Of a stretch of 64,000 nucleotides of DNA, positions 1 through 64,000 are shown piece after piece. The translations under genes were made by a program, and so were the position numbers. Position 1 is the first letter of the stretch. Each line of letters opens with the position of its first letter. Below the pieces are notes generated by a model. That model did no database searches. It was not told the origin of the DNA and saw only the letters and a program-made list of their open reading frames with translations. Origin of the DNA: Cladocopium goreaui (Eukaryota; Sar; Dinophyceae; Suessiales; Symbiodiniaceae); contig CAMXCT020000273.1 of assembly GCA_947184155.2 (NCBI GenBank), positions 1 through 64,000 on the forward strand. The letters run 5' to 3'.

Positions 1-311
1 ACTACAACTACAAAACAACTACAGCTACAACTATATGACTGCAACTACATTACACTAATTACATTACACCACAACTACAACTCCACTACGCTACAACTAC
101 AACTACAGTTGCAGTACATCACACTACATCCAGCAGTTGTGGGTGAGGTGACCACTGCAACCATTGGAACCATTCCAGCAAACACAACTCCAACCACCTT
201 TCGGTCAATCAGTGGCTTCGCTCTGCCATCCCTGATTCACAACAACCAACATCTCCTATAGGTTTCCTATTTTGGAAACTTCCGCCACCGCCTTGTGCGG
301 TACTACTGGTA
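1..311. repeat. Dispersed ACTACA repeat with unique tail, copy 1
   Basis: Bases 1-123 are a degenerate tract of ACTACA/CAACTA steps. They are followed by a non-repetitive tail of about 185 bp that runs from the CATCCAGCAGTTGTGGG box to a GGTACTACTGGT box. Tract and tail recur in the same order at 14456-15330 with only scattered substitutions, so this is one dispersed unit, not a chance microsatellite. No coding signal was seen. Confidence 0.75.
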
Positions 312-1687
312 TTTGATACTATATGATCATATACACAGGGCAAGGGATCAAAAAATGTTCTGGGATCCAAAAATATTCAAGATATCAAAAAATAATGTAT
401 ATATGATATTTTATGTAAAGAAATTATATCATGTTAAATATACAGTACACTTTATTTATATATATATTACGCAGTTTCTTGTGTATATAGGGAGAGAGAG
501 AGAAAGATATACACACATTAAAAAAATATCTAAATACGTGGAAAGACATATATATATAATTATATAATATCTATATACATGCAGAGAAGTGTATTGCAAG
601 TGTGCAAAGTTGGACTTGAATAAAAAAAAGCGGGAGGGGGTCTTGGGGGGAGGGCAGAAGAGAGGCGATAGCGTCCTGATAGGATCAGCTAGAGCGTCTT
701 CCCAGGCTGCAAGCACTAGTTTTGCTCTGTCGGCCACAAGCCAGTCAGTGCAGTGCCTAGGCTACAAGCTATACCTCTAAATCTCTCTCTTGAGCCTTGA
801 CAGCGTATATAAACTGTGCTCAGTAATTACTCATGATGCCCTGGTAGGGTCGAGTCCAAAAAAAAAACACAGGCACAAATTCAAAGGCAATGAGTTGAGC
901 ACTACGCATTGTCGTACCCAATTGAGAGTAAGAGTTCTAGCCGGTAAACTAGAGTGCACGTTGGCTAACCAGCAAAACTAGCGGAGAGCGCGCAGTGGAT
1001 TCTATACAAAATGACGGAGCGCTAGCGAACTTGATTGCGGCAAAATGTCCTAAAGACACGTCGAAGTGAAAAACAGCGGATTGTGAATTATTTTTCGGCA
1101 ATGGTGCGCAATGCACAGTCGATCACGGCAAAATGTTCTATCGGTGAAAAGTTCTCTCCAAACGTACGCGCAAGATTCAGAAACTCAGGCCATACGAAAA
1201 ACAATTGGCCAAAACACGACATGAACGGGTGAAATTCGGATCTCCAGAGTCAGTCATTCAAGCGGACAATGGACAAAATTTCGGAGTTGGAAGAATAAAG
1301 TTCATTCGCATCAAAATTCTTATCTGCTCGGCGGAAGATATGTGGAGACAAATGTGATATTATCTCTTCGTTAAAGAGTATATATCAGCAATGAAAAACA
1401 CGAAACTCTGTACACCGGAATGGTATTATCTCTCTGTTGTAAGAGTATATACCGTTTTGTGGAAAAAGAAATCAGCTCACAGAAAAAGTGTACAGAGCAA
1501 AATAATCTTGTACTATCTTCTTCGTTTAGAAGTATACACTCATCTGTTCTTCGGTCTCCATTGCCATGTTGACGAAGCTGAGGAGCCACCACCAAAGGAC
1601 CATCACCAAAGCCTTGACCTTGCGCTTGTCGGACTTCTGAATATCCTTGCTTCTTTCCTTTCGTTGAATCTTCTTGGCTGGATGAAC
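312..1687. other. No gene recognised
   Basis: AT-rich sequence with short TA and GA runs (about 440-570) and no reading frame with coding character on either strand. The small open frames here have biased, low-complexity composition. Confidence 0.5.
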
Positions 1688-3686
1688 CTAGGCATATTTT
1701 TTCTTCCACTCCATGTCAGAAGGCTTCAAATGAACAAGAGGCAGGGTGTGTGCATCAGTGTCGGTTGGGGCAGCCATGAAGATGTTGTGGTCACAAGATA
1801 AACAGGTTTCATTGACTGAAAAAGAAAATTCACCAACAAAGTCCATGTGGTCTTGATCATCAAAATCATTGACATCCTCCTCAAAAGCAAACCTTGCGTG
1901 TCCCCATTCACAGATGGACATCATGCAACAGTCGCCAACACTCTCAGTTTTCTTGGCCAGTTCAGGAGTATAAGTTTCGGTTTTGACTCGTCGGAGAGTT
2001 TTCGCCAAGAATACGAGGTCCTTGTAGGAACAAGAAATAAAGTGTTTAACCCTAACGGCCGGTGCCTCTCCGTAATTCTTGATCCTCGACTGGGTGGCTG
2101 TATGAATCATACGACCGATCCAAAACTGAAGCAAGCTGACTTCATATGATGGACAGCCTCCGACCTTCGAGTGACAAGGTAGCAAGCTTTATTTCGGTCC
2201 CCTGCGATCACGTCAACTTGGAAACGGATACACTATCAGGACATACATGCAAGAATTTCTCCGCAGCTTCCTTGCGACTTGGAAACATTTTCTTGTCCGA
2301 CGTGATAGACACACACACACACACGACACATGGACACCCTTGCTCGAGTGAGGGGCTCCTCTTCCTCGGTGTCTCTGTTCAAAGCTGTGCCCCACAAAAT
2401 CTCAAATATTGCCCATGATACGTATCTGGCACATGTGTCATCTTCACCAGTTTTGTAACCAGCAATTTGTCGAACATATCCGTCTCTTCCCACACGAGCA
2501 GCAACCATAAGGTCACAATAATCATTGAAGCATGCATGTCTTGAATTGCTCCTCTTCAAGTAAGGACCTGTGAGGATAGAGGCTCTGCGCCTCGCAATTC
2601 ACAAATAAATGTGCTCCAAGATTCTTGACAACGTTGATGAAGTAGTTGTTAAACTGTGGCTTGTCCCCTACCTTCTCATGGCCACGGTCAATCTCATACT
2701 AGATGTGCGTTTCAAACTTTTGAAGCTTCTCAGGCAATGGACATTTGTTGAAACGTGACCGTCCTAAGTTCCAGAACATCAATGAAAATTGTGGTGAGGA
2801 TCGATAAGGGTGGTCCTTCTCCAAAAACTCTGGATCAACCATGCCAGCTCGCAAATACCGTGATGCAAGACACTGAAGGACTACACAATATGATAAACAA
2901 CCATGTTGCTCCACATAGTCAGTGAGAACAAGAGAGAGAGAGAGTCTGGAAGTCATCTACGAAGCGTTTCTCTGCTTCATGTGTCCATCGTTCAACTGAT
3001 TCACGTGCTCGAAGATGAAGACGAGGGCCTGCGAAACCATAGGCTACATCCTTGCGAAGGTCCTCTAACAATGACAGTGGGTATTCATCCTTATGTCTGG
3101 CAATGTAAGCTTCCATCAATTGCTTGTCAGAGTCGGTGTGCCAGTGGTCTTTGTGTGGTTCGCTGGTCCCCTTGTACTTAACATGCCAGAACATGGATGC
3201 TGACTTGAAGCTGGATAACCTTGATTGTAGAAACCTGACCATTCATCATAGTAGTTGTTGGCAAAACGCTTGGAAGTTTTCGAAAAATTCTATCATCTTC
3301 AGTTCCAGTGATATCCTGACCATGATAGAAACGTGTGGTAGGTTCTTTCTTTGGAGCCGTGTCATCATGTTGAATATCATCTTTCTTCTCCTCTGGCTCC
3401 TCTCCCTTCTGAGAGCTTCCAGATGAGAGCTTCCAGTCTTTTGATCAGACATGAATGAATCATCTGTCTGAATCTCCATGCTCACCTTCTCAGGTGGTGG
3501 TATCTTAGGCTCCTCAGGTTCAGCTTGATCATCTTCAACATCTATGTCTTCTTCTTCGTTCTTGACAACTCTTTCCACGATTCTCTTTTTGAGATTCTTG
3601 TCATACATGTTGAGCCATTGGGTGGTACATTCAACAAGTGCATCATCTTCTGCTTCCAGAAAAAAATGTTTGTTTTCACGACTCAA
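1688..3686 (-). pseudogene. Downstream retroelement frames, unrecognised
   Basis: Several minus-strand frames (3246-3686, 2919-3242, 2699-2956, 2236-2559, 1688-2185) follow the integrase with the same polarity and with ordinary amino-acid composition (for example HKDHWHTDSDKQLMEAYIA and an acidic EEEDIDVEDDQAEPEEPK stretch). They probably are the remaining polyprotein, broken into pieces. The frame at 2236-2559 reads through a second CA repeat (about 2308-2327). No reverse transcriptase or RNase H signature was recognised, so their role is not assigned. Confidence 0.45.
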
Positions 3687-4150
3687 ACATTCAACAGTAC
3701 CCTTGAATTCTGGATCACCTGGGCCTTGATCATGTGAGTTTGCTCACCAAAGTAAGCCTCAGCATGTTCAGCTATGTCTGGTTCATAGTCATCGGCATCT
3801 TCCACAGCAAGTGGAACAGGATCTGGATTGTCAAGTCCAGGAACAGCAACACCATGCCATTCATCATGGTCACGTCTGATCTTAGATTGACTGACGCGCA
3901 TGACAGAGTTGCCAACATGAACAAGGCCAGCTGCTTGCCTTGCTTTCTGATGCGCCTTCAACGCTAACCTTTGCAGTTCTTGTTGTGTTCTGTCCTCAGC
4001 TAAGGGTTCAACGCTCAGTTGGGCAGGATCAGAAGTTTCAACATCCAAAAGATCCAATGTTCGTCTACCAGTGGCAATTTCCAAAGGTGAATAACCACTA
4101 ACAGTGAGTTGAGTGTTTCTGGCCCAAACAATATATACATGTCACAGCTT
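3683..4150 (-). pseudogene. Integrase C-terminal region
   Basis: This frame continues the integrase after a break. It contains the conserved SGYSPLEIATGRR stretch, then a Lys/Arg/Gln-rich helix (ALKAHQKARQAAG) and the box VNQSK-like VSQSKIRRDHDEWH, which sits behind integrase cores in large retroelement polyproteins. An acidic tail follows (EDADDYEPDIAEHAEAYFGE). It belongs to the same element as the core domain at 4160-4675. Confidence 0.6.
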
Positions 4151-4159
4151 CTCTGACAG

Positions 4160-4675
4160 TCACTCCTCTGAACCTATCATCTTCCAGGTTCTTGGACGCC
4201 ATTGTCGATTGAAAAGTCTCACAGATGATTCAGCTCTGTTTGGCCATGGGGTTCTTGAACCACAGGGACATTCCTTTATACCGTGAGTTCTGTGGTAGGT
4301 CAGAAAGTCTTCTTGGAAAAAGGCTTCATCACCTACAACGGCTTTAGGCATACAATTGTTTTCATCAGTCCACAACCTTAGAGCCTGAATTGTCTCTTTG
4401 TTGCTCAGTGAGGTTTGTGCCGTAGCCCAAAGTAAGCTTGATGCACCATCAAGAACAAGCAACGCCATGTACTTGTTCTTCCTCAACAGGATCTCGGCAT
4501 GATCAACAAAGATGACATCTCCAAAGTTGGAAGCTCGTATGCCTGAAACCCTGGCTCCCGGCGGTGGTGCAATTGAAGTACTACACACACACACGACACT
4601 TGTTGCACATGTCTTCATACTTTTCATGCTGTCCAACCCTGTGGTTCTGCATAATTTTGTTCTAGAATTTGCCAT
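4160..4675 (-). pseudogene. Integrase core domain (rve-type), broken
   Basis: The frame carries the catalytic triad of a retroviral-type integrase: D in the FVDHAE box, D in the VVGDE box and E in the NRAES box, with about 32 residues between the second D and the E. Integrases of this family insert the cDNA of the element into the host chromosome. In another frame just upstream, about 4600-4660, a His-His-Cys-Cys pattern can be read (NHRVGQHE, then CNKC), matching the N-terminal zinc finger of integrase. Finger and core are out of frame with each other, with a CA run at about 4580-4597 lying between them. It is certainly inactive as it stands. Confidence 0.7.
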
Positions 4676-5217
4676 GTCAGGACGTTCACCTAGGAGACAT
4701 TAAAGCGCCGAAGTCACCATCATTACAAAGCTCCTTGTTGGACCGTCAGACTCATTCAGCAGTGCGTGTGTGTGTGAACCATCTCAATAGATGTAAAACT
4801 TGTTACCTGTGAATTTCAATGGAAGCTCCTTCGGCGTGATGTCGCCTGAGTTGATTCATCGCAAGTTCTTTGTGCAAGATTCTTCTTCGGTGTGGTTTCG
4901 CTTCAGTATTCTCATGGTATTTTCTTTAAGCAGGGGGCCCATGGGCACTTGGATGGCATTGGCCAACGAAGACCTATCCAAGTTGCTGTGCAAACGTACC
5001 TGCAATTTTTGAATCGTGATGGAATGTGGCTAACCCAAGAACCACCATGACGTTTTACCACGAGAATCGCTTCAGAATTTTGAATTAAGCACATGAACGG
5101 ATGAAGGTGACTTCTCCTTTGTCTTTCTGCACAGTTGGCGCAATCGGAGACTGCGGTGAATCTCTTGTCCATTCTATTTTTCTGCTTATGTGGTGGGATT
5201 CTTCCTGGCTTCTATTG

Positions 5218-5294
5218 ATTTCATTCTATTCTTCAAGGTGGCGACGAAGGAATCGAAGGATTTCATTCTATTCTTCAAGGTGGCGACGAAGGAA
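5218..5294. repeat. 42-bp tandem duplication
   Basis: The 42-bp unit beginning ATTTCATTCTATTCTTCAAGG is present at 5218-5259 and again at 5260-5294, the second copy a little truncated. Confidence 0.85.
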
Positions 5295-5372
5295 TTTTCC
5301 TTTCACTCCACACCAAACCCTCCTGTCAGGTGTAACTGAAGTGTTTTTGCACGACGGATGCATTTCACATCA

Positions 5373-6406
5373 AAATTCGATAAGACAAGTCTGAGCAAGT
5401 GTGTGTGTGCGCGTGTGTAACGTCAGCATTAACGGAAAACTTCATTTTTTTCTATGCATTGCAGGGGGGGTGCAAGCAGCCCATCCAGTCTTGCTGGTGA
5501 AATCAGCTGGGGACGCCTGGCTGATGTACCTGCTTGTTTATGCTATCGCCGGCGTTACAACGTGGAGGAAAACGACGTTTTTACATACCGTGTGTCTTTA
5601 CATCTGGGGTGGGGTGGGGTCGGGTGGGGCAATAAAGTCAGTGAACGCTACTTCATGCAATAACGTCATTGCTACGCTACGTGATGTTCATAAAGCAAGG
5701 GCTCGTGCAGCTCGAGAAGCTGACATAGGGTTCTTTCAGGTGAGACACGCGTTGCTTGAATTTTCCAGAAATGTTAGAAGACGCAATGGTCAGACCCAGA
5801 AAGCAGGAATTCAGATCTTGGACAAATGCTGGGATTACTGTAAAGATTTTATTCCCAAGCAAATCAATACGTACAAAGGATCCAAAGACCATTCTCTTGA
5901 ATGGGGACTTGTGGAATTGGATCTACTAGTGGCAGTGGCGATACAACAATCGCCTCAATCTCTGGCAAATGGTGCCCGAGGTGATGCGCCACATTGGAAA
6001 CCATTGACGACTTGAAATGTCGCAAGCCAAAAAACGCGACGTCAGTAACGACGGCGATACCTGTTACCTTGTTTCTATATATATATGTGTGTGTGAATGT
6101 GTGTGTGTGTGTGTGCGTGTATATATAGCCCCGTCCCTGGGCGCATATGGGGGACTTATAGTTTATCGCTGTTGGTTTATACAGTCAATGTCTTTTGTGA
6201 ATTTATTGCGCATATATATATAATCATATATATATAATCATATATATATATGTATATACGGTTACGGTATATTTAACCATATATATATATTATACGTCTT
6301 CTCGGTATGTTCTATCGTGTCATTTGGTTGGTTTTGCGCTTTTGCAGGTACGATGCATTACACCTTCATAATTCGATAAGACAATTCTGAGCAAGTGTGT
6401 GTGTGG
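5373..6406. repeat. Pair of 37-bp direct repeats
   Basis: The motif AATTCGATAAGACAA followed by (G/T)TCTGAGCAAGTGTGTGTGTG occurs at 5373-5410 and at 6370-6406, with one substitution in the first 30 bases. The roughly 1 kb between them holds the plus-strand open frame and GT/TA microsatellites (about 6080-6290). Confidence 0.7.
5401..6015 (+). CDS. Unrecognised open frame, 204 codons
   Basis: The only sizeable plus-strand frame in this part of the window. The first third is low-complexity (GT run, hydrophobic residues). The second half, from about residue 90, has ordinary composition (ARAAREADIGFFQ and LDKCWDYCKDFIPKQIN). It lies between two copies of a 37-bp repeat (5373 and 6370). No family was recognised. 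It may be a fragment of a mobile element or a chance frame, and its opposite orientation to all other genes lowers confidence. Confidence 0.25.
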   Translation: MCVRVCNVSINGKLHFFLCIAGGVQAAHPVLLVKSAGDAWLMYLLVYAIAGVTTWRKTTFLHTVCLYIWGGVGSGGAIKSVNATSCNNVIATLRDVHKARARAAREADIGFFQVRHALLEFSRNVRRRNGQTQKAGIQILDKCWDYCKDFIPKQINTYKGSKDHSLEWGLVELDLLVAVAIQQSPQSLANGARGDAPHWKPLTT

Positions 6407-6649
6407 GTGGGTTGCGTACCTGTGCCTGTGCGTGTACCTGGCGCAGTGCTTTGTTGAAATCTAGAGACTGAGACCCTCACCTGGCAGATGGAGAACAAAA
6501 AAGGAAGAAATAGATCTAAATAAAATCAACAAGGAAAAAATAACTAGAAAGATGAATAAATAACAAAAACAACACGAAAAAATTATTAAGATTGAGTAAG
6601 TATACAGCAATCATTTCAAACAGCACGCTTAGCGTCCATACAAGTATAA

Positions 6650-6806
6650 TCAAGTATATATTTGGGATGTTGTCCACCCATTTTTCGCTTGGTTCATCCA
6701 CGTTCATCCTCCCACCTTTTTGAGGTCGTTTGTTTTGACACACTGCCAGTTCACCAGTCCCAATCACTTCCAAGCGGCTTCTTGTCACCAAAAACATGTC
6801 GAGCAA
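6650..6806 (-). CDS. Possible coding exon, unrecognised
   Basis: About 50 codons of ordinary composition on the minus strand (VTRSRLEVIGTGELAVCQNK, then MNVDEPSEKWVDNIPN) before the frame dissolves into AT-rich sequence. It lies downstream of the gene at 7110-8432 in the same orientation. Splice sites were not established. Confidence 0.25.
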
Positions 6807-7109
6807 GGCGAGAGTCCTGGTAGCAGAAGCGACTCAAATTACATCAGAACAAACACAATTTGAGTAGGCTCCGAAAAAAAAAAGATAAAAGATGATAAAA
6901 GAAGCCGCACAAACATCACAAACAATGCAAAACAATGTATATAATATATAATAATATATATATATAAATATATTAAATACATATGATATGGATCTGAAAT
7001 ATTGAGATATAATGAGGATGTCCTGCTGTGTCACCTCATATCACTTCGCCTGCCTTACTTGATCAACATCGTGTAATGGGTGCCTCATGCATTCGAGAGT
7101 CGACTAATG

Positions 7110-8432
7110 TCATGATCTGGGTTTGTCGGTCTGGAAAGTCACCACCAGCAATGTCATCCGCAGTGATGGCTGCGCGGCCCTTTGCATAGACCTTGTGGAA
7201 AATCCTGCAGCAGTTGTCATGTGTGGAGCGAATAGGATTTCCAGTACGGCCACGCTGCCCCTTTCCACGATGTTTTGAAAGAACTGGCTTGAATGATCTT
7301 GAATGAGCAGGTTTAAGGTTTCAAGTGGACAAAATGGTTTAGTTATGTTTAGTTTATACAAGCCTTCGCGTAACCTTCGGGTCCTTTCCAATTGTTTTCT
7401 TTCTTCGTCATCTATCAGTCTTGGCGATGGCCAACGGATGCTTTCCTCGGTCACGCAACAATGATCTCTCAAAAGACGTGGGGGAACTCCACGGATAGAG
7501 TGTTGTCTAAAGCTACTTGATTCACGTTGCTACCATTGCTACCAGGCTTCAAGTTCATTGAGTGCGAGCCATGATAGCATTTCAGCAATGTTAGCAGAGG
7601 ATGAAGAAGGGAACGCCCATGAAAGTAGCAAACCAAGCGAGATCCCCTCAGCTTGCTCTGGACTGGCACACATCTGCCTCCAAAGCTTGACTCCTCTCAA
7701 TAGAGCAGCCACTGACCGTCGATACGTCTGTTGTATTCCACAACTGGCTTCTTGTTCCAACCAATGGATGAATGTGGCCCAGCGCATACGCGACAGTGGG
7801 TTCTCACTCTCTGAATCCCACGGATTCCGACTGAAAGAGTCGTCCTGCGCAGCCTGCGGCCCCGAGTTCTCACACCAGGCTTCTTGGACGAGCTTCACTT
7901 GATGTAAGTACTGAGCTTCAGCTGCCCTGTCTGACTCCAGCGCTTTGAATCTCAGGAATTGGCGATAGATTCGCTGGACATGTTCAACTGTTGCTTCTCT
8001 CATCGGCTCTTCTAGCTGGATTTCTCCAGGTTTCTGACTGATTTTGGCATTTAAAAGGGCAACATGAATTCCGATGGCTATCTTGGATAGCACCCTTTGT
8101 CGGATAGCTGTGATTTTACCAGGTGAGTCCCTGCTCAATGCAGAGCTGGGTCGCCTCAAGAGCGCGGTCATAGGACTGACAGGTGCACCAGATTTGGGCC
8201 TTTTCGCCGACGGCAAGGATGGCTGGGGCGTATGGCGCAGTCCACGATCGATTCTGGCATCGGAGGCATCTGTCACAATGACACGATGCGGTTGTGTCTG
8301 TGCCCGACTTACAGGCCTATCAGGCCTATGCCTTTGGGAATAATGATCCAGAAAATGCAGAAAACGCTTTTCTGCAGGATCTCTCGCAGTTCTGCGCAAG
8401 ACAGGTTCCGAGTTGCATCGCCCCAAGGACAT
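7110..8432 (-). CDS. Unrecognised gene with in-frame TAG pair or 27-nt intron
   Basis: A Met-initiated frame (MSLGRCNSEPVLRRTARD) runs about 297 codons from 8432. It has a basic, Ser/Pro-rich N-terminus, a helical middle with AQYLHQVKLVQEAWCEN and a C-terminal EMLSWLALNELEAW. It stops at a TAG near 7542, but the same frame resumes at once and stays open to a TGA at 7110, with coding character (DDEERKQLERTRRLREGLY). The 27 bases between (7516-7542) hold two in-frame TAG codons inside a 9-bp tandem duplication, and also start with GT and end with AG. So the joined product is about 430 residues either by removal of a 27-nt intron or in spite of two stops. No family was recognised. Confidence 0.6.
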
Positions 8433-8559
8433 GAGCGCTACATGCTGCTACAAAATGCCCAACAAGACAGGGCTTCTTTCAACTATGTTATGTAGGATAG
8501 GTTCTCCAAAATGGAGGGGCTGGTGTCAAGCATTTGCACAAATTGAGGGATATGTATGT

Positions 8560-8770
8560 GTATATATATATATAAAGATAGATAGACAGACAGATAGATA
8601 GATTACGTGTATATCTATATAATATATTATTTATATATCTATTTATTTATCTATTTATGTATTTATTTAGTTGTTTGTTTGTTTGTTTGTTTGTTTGTTT
8701 GTTGGTTTGTTGGTTGGTTGGTTGGTTGGTTGGTTGGTTTGTTTGTTTGTTTGTGTGTATGTGTGCTACA
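8560..8770. repeat. Microsatellite cluster (GATA, TTTA, GTTT)
   Basis: Consecutive short-unit runs: GATAGATAGACA, then TTTA steps, then (GTTT)n passing into (GGTT)n. They lie upstream of the start codon of the gene at 7110-8432; 8770-8926 is AT-rich without a gene. Confidence 0.9.
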
Positions 8771-9004
8771 TATGATTATATATGATATAAAATGTCTAAC
8801 TATATAGATATATACATATAAAGTTAATAATTGTATGTGTATATCTTATGTGTATATATATAATGATGTCCTGACTGTGCCTGTGCCTTGGGCTAGCTTG
8901 AGCCCAAGAATCACCCAACACTTCACTCAGAGTGTGGATCGATCCGTCTCCGTTGCCCCAGCTTTCTGATTCGGAAGGACAAAGGCCTCTCTGATCACAT
9001 CAAC

Positions 9005-10474
9005 CTGGGCACAGCTCCATGTGGCCTGGTAGTACCGGACGATGTGCATGTGAGTAAGCCTGCCCGCAGTGCTTTCACTGTCACGACATGGGATAATCAA
9101 AAACAACGAAGAAAAACGGCAAACTGACTGGTTGGTATTCCCACTACTGTAGCTCAAAACGCTGGCATCATCTTTGCCTCTTTGCTGACTATTACTTAGT
9201 ACATCTTAGTACTGTTACTTGTTTTTAGTATTTACTGTCTTTCCCGCCTTTTTCAACTCCGCCCCTGGGACGTCTCAACTTATCCTCCAACCATTAATTA
9301 TAAACAGGAGTCGGAGCTGGGAACTGGTTTAGGAACCGACTGCAAGACTTGCCATTGTTACTATAGTACTCGCAATCCCATTGGGGATCCTGGAAAATTA
9401 CATTTATATTCATATCAGTTTATATCAATTACCATATGAATGTCATTTAATTGCCCAAAAATATCCAAAAATTCCCCATGAAGTTCCTGTTGAAAAAAAC
9501 ATACCATGCGACAAGCTCAGCGCCTCGGCAGCAGGGCGCATTCCTGCAGCAATTTCTCGCGCTCCACAGCTGAGCCCCGCAGCTCCATGCCTTCCCAAGA
9601 GGGATCTCCAAGGGTTTAAGACGTAAGGAGAATCTATCATAGATCTCCAAGGATCCTTTCCAAGGGATCTCTAAGGATATTACGGCATATCTATCTATCA
9701 TTATCTATCTGTCGAATCTCATCTCATCTAATCATATCTAATCTAATCTAATCTAATCTAATCCATCGGTCTAATGTTCAGGCATATGCTCTCGCAGACA
9801 TGAACATACACATTAACATTGAAAAGCATCAAAAAGATGCCATAGGTTACAATCCTCTATCTCCACCGTATTTCTGGGGATCTGATGTGATGTTTTGGAC
9901 TGAAAAGACTCACCAAGCAGCTCGGCTGGGCAGCTGAGGCATCTGACGTTTGATGGCATACAACTGACCTCAGGAGCTTCCAAAACGTGCGATTTCCATG
10001 TAGTACGTGCTGTAAAAACCATGCATGCATTAAATTAAATACGTACCACACATTACCACAGTATCTTCAACCAATCGCACGTGGAGAGCAAATTGGCATA
10101 AATAGGCACTCATAATTACTTCGGGCAAATCTACGCAAATCCGAATCAATGTGCAAAAATGGAGCATCGCAAGTTCACCCTTAGCCGTGAACGATCCACC
10201 CGATGCCTTACCTGGCTGGACATAGGATTACCGGGATTGCTTGTCTTGAAAAGCCCTGATCATCTCACCGTGCGAATTGGTTCCAAAATATTCCAATGGT
10301 TCCAAACGCTGAGACTTTCCTCCAGCTCTTAGCAAAAGATCTGGGATCATCTGGGAAGGAAGCTCAGACCCGAGCCTTTGTCACTGTACCGAAGCCACCC
10401 TTGCCCAAGAGACGCAGCTCCTTGTCATAGAAGGGCACTGAATTGTATCCCTTTAGGGATTCACTAGATCCGTG
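9005..10474 (-). CDS. Protein kinase N-lobe, eIF2-alpha-kinase-like, split in small exons
   Basis: Exons read in order on the minus strand. 10370-10474 gives the glycine-rich loop (LRLLGKGGFGTVTKAR, GxGxxGxV). A 13-nt micro-exon at 10232-10244 (TSNPG) is proposed because it restores phase. 9914-9968 gives beta-3 with the invariant Lys (GQLYAIKRQMPQL). About 9524-9618 gives helix C (AVEREKLLQECALLPR, the Glu salt-bridge helix). 9005-9059 gives beta-4 (THMHIVRYYQATW). The 9524/9059 junction is in phase with a GC donor (AG|GC); the 9914 to 9618 junction is not in phase, so a small exon is missing. YAIKR...HIVRYYQA resembles the PERK/GCN2 group. No HRD or DFG motif was found towards 8433, so the C-lobe is missing, misassembled or elsewhere. 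It may be a pseudogene. Confidence 0.6.
9715..9768. repeat. (TCTAA)n microsatellite
   Basis: ATCTAATCTAATCTAATC run in an intron of the kinase-like gene. Confidence 0.85.
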
Positions 10475-11400
10475 CTGTGGATGCATGCACACCACGTGGA
10501 AGTCATAGATACTTGGTAGATCTTGGTAGATCATGGTAGATCTTGGTAGTTTCGGAATCCTTCAAATGAGGAGATGGCATGAAAAGCACTTTGCAGTGTC
10601 AATGCGGATTTTCCAAGTCCACCCAGCAGGGCCACGCCTCAAAGTCAGTTGCATAGCGACCACTGGGTCCTGAATTGGCAACCTGATGACGAATGGTCAC
10701 GTGATGTCAGGTGGCCATCGCGTGAGCATTGTATGACTTCAGTGTTCAGCCGCTGACATGCCCACCCAACTAGCTGAGTGATGCACACTGCCGTCACCCG
10801 AGGGCCTCAGCGCGCCACATCCGATCCCAGCCAGTTGCCCATGTGTGCAACACATGTTTGACAGACCTGCGAATCTGAGCAATGGCGACCAGAAATGGGA
10901 TATGATTCTGTGCTAACAGAGCGAATACCATAAGATTAAACAAATGATTCTATGTGTATATATATATATACATTATATATATACATATATATTCTATATA
11001 ACTTTATCCAACAATATAAATTCATATTTAATTGATAAATTTAAATTGATAAATTACTTAATTAATGGATTCCCGAAACTCCCAAGCCATCCAAAACCTA
11101 AAGCCTAAAACCACCAAACAAAGTGAAAACCTCGATTCTGCTGTTTGCTCCTTGTCCCTTGCCCCTCTCATCTTGCTGATGTGCAGTAGGTATTCAAGCC
11201 CAAAAAGCAAGCTGTGTGCTGATACCGATTTCTTCCTCCGCCTCTGTCTCTGTTTCTTTCGGCTTGGCCGAGCGAAGCACTCGCTGTACTTCTACGGTGA
11301 GCATTTTCTGCTCAAACCGCGGGTTGTGTTGGAAAGCACAGCGGACAGATGCGGACAGCAGGGGCAATCGATGCGGATCCCACTTCTCTTATCTCACCGA
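10475..11400. other. No gene recognised
   Basis: Mixed-composition sequence with a TA/ATATAT block at about 10950-11060. Possible further N-terminal kinase exons could not be picked out. A plus-strand frame at 11065-11415 has no recognisable features. Confidence 0.4.
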
Positions 11401-11733
11401 TCACAGCTGAATTAAAGCAACAGGTTTGCCTTGGAGCATGCCAAGGCAAGGACCAGGGCCACATTTTACAGTAACATATATCAACGACCTATTCTGAGAT
11501 AGGTAAACCATGGAAAACATCGGGAGATCTGACCAGGAGAAAGCATTCAGGTGTGTTATCCCAAAGGGAGAAAGAGTTGCAGAAGCATCAGGAGTTTTAG
11601 CAGCCAAGATTCCAGTTGTTCCCCCTTCTCCTGCCAGCTCTATCCCCCTTGCTGTGACATTCTGTGACCAAAGTTTGTGCCCCACCCAGCGGGGCTGCGC
11701 CTTGGCCAACCTCAGGGAAAACCGGAGTTTCAA
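11401..11733 (-). CDS. Isolated 110-codon frame, unrecognised
   Basis: The frame has even composition (GIELAGEGGTTGILAAK, VKCGPGPCLGMLQGK) and no low-complexity segments, unlike its surroundings. No domain, signal peptide or membrane segment was recognised, and no splice partners were found. It could be a retroposed fragment or chance. Confidence 0.25.
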   Translation of the reverse strand: MKLRFSLRLAKAQPRWVGHKLWSQNVTARGIELAGEGGTTGILAAKTPDASATLSPFGITHLNAFSWSDLPMFSMVYLSQNRSLIYVTVKCGPGPCLGMLQGKPVALIQL

Positions 11734-11834
11734 ATGTCAGCAAGGGAAAAAAAACGACCAACCAGTCCAACAACAATAGTATGCATATAATTAGATATTG
11801 TATATATATATACTATATACAAATTAATTATAAA

Positions 11835-12422
11835 TTATTATATAATATAATATAATATAATATAATACATAATATAATATAATATAATATCATATAGTAT
11901 AATATAATATAATACATAATATAATATAATACATAATATAATATAATATAATATAATATCATATCATATCATATAACACATAATATAATATAATATAATA
12001 TAATATAATATATAATATAATTTAATATAATATAATATAATATATAATATAATTTAATATAATATAATATATAATATAATATAATACATAATATAATATA
12101 ATATAATATCATATCATATAACACATAATATAATATAATATAATATAATATCATATCATATCATATCATATAATATATTATAATATATAATATAATATAT
12201 AATATATAATATATAATATATAATATAATATAATATATAATATAATATAATATAATATAATATAATTAATATAATATAATATAATATAATATAATACATA
12301 ATATAATATAATATAATATCATATCATATAACACATAATATAATATAATATAATATAATATATAATATATAATATATAATATAATATAATATATAATATA
12401 ATATAATATAATGTAATATAAT
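11835..12422. repeat. AT pentanucleotide satellite with higher-order units
   Basis: About 590 bp built almost wholly of TATAA/ATAAT steps. A longer module, CATATCATATAACACATAAT followed by more TATAA steps, recurs at about 11960, 12110 and 12320, so the array has a second-order repeat of roughly 150-210 bp. Confidence 0.9.
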
Positions 12423-12654
12423 GTACCGGAGAAGGGGGGAACCAAAGCGGCCAAGATTTTGTCTACAACAACCCTTTTCAATGTTGCCTTTCCACCCGCT
12501 CCATTTCGGGACCCTTAAGACCGACTCGTTTTCGACCCTTTTTTTCTTGCCTTTGAACAATCCACGGATTGCCGCCTTCCGCGGCGGCTCCGTTTCGGGA
12601 CCTTTATGACTCCTGCGGTTCTATCCCGCTTTAAGCTTACCCTTCCGACAAAGT

Positions 12655-12895
12655 CCTTATCTTGTTTTTCTTTCTTCCTTCCTTGTTTCCTTCCTTCATT
12701 TTTTCCCCTTTCTTTCCTCTCTTTTTTTTGTTTTTTTTCTTTCTTTTCTTTTTTTCTTTTCTTTTTGACTTGTTTTCTTTCTTTTCTTTTTGATTTTGTT
12801 CTTTTCTTTTTTTCTCTTTTTTATTTTTGTTTTTTTTTATGTTTTCTTTTTTTTCTTTTGTTCGTTCTTTCCTTCCTTCCTTCCTTCCTTCTTTC
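12655..12895. repeat. Polypyrimidine CTTT/CTTC tract
   Basis: About 240 bp of nearly pure pyrimidine on the plus strand. The long Phe/Ser/Leu open frames read across it are products of this composition. Confidence 0.9.
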
Positions 12896-12899
12896 TATG

Positions 12900-14067
12900 T
12901 TTGCCCATGTTTGCCACATGCGCGTCCTACTATGAGTGCCGCGGTGCAGTGCCTTGTCAATCTTCTGGTTCATAGAAATTAGAAATAAAACATAGTAAAA
13001 CCACCCCTCGTGCAAGAGCGTGCAAAAAGAACGGGGAGCAAATCGGAACAGACACTAAAGATCACTAAAATAGAGATACGCACCATTGAAGGATTCCTGA
13101 AAATTACATCATCGCGGTTTTCGAAAATATTGGTGGACAGCATCAAGCATACCTCTGGTTTGCGCAGATCAATTTATTGGGTGCTTGTTCAATGGTCACA
13201 CGTTCGTGCAGAAATTCCCTGTCCACTGGCAGTACAAGATTTGTCATTTTTTTCCAGCAAACAATTGCGCGGAGCTTGCCAGCAAACGCAAATTACCTGC
13301 AACAGTGAAAATTGAAAAACCATATTCCTCTCCTTGCAACCTCCCGCCTAGTGTCCTCCCTTTGGTTTATCGATTTTTTCTTGCTTTCACGTCATGCATG
13401 TCTATACCGAAGCCCCATCCAATCCACGGACGGGGGATCGATACCTTGCCGTGAGCAACTTGCCGCCTGGTACATGACCTGCAAAAGAATCTTCAAAAAG
13501 ACGCCTCCATACCCCCTAATTTCGGCGCTTTGCCCTCAGACCCCCTAATACTCACATCGTTTGCAAGCCCGACTGTAGGGTGGCTTTCGTAAAAATATAA
13601 CAAATCTATGATTCGATATAAAATTTCGATTAATATATTAATTAGTCTATATTATATGTTTCTGCTATCGAAGGAAGTTTAGAAGTCAAATTTCCGACAA
13701 TATGGACAGATGATGACAGATGGAAAAGCAGAGGTGGGAAGAGTCAGAGAAGAGAAGAGCAGAAGAGAGAAGATCAGAGGAGAGAAGGAGTCAGAAGAAA
13801 GAAGACGCAGGTGCGCAAAAAGGTAGGAAAGTCGCGAAACACTGGGCGCAGTACAAAGAGACATCTTCATCAGAGCTGTTAGGAGGTCCGGGCGGTGATT
13901 TCCTGAGATCTTCAGGTTGCTGAGATGATTTTGCGTGACAGGTGCGGCACTTCGTATGACCTGGCATCACTTTTTCGTGGCAGGCGCAATAGTTTAGACA
14001 AATGGATTGGAAAAATCGCAAAACGCATTGGCACGAGGCCGTCAGCGCTGCACGCAAATTTCCATTT
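12900..14067. other. No gene recognised
   Basis: Neither strand shows a convincing exon. A purine-rich GAGAAGAGCAGAAG segment lies at about 13730-13800. Confidence 0.4.
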
Positions 14068-14285
14068 CTGAAGGAAGTCTCACAGAATTGCTTCGTTTTT
14101 GATGCTGCCAACTTCAAACAGTGAGGAAGTCTCGCAGACTTGCTTCGTTTTTGACGTTATAATTAAGTTCAAAAGTTGAGGAAGTCTCGCAGAATTGCTG
14201 CGCTTCTGACGTTGTCAAGTTCCAAAGTTGGTGTTGAAGTCAAAAAAATGAGGAAGGCTTGCAGAATACCTTCGTTTTCAAACTT
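14068..14285. repeat. Degenerate 50-70-bp tandem repeat, four copies
   Basis: The motif GAAGTCTCRCAGAATTGCTTCGTTTT, followed by a gap and a TTCAAA box, recurs at about 14070, 14126, 14180 and 14250 with growing divergence. Confidence 0.6.
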
Positions 14286-14455
14286 GCAGACAGATAGATA
14301 GATAGATAGACAGACAGATAGATAGGTAGGTACATAGATAGATATATAGGTATATAGATAGATAGTTAGTTAGTTAGTTAGTTGGATAGATAGATAGATT
14401 GATAGATAGATAGGTAGATAGGTATATAGATAGATAGATAGATAGATAGATAGCA
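14286..14455. repeat. (GATA)n microsatellite
   Basis: GATAGATA steps with interspersed GACA, GGTA and GTTA variants, directly preceding the ACTACA repeat copy 2. Confidence 0.9.
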
Positions 14456-15330
14456 ACTACAACTACAACTACAACTACAACTGCAACTACACTACCACTA
14501 CAACTACAACTACAATTACATATGCATATGCTAATAAACCACGCTATAGGCTATAGTACACTAATTACACTACATTACGCTAATTACAGTACACTACACT
14601 AATTACACAACAACAACAACAACACCACCAGCAGCAGCAGCAACAACAACAACTGCTGCTGCTACAGCTACCGCTACGGCTACGGCTACAACTACAACTA
14701 CAGCTACACTACATGACACTGCGCCACGCTACACTAATTACACTAAAACACACTAGACAACAACTACAACTAAACTACATTACACTACACTACGCTACAC
14801 TAATTACACTACACTGACTACAACTACAATTGCAAGCACAAGTAAAACTACACTACATCACACTACACTATACAAATTCCACTGCACTACACTACGCTAC
14901 GCTGCACTACACTAACTACAACTACAGCTACAGGTTCAACTACAACTACACTAGACTACACTACAGAAGGCAACACTACAGCACACTACACTACATTATA
15001 TTACACTACACTCATTGCACCACACCACAACTACAACTGCAACTACAACTGCTACGCTACACTAATTACACTACACTACAACTACAACTCCACTACACAA
15101 CAACTACAACTACAGCTGCACTACAGCACACTGCATCCAGCAGTTGTGGGTGAGGTGACCACTGCAACCATTGCAACCATTCCAAAAAACACAACTCCAA
15201 CCACCCTTCGGTCCATCAGTGGATTCGCTCTGCCATCCATGCATCACAACAACTCGCCTCTCCTATAGTGTCCTATCTTTGAAACTTCCGCCACCGCCTT
15301 GCGCGGTACTACTGGTACCATAGTACATAC
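14456..15330. repeat. Dispersed ACTACA repeat with unique tail, copy 2
   Basis: A longer version of the unit at 1-311: about 670 bp of ACTACA/CACTAC steps with inner CAG and CAA runs (about 14605-14680), then the same tail (CATCCAGCAGTTGTGGG from 15133 to the GGTACTACTGGT box at about 15316). The tract is much longer than in copy 1 while the tail has the same length. Confidence 0.75.
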
Positions 15331-15529
15331 AGTACCAGTACATACCAGTACTATAAACCACGATTTGGTATGTATGACGATCTAACATGATCTGATATGA
15401 TCTGACATGATCCTCTTCCGAGTGCCGGCAGTCACGAGCAAATTTAGGACAAGCAGCTTGATCAAATCACTGAGCGTCGTGAGCTTCAACACCTCCTGCG
15501 TCAGATTGGAAGGGAAATCCATCACAAGT

Positions 15530-18500
15530 GGCAGCGCAGCTCAAGAAGACCAAGGAGCATGGCTGGGTCAATTGGCCATCGTTCATCATTGTTCCATATT
15601 GTTCCCATGATGCCAATGCCAAAGTATGTGCATGGTATCCAGTGATGTTGATCTCCAGACGCGTTTCGAAGGTGACCCTTTCAGACCCTGAAAAAATCAA
15701 CAGTTTTGGCTCAGCTTTGAAGCCTGTAGGGAGTCGTTCTGCGTAACGCCAAGACTGTCGCAAAAGCGCTGCAAAAGTTGTGCCTCAAGAGGAAAGGCAC
15801 GGTTCGCGAGTTCCATCAAGTTCCCAGTTGTTGTGTTCACTGCCTTGCAGGATATAAAGAGTGATATAGAGTGAAATAAAATATAGTCTAGTGAAATGGT
15901 GTGAAACTGTTGTCACAAACAGAAAGAAACTATCATGCAAAGGCCGTCTCATTACAGAAAGTCCAAGTTTGATCAAGTTTGCACGTATAATTGAATATGC
16001 ATGAATTTCAAGGCGGTCCGAGCTTCTTTGTCCAATGCCCACAGGTATGATTTTGAAAGCCCATAGGCCCTTAGGAGAGCCATGAGGTGCCAACAAAGCT
16101 GATGGGACACTGCGCATGGCCGTGCAGACAAGAACATGCGAAGACATTCAAGACAAGCAAGACATGCCAAGACTCCCCAAAACAGAACGCAGCGTTCTCT
16201 CATCTAACTTCTTTACTTGCGAGGGCAGCTTCTGATCCTAAGTGAGAAGATGCTATGCACTCGGCAAGTCGCAGCAGTTTCTTGACTCGAACATTCCTTT
16301 AGATTTTGACTTGCGATGGCCATCATACCGATGATCTCTGATGATTTCTACGATGTTGCTCTATCTGTTGCGGTTGGCAAGGGGCAGCATCTATGGCAAA
16401 TACACCTTCACCATCTCGCATAAACCTGCAGGGTGCAGCACGACGGCGTAGCGGTGCTCCAATTACCTCACTGGGTCCTGGCCTCATAAAATCAATGAAC
16501 CTCAGCCGATTCAGCCAGAAAGGCTTCAAAGCCCGGGTGCGGACACGTGGTGCTCTGAAGGGAGGTAAACGGTGTAAAATAGCACAAATATGCACATAAT
16601 AAGCTAATAAGATAGTCGACATCACAGTGTATCATTGCACATCGCTTCTTTGACAGGTTGCTTCCAGGTCCAGGAGTATGAGAGCAGCCAAGCGGCTCTA
16701 TGAATTCCAAACTACCGGAGGAATCTTTGTCCAGCAAGGCCCATGTTTGCTCGAAGGCCTTCACCGCAAGGCTGCGCGCTGTCCACACCGTCTGCGGTCC
16801 GAAGGCATGAAAAGCTGGAAACCGTTTATCCCAGCATCCCCAGCCTGCCAAGTGGAGTTGTGCCTTGGCGACAAAAATGTACAAAAATCAAGATCCTACA
16901 CCCAGCTGCCCACATCTGCCCACATCTGCCCACATCTGCCCACATCTGCCCACATCTGCCCACATCTGCCCACATCTGCCCACATCTGCCCACATCTGCC
17001 CACACTTCCAAAACAATTCTCGAAATTTGCGTCCAAAGATGTCCAAAGTGCTGCATGATGCTCAGGCATTGCCGCACCTGGTGAGCCGAACTTTGCGGAT
17101 GATTCAGACCGTCAATGGCCAAAAAATATACCAAACTTTCTGGAAGTGAGCCTGCCTCACCCATGTCCAACTGACCGGAGTTGTCCGTGTCCAAGTGTTC
17201 AAAAATGGCGCGGAAGCTCCCTTGCAGCATTTTTGCCCAGTCAGGTGATTCAAAACAAACATGTCACACCATATCACAACTGCGGGTCATGATGGTCATG
17301 GTCATCCCAGTCCAAGTCACCGAGCTCTGTTTCGGAAAAACCACGGGCAATAGCATACCTAGCGCAGCTGAGGTACAGCTGTCACTTGAACACAATAAGC
17401 TTGCGGAGATGACCATGTCATCCACCATGTGGAACTGCCTTGGCACCTCACGCATACATACAGTTACATGTGTACGTGTATATTATAATTATAACATGTG
17501 TGTGTGTGATGTTTTGCCCCCTCTCGCACCTCATCATGATCAATTACACTCAATTCCCCATCCACCAAGCTTTTTGGTATTCTGTGAGCTGGTGGAAGAC
17601 AAACAGTCAACTAATACTATCTTCGAAAGAAAGAGTCTCCTTGATCTTGAGCGGATGGTGTGGAAATATGCAATGACGTGCGGCAATTTTGGACAGGTGG
17701 CTCGACTTCTTGTTCGTAACCTTGGACTCTGACCCACAGAAATTGTCAAAACCAGGACAAGATCAAAAACTCCACGATCTAGCACTTATCATGCGTGTGT
17801 GTGTGTGTGCGTGTCACATGCAACCTCATATTACGTAATATGTTGCAATATTGTTCAAAGTTCATCAACTTCCTTGCTGGCCAGGAAGTGCTGTCTGGGC
17901 ACGCAAGCTTGCAAACTTCTCATCTATCCTCTGAACCAGTTCCTGAAAGTCGCTGCGAAATACCTCTACACAATCCTCCACACTGTTAAAATCTGTTAAA
18001 GCTGGCGTGCACTTGCCTCATCTGAAGACCACGTGCTGCCAGACGAGTCATACCGGGAACCCGGCATGGGTCATTCAGAAAAAACTTAAGCTGGTTCATT
18101 TTTTCTGACTACTGCTGGCCTTGAATTCGTCAAAATCAATGACCTCAGGCCGATTGGAACCACAAAAGCAAGCGAAAATGCCCATGTTTCTACACTTAAG
18201 AAAGACGACTAGTTTATATGGTCAACCAACACTTGGTCATAAAATGTCATAAATAACATGGTTCCAGTATCATTCCAGTCGCGGTCATCAAAACCCACTT
18301 GTGTATGGCGTGACTTGAGACAAGCTGCATTGTTGCCATCCGAATCTACAGATTGGATGAGCTGCTGTACCTCCTCCTGCTCTTTACCTTGGAAAGTGTC
18401 GACCCGCTTTCCATGCTCAATCCGAACACCGCTTTTTATATTTTTTTTTACCAAGCGGTCTTTCCATATTGGTTACCCTCTGGTAAACTAACATAGCTAT

Positions 18501-19523
18501 TGAAAATGGCCATAGAAATAGTGGATTTTCCCATTAAAGATGGTGGATCTTTCCAGTTCGCTATGTTAGTCATTACAAGAGGGTACTATTAATGTAAGTC
18601 TCAGTCGATTGAACTTTTACTTCAACGCCGCTTCAGTTCATGGGAGATCGTGCCGCCCAAGTGTCGAGTCCGCGGACTGCATTGAGATTCCTCCGGCTTC
18701 AGAGAGAGGTTTTTTTGGAGATCCCTTCATCTTGCCTAATCGCCAAAAACTCAACCTGTCACATCATATACACATATATATATATATATATAAATTATTA
18801 TATATTATAAAATCATATAATTATATATATATAATTATATATATATAATTATATATATGTGTGTGTGTAGTATATGTATATATATAAACATACGTGTATT
18901 ATGTACAGCATGTCTACTGTACATGTCTACTCCTCCAGGAGGACGTGCAGCTCTTGCATGTCCAACACTCCGTTGCGGTCCTGTGCCGATGCGCGTCACA
19001 GAATAGGTGTTGCTTTCTCCTGAAACCCTTGATGGGTGGTTTCAACATGGTTCAAGCCATATACATACATATATTATATACAAATTATATATATATATAT
19101 ATGGGTAAATTACAATATTTCACTGACCTGAATTCAGGCCATTTGGGGATGATTTCCCTTATTAACCATGATTTCCAGTGAGGTCGCAGTGAGGTCGTTA
19201 TAATTTACCCAGATATTTATATATATATATACGTATTCGTCTATTATTATTGGTCCTTGGGACTTGGGACTGTCGTGTAAAAAATGAGAAATAAGAAATG
19301 ATAAAACAATATAAAACATGTTTGGAACCACCGGCCAATGAGGCTGTTGTAAATCAAACGGATCACGATTGAAAAGAAAAAACACGAGACAAACTTTGCC
19401 AGAATACCTGTGTTCAAGGTTCTGGTGCATGTCTAATGTTCTTAATCGCTCGCCTTATCCAAGCGTTGAAATTTTGCTTGGAGCTCTTCTAAGCGTTGCT
19501 CATCGTTGAAATGCCGGACCTTC
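15530..19523 (-). CDS. Multi-EF-hand protein gene
   Basis: At least four canonical EF-hand loops can be read. One is split: LDK at the end of exon 19454-19523 and DRNGVLDMQE at the start of exon 18980, with a 473-nt GC-AG intron. One is split as DSDGNN (exon ending 18329) and VIDFDE (exon 18113-18143), with a 185-nt GC-AG intron. DTDNSGQLDMGE lies at 17156-17191 and DKDSSGSLEFIE at 16696-16731. Other exons with coding character are at about 17873-17985 (FRSDFQELVQRIDEKFASL), 17622-17737, 17275-17355 and 16000-16145. Exon 15530-15740 is weaker. EF-hands bind Ca2+, so a Ca2+-responsive protein is likely. The 3' end was not located and the gene could join the kinase exons at 9-10.5 kb. No transmembrane segments were seen. 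Confidence 0.6.
16908..17004. repeat. 10-bp minisatellite CCCACATCTG, about nine copies
   Basis: Nine nearly perfect copies of CCCACATCTG lie between the two EF-hand exons at 16.7 and 17.17 kb, therefore in an intron. Two further CACATCTGC copies occur in another intron near 23205-23225. Confidence 0.9.
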
Positions 19524-20039
19524 CTGCGGGGCCAGATGGGTGCGGAGAAGAGGCACATGAACACTGTAGTATACCTTTACACTGCAGAACCCTCAGAACC
19601 ACGAATAGAGCGCGCATTTCTATCATTTCTTCGGGAAATCATCACCATCAACTCATGAATTATCTTCATCATTGGACTTTCCAAGAGGTAAACATTACAT
19701 AACATTACTGCGTACACCATCTAACTACATGAAAAGCAGTACGAAGATATACGAAAATGGCTTTATATCCCTCTGGTGCATATGCTCACGCAAAAAAGTT
19801 GATGTGTCATGACATACCCTGGATCAAAAACCCACCGTGTGGGTCATGTACAACCCAGGTATCCACAGGTTCCAAATCGCATCATCACCTCACACCACAA
19901 GTACGTCGTGCAAGCGAGAATGGTAGAAGAAAGGTGCCTTGCGGTCTTTCAAGGATCCTTCAGTTTCAGGCTTGGTTCAGTCAAGTCCTTGCATATGAGC
20001 TCCTGCCCTCTCAAACCGGGAATAATATAAAATAAATAT

Positions 20040-20480
20040 AAAATATCCCTGGAAGTCCAGGACCTCAAATAGAACGTCCTCATGAAAATCCGTAGAAAGT
20101 GGGTCAAAAAAGTACGTCCATGTAAAATCCTCATGATGTACCTTTTGAGGTCTTAGACCTAAAAAGGAACGTTGCTATTATTATATAATATCCTTAATCG
20201 TGAGAAATGGTGAGTTTTCGTGAGTATTCATGAGTGGGACCTCAAAAGGTAGGTCCCTAAGGCCCTAAAAGGTACGCACGTAAAGGACCTAAAAGGTACA
20301 TATAGCGGCTCTAAAATCGTGAGTGAATCGTGAGTGAATCGCGAGTGAACATTGCTATAAACCCTCGGCCGTAGAGTAGAACCCATGACATTGCTATAAA
20401 CCCTCGGCCGTGGAATCCAACAACATTGCTATAAACCCTCGGCCGTAGAACCTCTTCGGCAAGGACTCAAAAAGTACAGC
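20040..20480. repeat. Cluster of direct and inverted short repeats, possible small element
   Basis: Three copies of ACATTGCTATAAACCCTCGG plus CCGT start at about 20348, 20388 and 20423. GTGAGTGAATC is repeated just before them. The left part has ACCTTTTGAGGTC and the right part GACCTCAAAAGGTAGGTCC, inverted to each other, and CCTAAAAGGTAC occurs twice. It lies between the EF-hand genes and has no open frame. Confidence 0.5.
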
Positions 20481-20622
20481 CTTCGGACTTTTTGGGTATT
20501 GTTTAATTTAGTAAATTTAAATGCTATAGCTTCACCTTTGAACTTTAAGCAACCCATCTGACGATTTGTGCTGATTCTTTGCTGTGTTTGCGCGACCTCA
20601 CTGGTTGCTTGGATAGCACAAA

Positions 20623-23600
20623 TCAGCGCTGAAAAACGGCTGGCCTCAAGAACTCCAAGAACTCTTCGAAGTTCAATTCAGTGTTCATATAGACATGATC
20701 ATCAGAATCCTCCGGCACCAGGAAATACTTCACACACTCCCGCTGCCATCCATGCCGGGGCATGAGGCCCAGCTCATAGACTGAAAGAAAAGCATCGTTG
20801 GCAGTGAGCACACCGATGGAACCAGCGTCACCGGAGAGTCTTCGGAAAATCTCATAGATCTGCAAAATGTCATCCCTGCATTCTTCGAAAAGGGTAGGTG
20901 ACACCTTCATCTCCACCAAGATGTCAACTTCCCGCTCTCTTAGTTGGCGATTGGTGTGCTCCCTGCAAGTCATGATGGCTCTTTCAAAGGAATCAAAATC
21001 AACCGATACTCCGGGTTCGTTCTCAAAGCCCTGGACTTGTAAAGCTTCGACCATCAAATGTTGCTCCATTCGAAGGCATCTGGCGATCTCCAAGCATTTG
21101 AAGACAGAAACGGTTCCAGCGCCCTCCCGATCGAAATTGCAAAAGTAACGCATGATCTTGGTACTCTGGAGCTCTGTGAGGCGCTGGCGAACCTTGGGTA
21201 CCAAAATCCCAACAAAGGTCAGGAAATTGAAGGAAGCTTCTGAAAATGGCTCCGCATTGGCACCAGTATCGAAGTCTTCACTGTCACTTCCTTCACTTCC
21301 GGAAGCTTGTTCTGATCCTGAAGCCTTGCTACTTCTCCGGCTGGAGTTCTCCGAACCGAGACCCGGCTGGGGCTTGGTAGAGGCTCTTGCTTCAGCCTCC
21401 TTGGTCTCCTTGGCGTCTCAACTAAAATGTTTAAAACAGCAGAATAATGCAGAATATATTTTTATATTATATTATATTTTTATTGTACAGACCAAGACAG
21501 ACAAGGCTAATAAGGCTATGCACGACACACTGCCCGGCTGACCCCACACTGCAATCATGCTCGCCTGTTCACAACAAGTGTTACACCGCAAAGATCAGAA
21601 AAGGTCAGAAAAGGATGCAATGATGCAATGTCAAGTGTTCGTCTAATTTTCTCCTTGCCTGCGCTGATGCACGCCAAAGTATCCGAAGCAACTCCAGAGG
21701 TTTGCGTTGTTAAGCGTTTTTTGGATCCTGGCAGAGCTAGAGTCAGACTAAGGCATGGCTGTTGATGCCATTTGGGGCACAATGTCAAGTGAAGCTTTCT
21801 CAGATTTCGCACGCCCATAGGGCACCAAACTTTCCCTCACCACTTGCCCATCACGAGACCCTGGCCTGCGGATGCTGGTGATATTTCCAGGGGCTATCAA
21901 TTGCATTGGAAATTAAGTGGAAGAAGACGCTAAAAAGATTCAAAATGTGTGTATCCATATTATATGTTTGATTATTTAATATTTGATATATTTGCATATA
22001 TTTGCATATTGTGATATCGGTCTCGTCGTCTCTAAGGAAGGCTTGAACACTGGTAGGATTTGAAACTTGCTATAATTTGATGCTTCACATGCATGGGTCC
22101 TCTCTTTTTCCTGACGACGCCTAGCTTGACCCGGGGTTGATTCTGCATGCGGCTCCGCTGCTGATTCAAGACCTGAAGCAAGTGACTGAACGGTTGAACC
22201 ATGTTGAATCCATGAAGACCCATGAAGCGTCCAGGAGTCCATCAAGATCCATCAAGGTCTGCCTGCCTCCTGCAAGTTCATTGATGTTGTGCCAACGTGT
22301 ATGCTTTGCATTTGGGAGGCAGTCACCACATTGCGACAAACCTGGATAATCTCCTCGGAGTTGGTTCGCTGTCAGCTCACGGGGACGACTAAAACTCCGA
22401 CTTTGGTAGTGCAGCACCTTCACTCTTCCTTAAGCATCCTTGAGCGTCATCTTGGTTGGCCAAGCATCTCGCTTCTCAATAGCATTTGATCCAGATAAGC
22501 CAAGCTCCTTGGTTTCGATTAATAATAATTAGTCATGAAAATCGCAACATATTGTTGCGTCCGCTCTCTCATAGACTAGAGTCTGCCTAACAATGCAATG
22601 CGTAACTGCAGGTAGGCTGCTCTGAGTGCAGGGACCACTTCGTCCCACTCCAAAAAGCCGGATAGGTCAGCATCGTATTGAAAGAATGCACGCTCAAGCG
22701 CCTCCCTTTCCTTTTGAGGAAGCCGTTCATACCTCCTCGGCGTGCGACGCATAAAACAACGTTCTGAGATGACTTAAAATGATGTCTTCGTCTCTTCGTC
22801 CTTTCTGGCGAGTTGTCTCTGTTCCAGCGCTTTCTGATACAGGCCAGGTTAATTGGCATTCAAGACTGGTTGTTGTCTGCTAGCAAATCCAGCTCAGATC
22901 CAGCTCAGATCCAGCTCAGATCCAACTTTGTCCAAGACAGTGCTTCAATCACTGCATGGTGAGGTTGATGACAGAATTCCACGACTCTGACTGTGTGATT
23001 TGCTGAAAAGGCACTTTTGGGCATAGTTCTCGTTCCGCTGCCTCAACACACTTTCACGGACGCTGCGCAAACGCTTGTGCACAATTTGTTTCATCCTTTG
23101 CTTCATATCGGCCACGGCGAGGAGGTCCACCTTGGAAATGCTGCCATGTGCAATCTGCTGCCAGGCGAGCAATCGATTTCATAAACAACACACTGATTAC
23201 ACATCTGCCACATCTGCCACATCTGCGTCCTTAGGCTTCAGCTGAATCGGAGGATAAACGGGATGCCATGGATGCGATGGATGCCCGGGTCAAATCTGTG
23301 CCGTTTTCAACTGGCAGATCGACAGTATTTGACGCCACCAGACCTTGAAAGAATGCAGAAACTTGATGAGGTCTGAAAATGTCAGAGACCAAGCTCTTGC
23401 TGTTGATGTGCATGCGTTTGTGCGTGTGCGCGTGTGAATTGACACAAAGGCACGCATATGTTTGAAAGTGTACGGGTATGTACTAGTAACTTAGTATGTG
23501 GAAACTATAGCAGCAGGTTGCAAATGAGGACTTCTACTGGGTCTCACTATAGAATCCCATTCATGCATCCAACAGCTGCATCATCTGCATCCCTTGGATG

Positions 23601-24869
23601 TCACTGGATGTCCTTTGTGCCGAGGAACTGGGATTCTTCCGGCTCCTCGTGTCCAATGAACGCTCATGCTCAAGCGCATCGTCCGAAAAGGCCACTGACT
23701 CCCGTGACAATTCCTTTCGCACCATACGGCGATCTTCATGACTCACCACACGTTGGTTCGGTTTCCGAAGCAAAATGCCATGCACCGCCTTTTTGGCAAG
23801 TCGCCGCTTGTTGGGTGCTGTGGGCGCTTTGGGACTTTTCGCTGATCCCCATTTCACCTGTTCCCCAGTGAGATTTTGCAACAACTGACTCCAACATTTG
23901 GATTCAGTTGCTTTCAATCCTGCCGTACACTCTGCCAGCCACCGGTTGCTGCTCCACACACTTCGACTTGTGCCGAGGGTGGAAACAGAACGCTTAGAAA
24001 GTGATGGCTGTACAGGTATTTTCAGGGAGGTTGAGCGTTGACCCTCGGCGTCTTGAGTTGCACCAGCAACACTTGCGACACTTGTTCGGAGATTATCAGC
24101 TTTTAAGTGTGACGACTTCTTCGAGGCCCGTGACCCTTGCAGCCCTTGCAGTCCCTCCCTTGACTCGTGGCTTTTTGAAGCCTCAGGGCCGATTTCTGGC
24201 AACGCCATTTCACGGCCAGGCAATGACCTGCTCTAGGCAGGCCATGTTGGTGCCTGCTTCCATGAGCACAGAAGCAGGATGAAACAGGTGTTTTTGAGCC
24301 ATACATGGCTGAGGAACGTGAGGAAGGCCCCAGTCAATGGCATGCAGCCTTAGGCTTACTATGCCTTACCATGCCTTACCATGCCTTACCATGCCTTTCA
24401 AGTCATTGTGGTCAAAGCTGTTGAGATGATCTGAAATGTCCAATGATGTCCAATGAACATCAAATACATCAATGAATGCCGCAAATATCCGCAAATGCTG
24501 CTGCAGTCTGCTACGTTACAATTGTCTTGTCCAAGAGCTTGATGCGACTTTCCAGGAGCCACACTCCAGTCTTGAGTCTGCCAAACCTCAGCTGAGGCTG
24601 AAACCCAAGGATGGTTGCCCTTCCGGTAAGCACATGGTCTGGCCACATGGCAATGTCTTTCAGCTGTTGCTGTCTTCACGCTTTTCAGTGTGGCTCTAAA
24701 GGGGGCCCAAGCACTCTGCATCATTTCTTTTCCACAGGAAGAAAGTCTGGCTGACCTTCACCCAAAAGTCAAATCAGTAGTCATCGCACTTGCCTAATCT
24801 TTCCACCAAGCAACTCTTTTTGGGAGACGACGGCTTCATCTTTGGACTCGATTTTGCTTTTGGCTTAGC
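20623..24869 (-). CDS. EF-hand and coiled-coil protein gene
   Basis: Exons with checked phases are 24794-24869 (AKPKAKSSPKMKPSSPKK, GC donor), 23574-24227 (217 codons, Ser/Lys-rich), 23243-23399 (SLVSDIFRPHQVSAFFQG, GC donor), 22992-23157 (ADMKQRMKQIVHKRLRSV, helical basic), about 22607-22735 (EF-hand loop DADLSGFLEWDE at 22639-22674) and 20623-21408 (261 codons to TGA). Less certain exons lie at about 24524-24597, 22290-22380 and 22085-22190. The last exon has a Ser/Glu-rich start, an EF-like but degenerate loop (DREGAGTVSVFK, no acidic -Z residue) and ends in NFEEFLEFLRPAVFQR. One junction (22992 to 22735) is out of phase, so a small exon is missing. The role is unknown; Ca2+ binding is likely. 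The 5' end was not found. Confidence 0.65.
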
Positions 24870-25711
24870 CTGCGCCAAGGTGAAAGCAGAAAAGCTGAAT
24901 CAGATCCCTATTCTATGACAAGTTTGGCAGCTTGCCTTTGCTTCAAGAACTTCCAAGGGTGGGTCCTGCAGGCGAAGCAAACTTGCATCGATATGGGAAC
25001 AGTTTCATGGAAAAGACCTTTGACATCGCGGAGCAATCACCTTGAACCCTGACTCTCTTAGATCTCTTGGATAATCGTATTCAGGTCTCAAGTGTGCAAG
25101 TCTGAACGAGCGTACGCATGCACCCTTGTGCAAAGCATGCGTTCACAGGCAAATCATCTCAAGAGATCTCAAGAGTATAATTATACATCTGGTTTGAAAA
25201 AAATATATGTATTCTAAGCAAAAATATGAAAAAATATGCTAAGTGCAAAGCTGTCATTTTTGAAAAAAAACATCTGAAATTTGCATTGTATGTGCTGCTT
25301 TCTCAAACCAACATTTTACTGTTGCACGTTTCTTCTATAATTTTCGAGTTTGAATCTCTCATTGTTGCGGCAAAATTTCATAATGTTTGTAGTATCTTGC
25401 AGCTGGAACTCGTCATTTGGCTAGTGATTTTTCATTTTATGTTGGTTACACTTTTTCATATAATTCTTGTTATTTTGTTGTCCTTCGCCTGTTTACATAC
25501 ATACACCATCTCCGTATTGCGTTATTGTATATATTTACGGGCACATCATGGCGCATCATGGCGCATCCACTGGGCACACAGGAAACGCTCTACATTTTGG
25601 AGCTGTCCTCTTTGACACTGGCCACAAAAACAAACGGGCCTGGTTCAGAGGCGATGCAGGGCCCGGCAGACAGCAAGGGGGAGTGCGTCAGGGCAGAGAG
25701 GTTGGGCTGTG

Positions 25712-25742
<31 letters not shown>

Positions 25743-27150
25743 GTTTGATCTGAGATTTTCTGACCCCTTACTGGTTTTTTTGACCAGAAAAACAAACTTT
25801 TCTGTTATCTCTTAGCCTATGCAGCCCTGCGTTGTCCCTAGGTCGACTAATGGAAACTCGGCCGCTTTTCTCAGCCTGAGGAAAGGCCCGCGGAAAAGGA
25901 AGGCAGGGTGCCTGCAAGATCTGCAAGGCTGCAGTGGCATTCAAAGGATGCATGTTCGGCACATATAATATAAGACAATATAATGCAATATAAGAAATTA
26001 TACTAAAATATAATATGCTATATTCTACTATAAATAATATAATATAACAACATTTAACATAGTAAAATAAAACATGATATACTATATATAATATAACAAA
26101 AAAATATAATTAAAAAAATAAAAATAATATAATATAGACTAATATCATATAATACCAAATAAAAAAATATAATTTAATAAATTATAGTATAATTTAATAT
26201 AACATGAAATAATGTAATATAATACAGTGAAATATAATATAATATATAATAGAAAATATCATATAAAATATAACACTGTATATTTTTTTTAAAAAAATAA
26301 TATATATAATAATAATAATAAATAATGTAAAATAATAAAATATTGCATTTTATTTTAAAATAGATTGCAATTCAATTTAAAATGAAATAATATAGGATAA
26401 GACAAGGTAATATAATATAAGATGGCAATTTAAAAATTAAAATACGATATAATATAATATAATCTAGCATAGTATAATACAATATAGTATAATATAATTT
26501 CATATAATATGATATATTTTGTTTTGTATATGGTTTAATGATGTTACACTATATGTATACATATAATGTGTGGTTGTGTGTGTGCGCTGCGTATTTCCAG
26601 AACATGATGTTGCACAATATAGACATTATATTACATTATATTGTATTACACTATATTATATTACATTGGGTTATATCAAATGAAAGGTGTTCTGTTATAT
26701 TTTGTTGAGACAAAATATATTATAAAAGATTATGTTACATATATGTGACATTGCATTCCATTATATCATATCAAATCATATTGCATTCTATCATATTAAA
26801 TTATATCATATTATATTATATCAAATTATATTGCATTAATTATACGATATTATGTTAATCCCCTTGAAATTCACCCCAGGTCAGCCCCCGCTACTTGTAG
26901 CCATTAACCGCAGGGTCTTGCAAAAAGCCTACAAAATGAATGGGTGCAATTTAAAATTGCTCCATACAAAATGGTAAGGCTTTCTGCATCAACCAGCTCT
27001 TCGCAGCACCCCCCCACATTTTGTAGGGAGGTATATTTCGCCCGGATCTATCTTTTTCTAAGTATGAGTCTTGCTTGCATGCTCGGACCCTGATCCCCAA
27101 AAAAGGCATCATTTCGTAAGAGCCTGTTGCTCTGCCATTCCCCTGCGTGA
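24870..27150. other. AT-rich intergenic stretch without recognised genes
   Basis: 25963-26870 is degenerate (TATAA)n-like AT sequence. A CAA run lies at 25711-25741. Frames at 25226-25815 are hydrophobic, low-complexity and unsupported. Around 27160-27260 a GGCCAACATAGC/CCCCAAGCTGG motif is repeated a few times. Confidence 0.45.
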
Positions 27151-27369
27151 TTCTCAATTGTCTTTCAGGAGCAACCCATCGAAGACGGGCCAGCATAGCC
27201 CCGAAGATGGCCCCAAGCTGGTCGAAGAGGGGCCAACATAGCCGCCAGCTGGGCCAACCTCGCCCCAAGATGCGAGGTGGAGGACCAAAAAACAAAGTAT
27301 TGTAAGAATCAAAAAAAATAATACAGGGATCCCCCCCAAAGAAAAAAAAAACTTATTAGGATCCAAAAA

Positions 27370-27545
27370 AAATGGTAGCAGTGGTAGTAGTGGTGGTAGT
27401 AGTAGTAGTAGTAGCAGCAGCAGTAGCAGTAGTAGTAGTAATAGCAGTAGTAGTAGTAGTAGCAGCAGTAGTAATAGTAATAGTAGTAGTAGTAGTAGTA
27501 GTCGTCGTCGTCGTCGTGGTGGTGGTGGTGGTGGCGGTGGAGAAG
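27370..27545. repeat. (GTA)n trinucleotide tract
   Basis: About 175 bp of GTA/GCA/GTC/GTG triplets. All six frames across it are open homopolymer-like runs (poly-Val, poly-Leu, poly-Tyr, poly-Thr), which explains the long apparent frames here. Confidence 0.95.
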
Positions 27546-28053
27546 GATAGCAAGGGGGTAGAGCCACTGAGGAAGGGGTTCGGAATTGCTTCGAAATTTT
27601 ATTCTTTGCCCTATCCGTTTTCTTTCCCATGCGCAACATTTTGGCACTGGAAGCTACCATTTCAACGGCACGGTATATGCAGCATTTTGGAATTTGGGTA
27701 GGAATTTGAGGAAGGATACGAAGGTGTTGTCAAGATGCGCCTACTACAGACCTTGCGGCTGGGCCACAACCACAACAACAACAACAACAATTAACAATAA
27801 TAACCGCCGACCCTACTACAAACACCCCGCAAATTACGGTTTTTTGGCTTTCCCATGCGACCCTTTATTATTTATCATATATATATATATTAACATATGT
27901 GTGATCCTTTACCCTCAATTCTTCTTTACAATCTATTTATGATCCTTTACCCTCAAGTGGGCCCCTGGCCGGCTGTCGGGCGCAAGCACTTAAAGATCAT
28001 ATTATATTAAAGAATTATTATATATTATGCATATAATGTATATATAATTATTA

Positions 28054-31000
28054 TATCCTCTCAAGTTGCTTCGAACCCCCTTGGGGACCATTTTAGAACC
28101 CAAATATGGGTTCTAAAATGGAATCTACAAGGGGGGTCTTAGAACCTAAAATTCTTGGCCGCTATTCCGTTTTTGGGTTCTAAAATGGGTTCTGAAATGG
28201 TATCTTCCACCCTTTAAAAAATCATTAAAACATATTAAAAAATTCCTTGTTGAAACCATCGCATTTCAGGAAAAAACGATGAGGAAATCTGCGCCCCAAA
28301 AAAATAGATCAACATGAGGCGAATCAAAAAAAAACCTGCAAAGAGCACTCCATGATACTCCACAACATTTTTCAATGGGTGACGGCCCGGCCACAGATGG
28401 TCGTATCATTTACTACCTATGGAGCCAGGTTTTTGCCCGCGCTCTTTGCTTCCTTTCTTGCCAAACCATTAAAGTACACCCAAACCCAAATGCTTTCAGA
28501 ATGTCCCCTAAGTCACCCCTTTTCAAACGAATTTAGTTGTGGACTCGTTCCATTTCCCGTGCGACTGTTTGTTTAATTTTATGCAGACATGTCCAACCAG
28601 ATAAATTTTCAATAAAACAGCAAACTCCTACATGCAGTGTTTTCAAAACAATAGTGTTTTTTGCGTCAAAGGAGAAAAACAAGGAACAAATCATCACATG
28701 CGGAATCAGCAAGCAGGTGTGTGTCGAACTACAGCTGTCCAGCTGTCACTTAAAAAATGGTAAGTTTGCCTACCTTCATCAGGACGCCACTGATTGGACA
28801 TTTGTTCTTTTGGGATATTTGGGGGGGCTGGGCAGCTATGACAGAGAGATGTCACCCTAGACAATGCACCTTGAGGATTTATCTTTGGGAAGGGTTCTGG
28901 AATGGTTTCCTGCTTGGCCAAACGTGTGAAATACCGGCTACTGCAAGGGGAAACCATTTTAGAACATTTGCATGCTTAGATAACTTTCATTTGTTCATTT
29001 GTTGCACAGGCATTCGTCTACTTGTAGAAGAACAAAAGATGGCAGAAACAGTTTTAGCTGACTTGATTATCACTGAAATTCATTAGCATTGGGTTGTACC
29101 TGCCTACCTACCCCTGGAGGTATTTATCTTTGGGAAGGGTTCTGGAATGGTTTCCTGCTTGGCCAAACGTGTGAAATACCAGCTACTGCAAGGGGAAACC
29201 ATTTTAGAACTGTTGTATGCTTAGGTAACTTTCATTTGTTCATTTGTTGCACAGGCATTCGTCTACTTGTAGAAGAACAAAAGATGGCAGAAACAGTTTT
29301 AGCTGACTTGATTATCACTGAAATTCATTAGCATTGGGTTGTACCTGCCTACCTACCCCTGGGGGTATTTATCTTTGGGAAGGGTTCTGGAATGGTTTCC
29401 TGCTTGGCCAAACGTGTGAAATACCAGCTACTGCAAGGGGAAACCATTTTAGAACATTTGCATGCTTACGTAACTGTCATTTGTTCATTTGTTGCACAGG
29501 CATTCGTCTACTTGTAGAAGAACAAAAGATGGCAGAAACAGTTTTAGCTGACTTGATTGTCACTGAAATTCATTAGCATTGGGTTGTACCTGCCTACCTA
29601 CCCCTGGAGGTATTTATGTTTGGGAAGGGTTCTGGAATGGTTTCCTGCTTGGCCAAGCGTGTGAAATACCAGCTACTGCAAGGGGAAACCATTTTAGAAC
29701 TGTTGTATGCTTAGGTAACTTTCATTTGTTCATTTGTTGCACAGGCATTCGTCTACTTGTAGAAGAATAAAAGATGGCAGAAACAGTTTTAGCTGACTTG
29801 ATTATCACTGAAATTCATTAGCATTGGGTTGTACCTGCCTACCTACCCCTGGAGGTATTTATGTTTGGGAAGGGTTCTGGAATGGTTTCCTGCTTGGCCA
29901 AACGTGTGAAATACCAGCTACTGCAAGGGGAAACCATTTTAGAACATTTGCATGCTTAGGTAACTTTCATTTGTTCATTTGTTGCACAGGCACTGGTCTA
30001 CTTGTAGAAGAACAGAAGATGGCAGAAACAGTTTTTAGCTGATTTGATTATCACTGAAATTAATTGGCATTGGGTTGTACCTGCCTACCTACCCCTGGAG
30101 GTATTTATCTTTGGGAAGGGTTCTGGAATGGTTTCCTGCTTGGCCAAACGTGTGAAATACCAGCTACTGCAAGGGGAAACCATTTTAGAACTGTTGTATG
30201 CTTAGGTAACTTTCATTTGTTCATTTGTTGCACAGGCACTGGTCTACTTGTAGAAGAACAGAAGGTGACAGAGACAGTTTTTAGCTGACTTGATTATCAC
30301 TGAAATTCATTGGCATTGGGTTGTACCTGCCTACATACCCCTGGAGGTATTTATCTTTGGGAAGGGTTCTGGAATGGTTTCCTGCTTGGCCAAACGTGTG
30401 AAATACCAGCTACTGCAAGGGGAAACCATTTTAGAACTGTTGTATGCTTAGATAGCTTAGATAGCTTAGATAGCTTAGATATGTTCATTTGTTGCACAGG
30501 CATTCGTCTACTTGTAGAAGAACAAAAGATGACAGGCACAGTTTTAGCTGACTTGATTTTCCCTGAAATTCGTTTGTGTGTGTCACTACAGCTGTTTCCA
30601 GTGGGGAATTTTTCTACCTACCAATTTGCCGCTCACTTCACCTATTGGCCCTTTCGTTCAGAGATGTGGAGCTAGACAATATTTGGCCCACGCCTTTTCG
30701 GAATTAAATCAAAAGAACAGCCCAAATGCATGCAAATCTCTAGCAAATGCACGTACATTTTCGACGCGGGATTTTGCAGCCTCTTGTGACACAACATGCA
30801 AAAGCCACTTTATGTGTGCCTCAGGTGACGGCAAAAGAAGCAAACATGCAAAAAATAAACTCAAAAAACCATGCATTGTTGGGGTGAATGCAAAGGTAAA
30901 GGTACAGCTAACCACTTCAAAACTGAGCTGAACCCACAAGTTCCCCCAATCAGAAATGTTCTTACCATGTACTGAGATCAAGAAACAAACTGAACTGTGA

Positions 31001-31358
31001 TTTTGTTAATTTTTCTACCATGTATCTGTATATAATCCTTCTGGGTTTTTGTGCCGAATGGCATTGGTTCGGCAATATTGTTGCGACGTAATGCAATCGA
31101 GCCTTGCAAATCACCAAAACCACAGTTTCAACAGGAGGATCAAACTGGCAAATGGCTTTCAACCACCGGCTCACTAGGGATCACAAATACCTGCACAAAA
31201 CCTGCACCATAGATCATCATATGCTATTATAGAAGCTTCCAGGGTTCTACAATGCTTACGGGACCGGGGGTTCTACAATGAAAATTTTTCATTCTAGAAC
31301 CCTCCGTGTTTATCCCCAGGGGGGGGGCATTCTAGAACCTTCCAACTTGAGGGTATAT
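28054..31358. mobile_element. Putative composite repeat element with inverted ends
   Basis: The left end starts at the CCTCTCAAGTTG box (28054) and the right end is its near complement, CAACTTGAGGG (to 31358). Both ends then carry several copies of GGTTCTARAATG or its complement: left at 28095-28195, right at 31240-31345. The interior holds a 245-bp tandem array whose units also contain CCATTTTAGAAC. AT-rich flanks (ATTATA at the left, TATATTA at the right) hide any target duplication. This may be a terminal-inverted-repeat or foldback element that captured a satellite. No transposase was seen. Confidence 0.45.
28870..30570. repeat. 245-bp satellite, seven units
   Basis: Units begin near 28878, 29123, 29368, 29613, 29858, 30103 and 30349, spaced 245-246 bp and almost identical. 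On the plus strand each holds an 80-codon frame (for example PTPGGIYLWEGFWNGFLLGQ). Each also holds a small intron-like piece, from GTAACTTTCATTTG to TTGTTGCACAG. Copy 5 onward share a TTTTTAG insertion, and copy 7 has a 10-bp run of ATAGCTTAG in place of the GTAACTTTC segment. Translation is probably not meaningful. Confidence 0.9.
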
Positions 31359-31387
31359 TATTATGCTTACAATTACAGTGATTAATG

Positions 31388-31560
31388 TCAGTCAATGGGA
31401 TCGCACACAAATCTTTGTCCCGAATCATGCTGGTTCACGGAGCCTTCATTGCTGCTCTCCGATGGAGCGCGCACACGGCCACCACCTACAGGCTGCAGAG
31501 AGTCGTGAATCTCTGCCTCAGGGCTCCCCAATGAGAAAGCCAACAGCAGCGCGCCTTTAA
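31388..31560 (-). CDS. Possible terminal exon, unrecognised
   Basis: The minus frame reads ALLLAFSLGSPEAEIHDSL, then GGGRVRAPSESSNEGSVN, and ends at TGA 31388-31390, just inside the right end of the repeat element at 31358. Composition is coding-like and the start may be hydrophobic. It is downstream of the stop codon at 31789, so it would be a separate gene. Confidence 0.3.
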
Positions 31561-31788
31561 AACGGGAGGAGATGTCTTCCTCAAAAGGTTTCAGAGGAGG
31601 GGATTTGCAGCGCTCAATTGCCTGTCAGCCATGTAGCACTTCAGCTTTGAATCGCCTTACTCTTGGCACGGATCTTGCAATTCAAGAGAATGTTAGCACA
31701 TGTTAGCACCCTTGAATCTTGCTGCCTTTTCGTACACCTGCTTTTGTGGCTTCTCTGTCCTCGGGAGATGATATGAGGCGTAAGACCA

Positions 31789-34019
31789 TCATAGAAAATC
31801 ATAGAAAATCAACAAGTGCGGCCAAAGTTGCACCGAGTTCATGCAGGCTGCAGTTGAGGCTGTGACGGCTGTGGCGCTGGCGGTGGCCCAGGGACTCTCG
31901 GGCCTCAGACCCATGATTCCGCTGCTTGCTACTGCTGTCACGGTACGTGTCAAAATGTTGCTTCATGTTGTTTCATGTTGTTTCATGTTGTTTCATGTTG
32001 TTTCATGTTGTTTCACCCCTAGGCACCTTGAAGTCCCAATTCAGAGTCCTCTGGTAGAAAATCCAAGGTGCCCCCACCTCAACACAGCAAGAGCCCACGC
32101 AGAGAGGGCATGGTGATGCTTTTCATGTTGAAATTTGAAACATGTCGAAACCACAACACGTATCCACACGTCAGTAACTGGCGCTACATCTTGCCACCTT
32201 TGCCACCACCTCCTTCCTTTTTTTCGCAGGCTCGGGACACAATGCAACGCATGCGCTGTGGACTGTGCGGACTTTCGCTCGCCGACGCCTTCAGGAAATC
32301 CTGTACAGCTTGCCAGGCACCTGGTGCAGGGTGGCCCTCTGGCTTTGATGCGTTTGATCTTTCTCTCTCCAACTTTGAAGCAAGACTGGCAGGACCATTA
32401 CTTCCATCACCGTGGCCATATTTTGCAATGTACGCATCCCAGTTTGACAGCACATATTCAATGTGTGCGGGATATAATTTCAAAGGTGGAGCACGCAGTT
32501 GTCTCGGCTGCGGCTTTGCGTAGAACATGGAGTGAGCAAGCCTCTCAACCTCTTCTTTTGAACGCTTAGCAGCTCTCCCATGCTCCCCTGGAACTAATTT
32601 GTTTGGCTTGCTTGGCCCACTTGTTTCGGTCAAACCCATGAAGCCTCTCTGCCTTGAGAGATTGGGACGTTCTCTCGGTGGTGATTGTGGTGTGTAAGGC
32701 TGCCCAGTCACGTGTGGCTCTCCGAATGATCTGAAAGGCGAAGGAAGCGATGATCCAGGACTATTCAAATTCAGAGCCTTCTTCAGCAAATCAACTCCTT
32801 CAACATTCTGGCCCACCTTTTGGCCCAGCTGCGGTTCCGCCTTACGTGGGCGCTTTGCAGGAGCATCTTCATCAATTTGTGTATCAGGAAAGTGTCCGAG
32901 CACAGGATCATCTGCATTACCGTCACCTCCCATCTCTTCATCTTTCGTCTCATCCCGGCCTGTTTTAGCTGGTGGACCTGAATTGCTGGGAGGGTCTGGC
33001 GTTTGGACGACCCCTGAGGCAGAAGCTGCAAGGCCTTGCATCGCCTGCATGCTCTCCCAGGGTTGGAACGCCTGGGGCTGGCAGCCAGTTTCTGAGGCTT
33101 TTCTACCATCAGGAGGACAGAGTTGGGCACCCCTCACCGAGCTGGCAAGGTCTGGTCCTTCAATACATCCAGACCTTCGAGACTCCAAGCGGGCCCGCAA
33201 GGCTGCAGCATCATTTTGAGCAGTTCTCAACGCCTCTTGGAGCACTGAAAGTTGGCCAGACATGCGATCCTCACGCGACTTCATCTCCAAGAGCTGCACT
33301 TCAGCTCTGCTGCACTTCTCTGATAGAATCTCCTTCTCTGATTGATGGGACCTGACCTCTCTCTCTAATATGTCCTTATCAGCTTTAATCAGCTCTAATT
33401 GGCTACGGTTCAGCTCATCCTGTTTCCTGAGTTCCTGAAGACAACTCAGGTCCGCGGTCAGTTTCCGATTCTGTTCTTGCAAGGCTTGTGCTATGTACTT
33501 CTCATGTTCATGTTGAGCTCTTATGGACCGGAGGTCCTGTAGAGCTTCCTCAAGCCGTTGTTGTCCTTCCTTGGCATTGGCCTTGGCCTGTTGAGCCTCC
33601 AGCTTTGCTTCCTCGGCCATCTTTGACTGCTGTAGAAGTTGCGCTTCATGATCCCAGAGCTGTCCCAGCAAGGCTTGCTTCTGCGCTAGGGTCGCAGCAG
33701 CAGTCAGACTTTGTTTCTCCGCTTGAATCAGGGCCGCGGCTGCAATGGCATGGCGAGATTCAGCTTCAGCAACCGCACGTTCTGCAGCCTGCTTCTCAGC
33801 TACTCGCCATTTCACTTCAGCTCGCAAGTCATCGTCCTTCGTCCTGGCATCTGACAGTACCTTGCTCGCATTGGCCCACTCACTTTCAGCAGCTGCACTT
33901 TCTTTGCAAAGGAGCTCACGCAAAGCCTCCATGTGTTGCAGCGGTCGCACCGGCCACGCCTCACTTGATGCCTCAAAGATCTTAAAAGATCTTAAAATCC
34001 TACACTGTTCTACACTCAA
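31789..34019 (-). CDS. Long coiled-coil protein with Pro/Ser-rich C-terminal half
   Basis: A single frame of about 610 codons runs from 34019 to 32184. From QHMEALRELL on (about residue 30) it is a continuous Ala/Glu/Lys/Gln/Leu heptad region to about residue 285 (AQQAKANAKEGQQRLEEAL, EILSEKCSRAEVQLLEMK), a long parallel coiled coil. It then turns into a low-order Pro/Ser/Gly region with a Lys/Arg patch (AKRPRKAEP), a possible nuclear signal. A further exon at 31789-31934 (GIMGLRPESPWATAS) ends with TGA at 31789. The frame probably leaves coding before its last Gly/Lys-rich residues, where an intron should start. No enzyme motif was found; a structural or scaffold protein is likely. The start may be the internal Met of QHMEAL. 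Confidence 0.6.
31965..32016. repeat. 10-bp repeat TTTCATGTTG, five copies
   Basis: Tandem copies lie between the 31934 exon and the long coiled-coil frame, probably in an intron. Confidence 0.85.
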
Positions 34020-34722
34020 GTCCTGCTGCGAATTATGGAGCTCTGTTGCACCAGGCAGTGTCTTTACACACTCCTTTGACCTGGTGCCAACATGTCACAT
34101 TGCTCCACATTGCACCTTGAAAACGAAACAGCTTGGTAGAATCACAACACCAAACCTTACCAAGCGCAATTGCCAAAAATGTGCACAAACATCAAGTCAT
34201 CGTCAAGCAACTCAAAACTCTTTGATATGCAATAATGCTATCAGAAGTCAATCGGAATCTGCAATGTTAAATCATCTGCTATACCAGTATCAGTGTGTTC
34301 GGCTTCCGAGGGCCATGCCGTCCGCAACCTTCCACGACAGAATGTCACAGATTTGAACAAAACAAAGTGCAGCATGCCACTGCCATCCACTGGCCCATTG
34401 GACATCTAGATGTCACCAGCTTTCGGGTGCCGCACCCGCGCAACTGCACGGCGTTTCTCTTCATAGCGTTCCATCCGATGACGTTCAGCCTGACAGCTCG
34501 CAGCGATGCGTGTCGCAGAAAGCTCCACTATGACTATGTCTCTGTGACCAGGAAATAAAGTTCAGGTGAAAGTTCAAATTCCAACAGAAAACAAGCTAAT
34601 ATAATATGTCTATACTGTCCGTCTATCTAATTCTACTCGATTCTATTCTATTCTAATCTTATCTGGTCTTGTCTATCTAGCTATTCATGATCAGTATGGT
34701 CGTCTATGTATCTATCTATGTC

Positions 34723-35850
34723 TCACACGAGTCGAAGCATCGCCTGCTTCTGCTTCTCCCACTCATCCATGGCTTTCTTCTTGGCCAGCTCTCGGTCATG
34801 TCTAGCAGCCTGGAAGGTTGACCCGTTGACCCTGCTACAAAGAGGTCAGGAAGATGTGCCTGCAGATCCCCTGCCAGGAAATCTGGATCCTACTGGATCC
34901 AAGTTGATGGCAGTTGAACCGCCTCCTCTTTCAGCTTAGCTTGTTCTGCTTCTCTTCTTTGCATCCGCTCCTCAGCCCCAAGTCAGGTTGAAGCTAGATT
35001 AGCAGCTAGATTCAGCTATAGATGTTGGCAAATGGAATTGCAGCGACATGTTGAAAGGATCTGACTGGTGTTTGATGGTGGTGCTCCGTCTGAGGCCCAC
35101 CAACTCCAAGTCTCGCGCGTACAGTGGGATTTCGTTGCTTGGGTCATGGTGCTGCCTCTCAGTCACATCACGCTATGCATATGCCATGCATATAGGCTTT
35201 CAAGATCGAGCTATCTTGCTCAAGGATAGCAAATGACCCTTCCTGAGCAGCTCAGAGATGACGGAGCAAACCTGCACCGATTTGCACCGCGCAGTTCTGG
35301 CATCGCTTTGTTTTCCATTGCGGCCCAAGGATCTCAAGGCCTGAAAAACACACTCTTGGCCAGCTGCGCGGTCAACCTGGCACTTGCTAGGCCTTGCCCG
35401 TCTCAACATTTCTGAAACCAATGATCCCTGTCCGCGTATGTAGGTAATTGTAGGTATGTAATATTATGTAATATTATGTAATATTATGTAATATTATGTA
35501 ATATTATGTAATATTATGTAATATTATGTAATATTATGTAATATTATGTGTTATATTATATTATTAAATGTAATTGTAATATATTAATTGCACGATGTTT
35601 TCATCCTTCCTATCCGGCGGTCTTGAGGAGCTGCGCCTCCTCCAGCACTTTTTGGGTGAGATCGTGCCACGCTTCCTTGGCTAAGTTGTCGACCTTGGTA
35701 ATTTCACATCTGGCGACGAGGCAAAGAATGGCACAGTGGGCATCAGTGGGCAGGCCTTGTCGATCTTTAGTCTTGGCCTTCAGGTTCAACATGTTCAACT
35801 GAAGCAGTTGCATGGACCAAGTTGTCGACAAACGATGACAAACGTTCAAA
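34723..35850 (-). CDS. C-terminal exons of a charged helical protein
   Basis: The last two exons are phase-checked: 34923-34970 (ERMQRREAEQAKLKEE, GC donor) and 34723-34809 (HDRELAKKKAMDEWEKQKQ, to TGA at 34723). Upstream are about 35233-35414 (RRARPSKCQVDRAAGQECVF) and about 35620-35812 (GLPTDAHCAILCLVARCEIT, then AKEAWHDLTQKVLEE). Composition is strongly helical and charged. No family was recognised. The exons lie downstream, in the same orientation, of duplicated block A (36625-38952) and may be the 3' end of the K+-channel gene that starts at 47 kb. That link is inference only. Confidence 0.5.
35456..35556. repeat. 10-bp repeat GTAATATTAT, nine copies
   Basis: Perfect tandem copies of TAATATTATG, followed by AT-rich sequence to 35590. 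Confidence 0.95.
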
Positions 35851-37327
35851 GCTTGAAAGGTTTCAGGATATCAATGCAAATAGCTCAAGCCCACAAAGAG
35901 TCTGACGTCTCCATTGGATAAAGACGACCATAGCTCACCTGAATCAAGATTCTGGATTTGTCAGTCTGAAATCCCCTATCTTTTTTTTGGCTTAATTAAT
36001 CATCAGTATCCCTATCAAAATGGCCATATGGATCCATATGGATCCATATGGAGGATACACAATGGATACACCGATATACCCCCATTTTCAGACGCACCCC
36101 TGGACCCATGTCTTCAAGGTAAGCCCCACACCTCCAGTTGTGCCGTAGGTCCTCCCATCTTGGGATCAGGACCACCCGCGCCGGCAGAAAGACGGACCTA
36201 GGAGTTGAACAATGGCCATTGGGGGCCCTGTGAGGGGGGGGGCCATAGGGGATTCTTGCCAGTCAGAGAGATCCTACAGGCTTACTTCAACCTGAGTATG
36301 GAATGTATGGAATGATTGATGATGTTGCACACACTTATATCAGAACTCCTATATAGGTAGAGTACATACGTCACAGCATCCATGGCAACATTTCAGGCCG
36401 CAGCTCGATAGCGCTTCACCGGAGTGGAAGGTCGCATTCCCTGCCGGCTGGGATTGCAACTACGATTACACTGAGCAACGCTGAATGAACACGGTAATGT
36501 ACAGGGGGGGAACAATGCCAGTCATAGTGTCAAGATGTTGGCACCAAGAATCACCAGAAATAGAAGCCGCTCAATTCTGATCCTGCATTCGCAGCCAGGT
36601 ACGAGAAAAAGGATAAAAAAAAATGCAGTCTGCAAGTGCAGAACCGCATACCTCCGCATGCATCTAGGGGAACAGCAATATCATGGTACACCATGGTATA
36701 GCTGCATCTGACAGAGATGCACTTCGTGCATCATCTGCGTGTTTCTGTAGTGCTGCCAGCACGGCATTGCCGAGTAAACTGCAAAATGGTGATAAAAATC
36801 AGGGAACAAAGATGTCAAACCAACTCAAGTCTGACCTGAACAAAACGCTCCTGTCTTCTTGTGGTGTGCCACCAATCTATTCAAACCGAAGTATAAATTA
36901 CTGTGAGGCCGTTTTGACCTTGAAATTGGCAGCGCTGTGGGATTCATCGGATGCGAGATCAGCGCACGTATTTTGGCACATCATGAGCTGGGGATTGGTA
37001 CAATCTGGCTTTCCTTGGTGGAATTGCAAACGCAAATAATAGGAAGCACTCGACAGAAAGCCTTTTGGAACACAGCGTTACCTGATCCCTGATCCACTGA
37101 AAAGAACAAAGTGCGTCCAAGTGGCGGATATGGTGTGCAAGTCCTGAGCAGTGTTCATCCGTTTCAGGGCTACACTCACCTGGGCACAGAAATGAAGGAT
37201 GTGTATATACCTTTGTTGAGTCAGCTGCATCAACGTGAAAATAACCACGAAGTTGGTCTCAAAAAAAATAAAATTTGGTTTGTGATCTTTCCCCATTGAA
37301 GATATTGAAGTCAATACATCAAATATC

Positions 37328-37999
37328 TTGCCAAGCCCGTGTTTGGCTTAAGACTGGTGGGGGGGGGTCCGGAGGGGGGGGGGGGGTGCACGGCAAGGTG
37401 CTAAAATTTCAAAAATAGGTGCTCAAATTTAAGGAAATAGGTCTTTTTTTGAAGAAACCGGGTCGGGATCCAGTCGGGACCCAGTCGGGACCCAGTCGGG
37501 ACCCAATCGGGCACCAATTTTTGCATTTTTGAGCACCGCTTTTGGCCAGTCGGGATCCAGTCGGGATCCAGTCGGGATCCAGTCAGGCACCAATTTTCGA
37601 ATTTTTGGCACCACGTTTGGACCTGTCGGGAAGCAGCCAAAATCATCGAAAAACATGCAAAAACACTGCAAAAATGCTATTTTTTATGAATTTGGCTGCC
37701 TCCCGACATTGGTGCCCGACTGGATCCCGACTGGATCCCGACTGGATCCCGACTGGATCCCGACTGGATCCCGACTAGCCAAAAGCGGTGCCCAAAAATG
37801 CAAAAATTGGTGCCCGACTGGGTCCCGACGGGATCCTGACTGGATCCATAGATTGGCAAGAACCCACTCCCGCACCTATTTTTCCCTTCCCAGACCCACC
37901 CTTGCCCCTATTTTCCTTTTCCGCGCACCAGCCGTGCACCAATACCCCCCCCCTCCTGCACCAAAACGGTAAAAGCAGTCTTAAGCCAAAGTTCTACAA
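37328..37999. mobile_element. 672-bp foldback element with 8-bp target duplication
   Basis: The insertion is flanked by CAAATATC on both sides (37320-37327 and 38000-38007), and block B has this 8-mer once (42060-42067), so the empty site is known. Ends are inverted: both begin TTG and share TTTGGCTTAAGACTG. The arms are inverted copies of about 300 bp each: GGTGCACGGC, AAAAATAGGTGC, iterons GGATCCAGTCGG / CCGACTGGATCC, GCACCAATTTTTGCATTTTT and GTCGGGARGCAGCCAAA. A centre of about 45 bp lies near 37640-37690. No coding capacity is present, so it would be non-autonomous. An 8-bp duplication is usual for hAT transposons, but the ends match no family I know. Confidence 0.85.
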
Positions 38000-38136
38000 C
38001 AAATATCATCAAAGTTTATCAAAATCATTCAACATCTCAATTTTGCGTATTACATGACATGGTGTTCCCCATTTTTGGTCAGCTCCAAGACTAGTAGATG
38101 CACATGATGGAAATGTCACCCTGTGCCGTCACAATG

Positions 38137-38640
38137 TCATTCTCGGGCCTTTCTGCCCGATTCGCGGTATTTCTTTGAGACTCTCCTCCTGGTCTCCTCG
38201 CAGATCCAAAGATTTCCACACGTTGGGTGAAGAATTGAAAAAGCATGAAAAAGCCTATTGCGCAACAGCGAAGCACCAGTGACTGCTGTGCTCCTCAATC
38301 GTTTCCATTGGAAAAACGTGCTGCAAGAACCTTGCGTTTGTGTCCCGGAGCTATGAACATTCATGTGTAAAATATGTGCAAACAGTCCGGCTCCGACTGG
38401 CAAAACTGCTCCAAGCTGCTCTGTGTAGTCTATATGGCCAGTCTGATCGCTGTCGCACCTAGCATTGCCAGCGGCAATTCCAGGAGCATGGATCGATATG
38501 GATCGTTTGGCTGTTGAATCGTGGCTAGCTTCTAGCAGGTCATGAAAGGTTGAGGTCCTCCTGATCTGAAGAGTTCGCAGTGGCAGAGCTCAGTGCCAGC
38601 AAGGCGCATCTTGAATAGTGTTGTCATTGTGTCCTAGGAA
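38137..38640 (-). pseudogene. Duplicate of the second EF-hand region of the channel gene (block A)
   Basis: Identical reading to 42207-42700: ARCDSDQTGHIDYTEQL, with the loop D-D-T-I-D-E at 38419-38454, then the FLQHVFP box near 38330. It lacks the pore and EF-hand 1 exons because the duplication stops at 38952. Whether it is spliced into a transcript as an extra EF-hand, or is a dead copy or an assembly duplicate, cannot be told. Confidence 0.5.
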
Positions 38641-38789
38641 CCAAAAAACCACTCGATGTTTGGCTTGGTGGATTTGGTACCACAAACATCATAGCTACTG
38701 TCCAGTGCGCAGCAAATCTGAGACTACTGAAGGGTTGGCTCCAAGCTTCGGCACGAAGTCCAATCCGCATTTCCGTAAACAACCTGGGT

Positions 38790-38838
38790 GCACTGGGTGC
38801 ACTGGGTGCACTGGGTGCACTGGGTGCACTGACTGGGT
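38790..38838. repeat. 9-bp VNTR CTGGGTGCA
   Basis: Five tandem copies here against two in block B (42921-42946), plus a shared ACTGACTGGG end. Confidence 0.9.
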
Positions 38839-38957
38839 GCAGGTTGGATATCCATTGGATATCCATTGGTGCTTCAAAGCGCTTCAAGTGCTTCATGACT
38901 GTCATGACTTGCTGCTATGTGCTCATTTCTGAGCTTCTGCTGACCCCTAGACCGGCT

Positions 38958-39431
38958 AAGGGATCAAAAAAAAAACAAATAAGGATCAAAAAAAACAAAA
39001 TCGAGGGATCAAAAAAAAACAAATAAGGATCAAAAAAAACAAATAAGGATCAAAAAAAAACAAATAAGGACGATCGTAGTGAAAATCGTCAAGAAACTGC
39101 GGAAAGGGAGGATCAAAAAAAAACAAATGGGAATACATATGAATAAAAACGAAAGAGAGTAGATAGCAAGGGAAGTCGATTAAAAAATAAAAGCGGGTGG
39201 GGGGGTGCAGGGGGGAGGGCGCAGCGCCTCCCCCCGCAATGCGTACCAAGAAAGAAGCACACAGGCTCAAGTCTCGATGGATATAAATAAAGATTAAGAA
39301 AGAGAAGATAAACCCAAAGAAACGATACCTATGAAAAAATGAAAGAGAGCAGGTAGCAAGGGAAGCTGATTAAAAAATAAAAGCGGGTGGGGGGGTGCAG
39401 GGGGGAGGGCGCAGCGCCTCCCCCCGCAATG
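38958..39431. repeat. GATCAAAAAAAAACAAATAAG minisatellite and 190-bp imperfect duplication
   Basis: Several GGATCAAAAAAAACAAATAA units lie at 38958-39130 and again at 39775-39815. 39150-39240 is repeated at 39340-39431, including a poly-G stretch and the palindromic GGGCGCAGCGCC core. Confidence 0.8.
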
Positions 39432-39824
39432 CCTCCCCCCGCAAAGCGTCACATGGTCATGATACATTTCGCAATGTAGATGGGCCTTATCATCCACCTT
39501 TGTTGCGCTGTCACAGCATACAGCGGATTACAGCGGCAGCAGTAGTACCGTAACACTAAACGTAGCAGTTGGTGGGCCATACCATCCACCTTTTTGTGGC
39601 AACAAAGGCTTGGCCAGAGCTAGTTTGCGCGCTTTGCCGGGCCTCTGGCCGGCACATACATTTCCAGGAACAGGTCACGTAGTGCTTGCATGTTGTCTGG
39701 TCGAGTGTTCGTCCACGATGTGTCATAATACTTGTAAGTGTCTTTCTCCGATCTTGCAAAAAAATCGGTAAGTTCAAATAAGGATCAAAAAACAAATAAG
39801 GATCAAAAAAACGAAATCGAGGGA

Positions 39825-39959
39825 AGGAAGGAAGGAAGGAAGGAAGGAAGGAAGGAAAAAAGTAGTTGTAGTACTAGTAGTACTAGTACTAGTAGTAGTA
39901 GTAGTAGTAGTAGTAGTACTAGTACTAGTACTAGTAGTAGTAGTAATAGTAGTAGTAGT
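39825..39959. repeat. (GGAA)n and (AGT)n microsatellites at the gap edge
   Basis: GGAAGGAAGG runs pass into AGTAGTACTAGT runs that end at the assembly gap. Confidence 0.95.
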
Positions 39960-40059
39960 NNNNNNNNNNNNNNNNNNNNNNNNNNNNNNNNNNNNNNNNN
40001 NNNNNNNNNNNNNNNNNNNNNNNNNNNNNNNNNNNNNNNNNNNNNNNNNNNNNNNNNNN
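39960..40059. other. Assembly gap (100 N)
   Basis: Exactly 100 undetermined bases, a placeholder of unknown true length. Confidence 1.
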
Positions 40060-40063
40060 CAAG

Positions 40064-41110
40064 CTATTTGCACGATTTCCTCTCCGTCCAGCATGCTGTC
40101 TCGCTCCCTCCCAGCGAAGCTCTCCCCAAGCTATTTCCACGGTTTTGTTATGTCCAGCATGCTGTCTCGCCCCCTCCCAGCGAAGCTCTCCGCAAACATT
40201 TCCAACCCATTTCCCGTCCGCAGCCGTCCGCGCGCCAAGCTCGCTCATCACCAGCGGCTTCTTCCCCCCACCCATTTCCAACTTCTCCCTTGCACCCACG
40301 CCGTCCCCAGCCGTCCGCGCAGTTCTCCGCACCCATTTGCCGTCCGCAGCCGTCCGCGCAGCCAAGGTCGCTCATCACCAGCGGCTTCTTCTCCCCACCC
40401 ATTTCCAGCCACTCCGTTGCACCCACGCCGTCCGCAGCCGTCCACGCAGTTCTCCGCACCCATTTGCTGTCCGCAGCCGTCCGCGCAGCCAAGGTCGCTC
40501 ATCACCAGCGGCTTCTTCTCCCCACCCATTTCCAGCCACCCCTTGCACCCACGCCGTCCGCAGCCGTCCACGCAGTTCTCCGCACCCATTTGCCGTCCGC
40601 AGCCGTCCGCGCAGCCAAGGTCGCTGATCACCAGCGGCTTCTTCTCCCCACCTATTTCGAGCCACCCCCTTGCAACCACGCCGTCCGCAGCCGTCCGCGC
40701 AGTTCTCCACACCCATTTGCCGTCCGCTCATCACCAGCGGCTTCTTCTTCTCCCCCATTTCCAGCCACTCCCTTGCACCCACGCCGTCCGCAGCCATCCA
40801 CGCAATTCTCCGCACCCATTTGCCGTCCGCAGCCGTCCGCGCAGCCAAGCTCGCTCATCCCCAGCGGCTTCTTCTCTCCACCCATTTCCAGCCACCCCCT
40901 TGCACCCACGCCGTCCGCAGCTGTCCGCGCAGTTCTCCGCACCCATTTGCCGTCCGCAGCCGTCCGCGCAGCCAAGGTCGCTCATCACCAGCGGCTTCTT
41001 CTCCCCACCCATTTCCAACTTCTTCCTTGCACCCACGCCGTCCGCAGCCATCCGCGCAGTTCTCCGCACCCATTTGCCGTCCGCAGCCGTCCGCGCAGCC
41101 AAGGTCGCTC
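40064..41110. repeat. 126-bp GC-rich satellite, about eight units
   Basis: The marker ATCACCAGCGGCTTCTTC recurs at about 40246, 40372, 40498, 40628, 40733, 40855, 40981 and 41107, mostly spaced 126 bp. Two copies of a related 77-bp unit (CAGCATGCTGTCTCGC) precede it. As 126 is 42 codons and the units have few stops, long frames open on both strands, but they are not genes. Confidence 0.9.
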
Positions 41111-41114
41111 ATCA

Positions 41115-41266
41115 CCAGCGCCTTCCTTTCCCTTCCTGTCCCTTCCTTTCCCTTCCTGTCCCTTACTTTCCCTTCCTTTCCCTTCCTTTTCCTTCCTTTC
41201 CTTTACTTTCCCTTCCTTTCCCTTCCTTTCCTTTCCTTTCCCTTCCTTTCCTTTCCTTTCCCTTGC
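41115..41266. repeat. (CCCTTCCTTT)n tract
   Basis: Pyrimidine decamer repeat with small variants directly following the GC-rich satellite. Confidence 0.95.
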
Positions 41267-41370
41267 ACCCACGCCGTCCGCACACCACCGTTCGAGCCAG
41301 GTCGCTCCCCCACGCGGTTAAACAACTAAACGAGAACCCAAGCATCGAAGATGCTTTTGGGAAAAAAAAA

Positions 41371-43050
41371 GCAGTCTGCAAGTGCAGAACCGCATACCTC
41401 CGCATGCATCTAGGGGAACAGCAATATCATGGTACACCATGGTATAGCTGCATCTGACAGAGATGCACTTCGTGCATCATCTGCGTGTTTCTGTAGTGCT
41501 GCCAGCACGGCATTGCCGAGTAAACTGCAAAATGGTGATAAAAATCAGGGAACAAAGATGTCAAACCAACTCAAGTCTGACCTGAACAAAACGCTCCTGT
41601 CTTCTTGTGGTGTGCCACCAATCTATTCAAACCGAAGTATAAATTACTGTGAGGCCGTTTTGACCTTGAAATTGGCAGCGCTGTGGGATTCATCGGATGC
41701 GAGATCAGCGCACGTATTTTGGCACATCATGAGCTGTGGATTGGTACAATCTGGCTTCCTTGGTGGAATTGCAAACGCAAATAATAGGAAGCACTCGACA
41801 GAAAGCCTTTTGGAACACAGCGTTACCTGATCCCTGATCCACTGAAAAGAACAAAGTGCGTCCAAGTGGCGGATATGGTGTGCAAGTCCTGAGCAGTGTT
41901 CATCCGTTTCAGGGCTACACTCACCTGGGCACAGAAATGAAGGATGTGTATATACCTTTGTTGAGTCAGCTGCATCAACGTGAAACTAACCACGAAATTG
42001 GTCTCAAAAAAAAAATGGTTTGTGATCTTTCCCCATTGAAGATATTGAAGTCAATACATCAAATATCATCAAAGTTTATCAAAATCATTCAACATCTCAA
42101 TTTTGCGTATTACATGACATGGTGTTCCCCATTTTTGGTCAGCTCCAAGACTAGTAAATGGACATGATGGAAATGTCACCCTGTGCATCCCTGTGCCGTC
42201 ACAATGTCATTCTCGGGCCTTTCTGCCCGATTCGCGGTATTTCTTTGAGACTCTCCTCCTGGTCTCCTCGCAGATCCAAAGATTTCCACACGTTGGGTGA
42301 AGAATTGAAAAAGCATGAAAAAGCCTATTGCGCAACAGCGAAGCACCAGTGACTGCTGTGCTCCTCAATCGTTTCCATTGGAAAAACGTGCTGCAAGAAC
42401 CTTGCGTTTGTGTCCCGGAGCTATGAACATTCATGTGCAAAATATGTGCAAACAGTCCGGCTCCGACTGGCAAAACTGCTCCAAGCTGCTCTGTGTAGTC
42501 TATATGGCCAGTCTGATCGCTGTCGCACCTAGCATTGCCAGCGGCAATTCCAGGAGCATGGATCGATATGGATCGTTTGGCTGTTGAATCGTGGCTAGCT
42601 TCTAGCAGGTCATGAAAGGTTGAGGTCCTCCTGATCTGAAGAGTTCGCAGTGGCAGAGCTCAGTGCCAGCAAGGCGCATCTTGAATAGTGTTGTCATTGT
42701 GTCCTCGGAGGCAAAAAACCACTCGATGTTTGGCTTGGTGGATTTGGTACGACTACAAACATCATAGATATCATAGCTACTGGCTGTCCAGTGCGCAGCA
42801 AATCTGTGGAAGCCATGGGAGCCGTATGGGACACTGTTGAGCAATGTTGGGAGATGGGGGTAGCCAGGGTTGGCTCCAAGCTTCAGCACGAAGTCCAATC
42901 CGCATTTCCGTAAACAACCTGGGTGCACTGGGTGCACTGACTGGGTGCAGGTTGGATATCCATTGGTGCTTCAAAGCGCTTCAAGTGCTTCATGACTTGC
43001 TGCATCTTGCTGCTATGTGCTCATTTCTGAGCTTCTGCTGACCCCTAGAC
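41371..43050. repeat. Segmental duplication, block B (empty site)
   Basis: Counterpart of block A (36625-38952) without the 672-bp element. It abuts the 3' side of the EF-hand 1 exon of the channel gene, so it is probably the original position. Identity with block A is very high, only a handful of substitutions by eye. Confidence 0.9.
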
Positions 43051-46000
43051 TTGTCGACACAGCTCAAGCACTGAAGCGCTGGTGAGTCCACCCTAAGAAT
43101 TCCGAAAAATCAAGCAGTCCATCTCCATCATCATCAACATATTCCAGTAATGATCGCACCTCGGGATATCCCACAAGATCCACAAGTGCCGAATGCCAAC
43201 TTCGTAGCTGAGAATAAACAAATGTGATCAAACATTATAATATAATCTGACATGTTGACACAGCATCTGATGCTAAATCATGCAAAGTCGCACCCGTTCA
43301 CAGCCCAAAGGAAAAAGCCATGCTGCCAAGTGCACGTCCTCCACCGCATAGCCCCATTTCAGCAATGCTTTTTGAGCACGTGTCACACTCAATAATTCAT
43401 CACGGCCCTGCCAGCATATCGTGAACTCGTGTCCGATAATACCCACCTTGGTTTCACAGATTCTATGATACTCTTCCAAATTCTGCTGCTTGCATCACTG
43501 TGGGGGCCTGTCTGATGAGAAACCTCCTTGCAGGACAGCTGCTGGCATTGCAAGGAACAGCACGCTGGCAATGGTCAGAATGGACCTCCGGTTTCCGTGA
43601 TGCTGCCAGGTAGCATGTTACATCTTTGCAACTGCTTTGTAAAAAGATGAAAAAAAAGAACCCGTTCAGTTCAGACCTTCAATTGTGAACCTGTCAAGAG
43701 TCAAGACATTATAGACATTCGAAACATTTCGAAACTCGTGCATCTCAGATGCTTGGAGAAGATTCAACGAGATCTGCAACGGTATTCACACATATTCACA
43801 CTAGTCAGCTCCATCAGTGGATTGATGTCACATCAAGGGGCGCAACAATGTAGCCACCAAGCGATTTTGGCACCACATCTCCGTAACCTTAGTCGACAGG
43901 GTGTTGGCATTCATAGTCATTGTATGTCATTGTCTAATTAAGTTAGTTACAGTGGCATGGGCCAGTGCATTCTGTTTGGGACGAAGACATGGGAGAAAAA
44001 ACAAGTTCATGTATAATTAATGTATAGAAGATGGGTAGGTGATGTTGCACTTTCCCTGGCTTTACCTCTTTGCTGCGATGTTCTCATGCTTCATCTGTCG
44101 GTTCCATCTTGCGCGAGTATTTTTTACGAATGGTGGGGTTCCACCAGAAGGTCAGACATTCCATTTCCTACAGCCTACGGCCAACGCGCACGCCCGACTA
44201 AGTGGGTAACCCACTGTCGTCATGGTGACCGCGCAAAGCCAGATTGAGTACTGAATACCTTGGCTACACGAGAAATTGCGCAACGAGTGGCTCTCAACCA
44301 CATTCCTCTGCAAAATCAATCTATCTTGACATGCAACCTAGCTACTGGGAATGTTGGTCCTGCAGTGTCTGTGGGATCAATGGCTGATGATTTCAACAGC
44401 TGACCATAGCTGGCAAGAGCTGACAGAATCCATGTCCTGGACTCCAATAGGTAAAGAGCAGTGGAAGAAAGCACCACCATGAGAGCCATCCTTCAGCAGT
44501 GACAAATTGGCACAAAATATCACCAAATGGCAAAAGAAATATCAATGCTATGCTTCAGCGAACTGTCATCCGATTTTCTGTGGACATGAAGACAGCTGAG
44601 TTCAGCCATGGCACGTGTACATTAGCACCGGCAAAGCATCAAGCCTCAGACTCAGAAACAAAAAATAAAAACATTGAAGCTTGGCACAACAAGACAAAGG
44701 GGAAACATGAATCACGAAATGAAAGGAAACAGCGACCGTTGCAAAAGATTGCATCCAAAGATCGATTTGCGGAAGGCATCCTTGGATTTCACTCTTGCCC
44801 AGCCCTTCAAATGCATGCAAGGCTGTAGACAATACCGACCCTTGAGCTCTAGGTCCAGAAAGTAGGGTGAAATGATCTCGGATTCCAACATCTAGCCAAT
44901 TCCTGTCCAAGGATCGATCAAGAGCCGGATGGTTTCAAAATAGCGCAGCAACTTGAGAAAGCGAACAGTTGGCAGAACAAAAAGCAGAATCGCCTTAGCT
45001 TTTCGGTAGACTCTCAAGCCATGCCAGCCATTTGACGATAGTTCAGCCAATGGTGAACTGGTGGTTTGGAATTGTGGGGATACCCCATAGTGGTAGTCAC
45101 CTTTTCTGGGGGAATCCTGGGAAAACAAAACCACTCGAACCACCAGTGAGCCATTGTCTGAAGAACCATACTTCAATCTCTGAAAAATCTAAGTGGTTTT
45201 CATATCCCACTCTCTATCCCAGCAATATCCAGCAATTATATCCCATTCCATCGCCAGAAAAATGATAAATTCTCTTCCACATGATGGAAACAGCAGCCAC
45301 CAAGATGCTTGAATCGTGGCCCGTGCCTGAGATGTTGCTCGATTGATGTATTTATTGGTGGTTGCATGTGTGTTCCAAAAAAAACACTACAACACAACAA
45401 GACAAGACAATACATACAATACAACATAATGACTGATCAGATCAGTCATTAACTATATTAAGATATCATCAAAGATCATAAAATTGCGTATAGGTGACTA
45501 AGAGCTATGTTTTTTCAATATCCACCATATAGCATGAACATACTTACTGTATCTTACTGTAACCCAAGCCATCCTACATGTCCATGGGCCCTTTTGGTCC
45601 AGCAGCTGGCTCTGTTGGCTCCTCCATGACCAAGCCGATGCTAACCTGAGAAGCTCATGGCTGTGGCTCAAAACGATGAAATCTACGAATAATGGTTTAT
45701 AACTGAGGTATATTAGTGGATGATACAAATGATTATTGGGTGATGATGGATGATATGATATGATATGATATGATATGATATGATATGAAACGATATGATA
45801 TGGTATGGTATGATATGATATGGTATGACATGGATCATGATTATTCGTGGTACTCTAATGCATGGATAATGGATGATTGCAATACAACAGTAAATAATGA
45901 ATAATGGATGATAACGGATGCATGGGTCATTGTCATTGATATTAAAATTAGTGGATGATATGGACCACCCAAAACTGTTATAAATTATTATATATACAAA

Positions 46001-47287
46001 TTATCAACACCCCAGACGGTTGAATACTGACGATTGTCAAGTGAGTGCGTTGATTGCTGTGCAAAAAGTTGCCCATACCATCCCATACCCACATAAATAT
46101 GAAAAGCCCATGGTTTCGGCACGGAAAAACCATACATAGTACGTAGTTATAAATTAAATGGTGGATGTTCCAAGCCGATATGTATAATATCTATCTCAAA
46201 TTGCTGGTGGATAACAGTCTGATAAGTGGACAGGAAACGCGCAGGAGCAGCCCCATGGCTGATGCCACATCTGCCCAGTTGAAGGCATCCTTGATGTATT
46301 CCTTCTTGGATGGTGCAGAGAAGATCCGGCACAAGAACCTCGACTGAGATGGCTAAAGCTTTCGAATGGATCGGGATCCAAAGGATGCCTAGAAGATCCT
46401 AGAAGCGTGCATCACTTCACATCCAAGTAGCACAAGTTTCAGCAAAATACTGGTAATACTGGTAACTTGGTAGTACTACAGCTCATGCTTCCAGACTGCA
46501 ACTGAGGAGCTCAAGAAAAAAGATGAGATCGAATGTTGTCTCCAAAAAGGCGAACGTTTGTCCATAGGTGATTGGCTCCTGTTCTCCAAAATGAGGGCAT
46601 GTTTTTTTTCAACTGATGTTGGAACTGTGTCAGCACTCAGGCTCCTGGCTAAGCTGCATATTTGTCACGAAAACACTCAGGATCACAATCACCTTGGCGC
46701 AAGCGAGATTTGACAGACATGCTGTAGATTGGGGAGATGATTGCGATGTCAAGCCCAAACCCGTCACCTCTACAAACAAATCAGGTTTAATTACTCCAGC
46801 TGGGGGTGAAATATTGTTTTGACTGACAACGTCTCGAAGCAAAACCACTTGCGGTACAGTAATGTCATGCACTTGCGTGACTAATCGTGACCACACTTCC
46901 CAATGACAAGCTTCCTTCATCGTCTGTGAAATCCACCAAGCAGCTCCTGAGAGTGAGCTTCGCTAGTACCCCCCAAGACGTGTTCAAAGGGAATGGTTTG
47001 GTGCGTCTGAAAATGGAGTATCATGGGGAAACGAATCTGAATCTACCCCATCATTCTTAAGGGTACCCGATTTTCAACTATTTTCAGACAAAGCCACTTA
47101 ACAGGTTGACTGCAGCCCAAGCATCTGCTCGAGTGTGGATCCTCCAAGACTTCCCAAACTCGCTCGCAACGACCCCGACCTCGCTCGCTTGTTTTCGCCC
47201 GTCCCCCATGGCACCAGTTATGGCACCCGCCAGCGAAAGCCTTGGTTCTTGCAGCTGGGCGGCGCAGATTTGAAGTTGTGGGATGTC
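42300..47287 (-). CDS. Voltage-gated K+ channel with C-terminal EF-hands (GYGD filter)
   Basis: Thirteen exons with consistent phases encode a six-transmembrane Kv-type channel. They are 47095-47287 (N-terminal part to S1), 46650-46721 (S1), 46511-46583 (S2), 46239-46338 (S2-S3), 45578-45645 (S3), 44897-45012 (S4), 44804-44840 (S4-S5), 44405-44490 (S5), 44211-44258 (pore helix), 43842-43887 (filter), 43543-43585 (S6), 43336-43446 (post-S6) and about 43075-43207 (EF-hand 1). EF-hand 2 follows at 42489-42524 and a box FLQHVFP near 42400. The product should conduct K+ out of a membrane compartment, gated by voltage and, by inference, Ca2+. Of 12 donors read, seven are GC and five GT; the 46650 donor is the least certain. 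The TGA at 43064 is probably intronic, because EF-hand 2 follows. The N-terminus and final stop were not found. Confidence 0.75.
42345..42660 (-). CDS. EF-hand 2 and following exons of the channel at 42-47 kb
   Basis: It reads ARCDSDQTGHIDYTEQLG, with loop DSDQTGHIDYTE at 42489-42524. The acceptor AG|G before TGC GAC matches that of the paralogue at 60792. Then AG|G TTC TTG at 42400 starts FLQHVFPMETIEEHSSHW, parallel to FLRHIFPHESQEDCDGFL in the paralogue. The region is duplicated in block A. Confidence 0.6.
43075..43207 (-). CDS. EF-hand 1 exon of the channel at 42-47 kb
   Basis: It reads SLLEYVDDDGDGLLDFSEFL, a canonical loop DDDGDGLLDFSE at 43100-43135 (positions 1, 3, 5 Asp, 6 Gly, 12 Glu). 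It starts in phase 0 at 43207, 128 nt after the post-S6 exon. The frame meets TGA at 43064. A GC donor within the CACCA|GC box near 43074 would avoid it, as expected if EF-hand 2 belongs to the same protein. Confidence 0.8.
43336..44258 (-). CDS. Pore, S6 and post-S6 exons of the channel at 42-47 kb
   Basis: The pore helix YSIWLCAVTMTTV is followed by GYGDVVPKSLGGYIV and S6 SILTIASVLFLAMP, then VGIIGHEFTICW, all typical of Kv channels. An intron (43888-44210) interrupts the first Gly codon of GYGD. The S6 exon (43 nt) and post-S6 exon (111 nt) have the same lengths and phases as in the paralogue at 63.4-63.7 kb. Donors at 43842 (GC|GC) and 43543 (CCA|GC) are GC. The post-S6 stretch (SVTRAQKALLKWGYAVED) is helical. 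Confidence 0.85.
43888..44210 (-). mobile_element. Introner-like intron in the selectivity-filter codon
   Basis: The 323-nt intron splits Gly1 of GYGD. Its body (43888-44202) begins and ends with the inverted 8-mer CTTAGTCG / CGACTAAG, extended imperfectly to GTTGGC inside both ends. It is flanked by GTTACCCA (44203-44210) and GTTACGGA (exon side, 43880-43887), six of eight bases equal. The acceptor AG comes from the inverted repeat and the donor GT from the flanking duplication. The paralogue at 63.8-63.9 kb has one 94-nt exon here (48+46 nt), so the intron is absent there. Confidence 0.7.
44804..47287 (-). CDS. Voltage-sensor exons (S1 to S4-S5 linker) of the channel at 42-47 kb
   Basis: S2 reads FLETTFDLIFFLEFLCRIF across a GC donor (GA|GC), matching the Kv pattern LEFLVRF, followed by APSKKEYIKDAFNWADVASA with the conserved S3 Asp. 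S3 ends ...GLLLRVSIGLVMEEP; a Pro/Gly-rich outer loop follows. S4 is LPTVRFLKLLRYFETIRLL, with positive residues every third position (R, K, R), fewer than in Shaker. The linker ends STALHAFEG before S5 (MALMVVLSSTALYLLES). Exon ends give phases that join without exception from 46583 down to 44405. Confidence 0.75.
45735..45835. repeat. (GATAT)n microsatellite
   Basis: TGATATGATATG run in the intron between the S2-S3 and S3 exons of the channel gene. Confidence 0.9.
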
Positions 47288-47599
47288 CTGGGATGATGCA
47301 AACGTCAAAACCTGTCAAAAATTGTCAAAACATACAAAAAACTGAAACATCGTGAAGAGTTGATGTAAATTGACTGACACCTAGAATGGCCCTCTCGATG
47401 CATACACATGTATAATATTAAATTTATATAATAATATATAATATTGATCAATACTGCACAATACCAAACTGTTTGCAAGAAGGCAAGGCATCCCGTACAT
47501 CAGGATGTGGAATTCTATGGTGTCTGCAAAGAAAGCTTTGCATATCTTTGCATGTATCCAAGCGCCGCGAAGCCACACCGGGGTCGATAAGCTGCGAGG

Positions 47600-50500
47600 C
47601 CAGTCTTAGGTCAAGACTGCGAACCTCAGAGGACGACAGTGCAGTGGCTGTCTAAGTCTACTGAGTCTACTGAACTCCTCCCTTGCGCAAGAGAAACCAA
47701 GAGAACCCATTTGTCGTCACTTCCCGAGGGTTCACATGTTCACATGTCATGTCTACAATGTCATTTGGGCGGTGTTCAAAACCCTCTGACGATTCCTGTA
47801 TACTCCCATTCGCTTCCGCGAAAGGTTCCGCACATCTTCCGCGGTGTGGGTTTTGGCTTCCACGGGTGCATCTGTGTTGACTTTCTCTTCCGCGGAGCTT
47901 CCGCGACGGTATTGTTCACTTTAAAGTTCATCACTTTGTTCTTTACATGTCCATTTGAACTGGGGCAGGAATATCGCACACGGTTGGTATAATCATTGTG
48001 TAGCGGTGTGCCAACTTGGAGAGCAGCAGCACTGCAGCAGCTGATTATCACAGTATATCACAGTGGTTTTACGATATGGATATGAAATGATATGAACAAC
48101 GAAAACTCAAGCCCTACACCTGGTGGACCAAAATCATTTTATATCATATATGCTCTTCCGCGGGTCTTCCGCGAAGCGACTGGTAAACACAGGTTCCGCG
48201 AGACTTTTCGCGGGGCTTCCGCGACTGCAGTGCCAGCTTCTGCGAAGGTATTGGAGTTGACGAGTTTAACTAAACTCCTCTTGGGGGTTTTGATCGCTGC
48301 TCATTTAATGTCATTAAATTACAATTATAATTATGTAATATTATGTACATATATTACAATGTACATGCATTTTGTTTTTAATGGTTTTTCCTACCTCACT
48401 CTGTGCTTCTCAGAGGAGCCTTTCCAGCTTTTCGATTTGGCCGCAAGGGCACAACCTGAGGAGGGCGATTATGTCCTCTCCAGCGAGTACCCACCAATCT
48501 GAGCTACATTGTCATGAATTTCCATGGCTCACCAGGCTGCCAAATGGATTTTCGGCACCCTTCTTGGGATCGGGCGGAAGATTCATCGTTCATTTCCCTT
48601 GGCTCGGCCTCAAAAAGTCAGTTGCTGGCTTGGACTTTTGAGTGGCACAGTTGCCGGCTAAGATTTTTTGAGCAGTGTCCACACATGTCCACACCTAGAG
48701 ACCCCGTATGTTCCCCCCACATCCTGCTGCTTACAAGAAGCCTTTTCCATGACGTTGAAGGGAACCATGTGCTGACGCAACGACGATGAACTAGGCACAT
48801 GCGGTAGCTCGTCCTGTCCTGGGCTCGTCTGGGCAGCTGGTTGATTCAACCGGATGTATATTGTGCAACTCTGTAAATTGATCTGTAAATTGTGCAACTC
48901 TGATGATGCAGCTCATCTGCAGTTCTCTACACATCTCACGTATTCTCACTACGCCTACCGCCAAAATGGACGGGATCCGCCGCAGGTCCTCTTCCACTGA
49001 GAGAGGAGACTTGCCGCTTCAGGGTGGGCACGGGCTGCACTTTGTCTTTGCCCGAAAGTTCTGCCAAACAAGCATCCACCTGCACACTGCAAATCATACA
49101 TCAATCTCTCCTCATCTCTCTGATGCTTCACATTGTATTTGTATGTATTTGTGCTATTGGGATCTATATATTATATAGCGGGATCCATTGCGATCTGTTG
49201 GGATCTGTTGGGATCTATTGTGATTCATCATGATTCATCTGTAGATACTAAGCCATCCATTTTCACGTCTTTGCATGTCCAGTTTGACAACACTGTTTGG
49301 CTCCCTTAGGCTCCCCGTGGCATCCACAGCACCATAAAGGCCTTCTCCAAAATCCGATCGAGGCGCAATTCAATCGCCACCATCTCACTGGGGATGGAGC
49401 CTGAGCTGAACTCAGTCAACCGGTGAGGGAGAGTGGGTGCATGGTGCTGCAAGTTTCCCACCTGGAGGCGGAATCATCGGTGGTGCCTCGAAAGCTCTCC
49501 TAAGCGCGACACAAAGTGAGATGAAGTGAGAATGCTTTTTGGTGTTTTTTTGTCCGCACTTATGCCCCATGAATCTGGGATTCAACTGATATACATTCCA
49601 TCAGTGGCCGCCGGCATCACTCAGCACACATAGCTCGGGCAATTCACTTTCTGCTGAGCGGTCTCTTTGCATCTGTAAAATTCTGTAAATGCAAGCAGAT
49701 GCAAGCAGGGGACGACTTCGGAGACGACCGAAATTGTGGGTTTGCCTTCTTCTCAGGGGCACCCACATCATCGACAGATTGTACCGATTGTACCCGCCTT
49801 AGCTCTGGCATGGATGTCCAATGCATAACAAAAAAAAAAACAAAAGCCGAAGTTCTTAAAACTTAAAAGTGCTGAAAGCTGCAGCCATAGCCTGCTAAGA
49901 GCCCAGCATTGCCATGTTTGATCGCCCAAACGTGACGAAATGAATGCCCTAGCGTACACCTATGCCTGTGTTTGCACCTATACAAGGGCCTCCAACTAAA
50001 GGAGTTCAAAGATGCGGTTCATACGCTCATGGGCTAAGGATGGCAAAGCTGACCCATGAATATCACCGTGAATCTGTGCAGGGAGTGTCCTTCAGCATAT
50101 CGAGCCCGATGGCTACCCAAAGAACTAAGAAGCTGCTGACATACAAGCCATCCAACCTGGCCTGCACAGCTACCATCATATCCATCACAATCATACACAG
50201 TGACCAGCAACAATTCGTATGGTTTTACATGGTTTTACAATCAAATGATCACTTCAAGAAGTGGTTGAAGATGGCGTCGCCTGTGCTGGCTTCTCCTCAT
50301 CAGAAGTCTGTCCTCCATGACGTTACCAGTGGTTTGCCAAGCAGTCACAGCCGACATCAGCTGACACTCCTCCCACTGACAGCTCTTCAACTGCGCCGGC
50401 AAAGATCTCCTTGATAACCATGAGCCTGAGAGATGAATCGCCAGCGACATCACTGGGACATTATAGCAAACATATCCGAATCCTGGTGCTCAGAATACCT

Positions 50501-51700
50501 GGGTACCAGGGGTGAAAATCAGAATGATTTTTTACATTGCATATTCATCTACCCATGTTTATGCTGTCTGGTCTTGACCAATAGTGGACATAGATGGAAA
50601 TCAACCTGCAAGGAACCCCTTCCGCCGAATCCCTGCATGCGGGCTATTTTTTGCTTCCGAAGCAATAGGGCAAGTCGGCCATTCTTCATATTCCACACCA
50701 GCACCGACTAATCGAAAAAGATGTTGCCAACTATGCTTCGTGACAGCATTCAGAAATTCATCAGTGGCAACTGCCACTTTGGAAAGGGACAGGATGACGG
50801 CGGGCATTGTATACTCCGTTTCACTTCTCAAGCGGATGACAGCTTAACAAACTCAACATAATTCAACTCAATCAATGCGACGCCCTGTGCCTGAAATGTG
50901 CACCGCCCGAGACTCTTAAATATCGGGCAGGCATTGAAACTCACTGCTTAAGCGGAGCTCAAAGGACCAGCCTGCACTCGCCTGGTGGCACAATGCAATG
51001 TCAGAATGCTGCAATGACCTTGACACGGCCAGGGTGATAGGACATATTTATATTATACAGTATATATATATATATATATATGCACATGTGTATATATATA
51101 TATGTGTGTGTGTGAAGAACCTGGCTAACATTTTAAAGCAGCAGGCCTGAGCGTGATAGTCATCAAGTGCCTGTAAATTGAAAGTCACAAGTGATCACAA
51201 GTGCATACAGCTGCATACACGTATATACCGTATACAAGTGATTAGTTCGTCACAAAACCAATCGGTTGTGCGCCTTCTACGATGAATAGGAGGAAGGGCC
51301 CACCTGGCACAGCGAACTAGTCTGCAGCTGTCAGGCCATGCCACTATTGGATCTACCACTGGCTCGAAATACTGGAACTTGCTGGCGTTGCAGTTGTGGT
51401 ACCATCTATACATCAAACCAGGGCTAGATTCTTCTACTCCTATATTCCCTTCAAATTTGAAAGTGAGATCAAAATAGTGCTGAAATATGATGAAATTGTG
51501 AAGCACGTTCCTGGCATTCTCCCTTGGACTGATGGCCTTGGGGTAGTCCCCCTCTCTGCTGGTCTTGAATGCCAAAGATGCGGCCTCCGCTGCGAAGCGT
51601 TGCAATGTTTCCATCAACGTCACGGCGTTCGAACGTAGGCGTGGTGTGCATTACGCACGATTTTTATCGATTTTCATGGTGCAGACGCATGCAAACGCTA
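47600..51700 (-). CDS. Scattered coding-like exons upstream of the channel, unrecognised
   Basis: Minus-strand stretches of coding composition flanked by plausible splice sites: about 50690-50822 (YTMPAVILSLSKVAVATDEF), about 50300-50415 (EIFAGAVEELSVGGVSADVG), about 51320-51390 (FQYFEPVVDPIVAWPDSCR), about 51540-51620 (METLQRFAAEAASLAFK), about 49310-49410 (EMVAIELRLDRILEKAFMV) and about 48966-49002 (EEDLRRIPSILA). They may form the N-terminal part of the channel protein or a separate gene. No domain was recognised. Confidence 0.4.
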
Positions 51701-51744
51701 CATCAAGCAGCGAGTTTGAAACATGTTGAAGCCAGCAACGGCAC

Positions 51745-53358
51745 CTTGATGAGTTGTGCCATCCAAGGCTCGGAAGTCTTCCTGCCACATAGCTTCAAAA
51801 TGGGGATCAACTCTGCAGGTTTCACCCAAAAATTAAGATGTGGATAGATATGGTATTAATAATAGGAGAATATAAGAGATGAATATAAGAGATGAAAGGA
51901 GGATTTCCCCTTTCGAGCTTCCTTTTCTGTTTCGTGATTGAAATGGAGTTCCACTGAGTTTTGCAGGTAGCAAGTCACGATAGGTGTTGACAATTCAGGT
52001 ATTCCATGGTACTGCGGTCCAAATCAGTCTTAGCAACTCTGGCTTTCTCCACTGCTATCGCCTTTGAATTCAGGACATGCACATGAACATGATGAGCAGC
52101 GGGTCTACTCCAAAAAAATGGTTTGCCCTGTCTTGCCTGTTCACCATCGTTGCAAGCTGAGCTCGAAGTGCCCCAGATCGCTGAAGAAAATTTTCGAGCC
52201 AAGCATCCTGGTCACAGTAAATCCGATGGAAAGCACTCCACCATGCTGACTTAGAAAACACCACTGCGATCAAGTGCATGTGATCTTAGAAAATGATGAA
52301 AAATGCACGCCCGTCAAAGGCCCGCCTCTTTTCCCTTAAGCTTTGCCTGGCAAGGACAGGGTCCCCGGTCCATCCAATATGGGTGAAAGGGTGTGGATCA
52401 TGATGATCATGTCATATGATCTTTATATGATCTTTATCATCATGTGAAATATTTTGAGATATTGTAAAATGTTTCCATCCTTGCCTTGATGGCTTTTTCG
52501 TCTTTCGCAATGGCAGCATCCAGCTTCATCATGGCTTCCACGCTGCATCCGTCCTCTAAGCAGCTCTCGATGGCCGTAATGCAGCCCTCGTCGCACTCCA
52601 AAACCTGGGAGTTTATCACCAGCATGTGGACAAGGTTTCATAAACCATCCAAAAATAAACTGTTTTAGTACTGAAACCTATAGTTTTGGGGATTTACCCA
52701 TTTCAGGAAACCCCAAAACATTTGATGCCAATAACAGTAACACACAATAAATACACCTGGGATGAATATAACTATCTATATATATATATGTGTGTGTATA
52801 TATATATATAAATAGCCCCCACTTCCACCAACTGGTGACTTTATTCATCCTCGGGGTGGCATTGAGATTGGCATGACTTAACATGATTCCAATGATACAA
52901 CTCTCACGGCACTATGTTTGTGCCAGCACATCATGAAGCAAGCGCAGCGGATGCCGAGGCAAGGGCAGGCACATCCCATGTCTTCTTTGCACTCTTTGTC
53001 GATGAAGCAGCTACCTGAGGGTCATTGACGACTTGGATGCAAGGCATGCACAGATCTACTATATAATTAATCACATTGATGCTCGTTGATGCAAGTTGAT
53101 CTCAATTGATGTCATGCAGTTTGAAGTTTCTCCAATGGATTGTGCCTTCGGTGTGGCCTTCGGTGTTGCCTTCGGTGTTGCCTTCGCGGTTGCCTTCGTG
53201 GTTGCCTTCGTGGTTGCCTCCGGTGTTGCCTTGGGTGTTGCCTTGGGTGTTGAGCTGCTTGGAGGTTCGCTGCTTGGAGTTGGAACAACACCCCCCAGGA
53301 GAAAGTCGCGCAAGTCCTGAGGCTGGTTGCTCCGTGAGCCAATCAGGGTAAATAGAGC
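51745..53358 (-). CDS. Phase-matched exon chain of an unrecognised protein
   Basis: Consecutive exons join in phase: 52485-52604 (VLECDEGCITAIESCLEDG, GC donor), 52145-52249 (SAWWSAFHRIYCDQDAWLEN), 51992-52061 (AIAVEKARVAKTDLDRSTM) and 51745-51810 (DPHFEAMWQEDFRALDGTT). Upstream is an exon starting at 53358 (ALFTLIGSRSNQPQDLRDFL) that runs into a PKAT repeat. Helical, acidic, with several Cys. The end of the first exon (about 53120) is not fixed, and the start codon is unknown. Confidence 0.5.
53140..53256 (-). repeat. 12-bp coding minisatellite (PKAT repeat)
   Basis: About nine copies of a 12-mer like GCAACACCCAAG on the minus strand encode Thr-Pro-Lys-Ala repeats with Glu, Thr and Ala variants inside the exon starting at 53358. 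The unit keeps the frame. Confidence 0.75.
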
Positions 53359-53399
53359 CTGGGTAAGTATGGCAAAAAAAAAACAATAGTTCAATATAG

Positions 53400-56300
53400 T
53401 TCAATACTAAAGGTACCGCAGTCTTTATGGACCATAGGATAAAATGCTAATTTTGCACATTCACTACGGAGGCATCATTTGCATTCATTTGCATGTATTT
53501 ATACGTATTTGTAGTTTGGGTAGGGTCAGGGCCCGGGGTTGCAGGGGTGGAGGGAAAAAAAAATCCGCCACATGTTCCCCGCTACATGTTCCCCGCTACA
53601 GTAGATGTTTCCCGGTTTTCATTGGGTTTGAGATCGGGTTTGGGGTTGGTGTTGGGAAGTGATGGAATAACAATGAACAACATCCGCTACATGTTACGCC
53701 ACAAGAATAGTCGTTCTTGTTGGATTTGTCGATAAAAGCATGATCCCGTCAGCATCCATTTCTTTAGTTTCGTGGGGGGGTCCATTTCTATTAAGATGCC
53801 TACTTTCTGTTTGAACCATCAACGTGTTGGTTTCTTAACTACCACAGGCCCAACATTGCGGTCTCCGATGGCCTTTTGACCTCATTCCCGATTTCGTGTT
53901 TGAGGCTTAAGTATAAATGCATTGAACATTGAATCTGGATGGCACATGTGAAGAATCTCTGTATGTCAAAGATGTCTAGCTTCGGAAATGCCAAAAAAGA
54001 AGATTTCGATCCTGAAACAATTGGTCGGTAGGAGTCTTGACTTTGGACAAATGACACGATGAACAAGTATCCAATCCAATTAGTGAAACAAACAAGTGAA
54101 CGCGAATCCAATTGCCGCAAAATTGACACGAAAGTTGTTCATTCGCGTCACAATCAAAAAAGACCGCAGCGCCTAATGCTGAAATGAAAATTGTTTGGGG
54201 AGCCCATTGGTGCCCGAATTTTGACCCTTGATGGCCCACAATTGGCCCACCATAAATCATCTCATATAAAAATGTTTGATTCAGAACTTGATCGTGACAT
54301 GATCGTGACTCGATGGCGAACATGGTCCTGGCTTTTGTCAACGTTGACCTTGCCACTGGAAGCACTTCGAGGAATTTTGCTGACTTCATGTCCTGCCAAG
54401 GGGTGCAGCCAAAGTTCCTTACCAACGTGACTGGCAGATTTTCCATGTGTGAACGCTCGCTTAAATCTGTCGCACACATCATACATGTGGGATTTAGATG
54501 GTTTAGTTCGTTTGAGCTAAAATTGCACACCAGAACATGTGAGAAATTGTTAGAACCATTCTGGCGTGGCTCCTCCGTTTGGTCCAACAAAGGCTCCTTG
54601 GTTGCAGTTTCGAGCAGAGATCACATCTAGGGCAGGTCGGTCATGGCACCTTGCTGCACTCAATTTGGAGCTTGGCCCCCAACTATGAAGACAGAAGCCC
54701 ACCACGAGGGCAAGAATGAATCGGAGCCTCAGAAGGAAAGTGGCTCACACTCTGACACTCTCTGACACCGGAAGCACTAGAAGCACTAGAAGCACACCAT
54801 GCCTCTAGGCCTAGATGCATTTTTTAGCATATTCAAGCACAGGTTGCGCGCTGGTGGGCAAATGTGAACCTGCATTGGATGATATTGGATGCATGACAAT
54901 GCATTACATACTTCGCATCCTTTCGCGTGCCCTAGGCATCTGTTTGAGCAAATGTCTAGGTCAAGTCAAAACCCATATCCACATAAATCTGTCTGTCCCT
55001 GTGTCTCTGTGCCTCTCTACTCTCTCTATATTTTCCCTCTACTCTGGTCTCATCGCGTCTCTTCTCTTCCCTTCGCTTCGCTTCGCTGCGCTTCGCTTCT
55101 CTTCTCTTCTTTTCCTTCCCTCCCCCTGTCTTTCTGCATGTCTATCCCGCCTTGTCCGTCTATGTGATGGTTGATCAAAAATCCTTTATCCGCAAACGGC
55201 CATTCTTCGCGAATAACAATGTTACTCTATCTCTGTATCTCTCTATCTCTCTATCTATCTCTCTATCTATCTCTCTATCTCTCTATATCTCTATCTCTCT
55301 ATCTCTCTGTCTCTCTATCTCTCCATCCATCCATCCATTCATCCATCCATCCAACCTATCTACAGTAACCTATTTCAGCTATCTACCAATCTCCCTATCT
55401 ACCTATCTATCTACCCATCTATCCACCTATCTACAAGTACCGATCTATCCATCTATCCATATTATCCATCTATAGACGCATCCATGTAAACATCTATATA
55501 TCTATCTAATTATCGATCTGTCTATCTATCTGTCTGCCTAATCTATCTAATCTGGTCTAATCAAATCAAATCTATTCTATATAATCTAATCTAATCTTTA
55601 ATCCAAGCCATTTATCCAATCCAATCAATCTAGCGCCCTGCCTACATATTTGTCTATCAATCTGTCTGTCTGCTTGCCTGTTTGTCCATCTGTCCAATGG
55701 TCACATCGGATTAGTCAACCCCACGGCATCAAAGTACGCCAAATCCTGGGACAGACTAGTAAACCGCATCTTGAGTCTTGGAATATTGTCAAAAATGCCT
55801 CCCAGCAAACTCGCAAACGGGGTAGGCCTACAGACGAGCGGATAGCATTGCTTGACCCCTACAGAAAAAAGTTCCCCAATTTTCGGACCTTCTGTTTAAA
55901 CAAAAAGTAAATAAGTAAACTCTAATTCAGTTTCAAGCTAGTTTAGATTCCACTTCAAAGACTAGTGCTTAGAGCCATTTCCCATCTAATTTCAGCTCCG
56001 ATTACTTACAATCATCTCAATTAAAACTCAGGCGTATACTGTAGGTCACTTAAACTTCAAGTCAAGCTTGATTCAAATTTATATAGTTCAGACTCAAATC
56101 AAACTAAGCCGGAGTCAACTTCGAATCAAGTCTAAATTCGCAACAATAGCAATCTCCATTCCTGGAAAGCTTTCCATGAATACATTTCTCGCTGTTCCTG
56201 ACTCCATGTTGGGCGTCCCAAGAAGCTTGTTTGGCCGCTGCATGATTCATGGCCTCATAATTGTTCAGGGAAGATATTCGTCAGAGTGGACATGATCGAT

Positions 56301-56550
56301 CTATCCATAATAAAATCGATCCATTTTTTTCCATGCATTCCGTTTTCCATCCATCAGTGCCTGTCCATCCATTTGTTCATTTGCTTCACACCTATGTCTG
56401 CAAATACCTTGCAATAATGAAGGGCACTAAGTCCATCTAAGTCCTAAGTCTCATCATATTTATGCGTGCGTACGTGCGTGCTTATGAAGGTGGATGCTGC
56501 TCGAAAGCTGCTCGTTGATTACAAGGGGGTAGCAACATTGCACTTTACCT
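53400..56550. other. No gene recognised, microsatellites
   Basis: Apart from a weak minus frame at 53976-54590, no exon was recognised. 55020-55160 is CTTCG/CTCT-rich; 55225-55470 and 55500-55680 are ATCT/CTAT microsatellites. This is a likely boundary between the gene region below 53.4 kb and the one above 56.5 kb. Confidence 0.45.
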
Positions 56551-56554
56551 TCAC

Positions 56555-59500
56555 CTTGGGCACCTCGTCAACCAATTGCAAATCAACAATAATGGCGTCA
56601 TATGCCTCCAGTACTCCAGGTGCATTCGCGGGCGTCAGTTGATCCAGTCCGATTTGGTGGCTTCCAATTTCCAAGGCGCGATTTCTGCTGTCCAGTTCGC
56701 GCCATGAGCCTGTGCCACAGCCCCAACTAGCTGCAACTCACAATGACAAGCCAAGTTGACAATAAATGGCTCGAAGTCAGGGCGAGACTGCGAGACCAAG
56801 GCCAAGTGTCAAATTCCATGCACTGCTGCCTTGCACAGGAAGCTCCAGCTGACTCTCCCGTTTGATTGACAGCACTGCGGACCGGAGATTGCCGGATCAA
56901 TTGCGCAATAGAATTTAAAGAACCCCTGGCAATGCTGGCGAACAAGATGCCTCATGAAACATGTTGCACTTGAATGCACTTAATGTATTGCGCTCGCAGG
57001 CTTCAGGAATGTGTCTGATTTTGGGAACTTACCCATTTAACAATTCTTCCCAGCTAGGGCTGCAGCTCATTCTCTTGCCTATCTGGCAGCCCTGCTACTG
57101 AGCTGTCCCCCGGACAGAAACGAGGCCGAACCTGCGTGGGACAAAACCCGTATCCAACACAGATGCTCTAAAGAGGGTGTGATAATCGAGCGCTCATATC
57201 TGCAAATATGCATTTAATGTAAACGTGGAAGATGTACTTATATTTAATGAATAAGATTGAATAAGTCTAGGATGGTCTAAGTATGTATGAAACATGCAAA
57301 GGCCAAAGTTCCCACGTGTGGCCAGAATGCGCCTTGAATGGTGGGGGTTCCCACGCCTCAAATGAAGCAAAACCAAAACTCTCAAGAAGGCAATCCTGGA
57401 ACAATTTCGCCTACGATCCCTACGCTCTGTCACCCTGAGATCCAACCCACTCTGGGATTCCCAGCTTTCTTTTGTTTTGCCTTCCCATGCTTCTCCTTCT
57501 GCTTCTGGTCCTGCTTGGCCTGACAATGCATTATGGCTCCATGATAGGCCCCCAACAATCGTAAGTCAACAATGGCAGCTATCAGGCATGCCAAGGTGCA
57601 GGAAACCGGAGAAAAGTGTTTCATGTATATAGCCTAGCCATTCTTTCCGTGGCAGCAGCCAACCAAAACAATATATAACAATATACACCCACTTTCACCG
57701 CTGCAAAGTGAGGTCCATCAAAATGCCCCGTGATCCCAAGGACCTCTGCAGCATCTTCATCTTCCATAGAGTTTGCAAACCTCAACACACTAATTATGTT
57801 CCCATGTTCCCAAGCTGATAAATGACGATAAATGTGTTTTCATGTTTTTTTCACCCAGGTGGACCAATGTTCTGCGTTTTAGAAACTCCAAGCCCCCAAG
57901 CCATGGCACCAAGCCAGGCGTGACGAAATTGGCAGGAAATACAAGGGGTTGCGTCATGGTTTCACTTGATTCACTTGATCTTCGATTGCTGGCTTGGCAG
58001 CGATGCTGTTGTGGCCATTCTCTTGCGTTGTCCATATACTACCTCTGCGCATATACAGAAACACCTCGTGAGCCAATTCTGAATCCCGCAGAGATGGAAA
58101 GTGGAGCAACATGGCACCAAATTAAAATCAAGGATTCGTGAACAGCTTGCCAGCTGCAAAGCCTCCCCATTGAAAGGCCTGGTTACTGGTTCATTACATA
58201 CTATTATGACATGTGTTGCACTAGCTGCTGGGTCCAGACGGTCCTGCAATGTCCAGAATCAACTTGCAGAATGCCAGCGGTCATGCGATGTTTCCTGCTG
58301 CATTTCCAGTATCGACTGCACCCCTTCGGGGCACGGGGCATCAAAACCGCGAGGTCTCAAAGGAGGGCTTCAGCCGCTTTGAAACTCAAAAAGACGGTTC
58401 AGCCCCTCTGCATTAAAACCAAACCGCAAGCTCATGTTCTTCGCATTTTGTCAACGAGGTCATTCACAACTTCTGAACGATTTTGAGATGTCCTGGGCAG
58501 GGAAGCCAAAACCCCAGTGGTCAAACGGCTGCGTTAGATGTCACCTCATCCAGTGGGTTATGGCGAGCTACTGTAAATCACAAGTTTTCAGCCTGCCCCG
58601 GGATCAAAGAATTCACACCACAACACGACAATATGAGACGCGGTCGTTCACCAGAGCGCATCATGAAATTAGTGAGACTTTTATCGTGTTACACGCTTTC
58701 ATTGTCCTTGTCCTGGCTGCATGGAACACTTCGGATCAATTTAGATCTTCATCTGCGACAGTCTTTGTTTGCATGTCTTTCAGCAGGTTTCTGCTTTCAC
58801 AAAGGGTTCCAAACTCTGGTTCGCAGGTTCAGTATGCGTTTCGTGTTTTTTGTCGCTTCTGTTTCTCAACATGTCTCCTCCATGCTGCTTGGGTGATCCC
58901 TGAGTGTGTGCTTGGAAAGAAATGAATGCGCTACGGCCACTTTTATCAGCGCATTTCAAGGATCGTCCAACCCCCGCCAAATTTCATTCCGTCGCTACGA
59001 CCACTTGTGCGGTCTGCTTTGTGACCAGTTGCTCACCCAGGACGTTTTTTGGGGGAAAGTTTCGGGAGGCGTTTTGGATGTCGTTCTGCATGGGCTCCGT
59101 GCAAGTCACCCAGGTTGACTTGCTGCCTTGGAAGACCTGGTTGGTGTCTATGTCGTCTTGCAGCTGACCTGATCAAAAGCTCTCTCGTATGCCTGGCAGA
59201 AAGAAGACATGGAGTTAGCCACTCAAGCATGCCTGCGCTGCCTGCGATTAGATGCTGAGCTATACTCGGGGTCGAGGTGAAGTCACCCCACCTAGCGTAA
59301 AGTCAACCCACCGCATGGGCACACGGATTCATGGTAAATTCGACCCACCCATCTAAAGCCGACCCGGCTTAAGCACGACACAAGGGGATTTCGGTCGCCT
59401 CGTCCAGCGTGTGCATGTGTGATAGGAGAAGAGACGGCTCCTTTGTAAAGCTACGTGTTTTGCCGATAGACTGTTTGTTCACGGCGACTGGTGACAGGCG

Positions 59501-60075
59501 TGGCGCTTGGTGGCATCAACGTCACTTCTGTGTGGCAGGCGTAGCACTTATGGCACACCACACATCGCCTCATCAATTGAATATTCCGGATCTCTATGAT
59601 GGTTGCACAAAAATAATCAAAAACACGTATCCAACCTCTATATACCTCCGTGACTTAAGCAACAAATGCAGCAAGCGCAATGCAAAACCTAGCTTTCTTG
59701 TGAATCCGCTACCAGTATTGCTGTAAGAGGCGTCATGCAAAAATCAACCCCCGAGGCTCACTCCAGCACATGTGAACTGAACATATTTTTTGACGGAATC
59801 TCGAATAAAGCAGCACATAGCAACTCACAGCCGTGATGACTGTCAGGCACCATGATCCGAATCATTTATCCTGTGAGAAAAGGCTGCCATTTCCCTCGGA
59901 TGAAAAGACTTGACTTAATTGGAAACCCATGGAAACCCTTCATATCCTCTGAGACGCGACTTGGCGCTTGCCCCTTCTTTCCCAGTTACCATGTCCAAGG
60001 CTCCGCTTCCTTCGTGGCTGGAACTCTTTGCGTCTGAAAGCCGCTCGAGCGCCGCAGAGACCTTGGATTTCAAGG
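56555..60075 (-). CDS. Coding-like exons downstream of the right-hand channel, unrecognised
   Basis: 59037-59163 (DDIDTNQVFQGSKSTWVTC, then NASRNFPPKNVLG, donor GTGAGC), 57699-57780 (FANSMEDEDAAEVLGITG), about 57863-57955 (PLVFPANFVTPGLVPWLGG), about 57430-57610 (Lys/Gln-rich KQDQKQKEKHGKAKQKKAG), about 56555-56705 (APGVLEAYDAIIVDLQLVDE) and about 59960-60075 (VSAALERLSDAKSSSHEGSG). Orientation agrees with the channel gene at 60.2-63.9 kb, so they may be its long C-terminal part, or another gene. The 56.6-kb exon distantly recalls the end of an FKBP-type domain, a weak impression only. Confidence 0.4.
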
Positions 60076-60198
60076 TGAGTTTGCCAAAGCATTGTTTCAT
60101 ATGTTTCATGACAATAACATACAATAACCGTCTCATATTGTCTCCGTGTGCTACCCAACACTGCTTCTGCTGAGAAGCTCGTAGTTCTGATTTATGCA

Positions 60199-62544
60199 TC
60201 ACTTCCCTCGTTCGTTCTTTATCCTCCAAAGTCCAAAGGCGTTGTGCAATATGTCAAATGGATGTGCAGCATGCTTGCCAAGTAGTTGTGTGTCTCGATC
60301 AGTCTGGAGTGGTGTGAACACTGAATCGGTACCCAGTCTGATGCCCAATAGATGTTCAAAACACTTCCATGGAGGGTACAAAAATCCATCACAATCCTCT
60401 TGGCTCTCGTGAGGGAAAATGTGCCGCAAGAACCTTTGCGAGAATGACAGTCTCACAAAGCAGGGTTCTAGGGCAGGCATTGCAAATATATCCTGATACA
60501 TCACAAGGCTCACTTCCATGCTCAACTGGCTGTCGAGCTACTAGTTCACTAGTTCCTACTCCTCTTAAGTGTTCTTGCCGCTTTGCCCTTTCAACACCAG
60601 AGAAAAAAACCCTTGAAAGAGGCGCAACGGACAAGGACAGAGTAAGAAATAATAAAACCAGACTCGGCCATGTCAGGGTGGACGTCTCCAATGTTTGTGC
60701 CTGGAGTCTTGAGGTGAATATTTCATATGTTCATATGGCCATTTCCAAGCGACTCGATGTAATCAATCTGGGCGTTTCGGTCGTCATCAAACCTCATGGA
60801 GCAGGCAAACTCCCTACTTTTTCACCAGATGTCAGTTCTGTCAGCGTTTCTCAGCGCAGGGGAACATGTTCAATCCAACCCTGATTCAAACAACCAAAAT
60901 TGCAAGAAGTCATGCAAACTAAGGCATAAGGTCATGCAAGCTAAGGCACAGATTGAATATTTCCACTGCGTTTTCCTTGGTGTTCCATGGTTTTCCGGTT
61001 TTGGGCATCTCTTAGCCTGCTGGTGCTTGCTTGTGCTTGCCGACACAACTTAATCTGCTCTCTTTGGGCCAAGGGGCAATTGCAAATCCAAGGCGCAATT
61101 GATGAATCAACCTGAATCAAAGCAGAAACTTTGAATGGCAAAGGCAGCAAGAATGAACCCTCCGTGGGATTGAATTCTGCCTACATCATGTTGCATCTGT
61201 CATGCCGAGCAACTGAATGAATTCGAAGAAAGAGATTATGCCGTCCCCGTCAACGTCGATGTATTCGAAAAGTACCCGCAACTGAGCGATTTGATGGCTC
61301 ATGATGGCTCTGAAAATCCAAGTCCGACACACCAAAAAAAATGCACAGACTGGACATTGATTTTTTATTTCAAATGGTTTCACGTTAGAGTTTGAGTCGG
61401 TCAAGATTTGGAAATCCACTCCCCTTGCCAAGAGAATGCAACAACATGCCCAACAAGGTGAAACCATCAAAGCATCACTCCTCGCTTACCTTCATCCAGG
61501 CAGTGATGATACGTGGTTCCATGTGAGGCGTCGGGTAAAATGTTGCGGGCCAAATTGTTTCACATCACCCATGTTTGACGGATGCGACCAAACCAACACC
61601 AAATCTGTTCTCCATTTGCTGGGTTGCATGTTCATCCTTCTAAAACCGTCAAATTCATTAGACGGGACAAAACCAGCAATGGAATAAGTGATGAGTAGGA
61701 TAGGCGAGGTCAGTGGGAAACATCAAAAACGAAACGACACGCGATCAGACCAAATAAGAATCGACAAAGCAAAAGATAAATTCATACGAAAAACTGATTT
61801 TAAAAAATATGTTGATAGGGCATCCTCACAGTATAGGGAGGGACACAGAATAACCCGAACTGTGAATCAAATATACAAATACACATATAGATATAGTTGG
61901 ACATAAAACCCCGTTACAACATGTCAAATACACAAATACAAATATATATATATATATATACATTGTTATATTTACATATACGTAGAAAAAACATATACAT
62001 ATGTTGTAGAAAACAACCTTATGTATATAGATATATGTGTATATACGTATATCAACAAATGAAAACATTGATTTACATAAATATATATATATATGTTTAT
62101 ACAAATATATATATATATATATACTTGCATGCATGCATGCATGCATACATACATACATAAATACATACATACATTACATTACATTACATTACATTACATA
62201 CATACATATATATTTTTACATACATACATATAAGAACATAAAACCATATAAAAAAAAAATGTACATTAATATGTATATATATATATACAAATACATATAC
62301 AGACATAGACACAAATTCATACATACGTGGTCATGCATGTATCTTGACATGTACATATACTAACATATTTACATACATTTACATATTTACATACATTACT
62401 TTACATTACATTACATTACATTACATCACATTACATTACATACATACATACTTGCATTACATTACGTTACGTTACGTTACGTTACGTTACATTACATTAC
62501 ATTACATAACATACATACATTACATACATACATACATACATACA

Positions 62545-62575
<31 letters not shown>

Positions 62576-63912
62576 CATCCATACATACATACATACATAC
62601 ATAGATACATACATACATACATTCATACATTACATACACATATATATATACAAACATACATATAAGAACATAAAACCACGTGTATACATATATATATATA
62701 TATGTACTTTAATATATATACATGAATACACATACATATACAGGCACAGGCACAAATGGATACATACATGATCATACATGTGTATTGATATGTACATATA
62801 ACGACATATTTACATATCTAATCTGTCTGTCTGTCTATCTATCTATCTGTCTGTCTATCTATCTGTCTGTCTATCTACCTAATCTATCCATCCCTCTGTC
62901 TAATCTAATCTCATCTAATCTAAATCTATCCTATCCTATCTACCTATCTATCTGTCTATCTATCTATCTATCTATCTAACCTTTCTTGCGCGTAAATATT
63001 TATGTATGCATGTATGTATGTATTTTTATATGCATGTATATATGCATGCATGTATGTATGTATGACTGAATGCATATTCATTCATATTGTGTACTATATA
63101 TACATATATATATATGTGTGTGTGGTGTGTGTATATATATATATATAGTTTATATTAATATAGATATACTTGTATACAGATATTATGGAGCAAAACAAAC
63201 CGGTGGCAGAATGAAGGGACTGAAGTAATGGATTGCGCGTATTGCTGGAATGAAGCACCTGCTTTTGTTAGCACAGGAGACACTGGGAGGGAGAACACAA
63301 ACTGGCTTAGGCCAGGCCGGTGGGAATAATTAAATGCAGCATACAACCAGTTGAAATGACGACACAAAGGACCCAACAAGTTCGGCTCAGATACCTGGAC
63401 ATTGACCGCCCAAACCCAATTAATGTTTTAGGCCAGCTGACATCTTTGGCTCCGATGCCCAACTTCAGCAAGCATTTCCGTAGCCGAGCAATTAAAATGA
63501 CATAGTTCCTCCTCTCCCATGAGTTGGAAAACTCTTGGCCAAGAATGCCAACCTCACCCGCTAGCGGATACAACGGCAAGGCTGTAGGCCGCCCTCAAAA
63601 AGAAAATCTACATCCCGAGAAATTGAGAAGTCCAAAAATCTTCGACGACACCAGCAAGCTTCCACTTCAGCCAAGCAACTGGCATGGCCAGAAATAAGGT
63701 GCTGATCAAAGTGAGAACTCCCCTCAGGTTAAAAGGCAAATTAACTGCATGTTTTTTTGCCCTGCTTGCTACTGAAGCGCTGCATCTGTAGCGCCCAACC
63801 ACGTGCAACCGAAGCAACACGATGATGAAGCCCCATGCGGTCTTCGGGGTGTAATCCCCAAACCCCACACTTGTCATCGTCACAACGGCCAACCAATACG
63901 AATGCGCTAAAC
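60199..63912 (-). CDS. Voltage-gated K+ channel paralogue with EF-hands (GFGD filter), partial
   Basis: Exons: 63819-63912 (pore, LAHSYWLAVVTMTSVGFGDY), 63680-63722 (S6, GVLTLISTLFLAMP, GT donor), 63442-63552 (VGILGQEFSNSWERRN, 37 codons), about 61211-61309 (EF-hand 1, loop DVDGDGIISFFE at 61222-61257), about 60740-60792 (EF-hand 2, loop DDDRNAQIDYIE at 60753-60788) and 60433 downwards (FLRHIFPHESQEDCDGFL, open to about 60210). The voltage sensor lies beyond the window end. The post-S6 to EF-hand 1 interval is 2.1 kb of microsatellites (128 nt in the paralogue). One tiny exon seems missing before EF-hand 1, since phases 0 and 1 do not meet. GFG in place of GYG is found in some K+-selective channels. 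Confidence 0.75.
61930..63160. repeat. Microsatellite field in a channel intron
   Basis: Runs of TA, CATA, TTACA, ACGTT, TCTA/TCTG and ATGT units fill most of the intron between the post-S6 exon (63442) and EF-hand 1 (61309). No open frame here is credible. Confidence 0.9.
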
Positions 63913-64000
63913 CTTGGCAAACCCATACGGGAGTGGCAAACCATATCGAATCAATTGAGACATGCTGAGCTGGAAATCCTGATGTGTTCATAGCTATCCT

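Follow-up and report, generated by a model that had tools for sequence, protein, structure and literature searches.

An introner-like intron inside the selectivity-filter codons of a Cladocopium goreaui K+ channel gene, and the splitting of these codons at related loci

The window analysed here is a stretch of 64,000 nt from Cladocopium goreaui, a dinoflagellate alga and kin of coral symbionts; it corresponds to C273:1-64000 of the 1.166-Gb genome (6,202 contigs) that was searched. Its minus strand carries a K+ channel gene whose selectivity filter is interrupted by an intron, together with the unsplit pore exon of a paralogue. The features, read from the letters, are as follows.

43064..49477, minus strand: K+ channel gene of the voltage-gated type, its C terminus bearing an EF hand; it has about 20 exons on our own count
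44211..44258, minus strand: 48-nt exon GTATTCAG...GACAGTGG, from the pore helix to base 1 of the first Gly codon
43888..44210, minus strand: 323-nt GT-AG intron in phase 1, splitting the codon of the first Gly in GYGD
44203..44210, minus strand: left target-like repeat GTTACCCA, containing the donor GT, with GGTTAC exact across the junction
44195..44202, minus strand: left inverted repeat CTTAGTCG
43888..43895, minus strand: right inverted repeat CGACTAAG, ending in the acceptor AG
43880..43887, minus strand: right target-like repeat GTTACGGA, coding (G)GT TAC GGA
43842..43887, minus strand: 46-nt exon GTTACGGAG..., the remainder of the filter (GYGDVVPKSLGGYIVA), followed by a GC donor
63819..63912, minus strand: unsplit 94-nt pore exon of the paralogue, VTMTSVGFGD

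The channel gene ends in a stop codon at 43066-43064, and its exons, once joined by hand, were recognized by Pfam as Ion_trans (3.5e-12) and Ion_trans_2 (7.7e-11), with the EF hand scoring below the Pfam cut-off. A 271-aa open reading frame (ORF), P0037, aligned with the window in 16 exact blocks between 49477 and 44938, four of them of just 6 to 7 residues and with 20 residues lying outside the blocks; the longest contig that carries P0037 is 2,065 nt, and as a contig of about 2 kb is unable to span 4.5 kb of genomic DNA, we infer that P0037 is RNA-derived and that the channel gene is transcribed. Introns of the gene were placed with GT, GC or GA as permitted donors and AG as the acceptor, and all three donors were in use at those P0037 junctions for which this rule left a single solution; use of the three in dinoflagellates has been reviewed (PMC11453091). 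By our own reading, P0037 and the genome frame differ by about two bases near 45630 (within 45654-44938), which takes P0037 out of frame before S4 and which we read as alternative splicing or a variant.

Removal of 44210-43888 as a GT-AG intron restores frame, phase and residues exactly, the spliced reading being GTG G|GT TAC GGA GAT, or V G Y G D, and the S6 and EF-hand exons downstream read as conserved sequence. Both observations stand against the reading that this segment is no intron and that the gene is simply broken there, which we regard as very improbable even though P0037 departs from the channel frame ahead of S4 and no protein or ORF joining both sides of the filter was present among the best 120 of 142 matches and the 12 matches of two protein searches. 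The anatomy given in the initial annotation is borne out by the letters in each of its parts: a 323-nt intron in the first Gly codon of GYGD between exons of 48 and 46 nt, a perfect 8-bp inverted repeat (CTTAGTCG/CGACTAAG) at the ends of the intron body, flanking duplication-like repeats (GTTACCCA/GTTACGGA) that share GGTTAC and differ at two of eight bases, a donor GT that lies in the duplication and an acceptor AG that lies in the inverted repeat.

These features place the intron close to known introners. Its terminal inverted repeat, at 8 bp, is longer than the minimum of 6 nt applied here for introners, the target-like repeats, matching at 6/8 positions with GGTTAC exact, pass as a target-site duplication, and the intron falls within the pattern by which introner elements have been defined in two dinoflagellate studies (inverted repeats of 8 to 20 nt and direct repeats of 3 to 5 nt close to the intron ends, the limit being 30 bases in PMC10666404; Farhat et al. 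2021, PMC7789003, and the later Prorocentrum search of PMC10666404). In the account of Symbiodinium microadriaticum introners given by Gozashti et al. (2022, PMC9860276), target duplications are 4 bp long, the terminal repeats carry the acceptor and the donor comes from the target; the filter intron likewise combines a direct repeat of the target with terminal inverted repeats, takes its acceptor from the element and its donor from the duplicated target. Unlike those introners, which form families with 4-bp duplications, it was found once, and its duplication amounts to 6 exact bases, or 8 imperfect ones by geometry. With the Amoebophrya elements, for which PMC7789003 reports no family-specific inverted repeats, it shares a terminal inverted repeat of the 8- to 20-nt class and a short direct repeat across the boundaries, whereas those elements are mainly repeated non-canonical introns and the filter intron is GT-AG and was found once. 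Pattern-defined introner elements are known from Prorocentrum and the Suessiales (PMC10666404, PMC10522408), and PMC10522408 assigns them to 3.2-6.3% of Symbiodiniaceae genes; the pattern itself is silent on copy number.

The weight of the repeats depends on how often chance would supply them. Among the 15 presumed introns of the channel gene, 11 of which were placed with P0037, the filter intron has the longest inverted repeat (8, against 3 to 6 in the other 14) and the longest direct repeat (6, against 0 to 5), and none of the other 14 shows its anatomy. A reservation is that the boundaries of a few of them are ambiguous or misplaced and that one of the presumed introns, 47578-47180, holds 14 unmapped residues of P0037. 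Within the window, CTTAGTCG occurs solely as the inverted-repeat pair of this intron, and 17 of 100 shuffles held the 8-mer at least twice. The transposon geometry was found at splice sites in 2 of 368,445 GT..AG pairs (80-1000 nt, both strands of the window, filter intron included); as the criteria were fixed with the filter intron already in view, this figure is strong, not conclusive. Permitting one mismatch per arm added two further pairs, 20939-21752 and 20939-22393. When splice sites were ignored, the combination was common and unremarkable for 64 kb: the window held 135 cases in which an 8-bp inverted repeat came together with a target-like repeat (6 of 8) of equal score, many of them in simple repeats, against a mean of 17.2 in 10 locally shuffled windows; the top-scoring other candidates that were inspected sit in simple or tandem repeats. 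An inverted repeat longer than 8 bp was ruled out, since 0.11-0.71 of the controls (shuffles and random window segments) did equally well or better, and the intron strand showed no excess folding as a DNA hairpin (z 0.54; 69 of 100 shuffles equal or better). The inverted-repeat half of the published pattern (at least 8 nt, no more than 30 nt from both ends), taken alone with the direct-repeat half left out, was present in 294 of 19,872 random 323-nt window segments and in 158 of the 13,821 with complex ends. Since 1.1-1.5% of random segments carry this half, counts of introner elements that rest on the pattern alone may include many chance cases.

Copies of the intron were sought across the genome. 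The 323-nt body, compared with all 1.17 Gb, returned one candidate, itself, in a search that skips common words and had no positive control, so that a family whose copies have diverged, or are of other lengths, may still exist. At a spacing of 284-314 nt, the ends CTTAGTCG...CGACTAAG turned up as a pair once genome-wide, at the filter intron, compared with 9 occurrences of a reversed control pattern; a family with CTTAGTCG ends was accordingly rejected at 284-314 nt. The single 8-mer is not enriched either, being rarer than its reversal (5,669 versus 39,168). The initial annotation had expected other introns to share these ends and had held that their absence would refute an introner; as far as the searches reach, the absence is what was found, and similar copies in other introns, the mark of a multi-copy introner, did not appear. 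Separately, CTTAGTCG occurs about 14 times per Mb on contig C1 (more than 7.1 Mb), compared with 5 per Mb genome-wide. This contig looks GC-rich by eye, its channel ORFs (L001-L008, L018, L021 and L026) are unbroken at 316-392 aa, and it probably entered the assembly from a bacterium.

Because the intron works like known introners and fits their pattern while failing the copy-number test as far as that was run, we call it an introner-like single-copy relic, and put the chances that it is an old or low-copy insertion with terminal inverted repeats and a target-site duplication at about even. On this account the channel gene would have received, within GGTTACGG, a short DNA element, non-autonomous and bounded by 8-bp terminal inverted repeats, whose insertion duplicated some 6 to 8 bp of target. 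The left target copy would have supplied the GT donor and the right repeat of the element the AG acceptor, and because of this origin of the two sites splicing would restore the codon exactly. The element, of which no sister copy was found, would be old or never abundant. The exact fit of inverted repeats, direct repeats and splice sites speaks for such an insertion, as does the existence of an unsplit paralogue; against it, two of the eight target bases differ and the inverted repeat does not extend past 8 bp.

The unsplit paralogue lies in the same window. The initial annotation had set its single 94-nt pore exon against the 48 + 46 nt of the channel gene, a contrast that is confirmed, and had described the two exon structures as the same; the boundaries before the pore exon, after it and at AMP|V do match, by eye and without a transcript of the paralogue. 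The two genes have diverged, with no DNA match between them, and in our tree the paralogue, whose branch is long and uncertainly placed, is not the closest relative of the channel gene, for which reason its unsplit exon says little about gain versus loss. Elsewhere in the window, ORFs match between 36668-38589 and 41414-42659, and 38811-38952 and 42919-43050 share a stretch of about 140 nt that is 88% alike, all in the same orientation; from these recurrences, a segment of a few kb seems to have been duplicated next to the channel gene, in a stretch that also holds a run of N and a 127-nt tandem repeat. A further tandem repeat, of about seven 245-nt copies with 94% matches, occupies 28869-30571.

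A search of the genome with the pore peptide gave 45 matches (E up to 10), of which 25 channel loci were compared at the filter; three loci on C1, L031 (TSVGYGD, unsplit), L032, L036, L055 (in which no pore was found) and a few of the weakest were left aside. With splice sites outside the 43064..49477 gene read from sequence alone, the codons of the filter or those beside them are split in 9 of the 25 loci, and VGYGD itself in 8. The first Gly codon is split after base 1, at the same nucleotide and in the same phase, in the channel gene, in L061 (contig C113) and in L038 (contig C3957); it is split after base 2 in L047, the second Gly codon is split after base 1 in L048, and the split precedes Val in L042, L043 and L049. 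In 15 loci the filter is unsplit, L044 and L045 among them having an exon start 15-18 nt upstream, and L052 was counted in neither class. The view of the initial annotation that the intron had been caught in a functionally untouchable codon does not survive this comparison. Literature searches on introns that split GYG showed no title on the subject among those listed. Two-pore K+ channel genes may have a conserved intron in GYG. At one other locus, L058 (contig C1477), the filter reads VGTCD in place of VGYGD.

Across the ten introns at or near the filter (those of the nine split loci and of L044), an inverted repeat of 8 belongs to the filter intron alone; L049 and L017 have 7 at other offsets, and the remaining seven have 4-5. 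The presence of an intron without such repeats at the same nucleotide in L061 fits an older intron. The main rival to the introner-like reading is accordingly an intron inherited in this Gly codon from before the paralogues split, lost or replaced in some of them, with the repeats arising by chance. This history would also cover the distant L038 and the failure of the genome searches to reveal a family of copies. Gene phylogeny bears on it in both directions. In a tree of 28 rows and 119 columns, in which eight rows had their junction residues assigned manually, the channel gene grouped with P0018 (99/95) and less firmly with P0121 (Effrenium voratum) and P0005, while L061 grouped with P0010, P0012 and P0127, its C113 locus (L013, L061) agreeing with P0010, a C. 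goreaui protein, at 99% across 116 columns. The free tree did not join the channel gene and L061, so a same-site intron shared by sister genes is not supported; holding the channel gene, P0018, P0121, L061 and P0010 together was rejected (p 0.0009), with the proviso that this constraint also breaks two supported sets, and a wider eight-row grouping of both clades was not rejected (AU p 0.062). Across 12 rows, the state of the filter intron must have changed at least 6 times. P0018 and P0121, the likely orthologues, have gene models that start at a Met immediately preceding the filter, which hints weakly at an unsplit exon there. From these results, the same-site introns may be either parallel gains or one old intron. 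Taken with the rarity of the repeats at splice sites, the separation of the two genes and the hint from the orthologue models make inheritance somewhat unlikely in our estimation. Of the DNA-transposon-like introner put forward in the initial annotation, what stands is an anatomy like that published for Symbiodinium and rare among GT..AG pairs; the single-copy body and end pair, and the repeat-free intron at the same site in L061, tell against it.

The ninth of the split loci, L017, offers a clearer candidate for intron gain.

L017:1391-1540 (C2057:258288-258437): region of a 119-nt insert at the filter

L017 reads as a single open frame running from S1 up to the filter, and the frame is open again from the filter onward. 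The insert is flanked by an exact 10-nt repeat, CAGGACTGGG, and its removal restores MTGLGYGD; it has no terminal inverted repeat and, compared with the genome, matched itself alone. We consider the intron at 43888..44210 a less clean candidate for such a gain than this insert. The insert also lends substance to another origin for that intron, namely, gain without a transposon, for example, through the repair of a break with short direct repeats left behind, the inverted repeat being fortuitous: the filter intron has the direct repeat GGTTAC, yet its body was found once, and the L017 insert shows the same combination. We hold this route to be improbable for the filter intron, as it leaves unexplained an 8-bp inverted repeat that abuts both target copies, and the introner-like insertion is preferred.

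The repeated splitting of the filter is a more interesting point than the single intron. Six of the ten paralogues taken as closest (Wlow, Wup, L061 and L042-L048) are split, at four positions, where the rest of the region would lead one to expect 1.5-1.75 introns per such stretch; the corresponding Poisson figure of 0.004-0.009 is based on exon blocks counted roughly by eye after the pattern had been seen, in genes that are not independent. Direct repeats in the ten filter-region introns measure 10 nt in L017, 6 in the channel gene and 2-4 in the remaining eight. The exon that follows opens with the same two bases as the donor in 8 of the 10, as expected if donors derive from duplicated target, and in part expected anyway because boundaries were picked by the G-donor and AG|G rule. 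We tentatively suggest, with somewhat less than even confidence, that new introns have landed repeatedly in the filter codons of this dinoflagellate K+ channel family: VGYGD would have been split independently at four or more nucleotides, with GT or GC donors taken from the filter codons, and at one more locus an insert with a 10-nt target-like repeat breaks an otherwise open channel frame.

Taken by itself, the filter intron illustrates a known mechanism and is nothing out of the ordinary. If the filter codons have been hit repeatedly, parallel intron gains in this gene family would make up a natural series at a short, strongly constrained motif and, if so, would allow one to ask directly whether dinoflagellate introns choose their sites by target sequence and how exact splicing must be at the birth of an intron.
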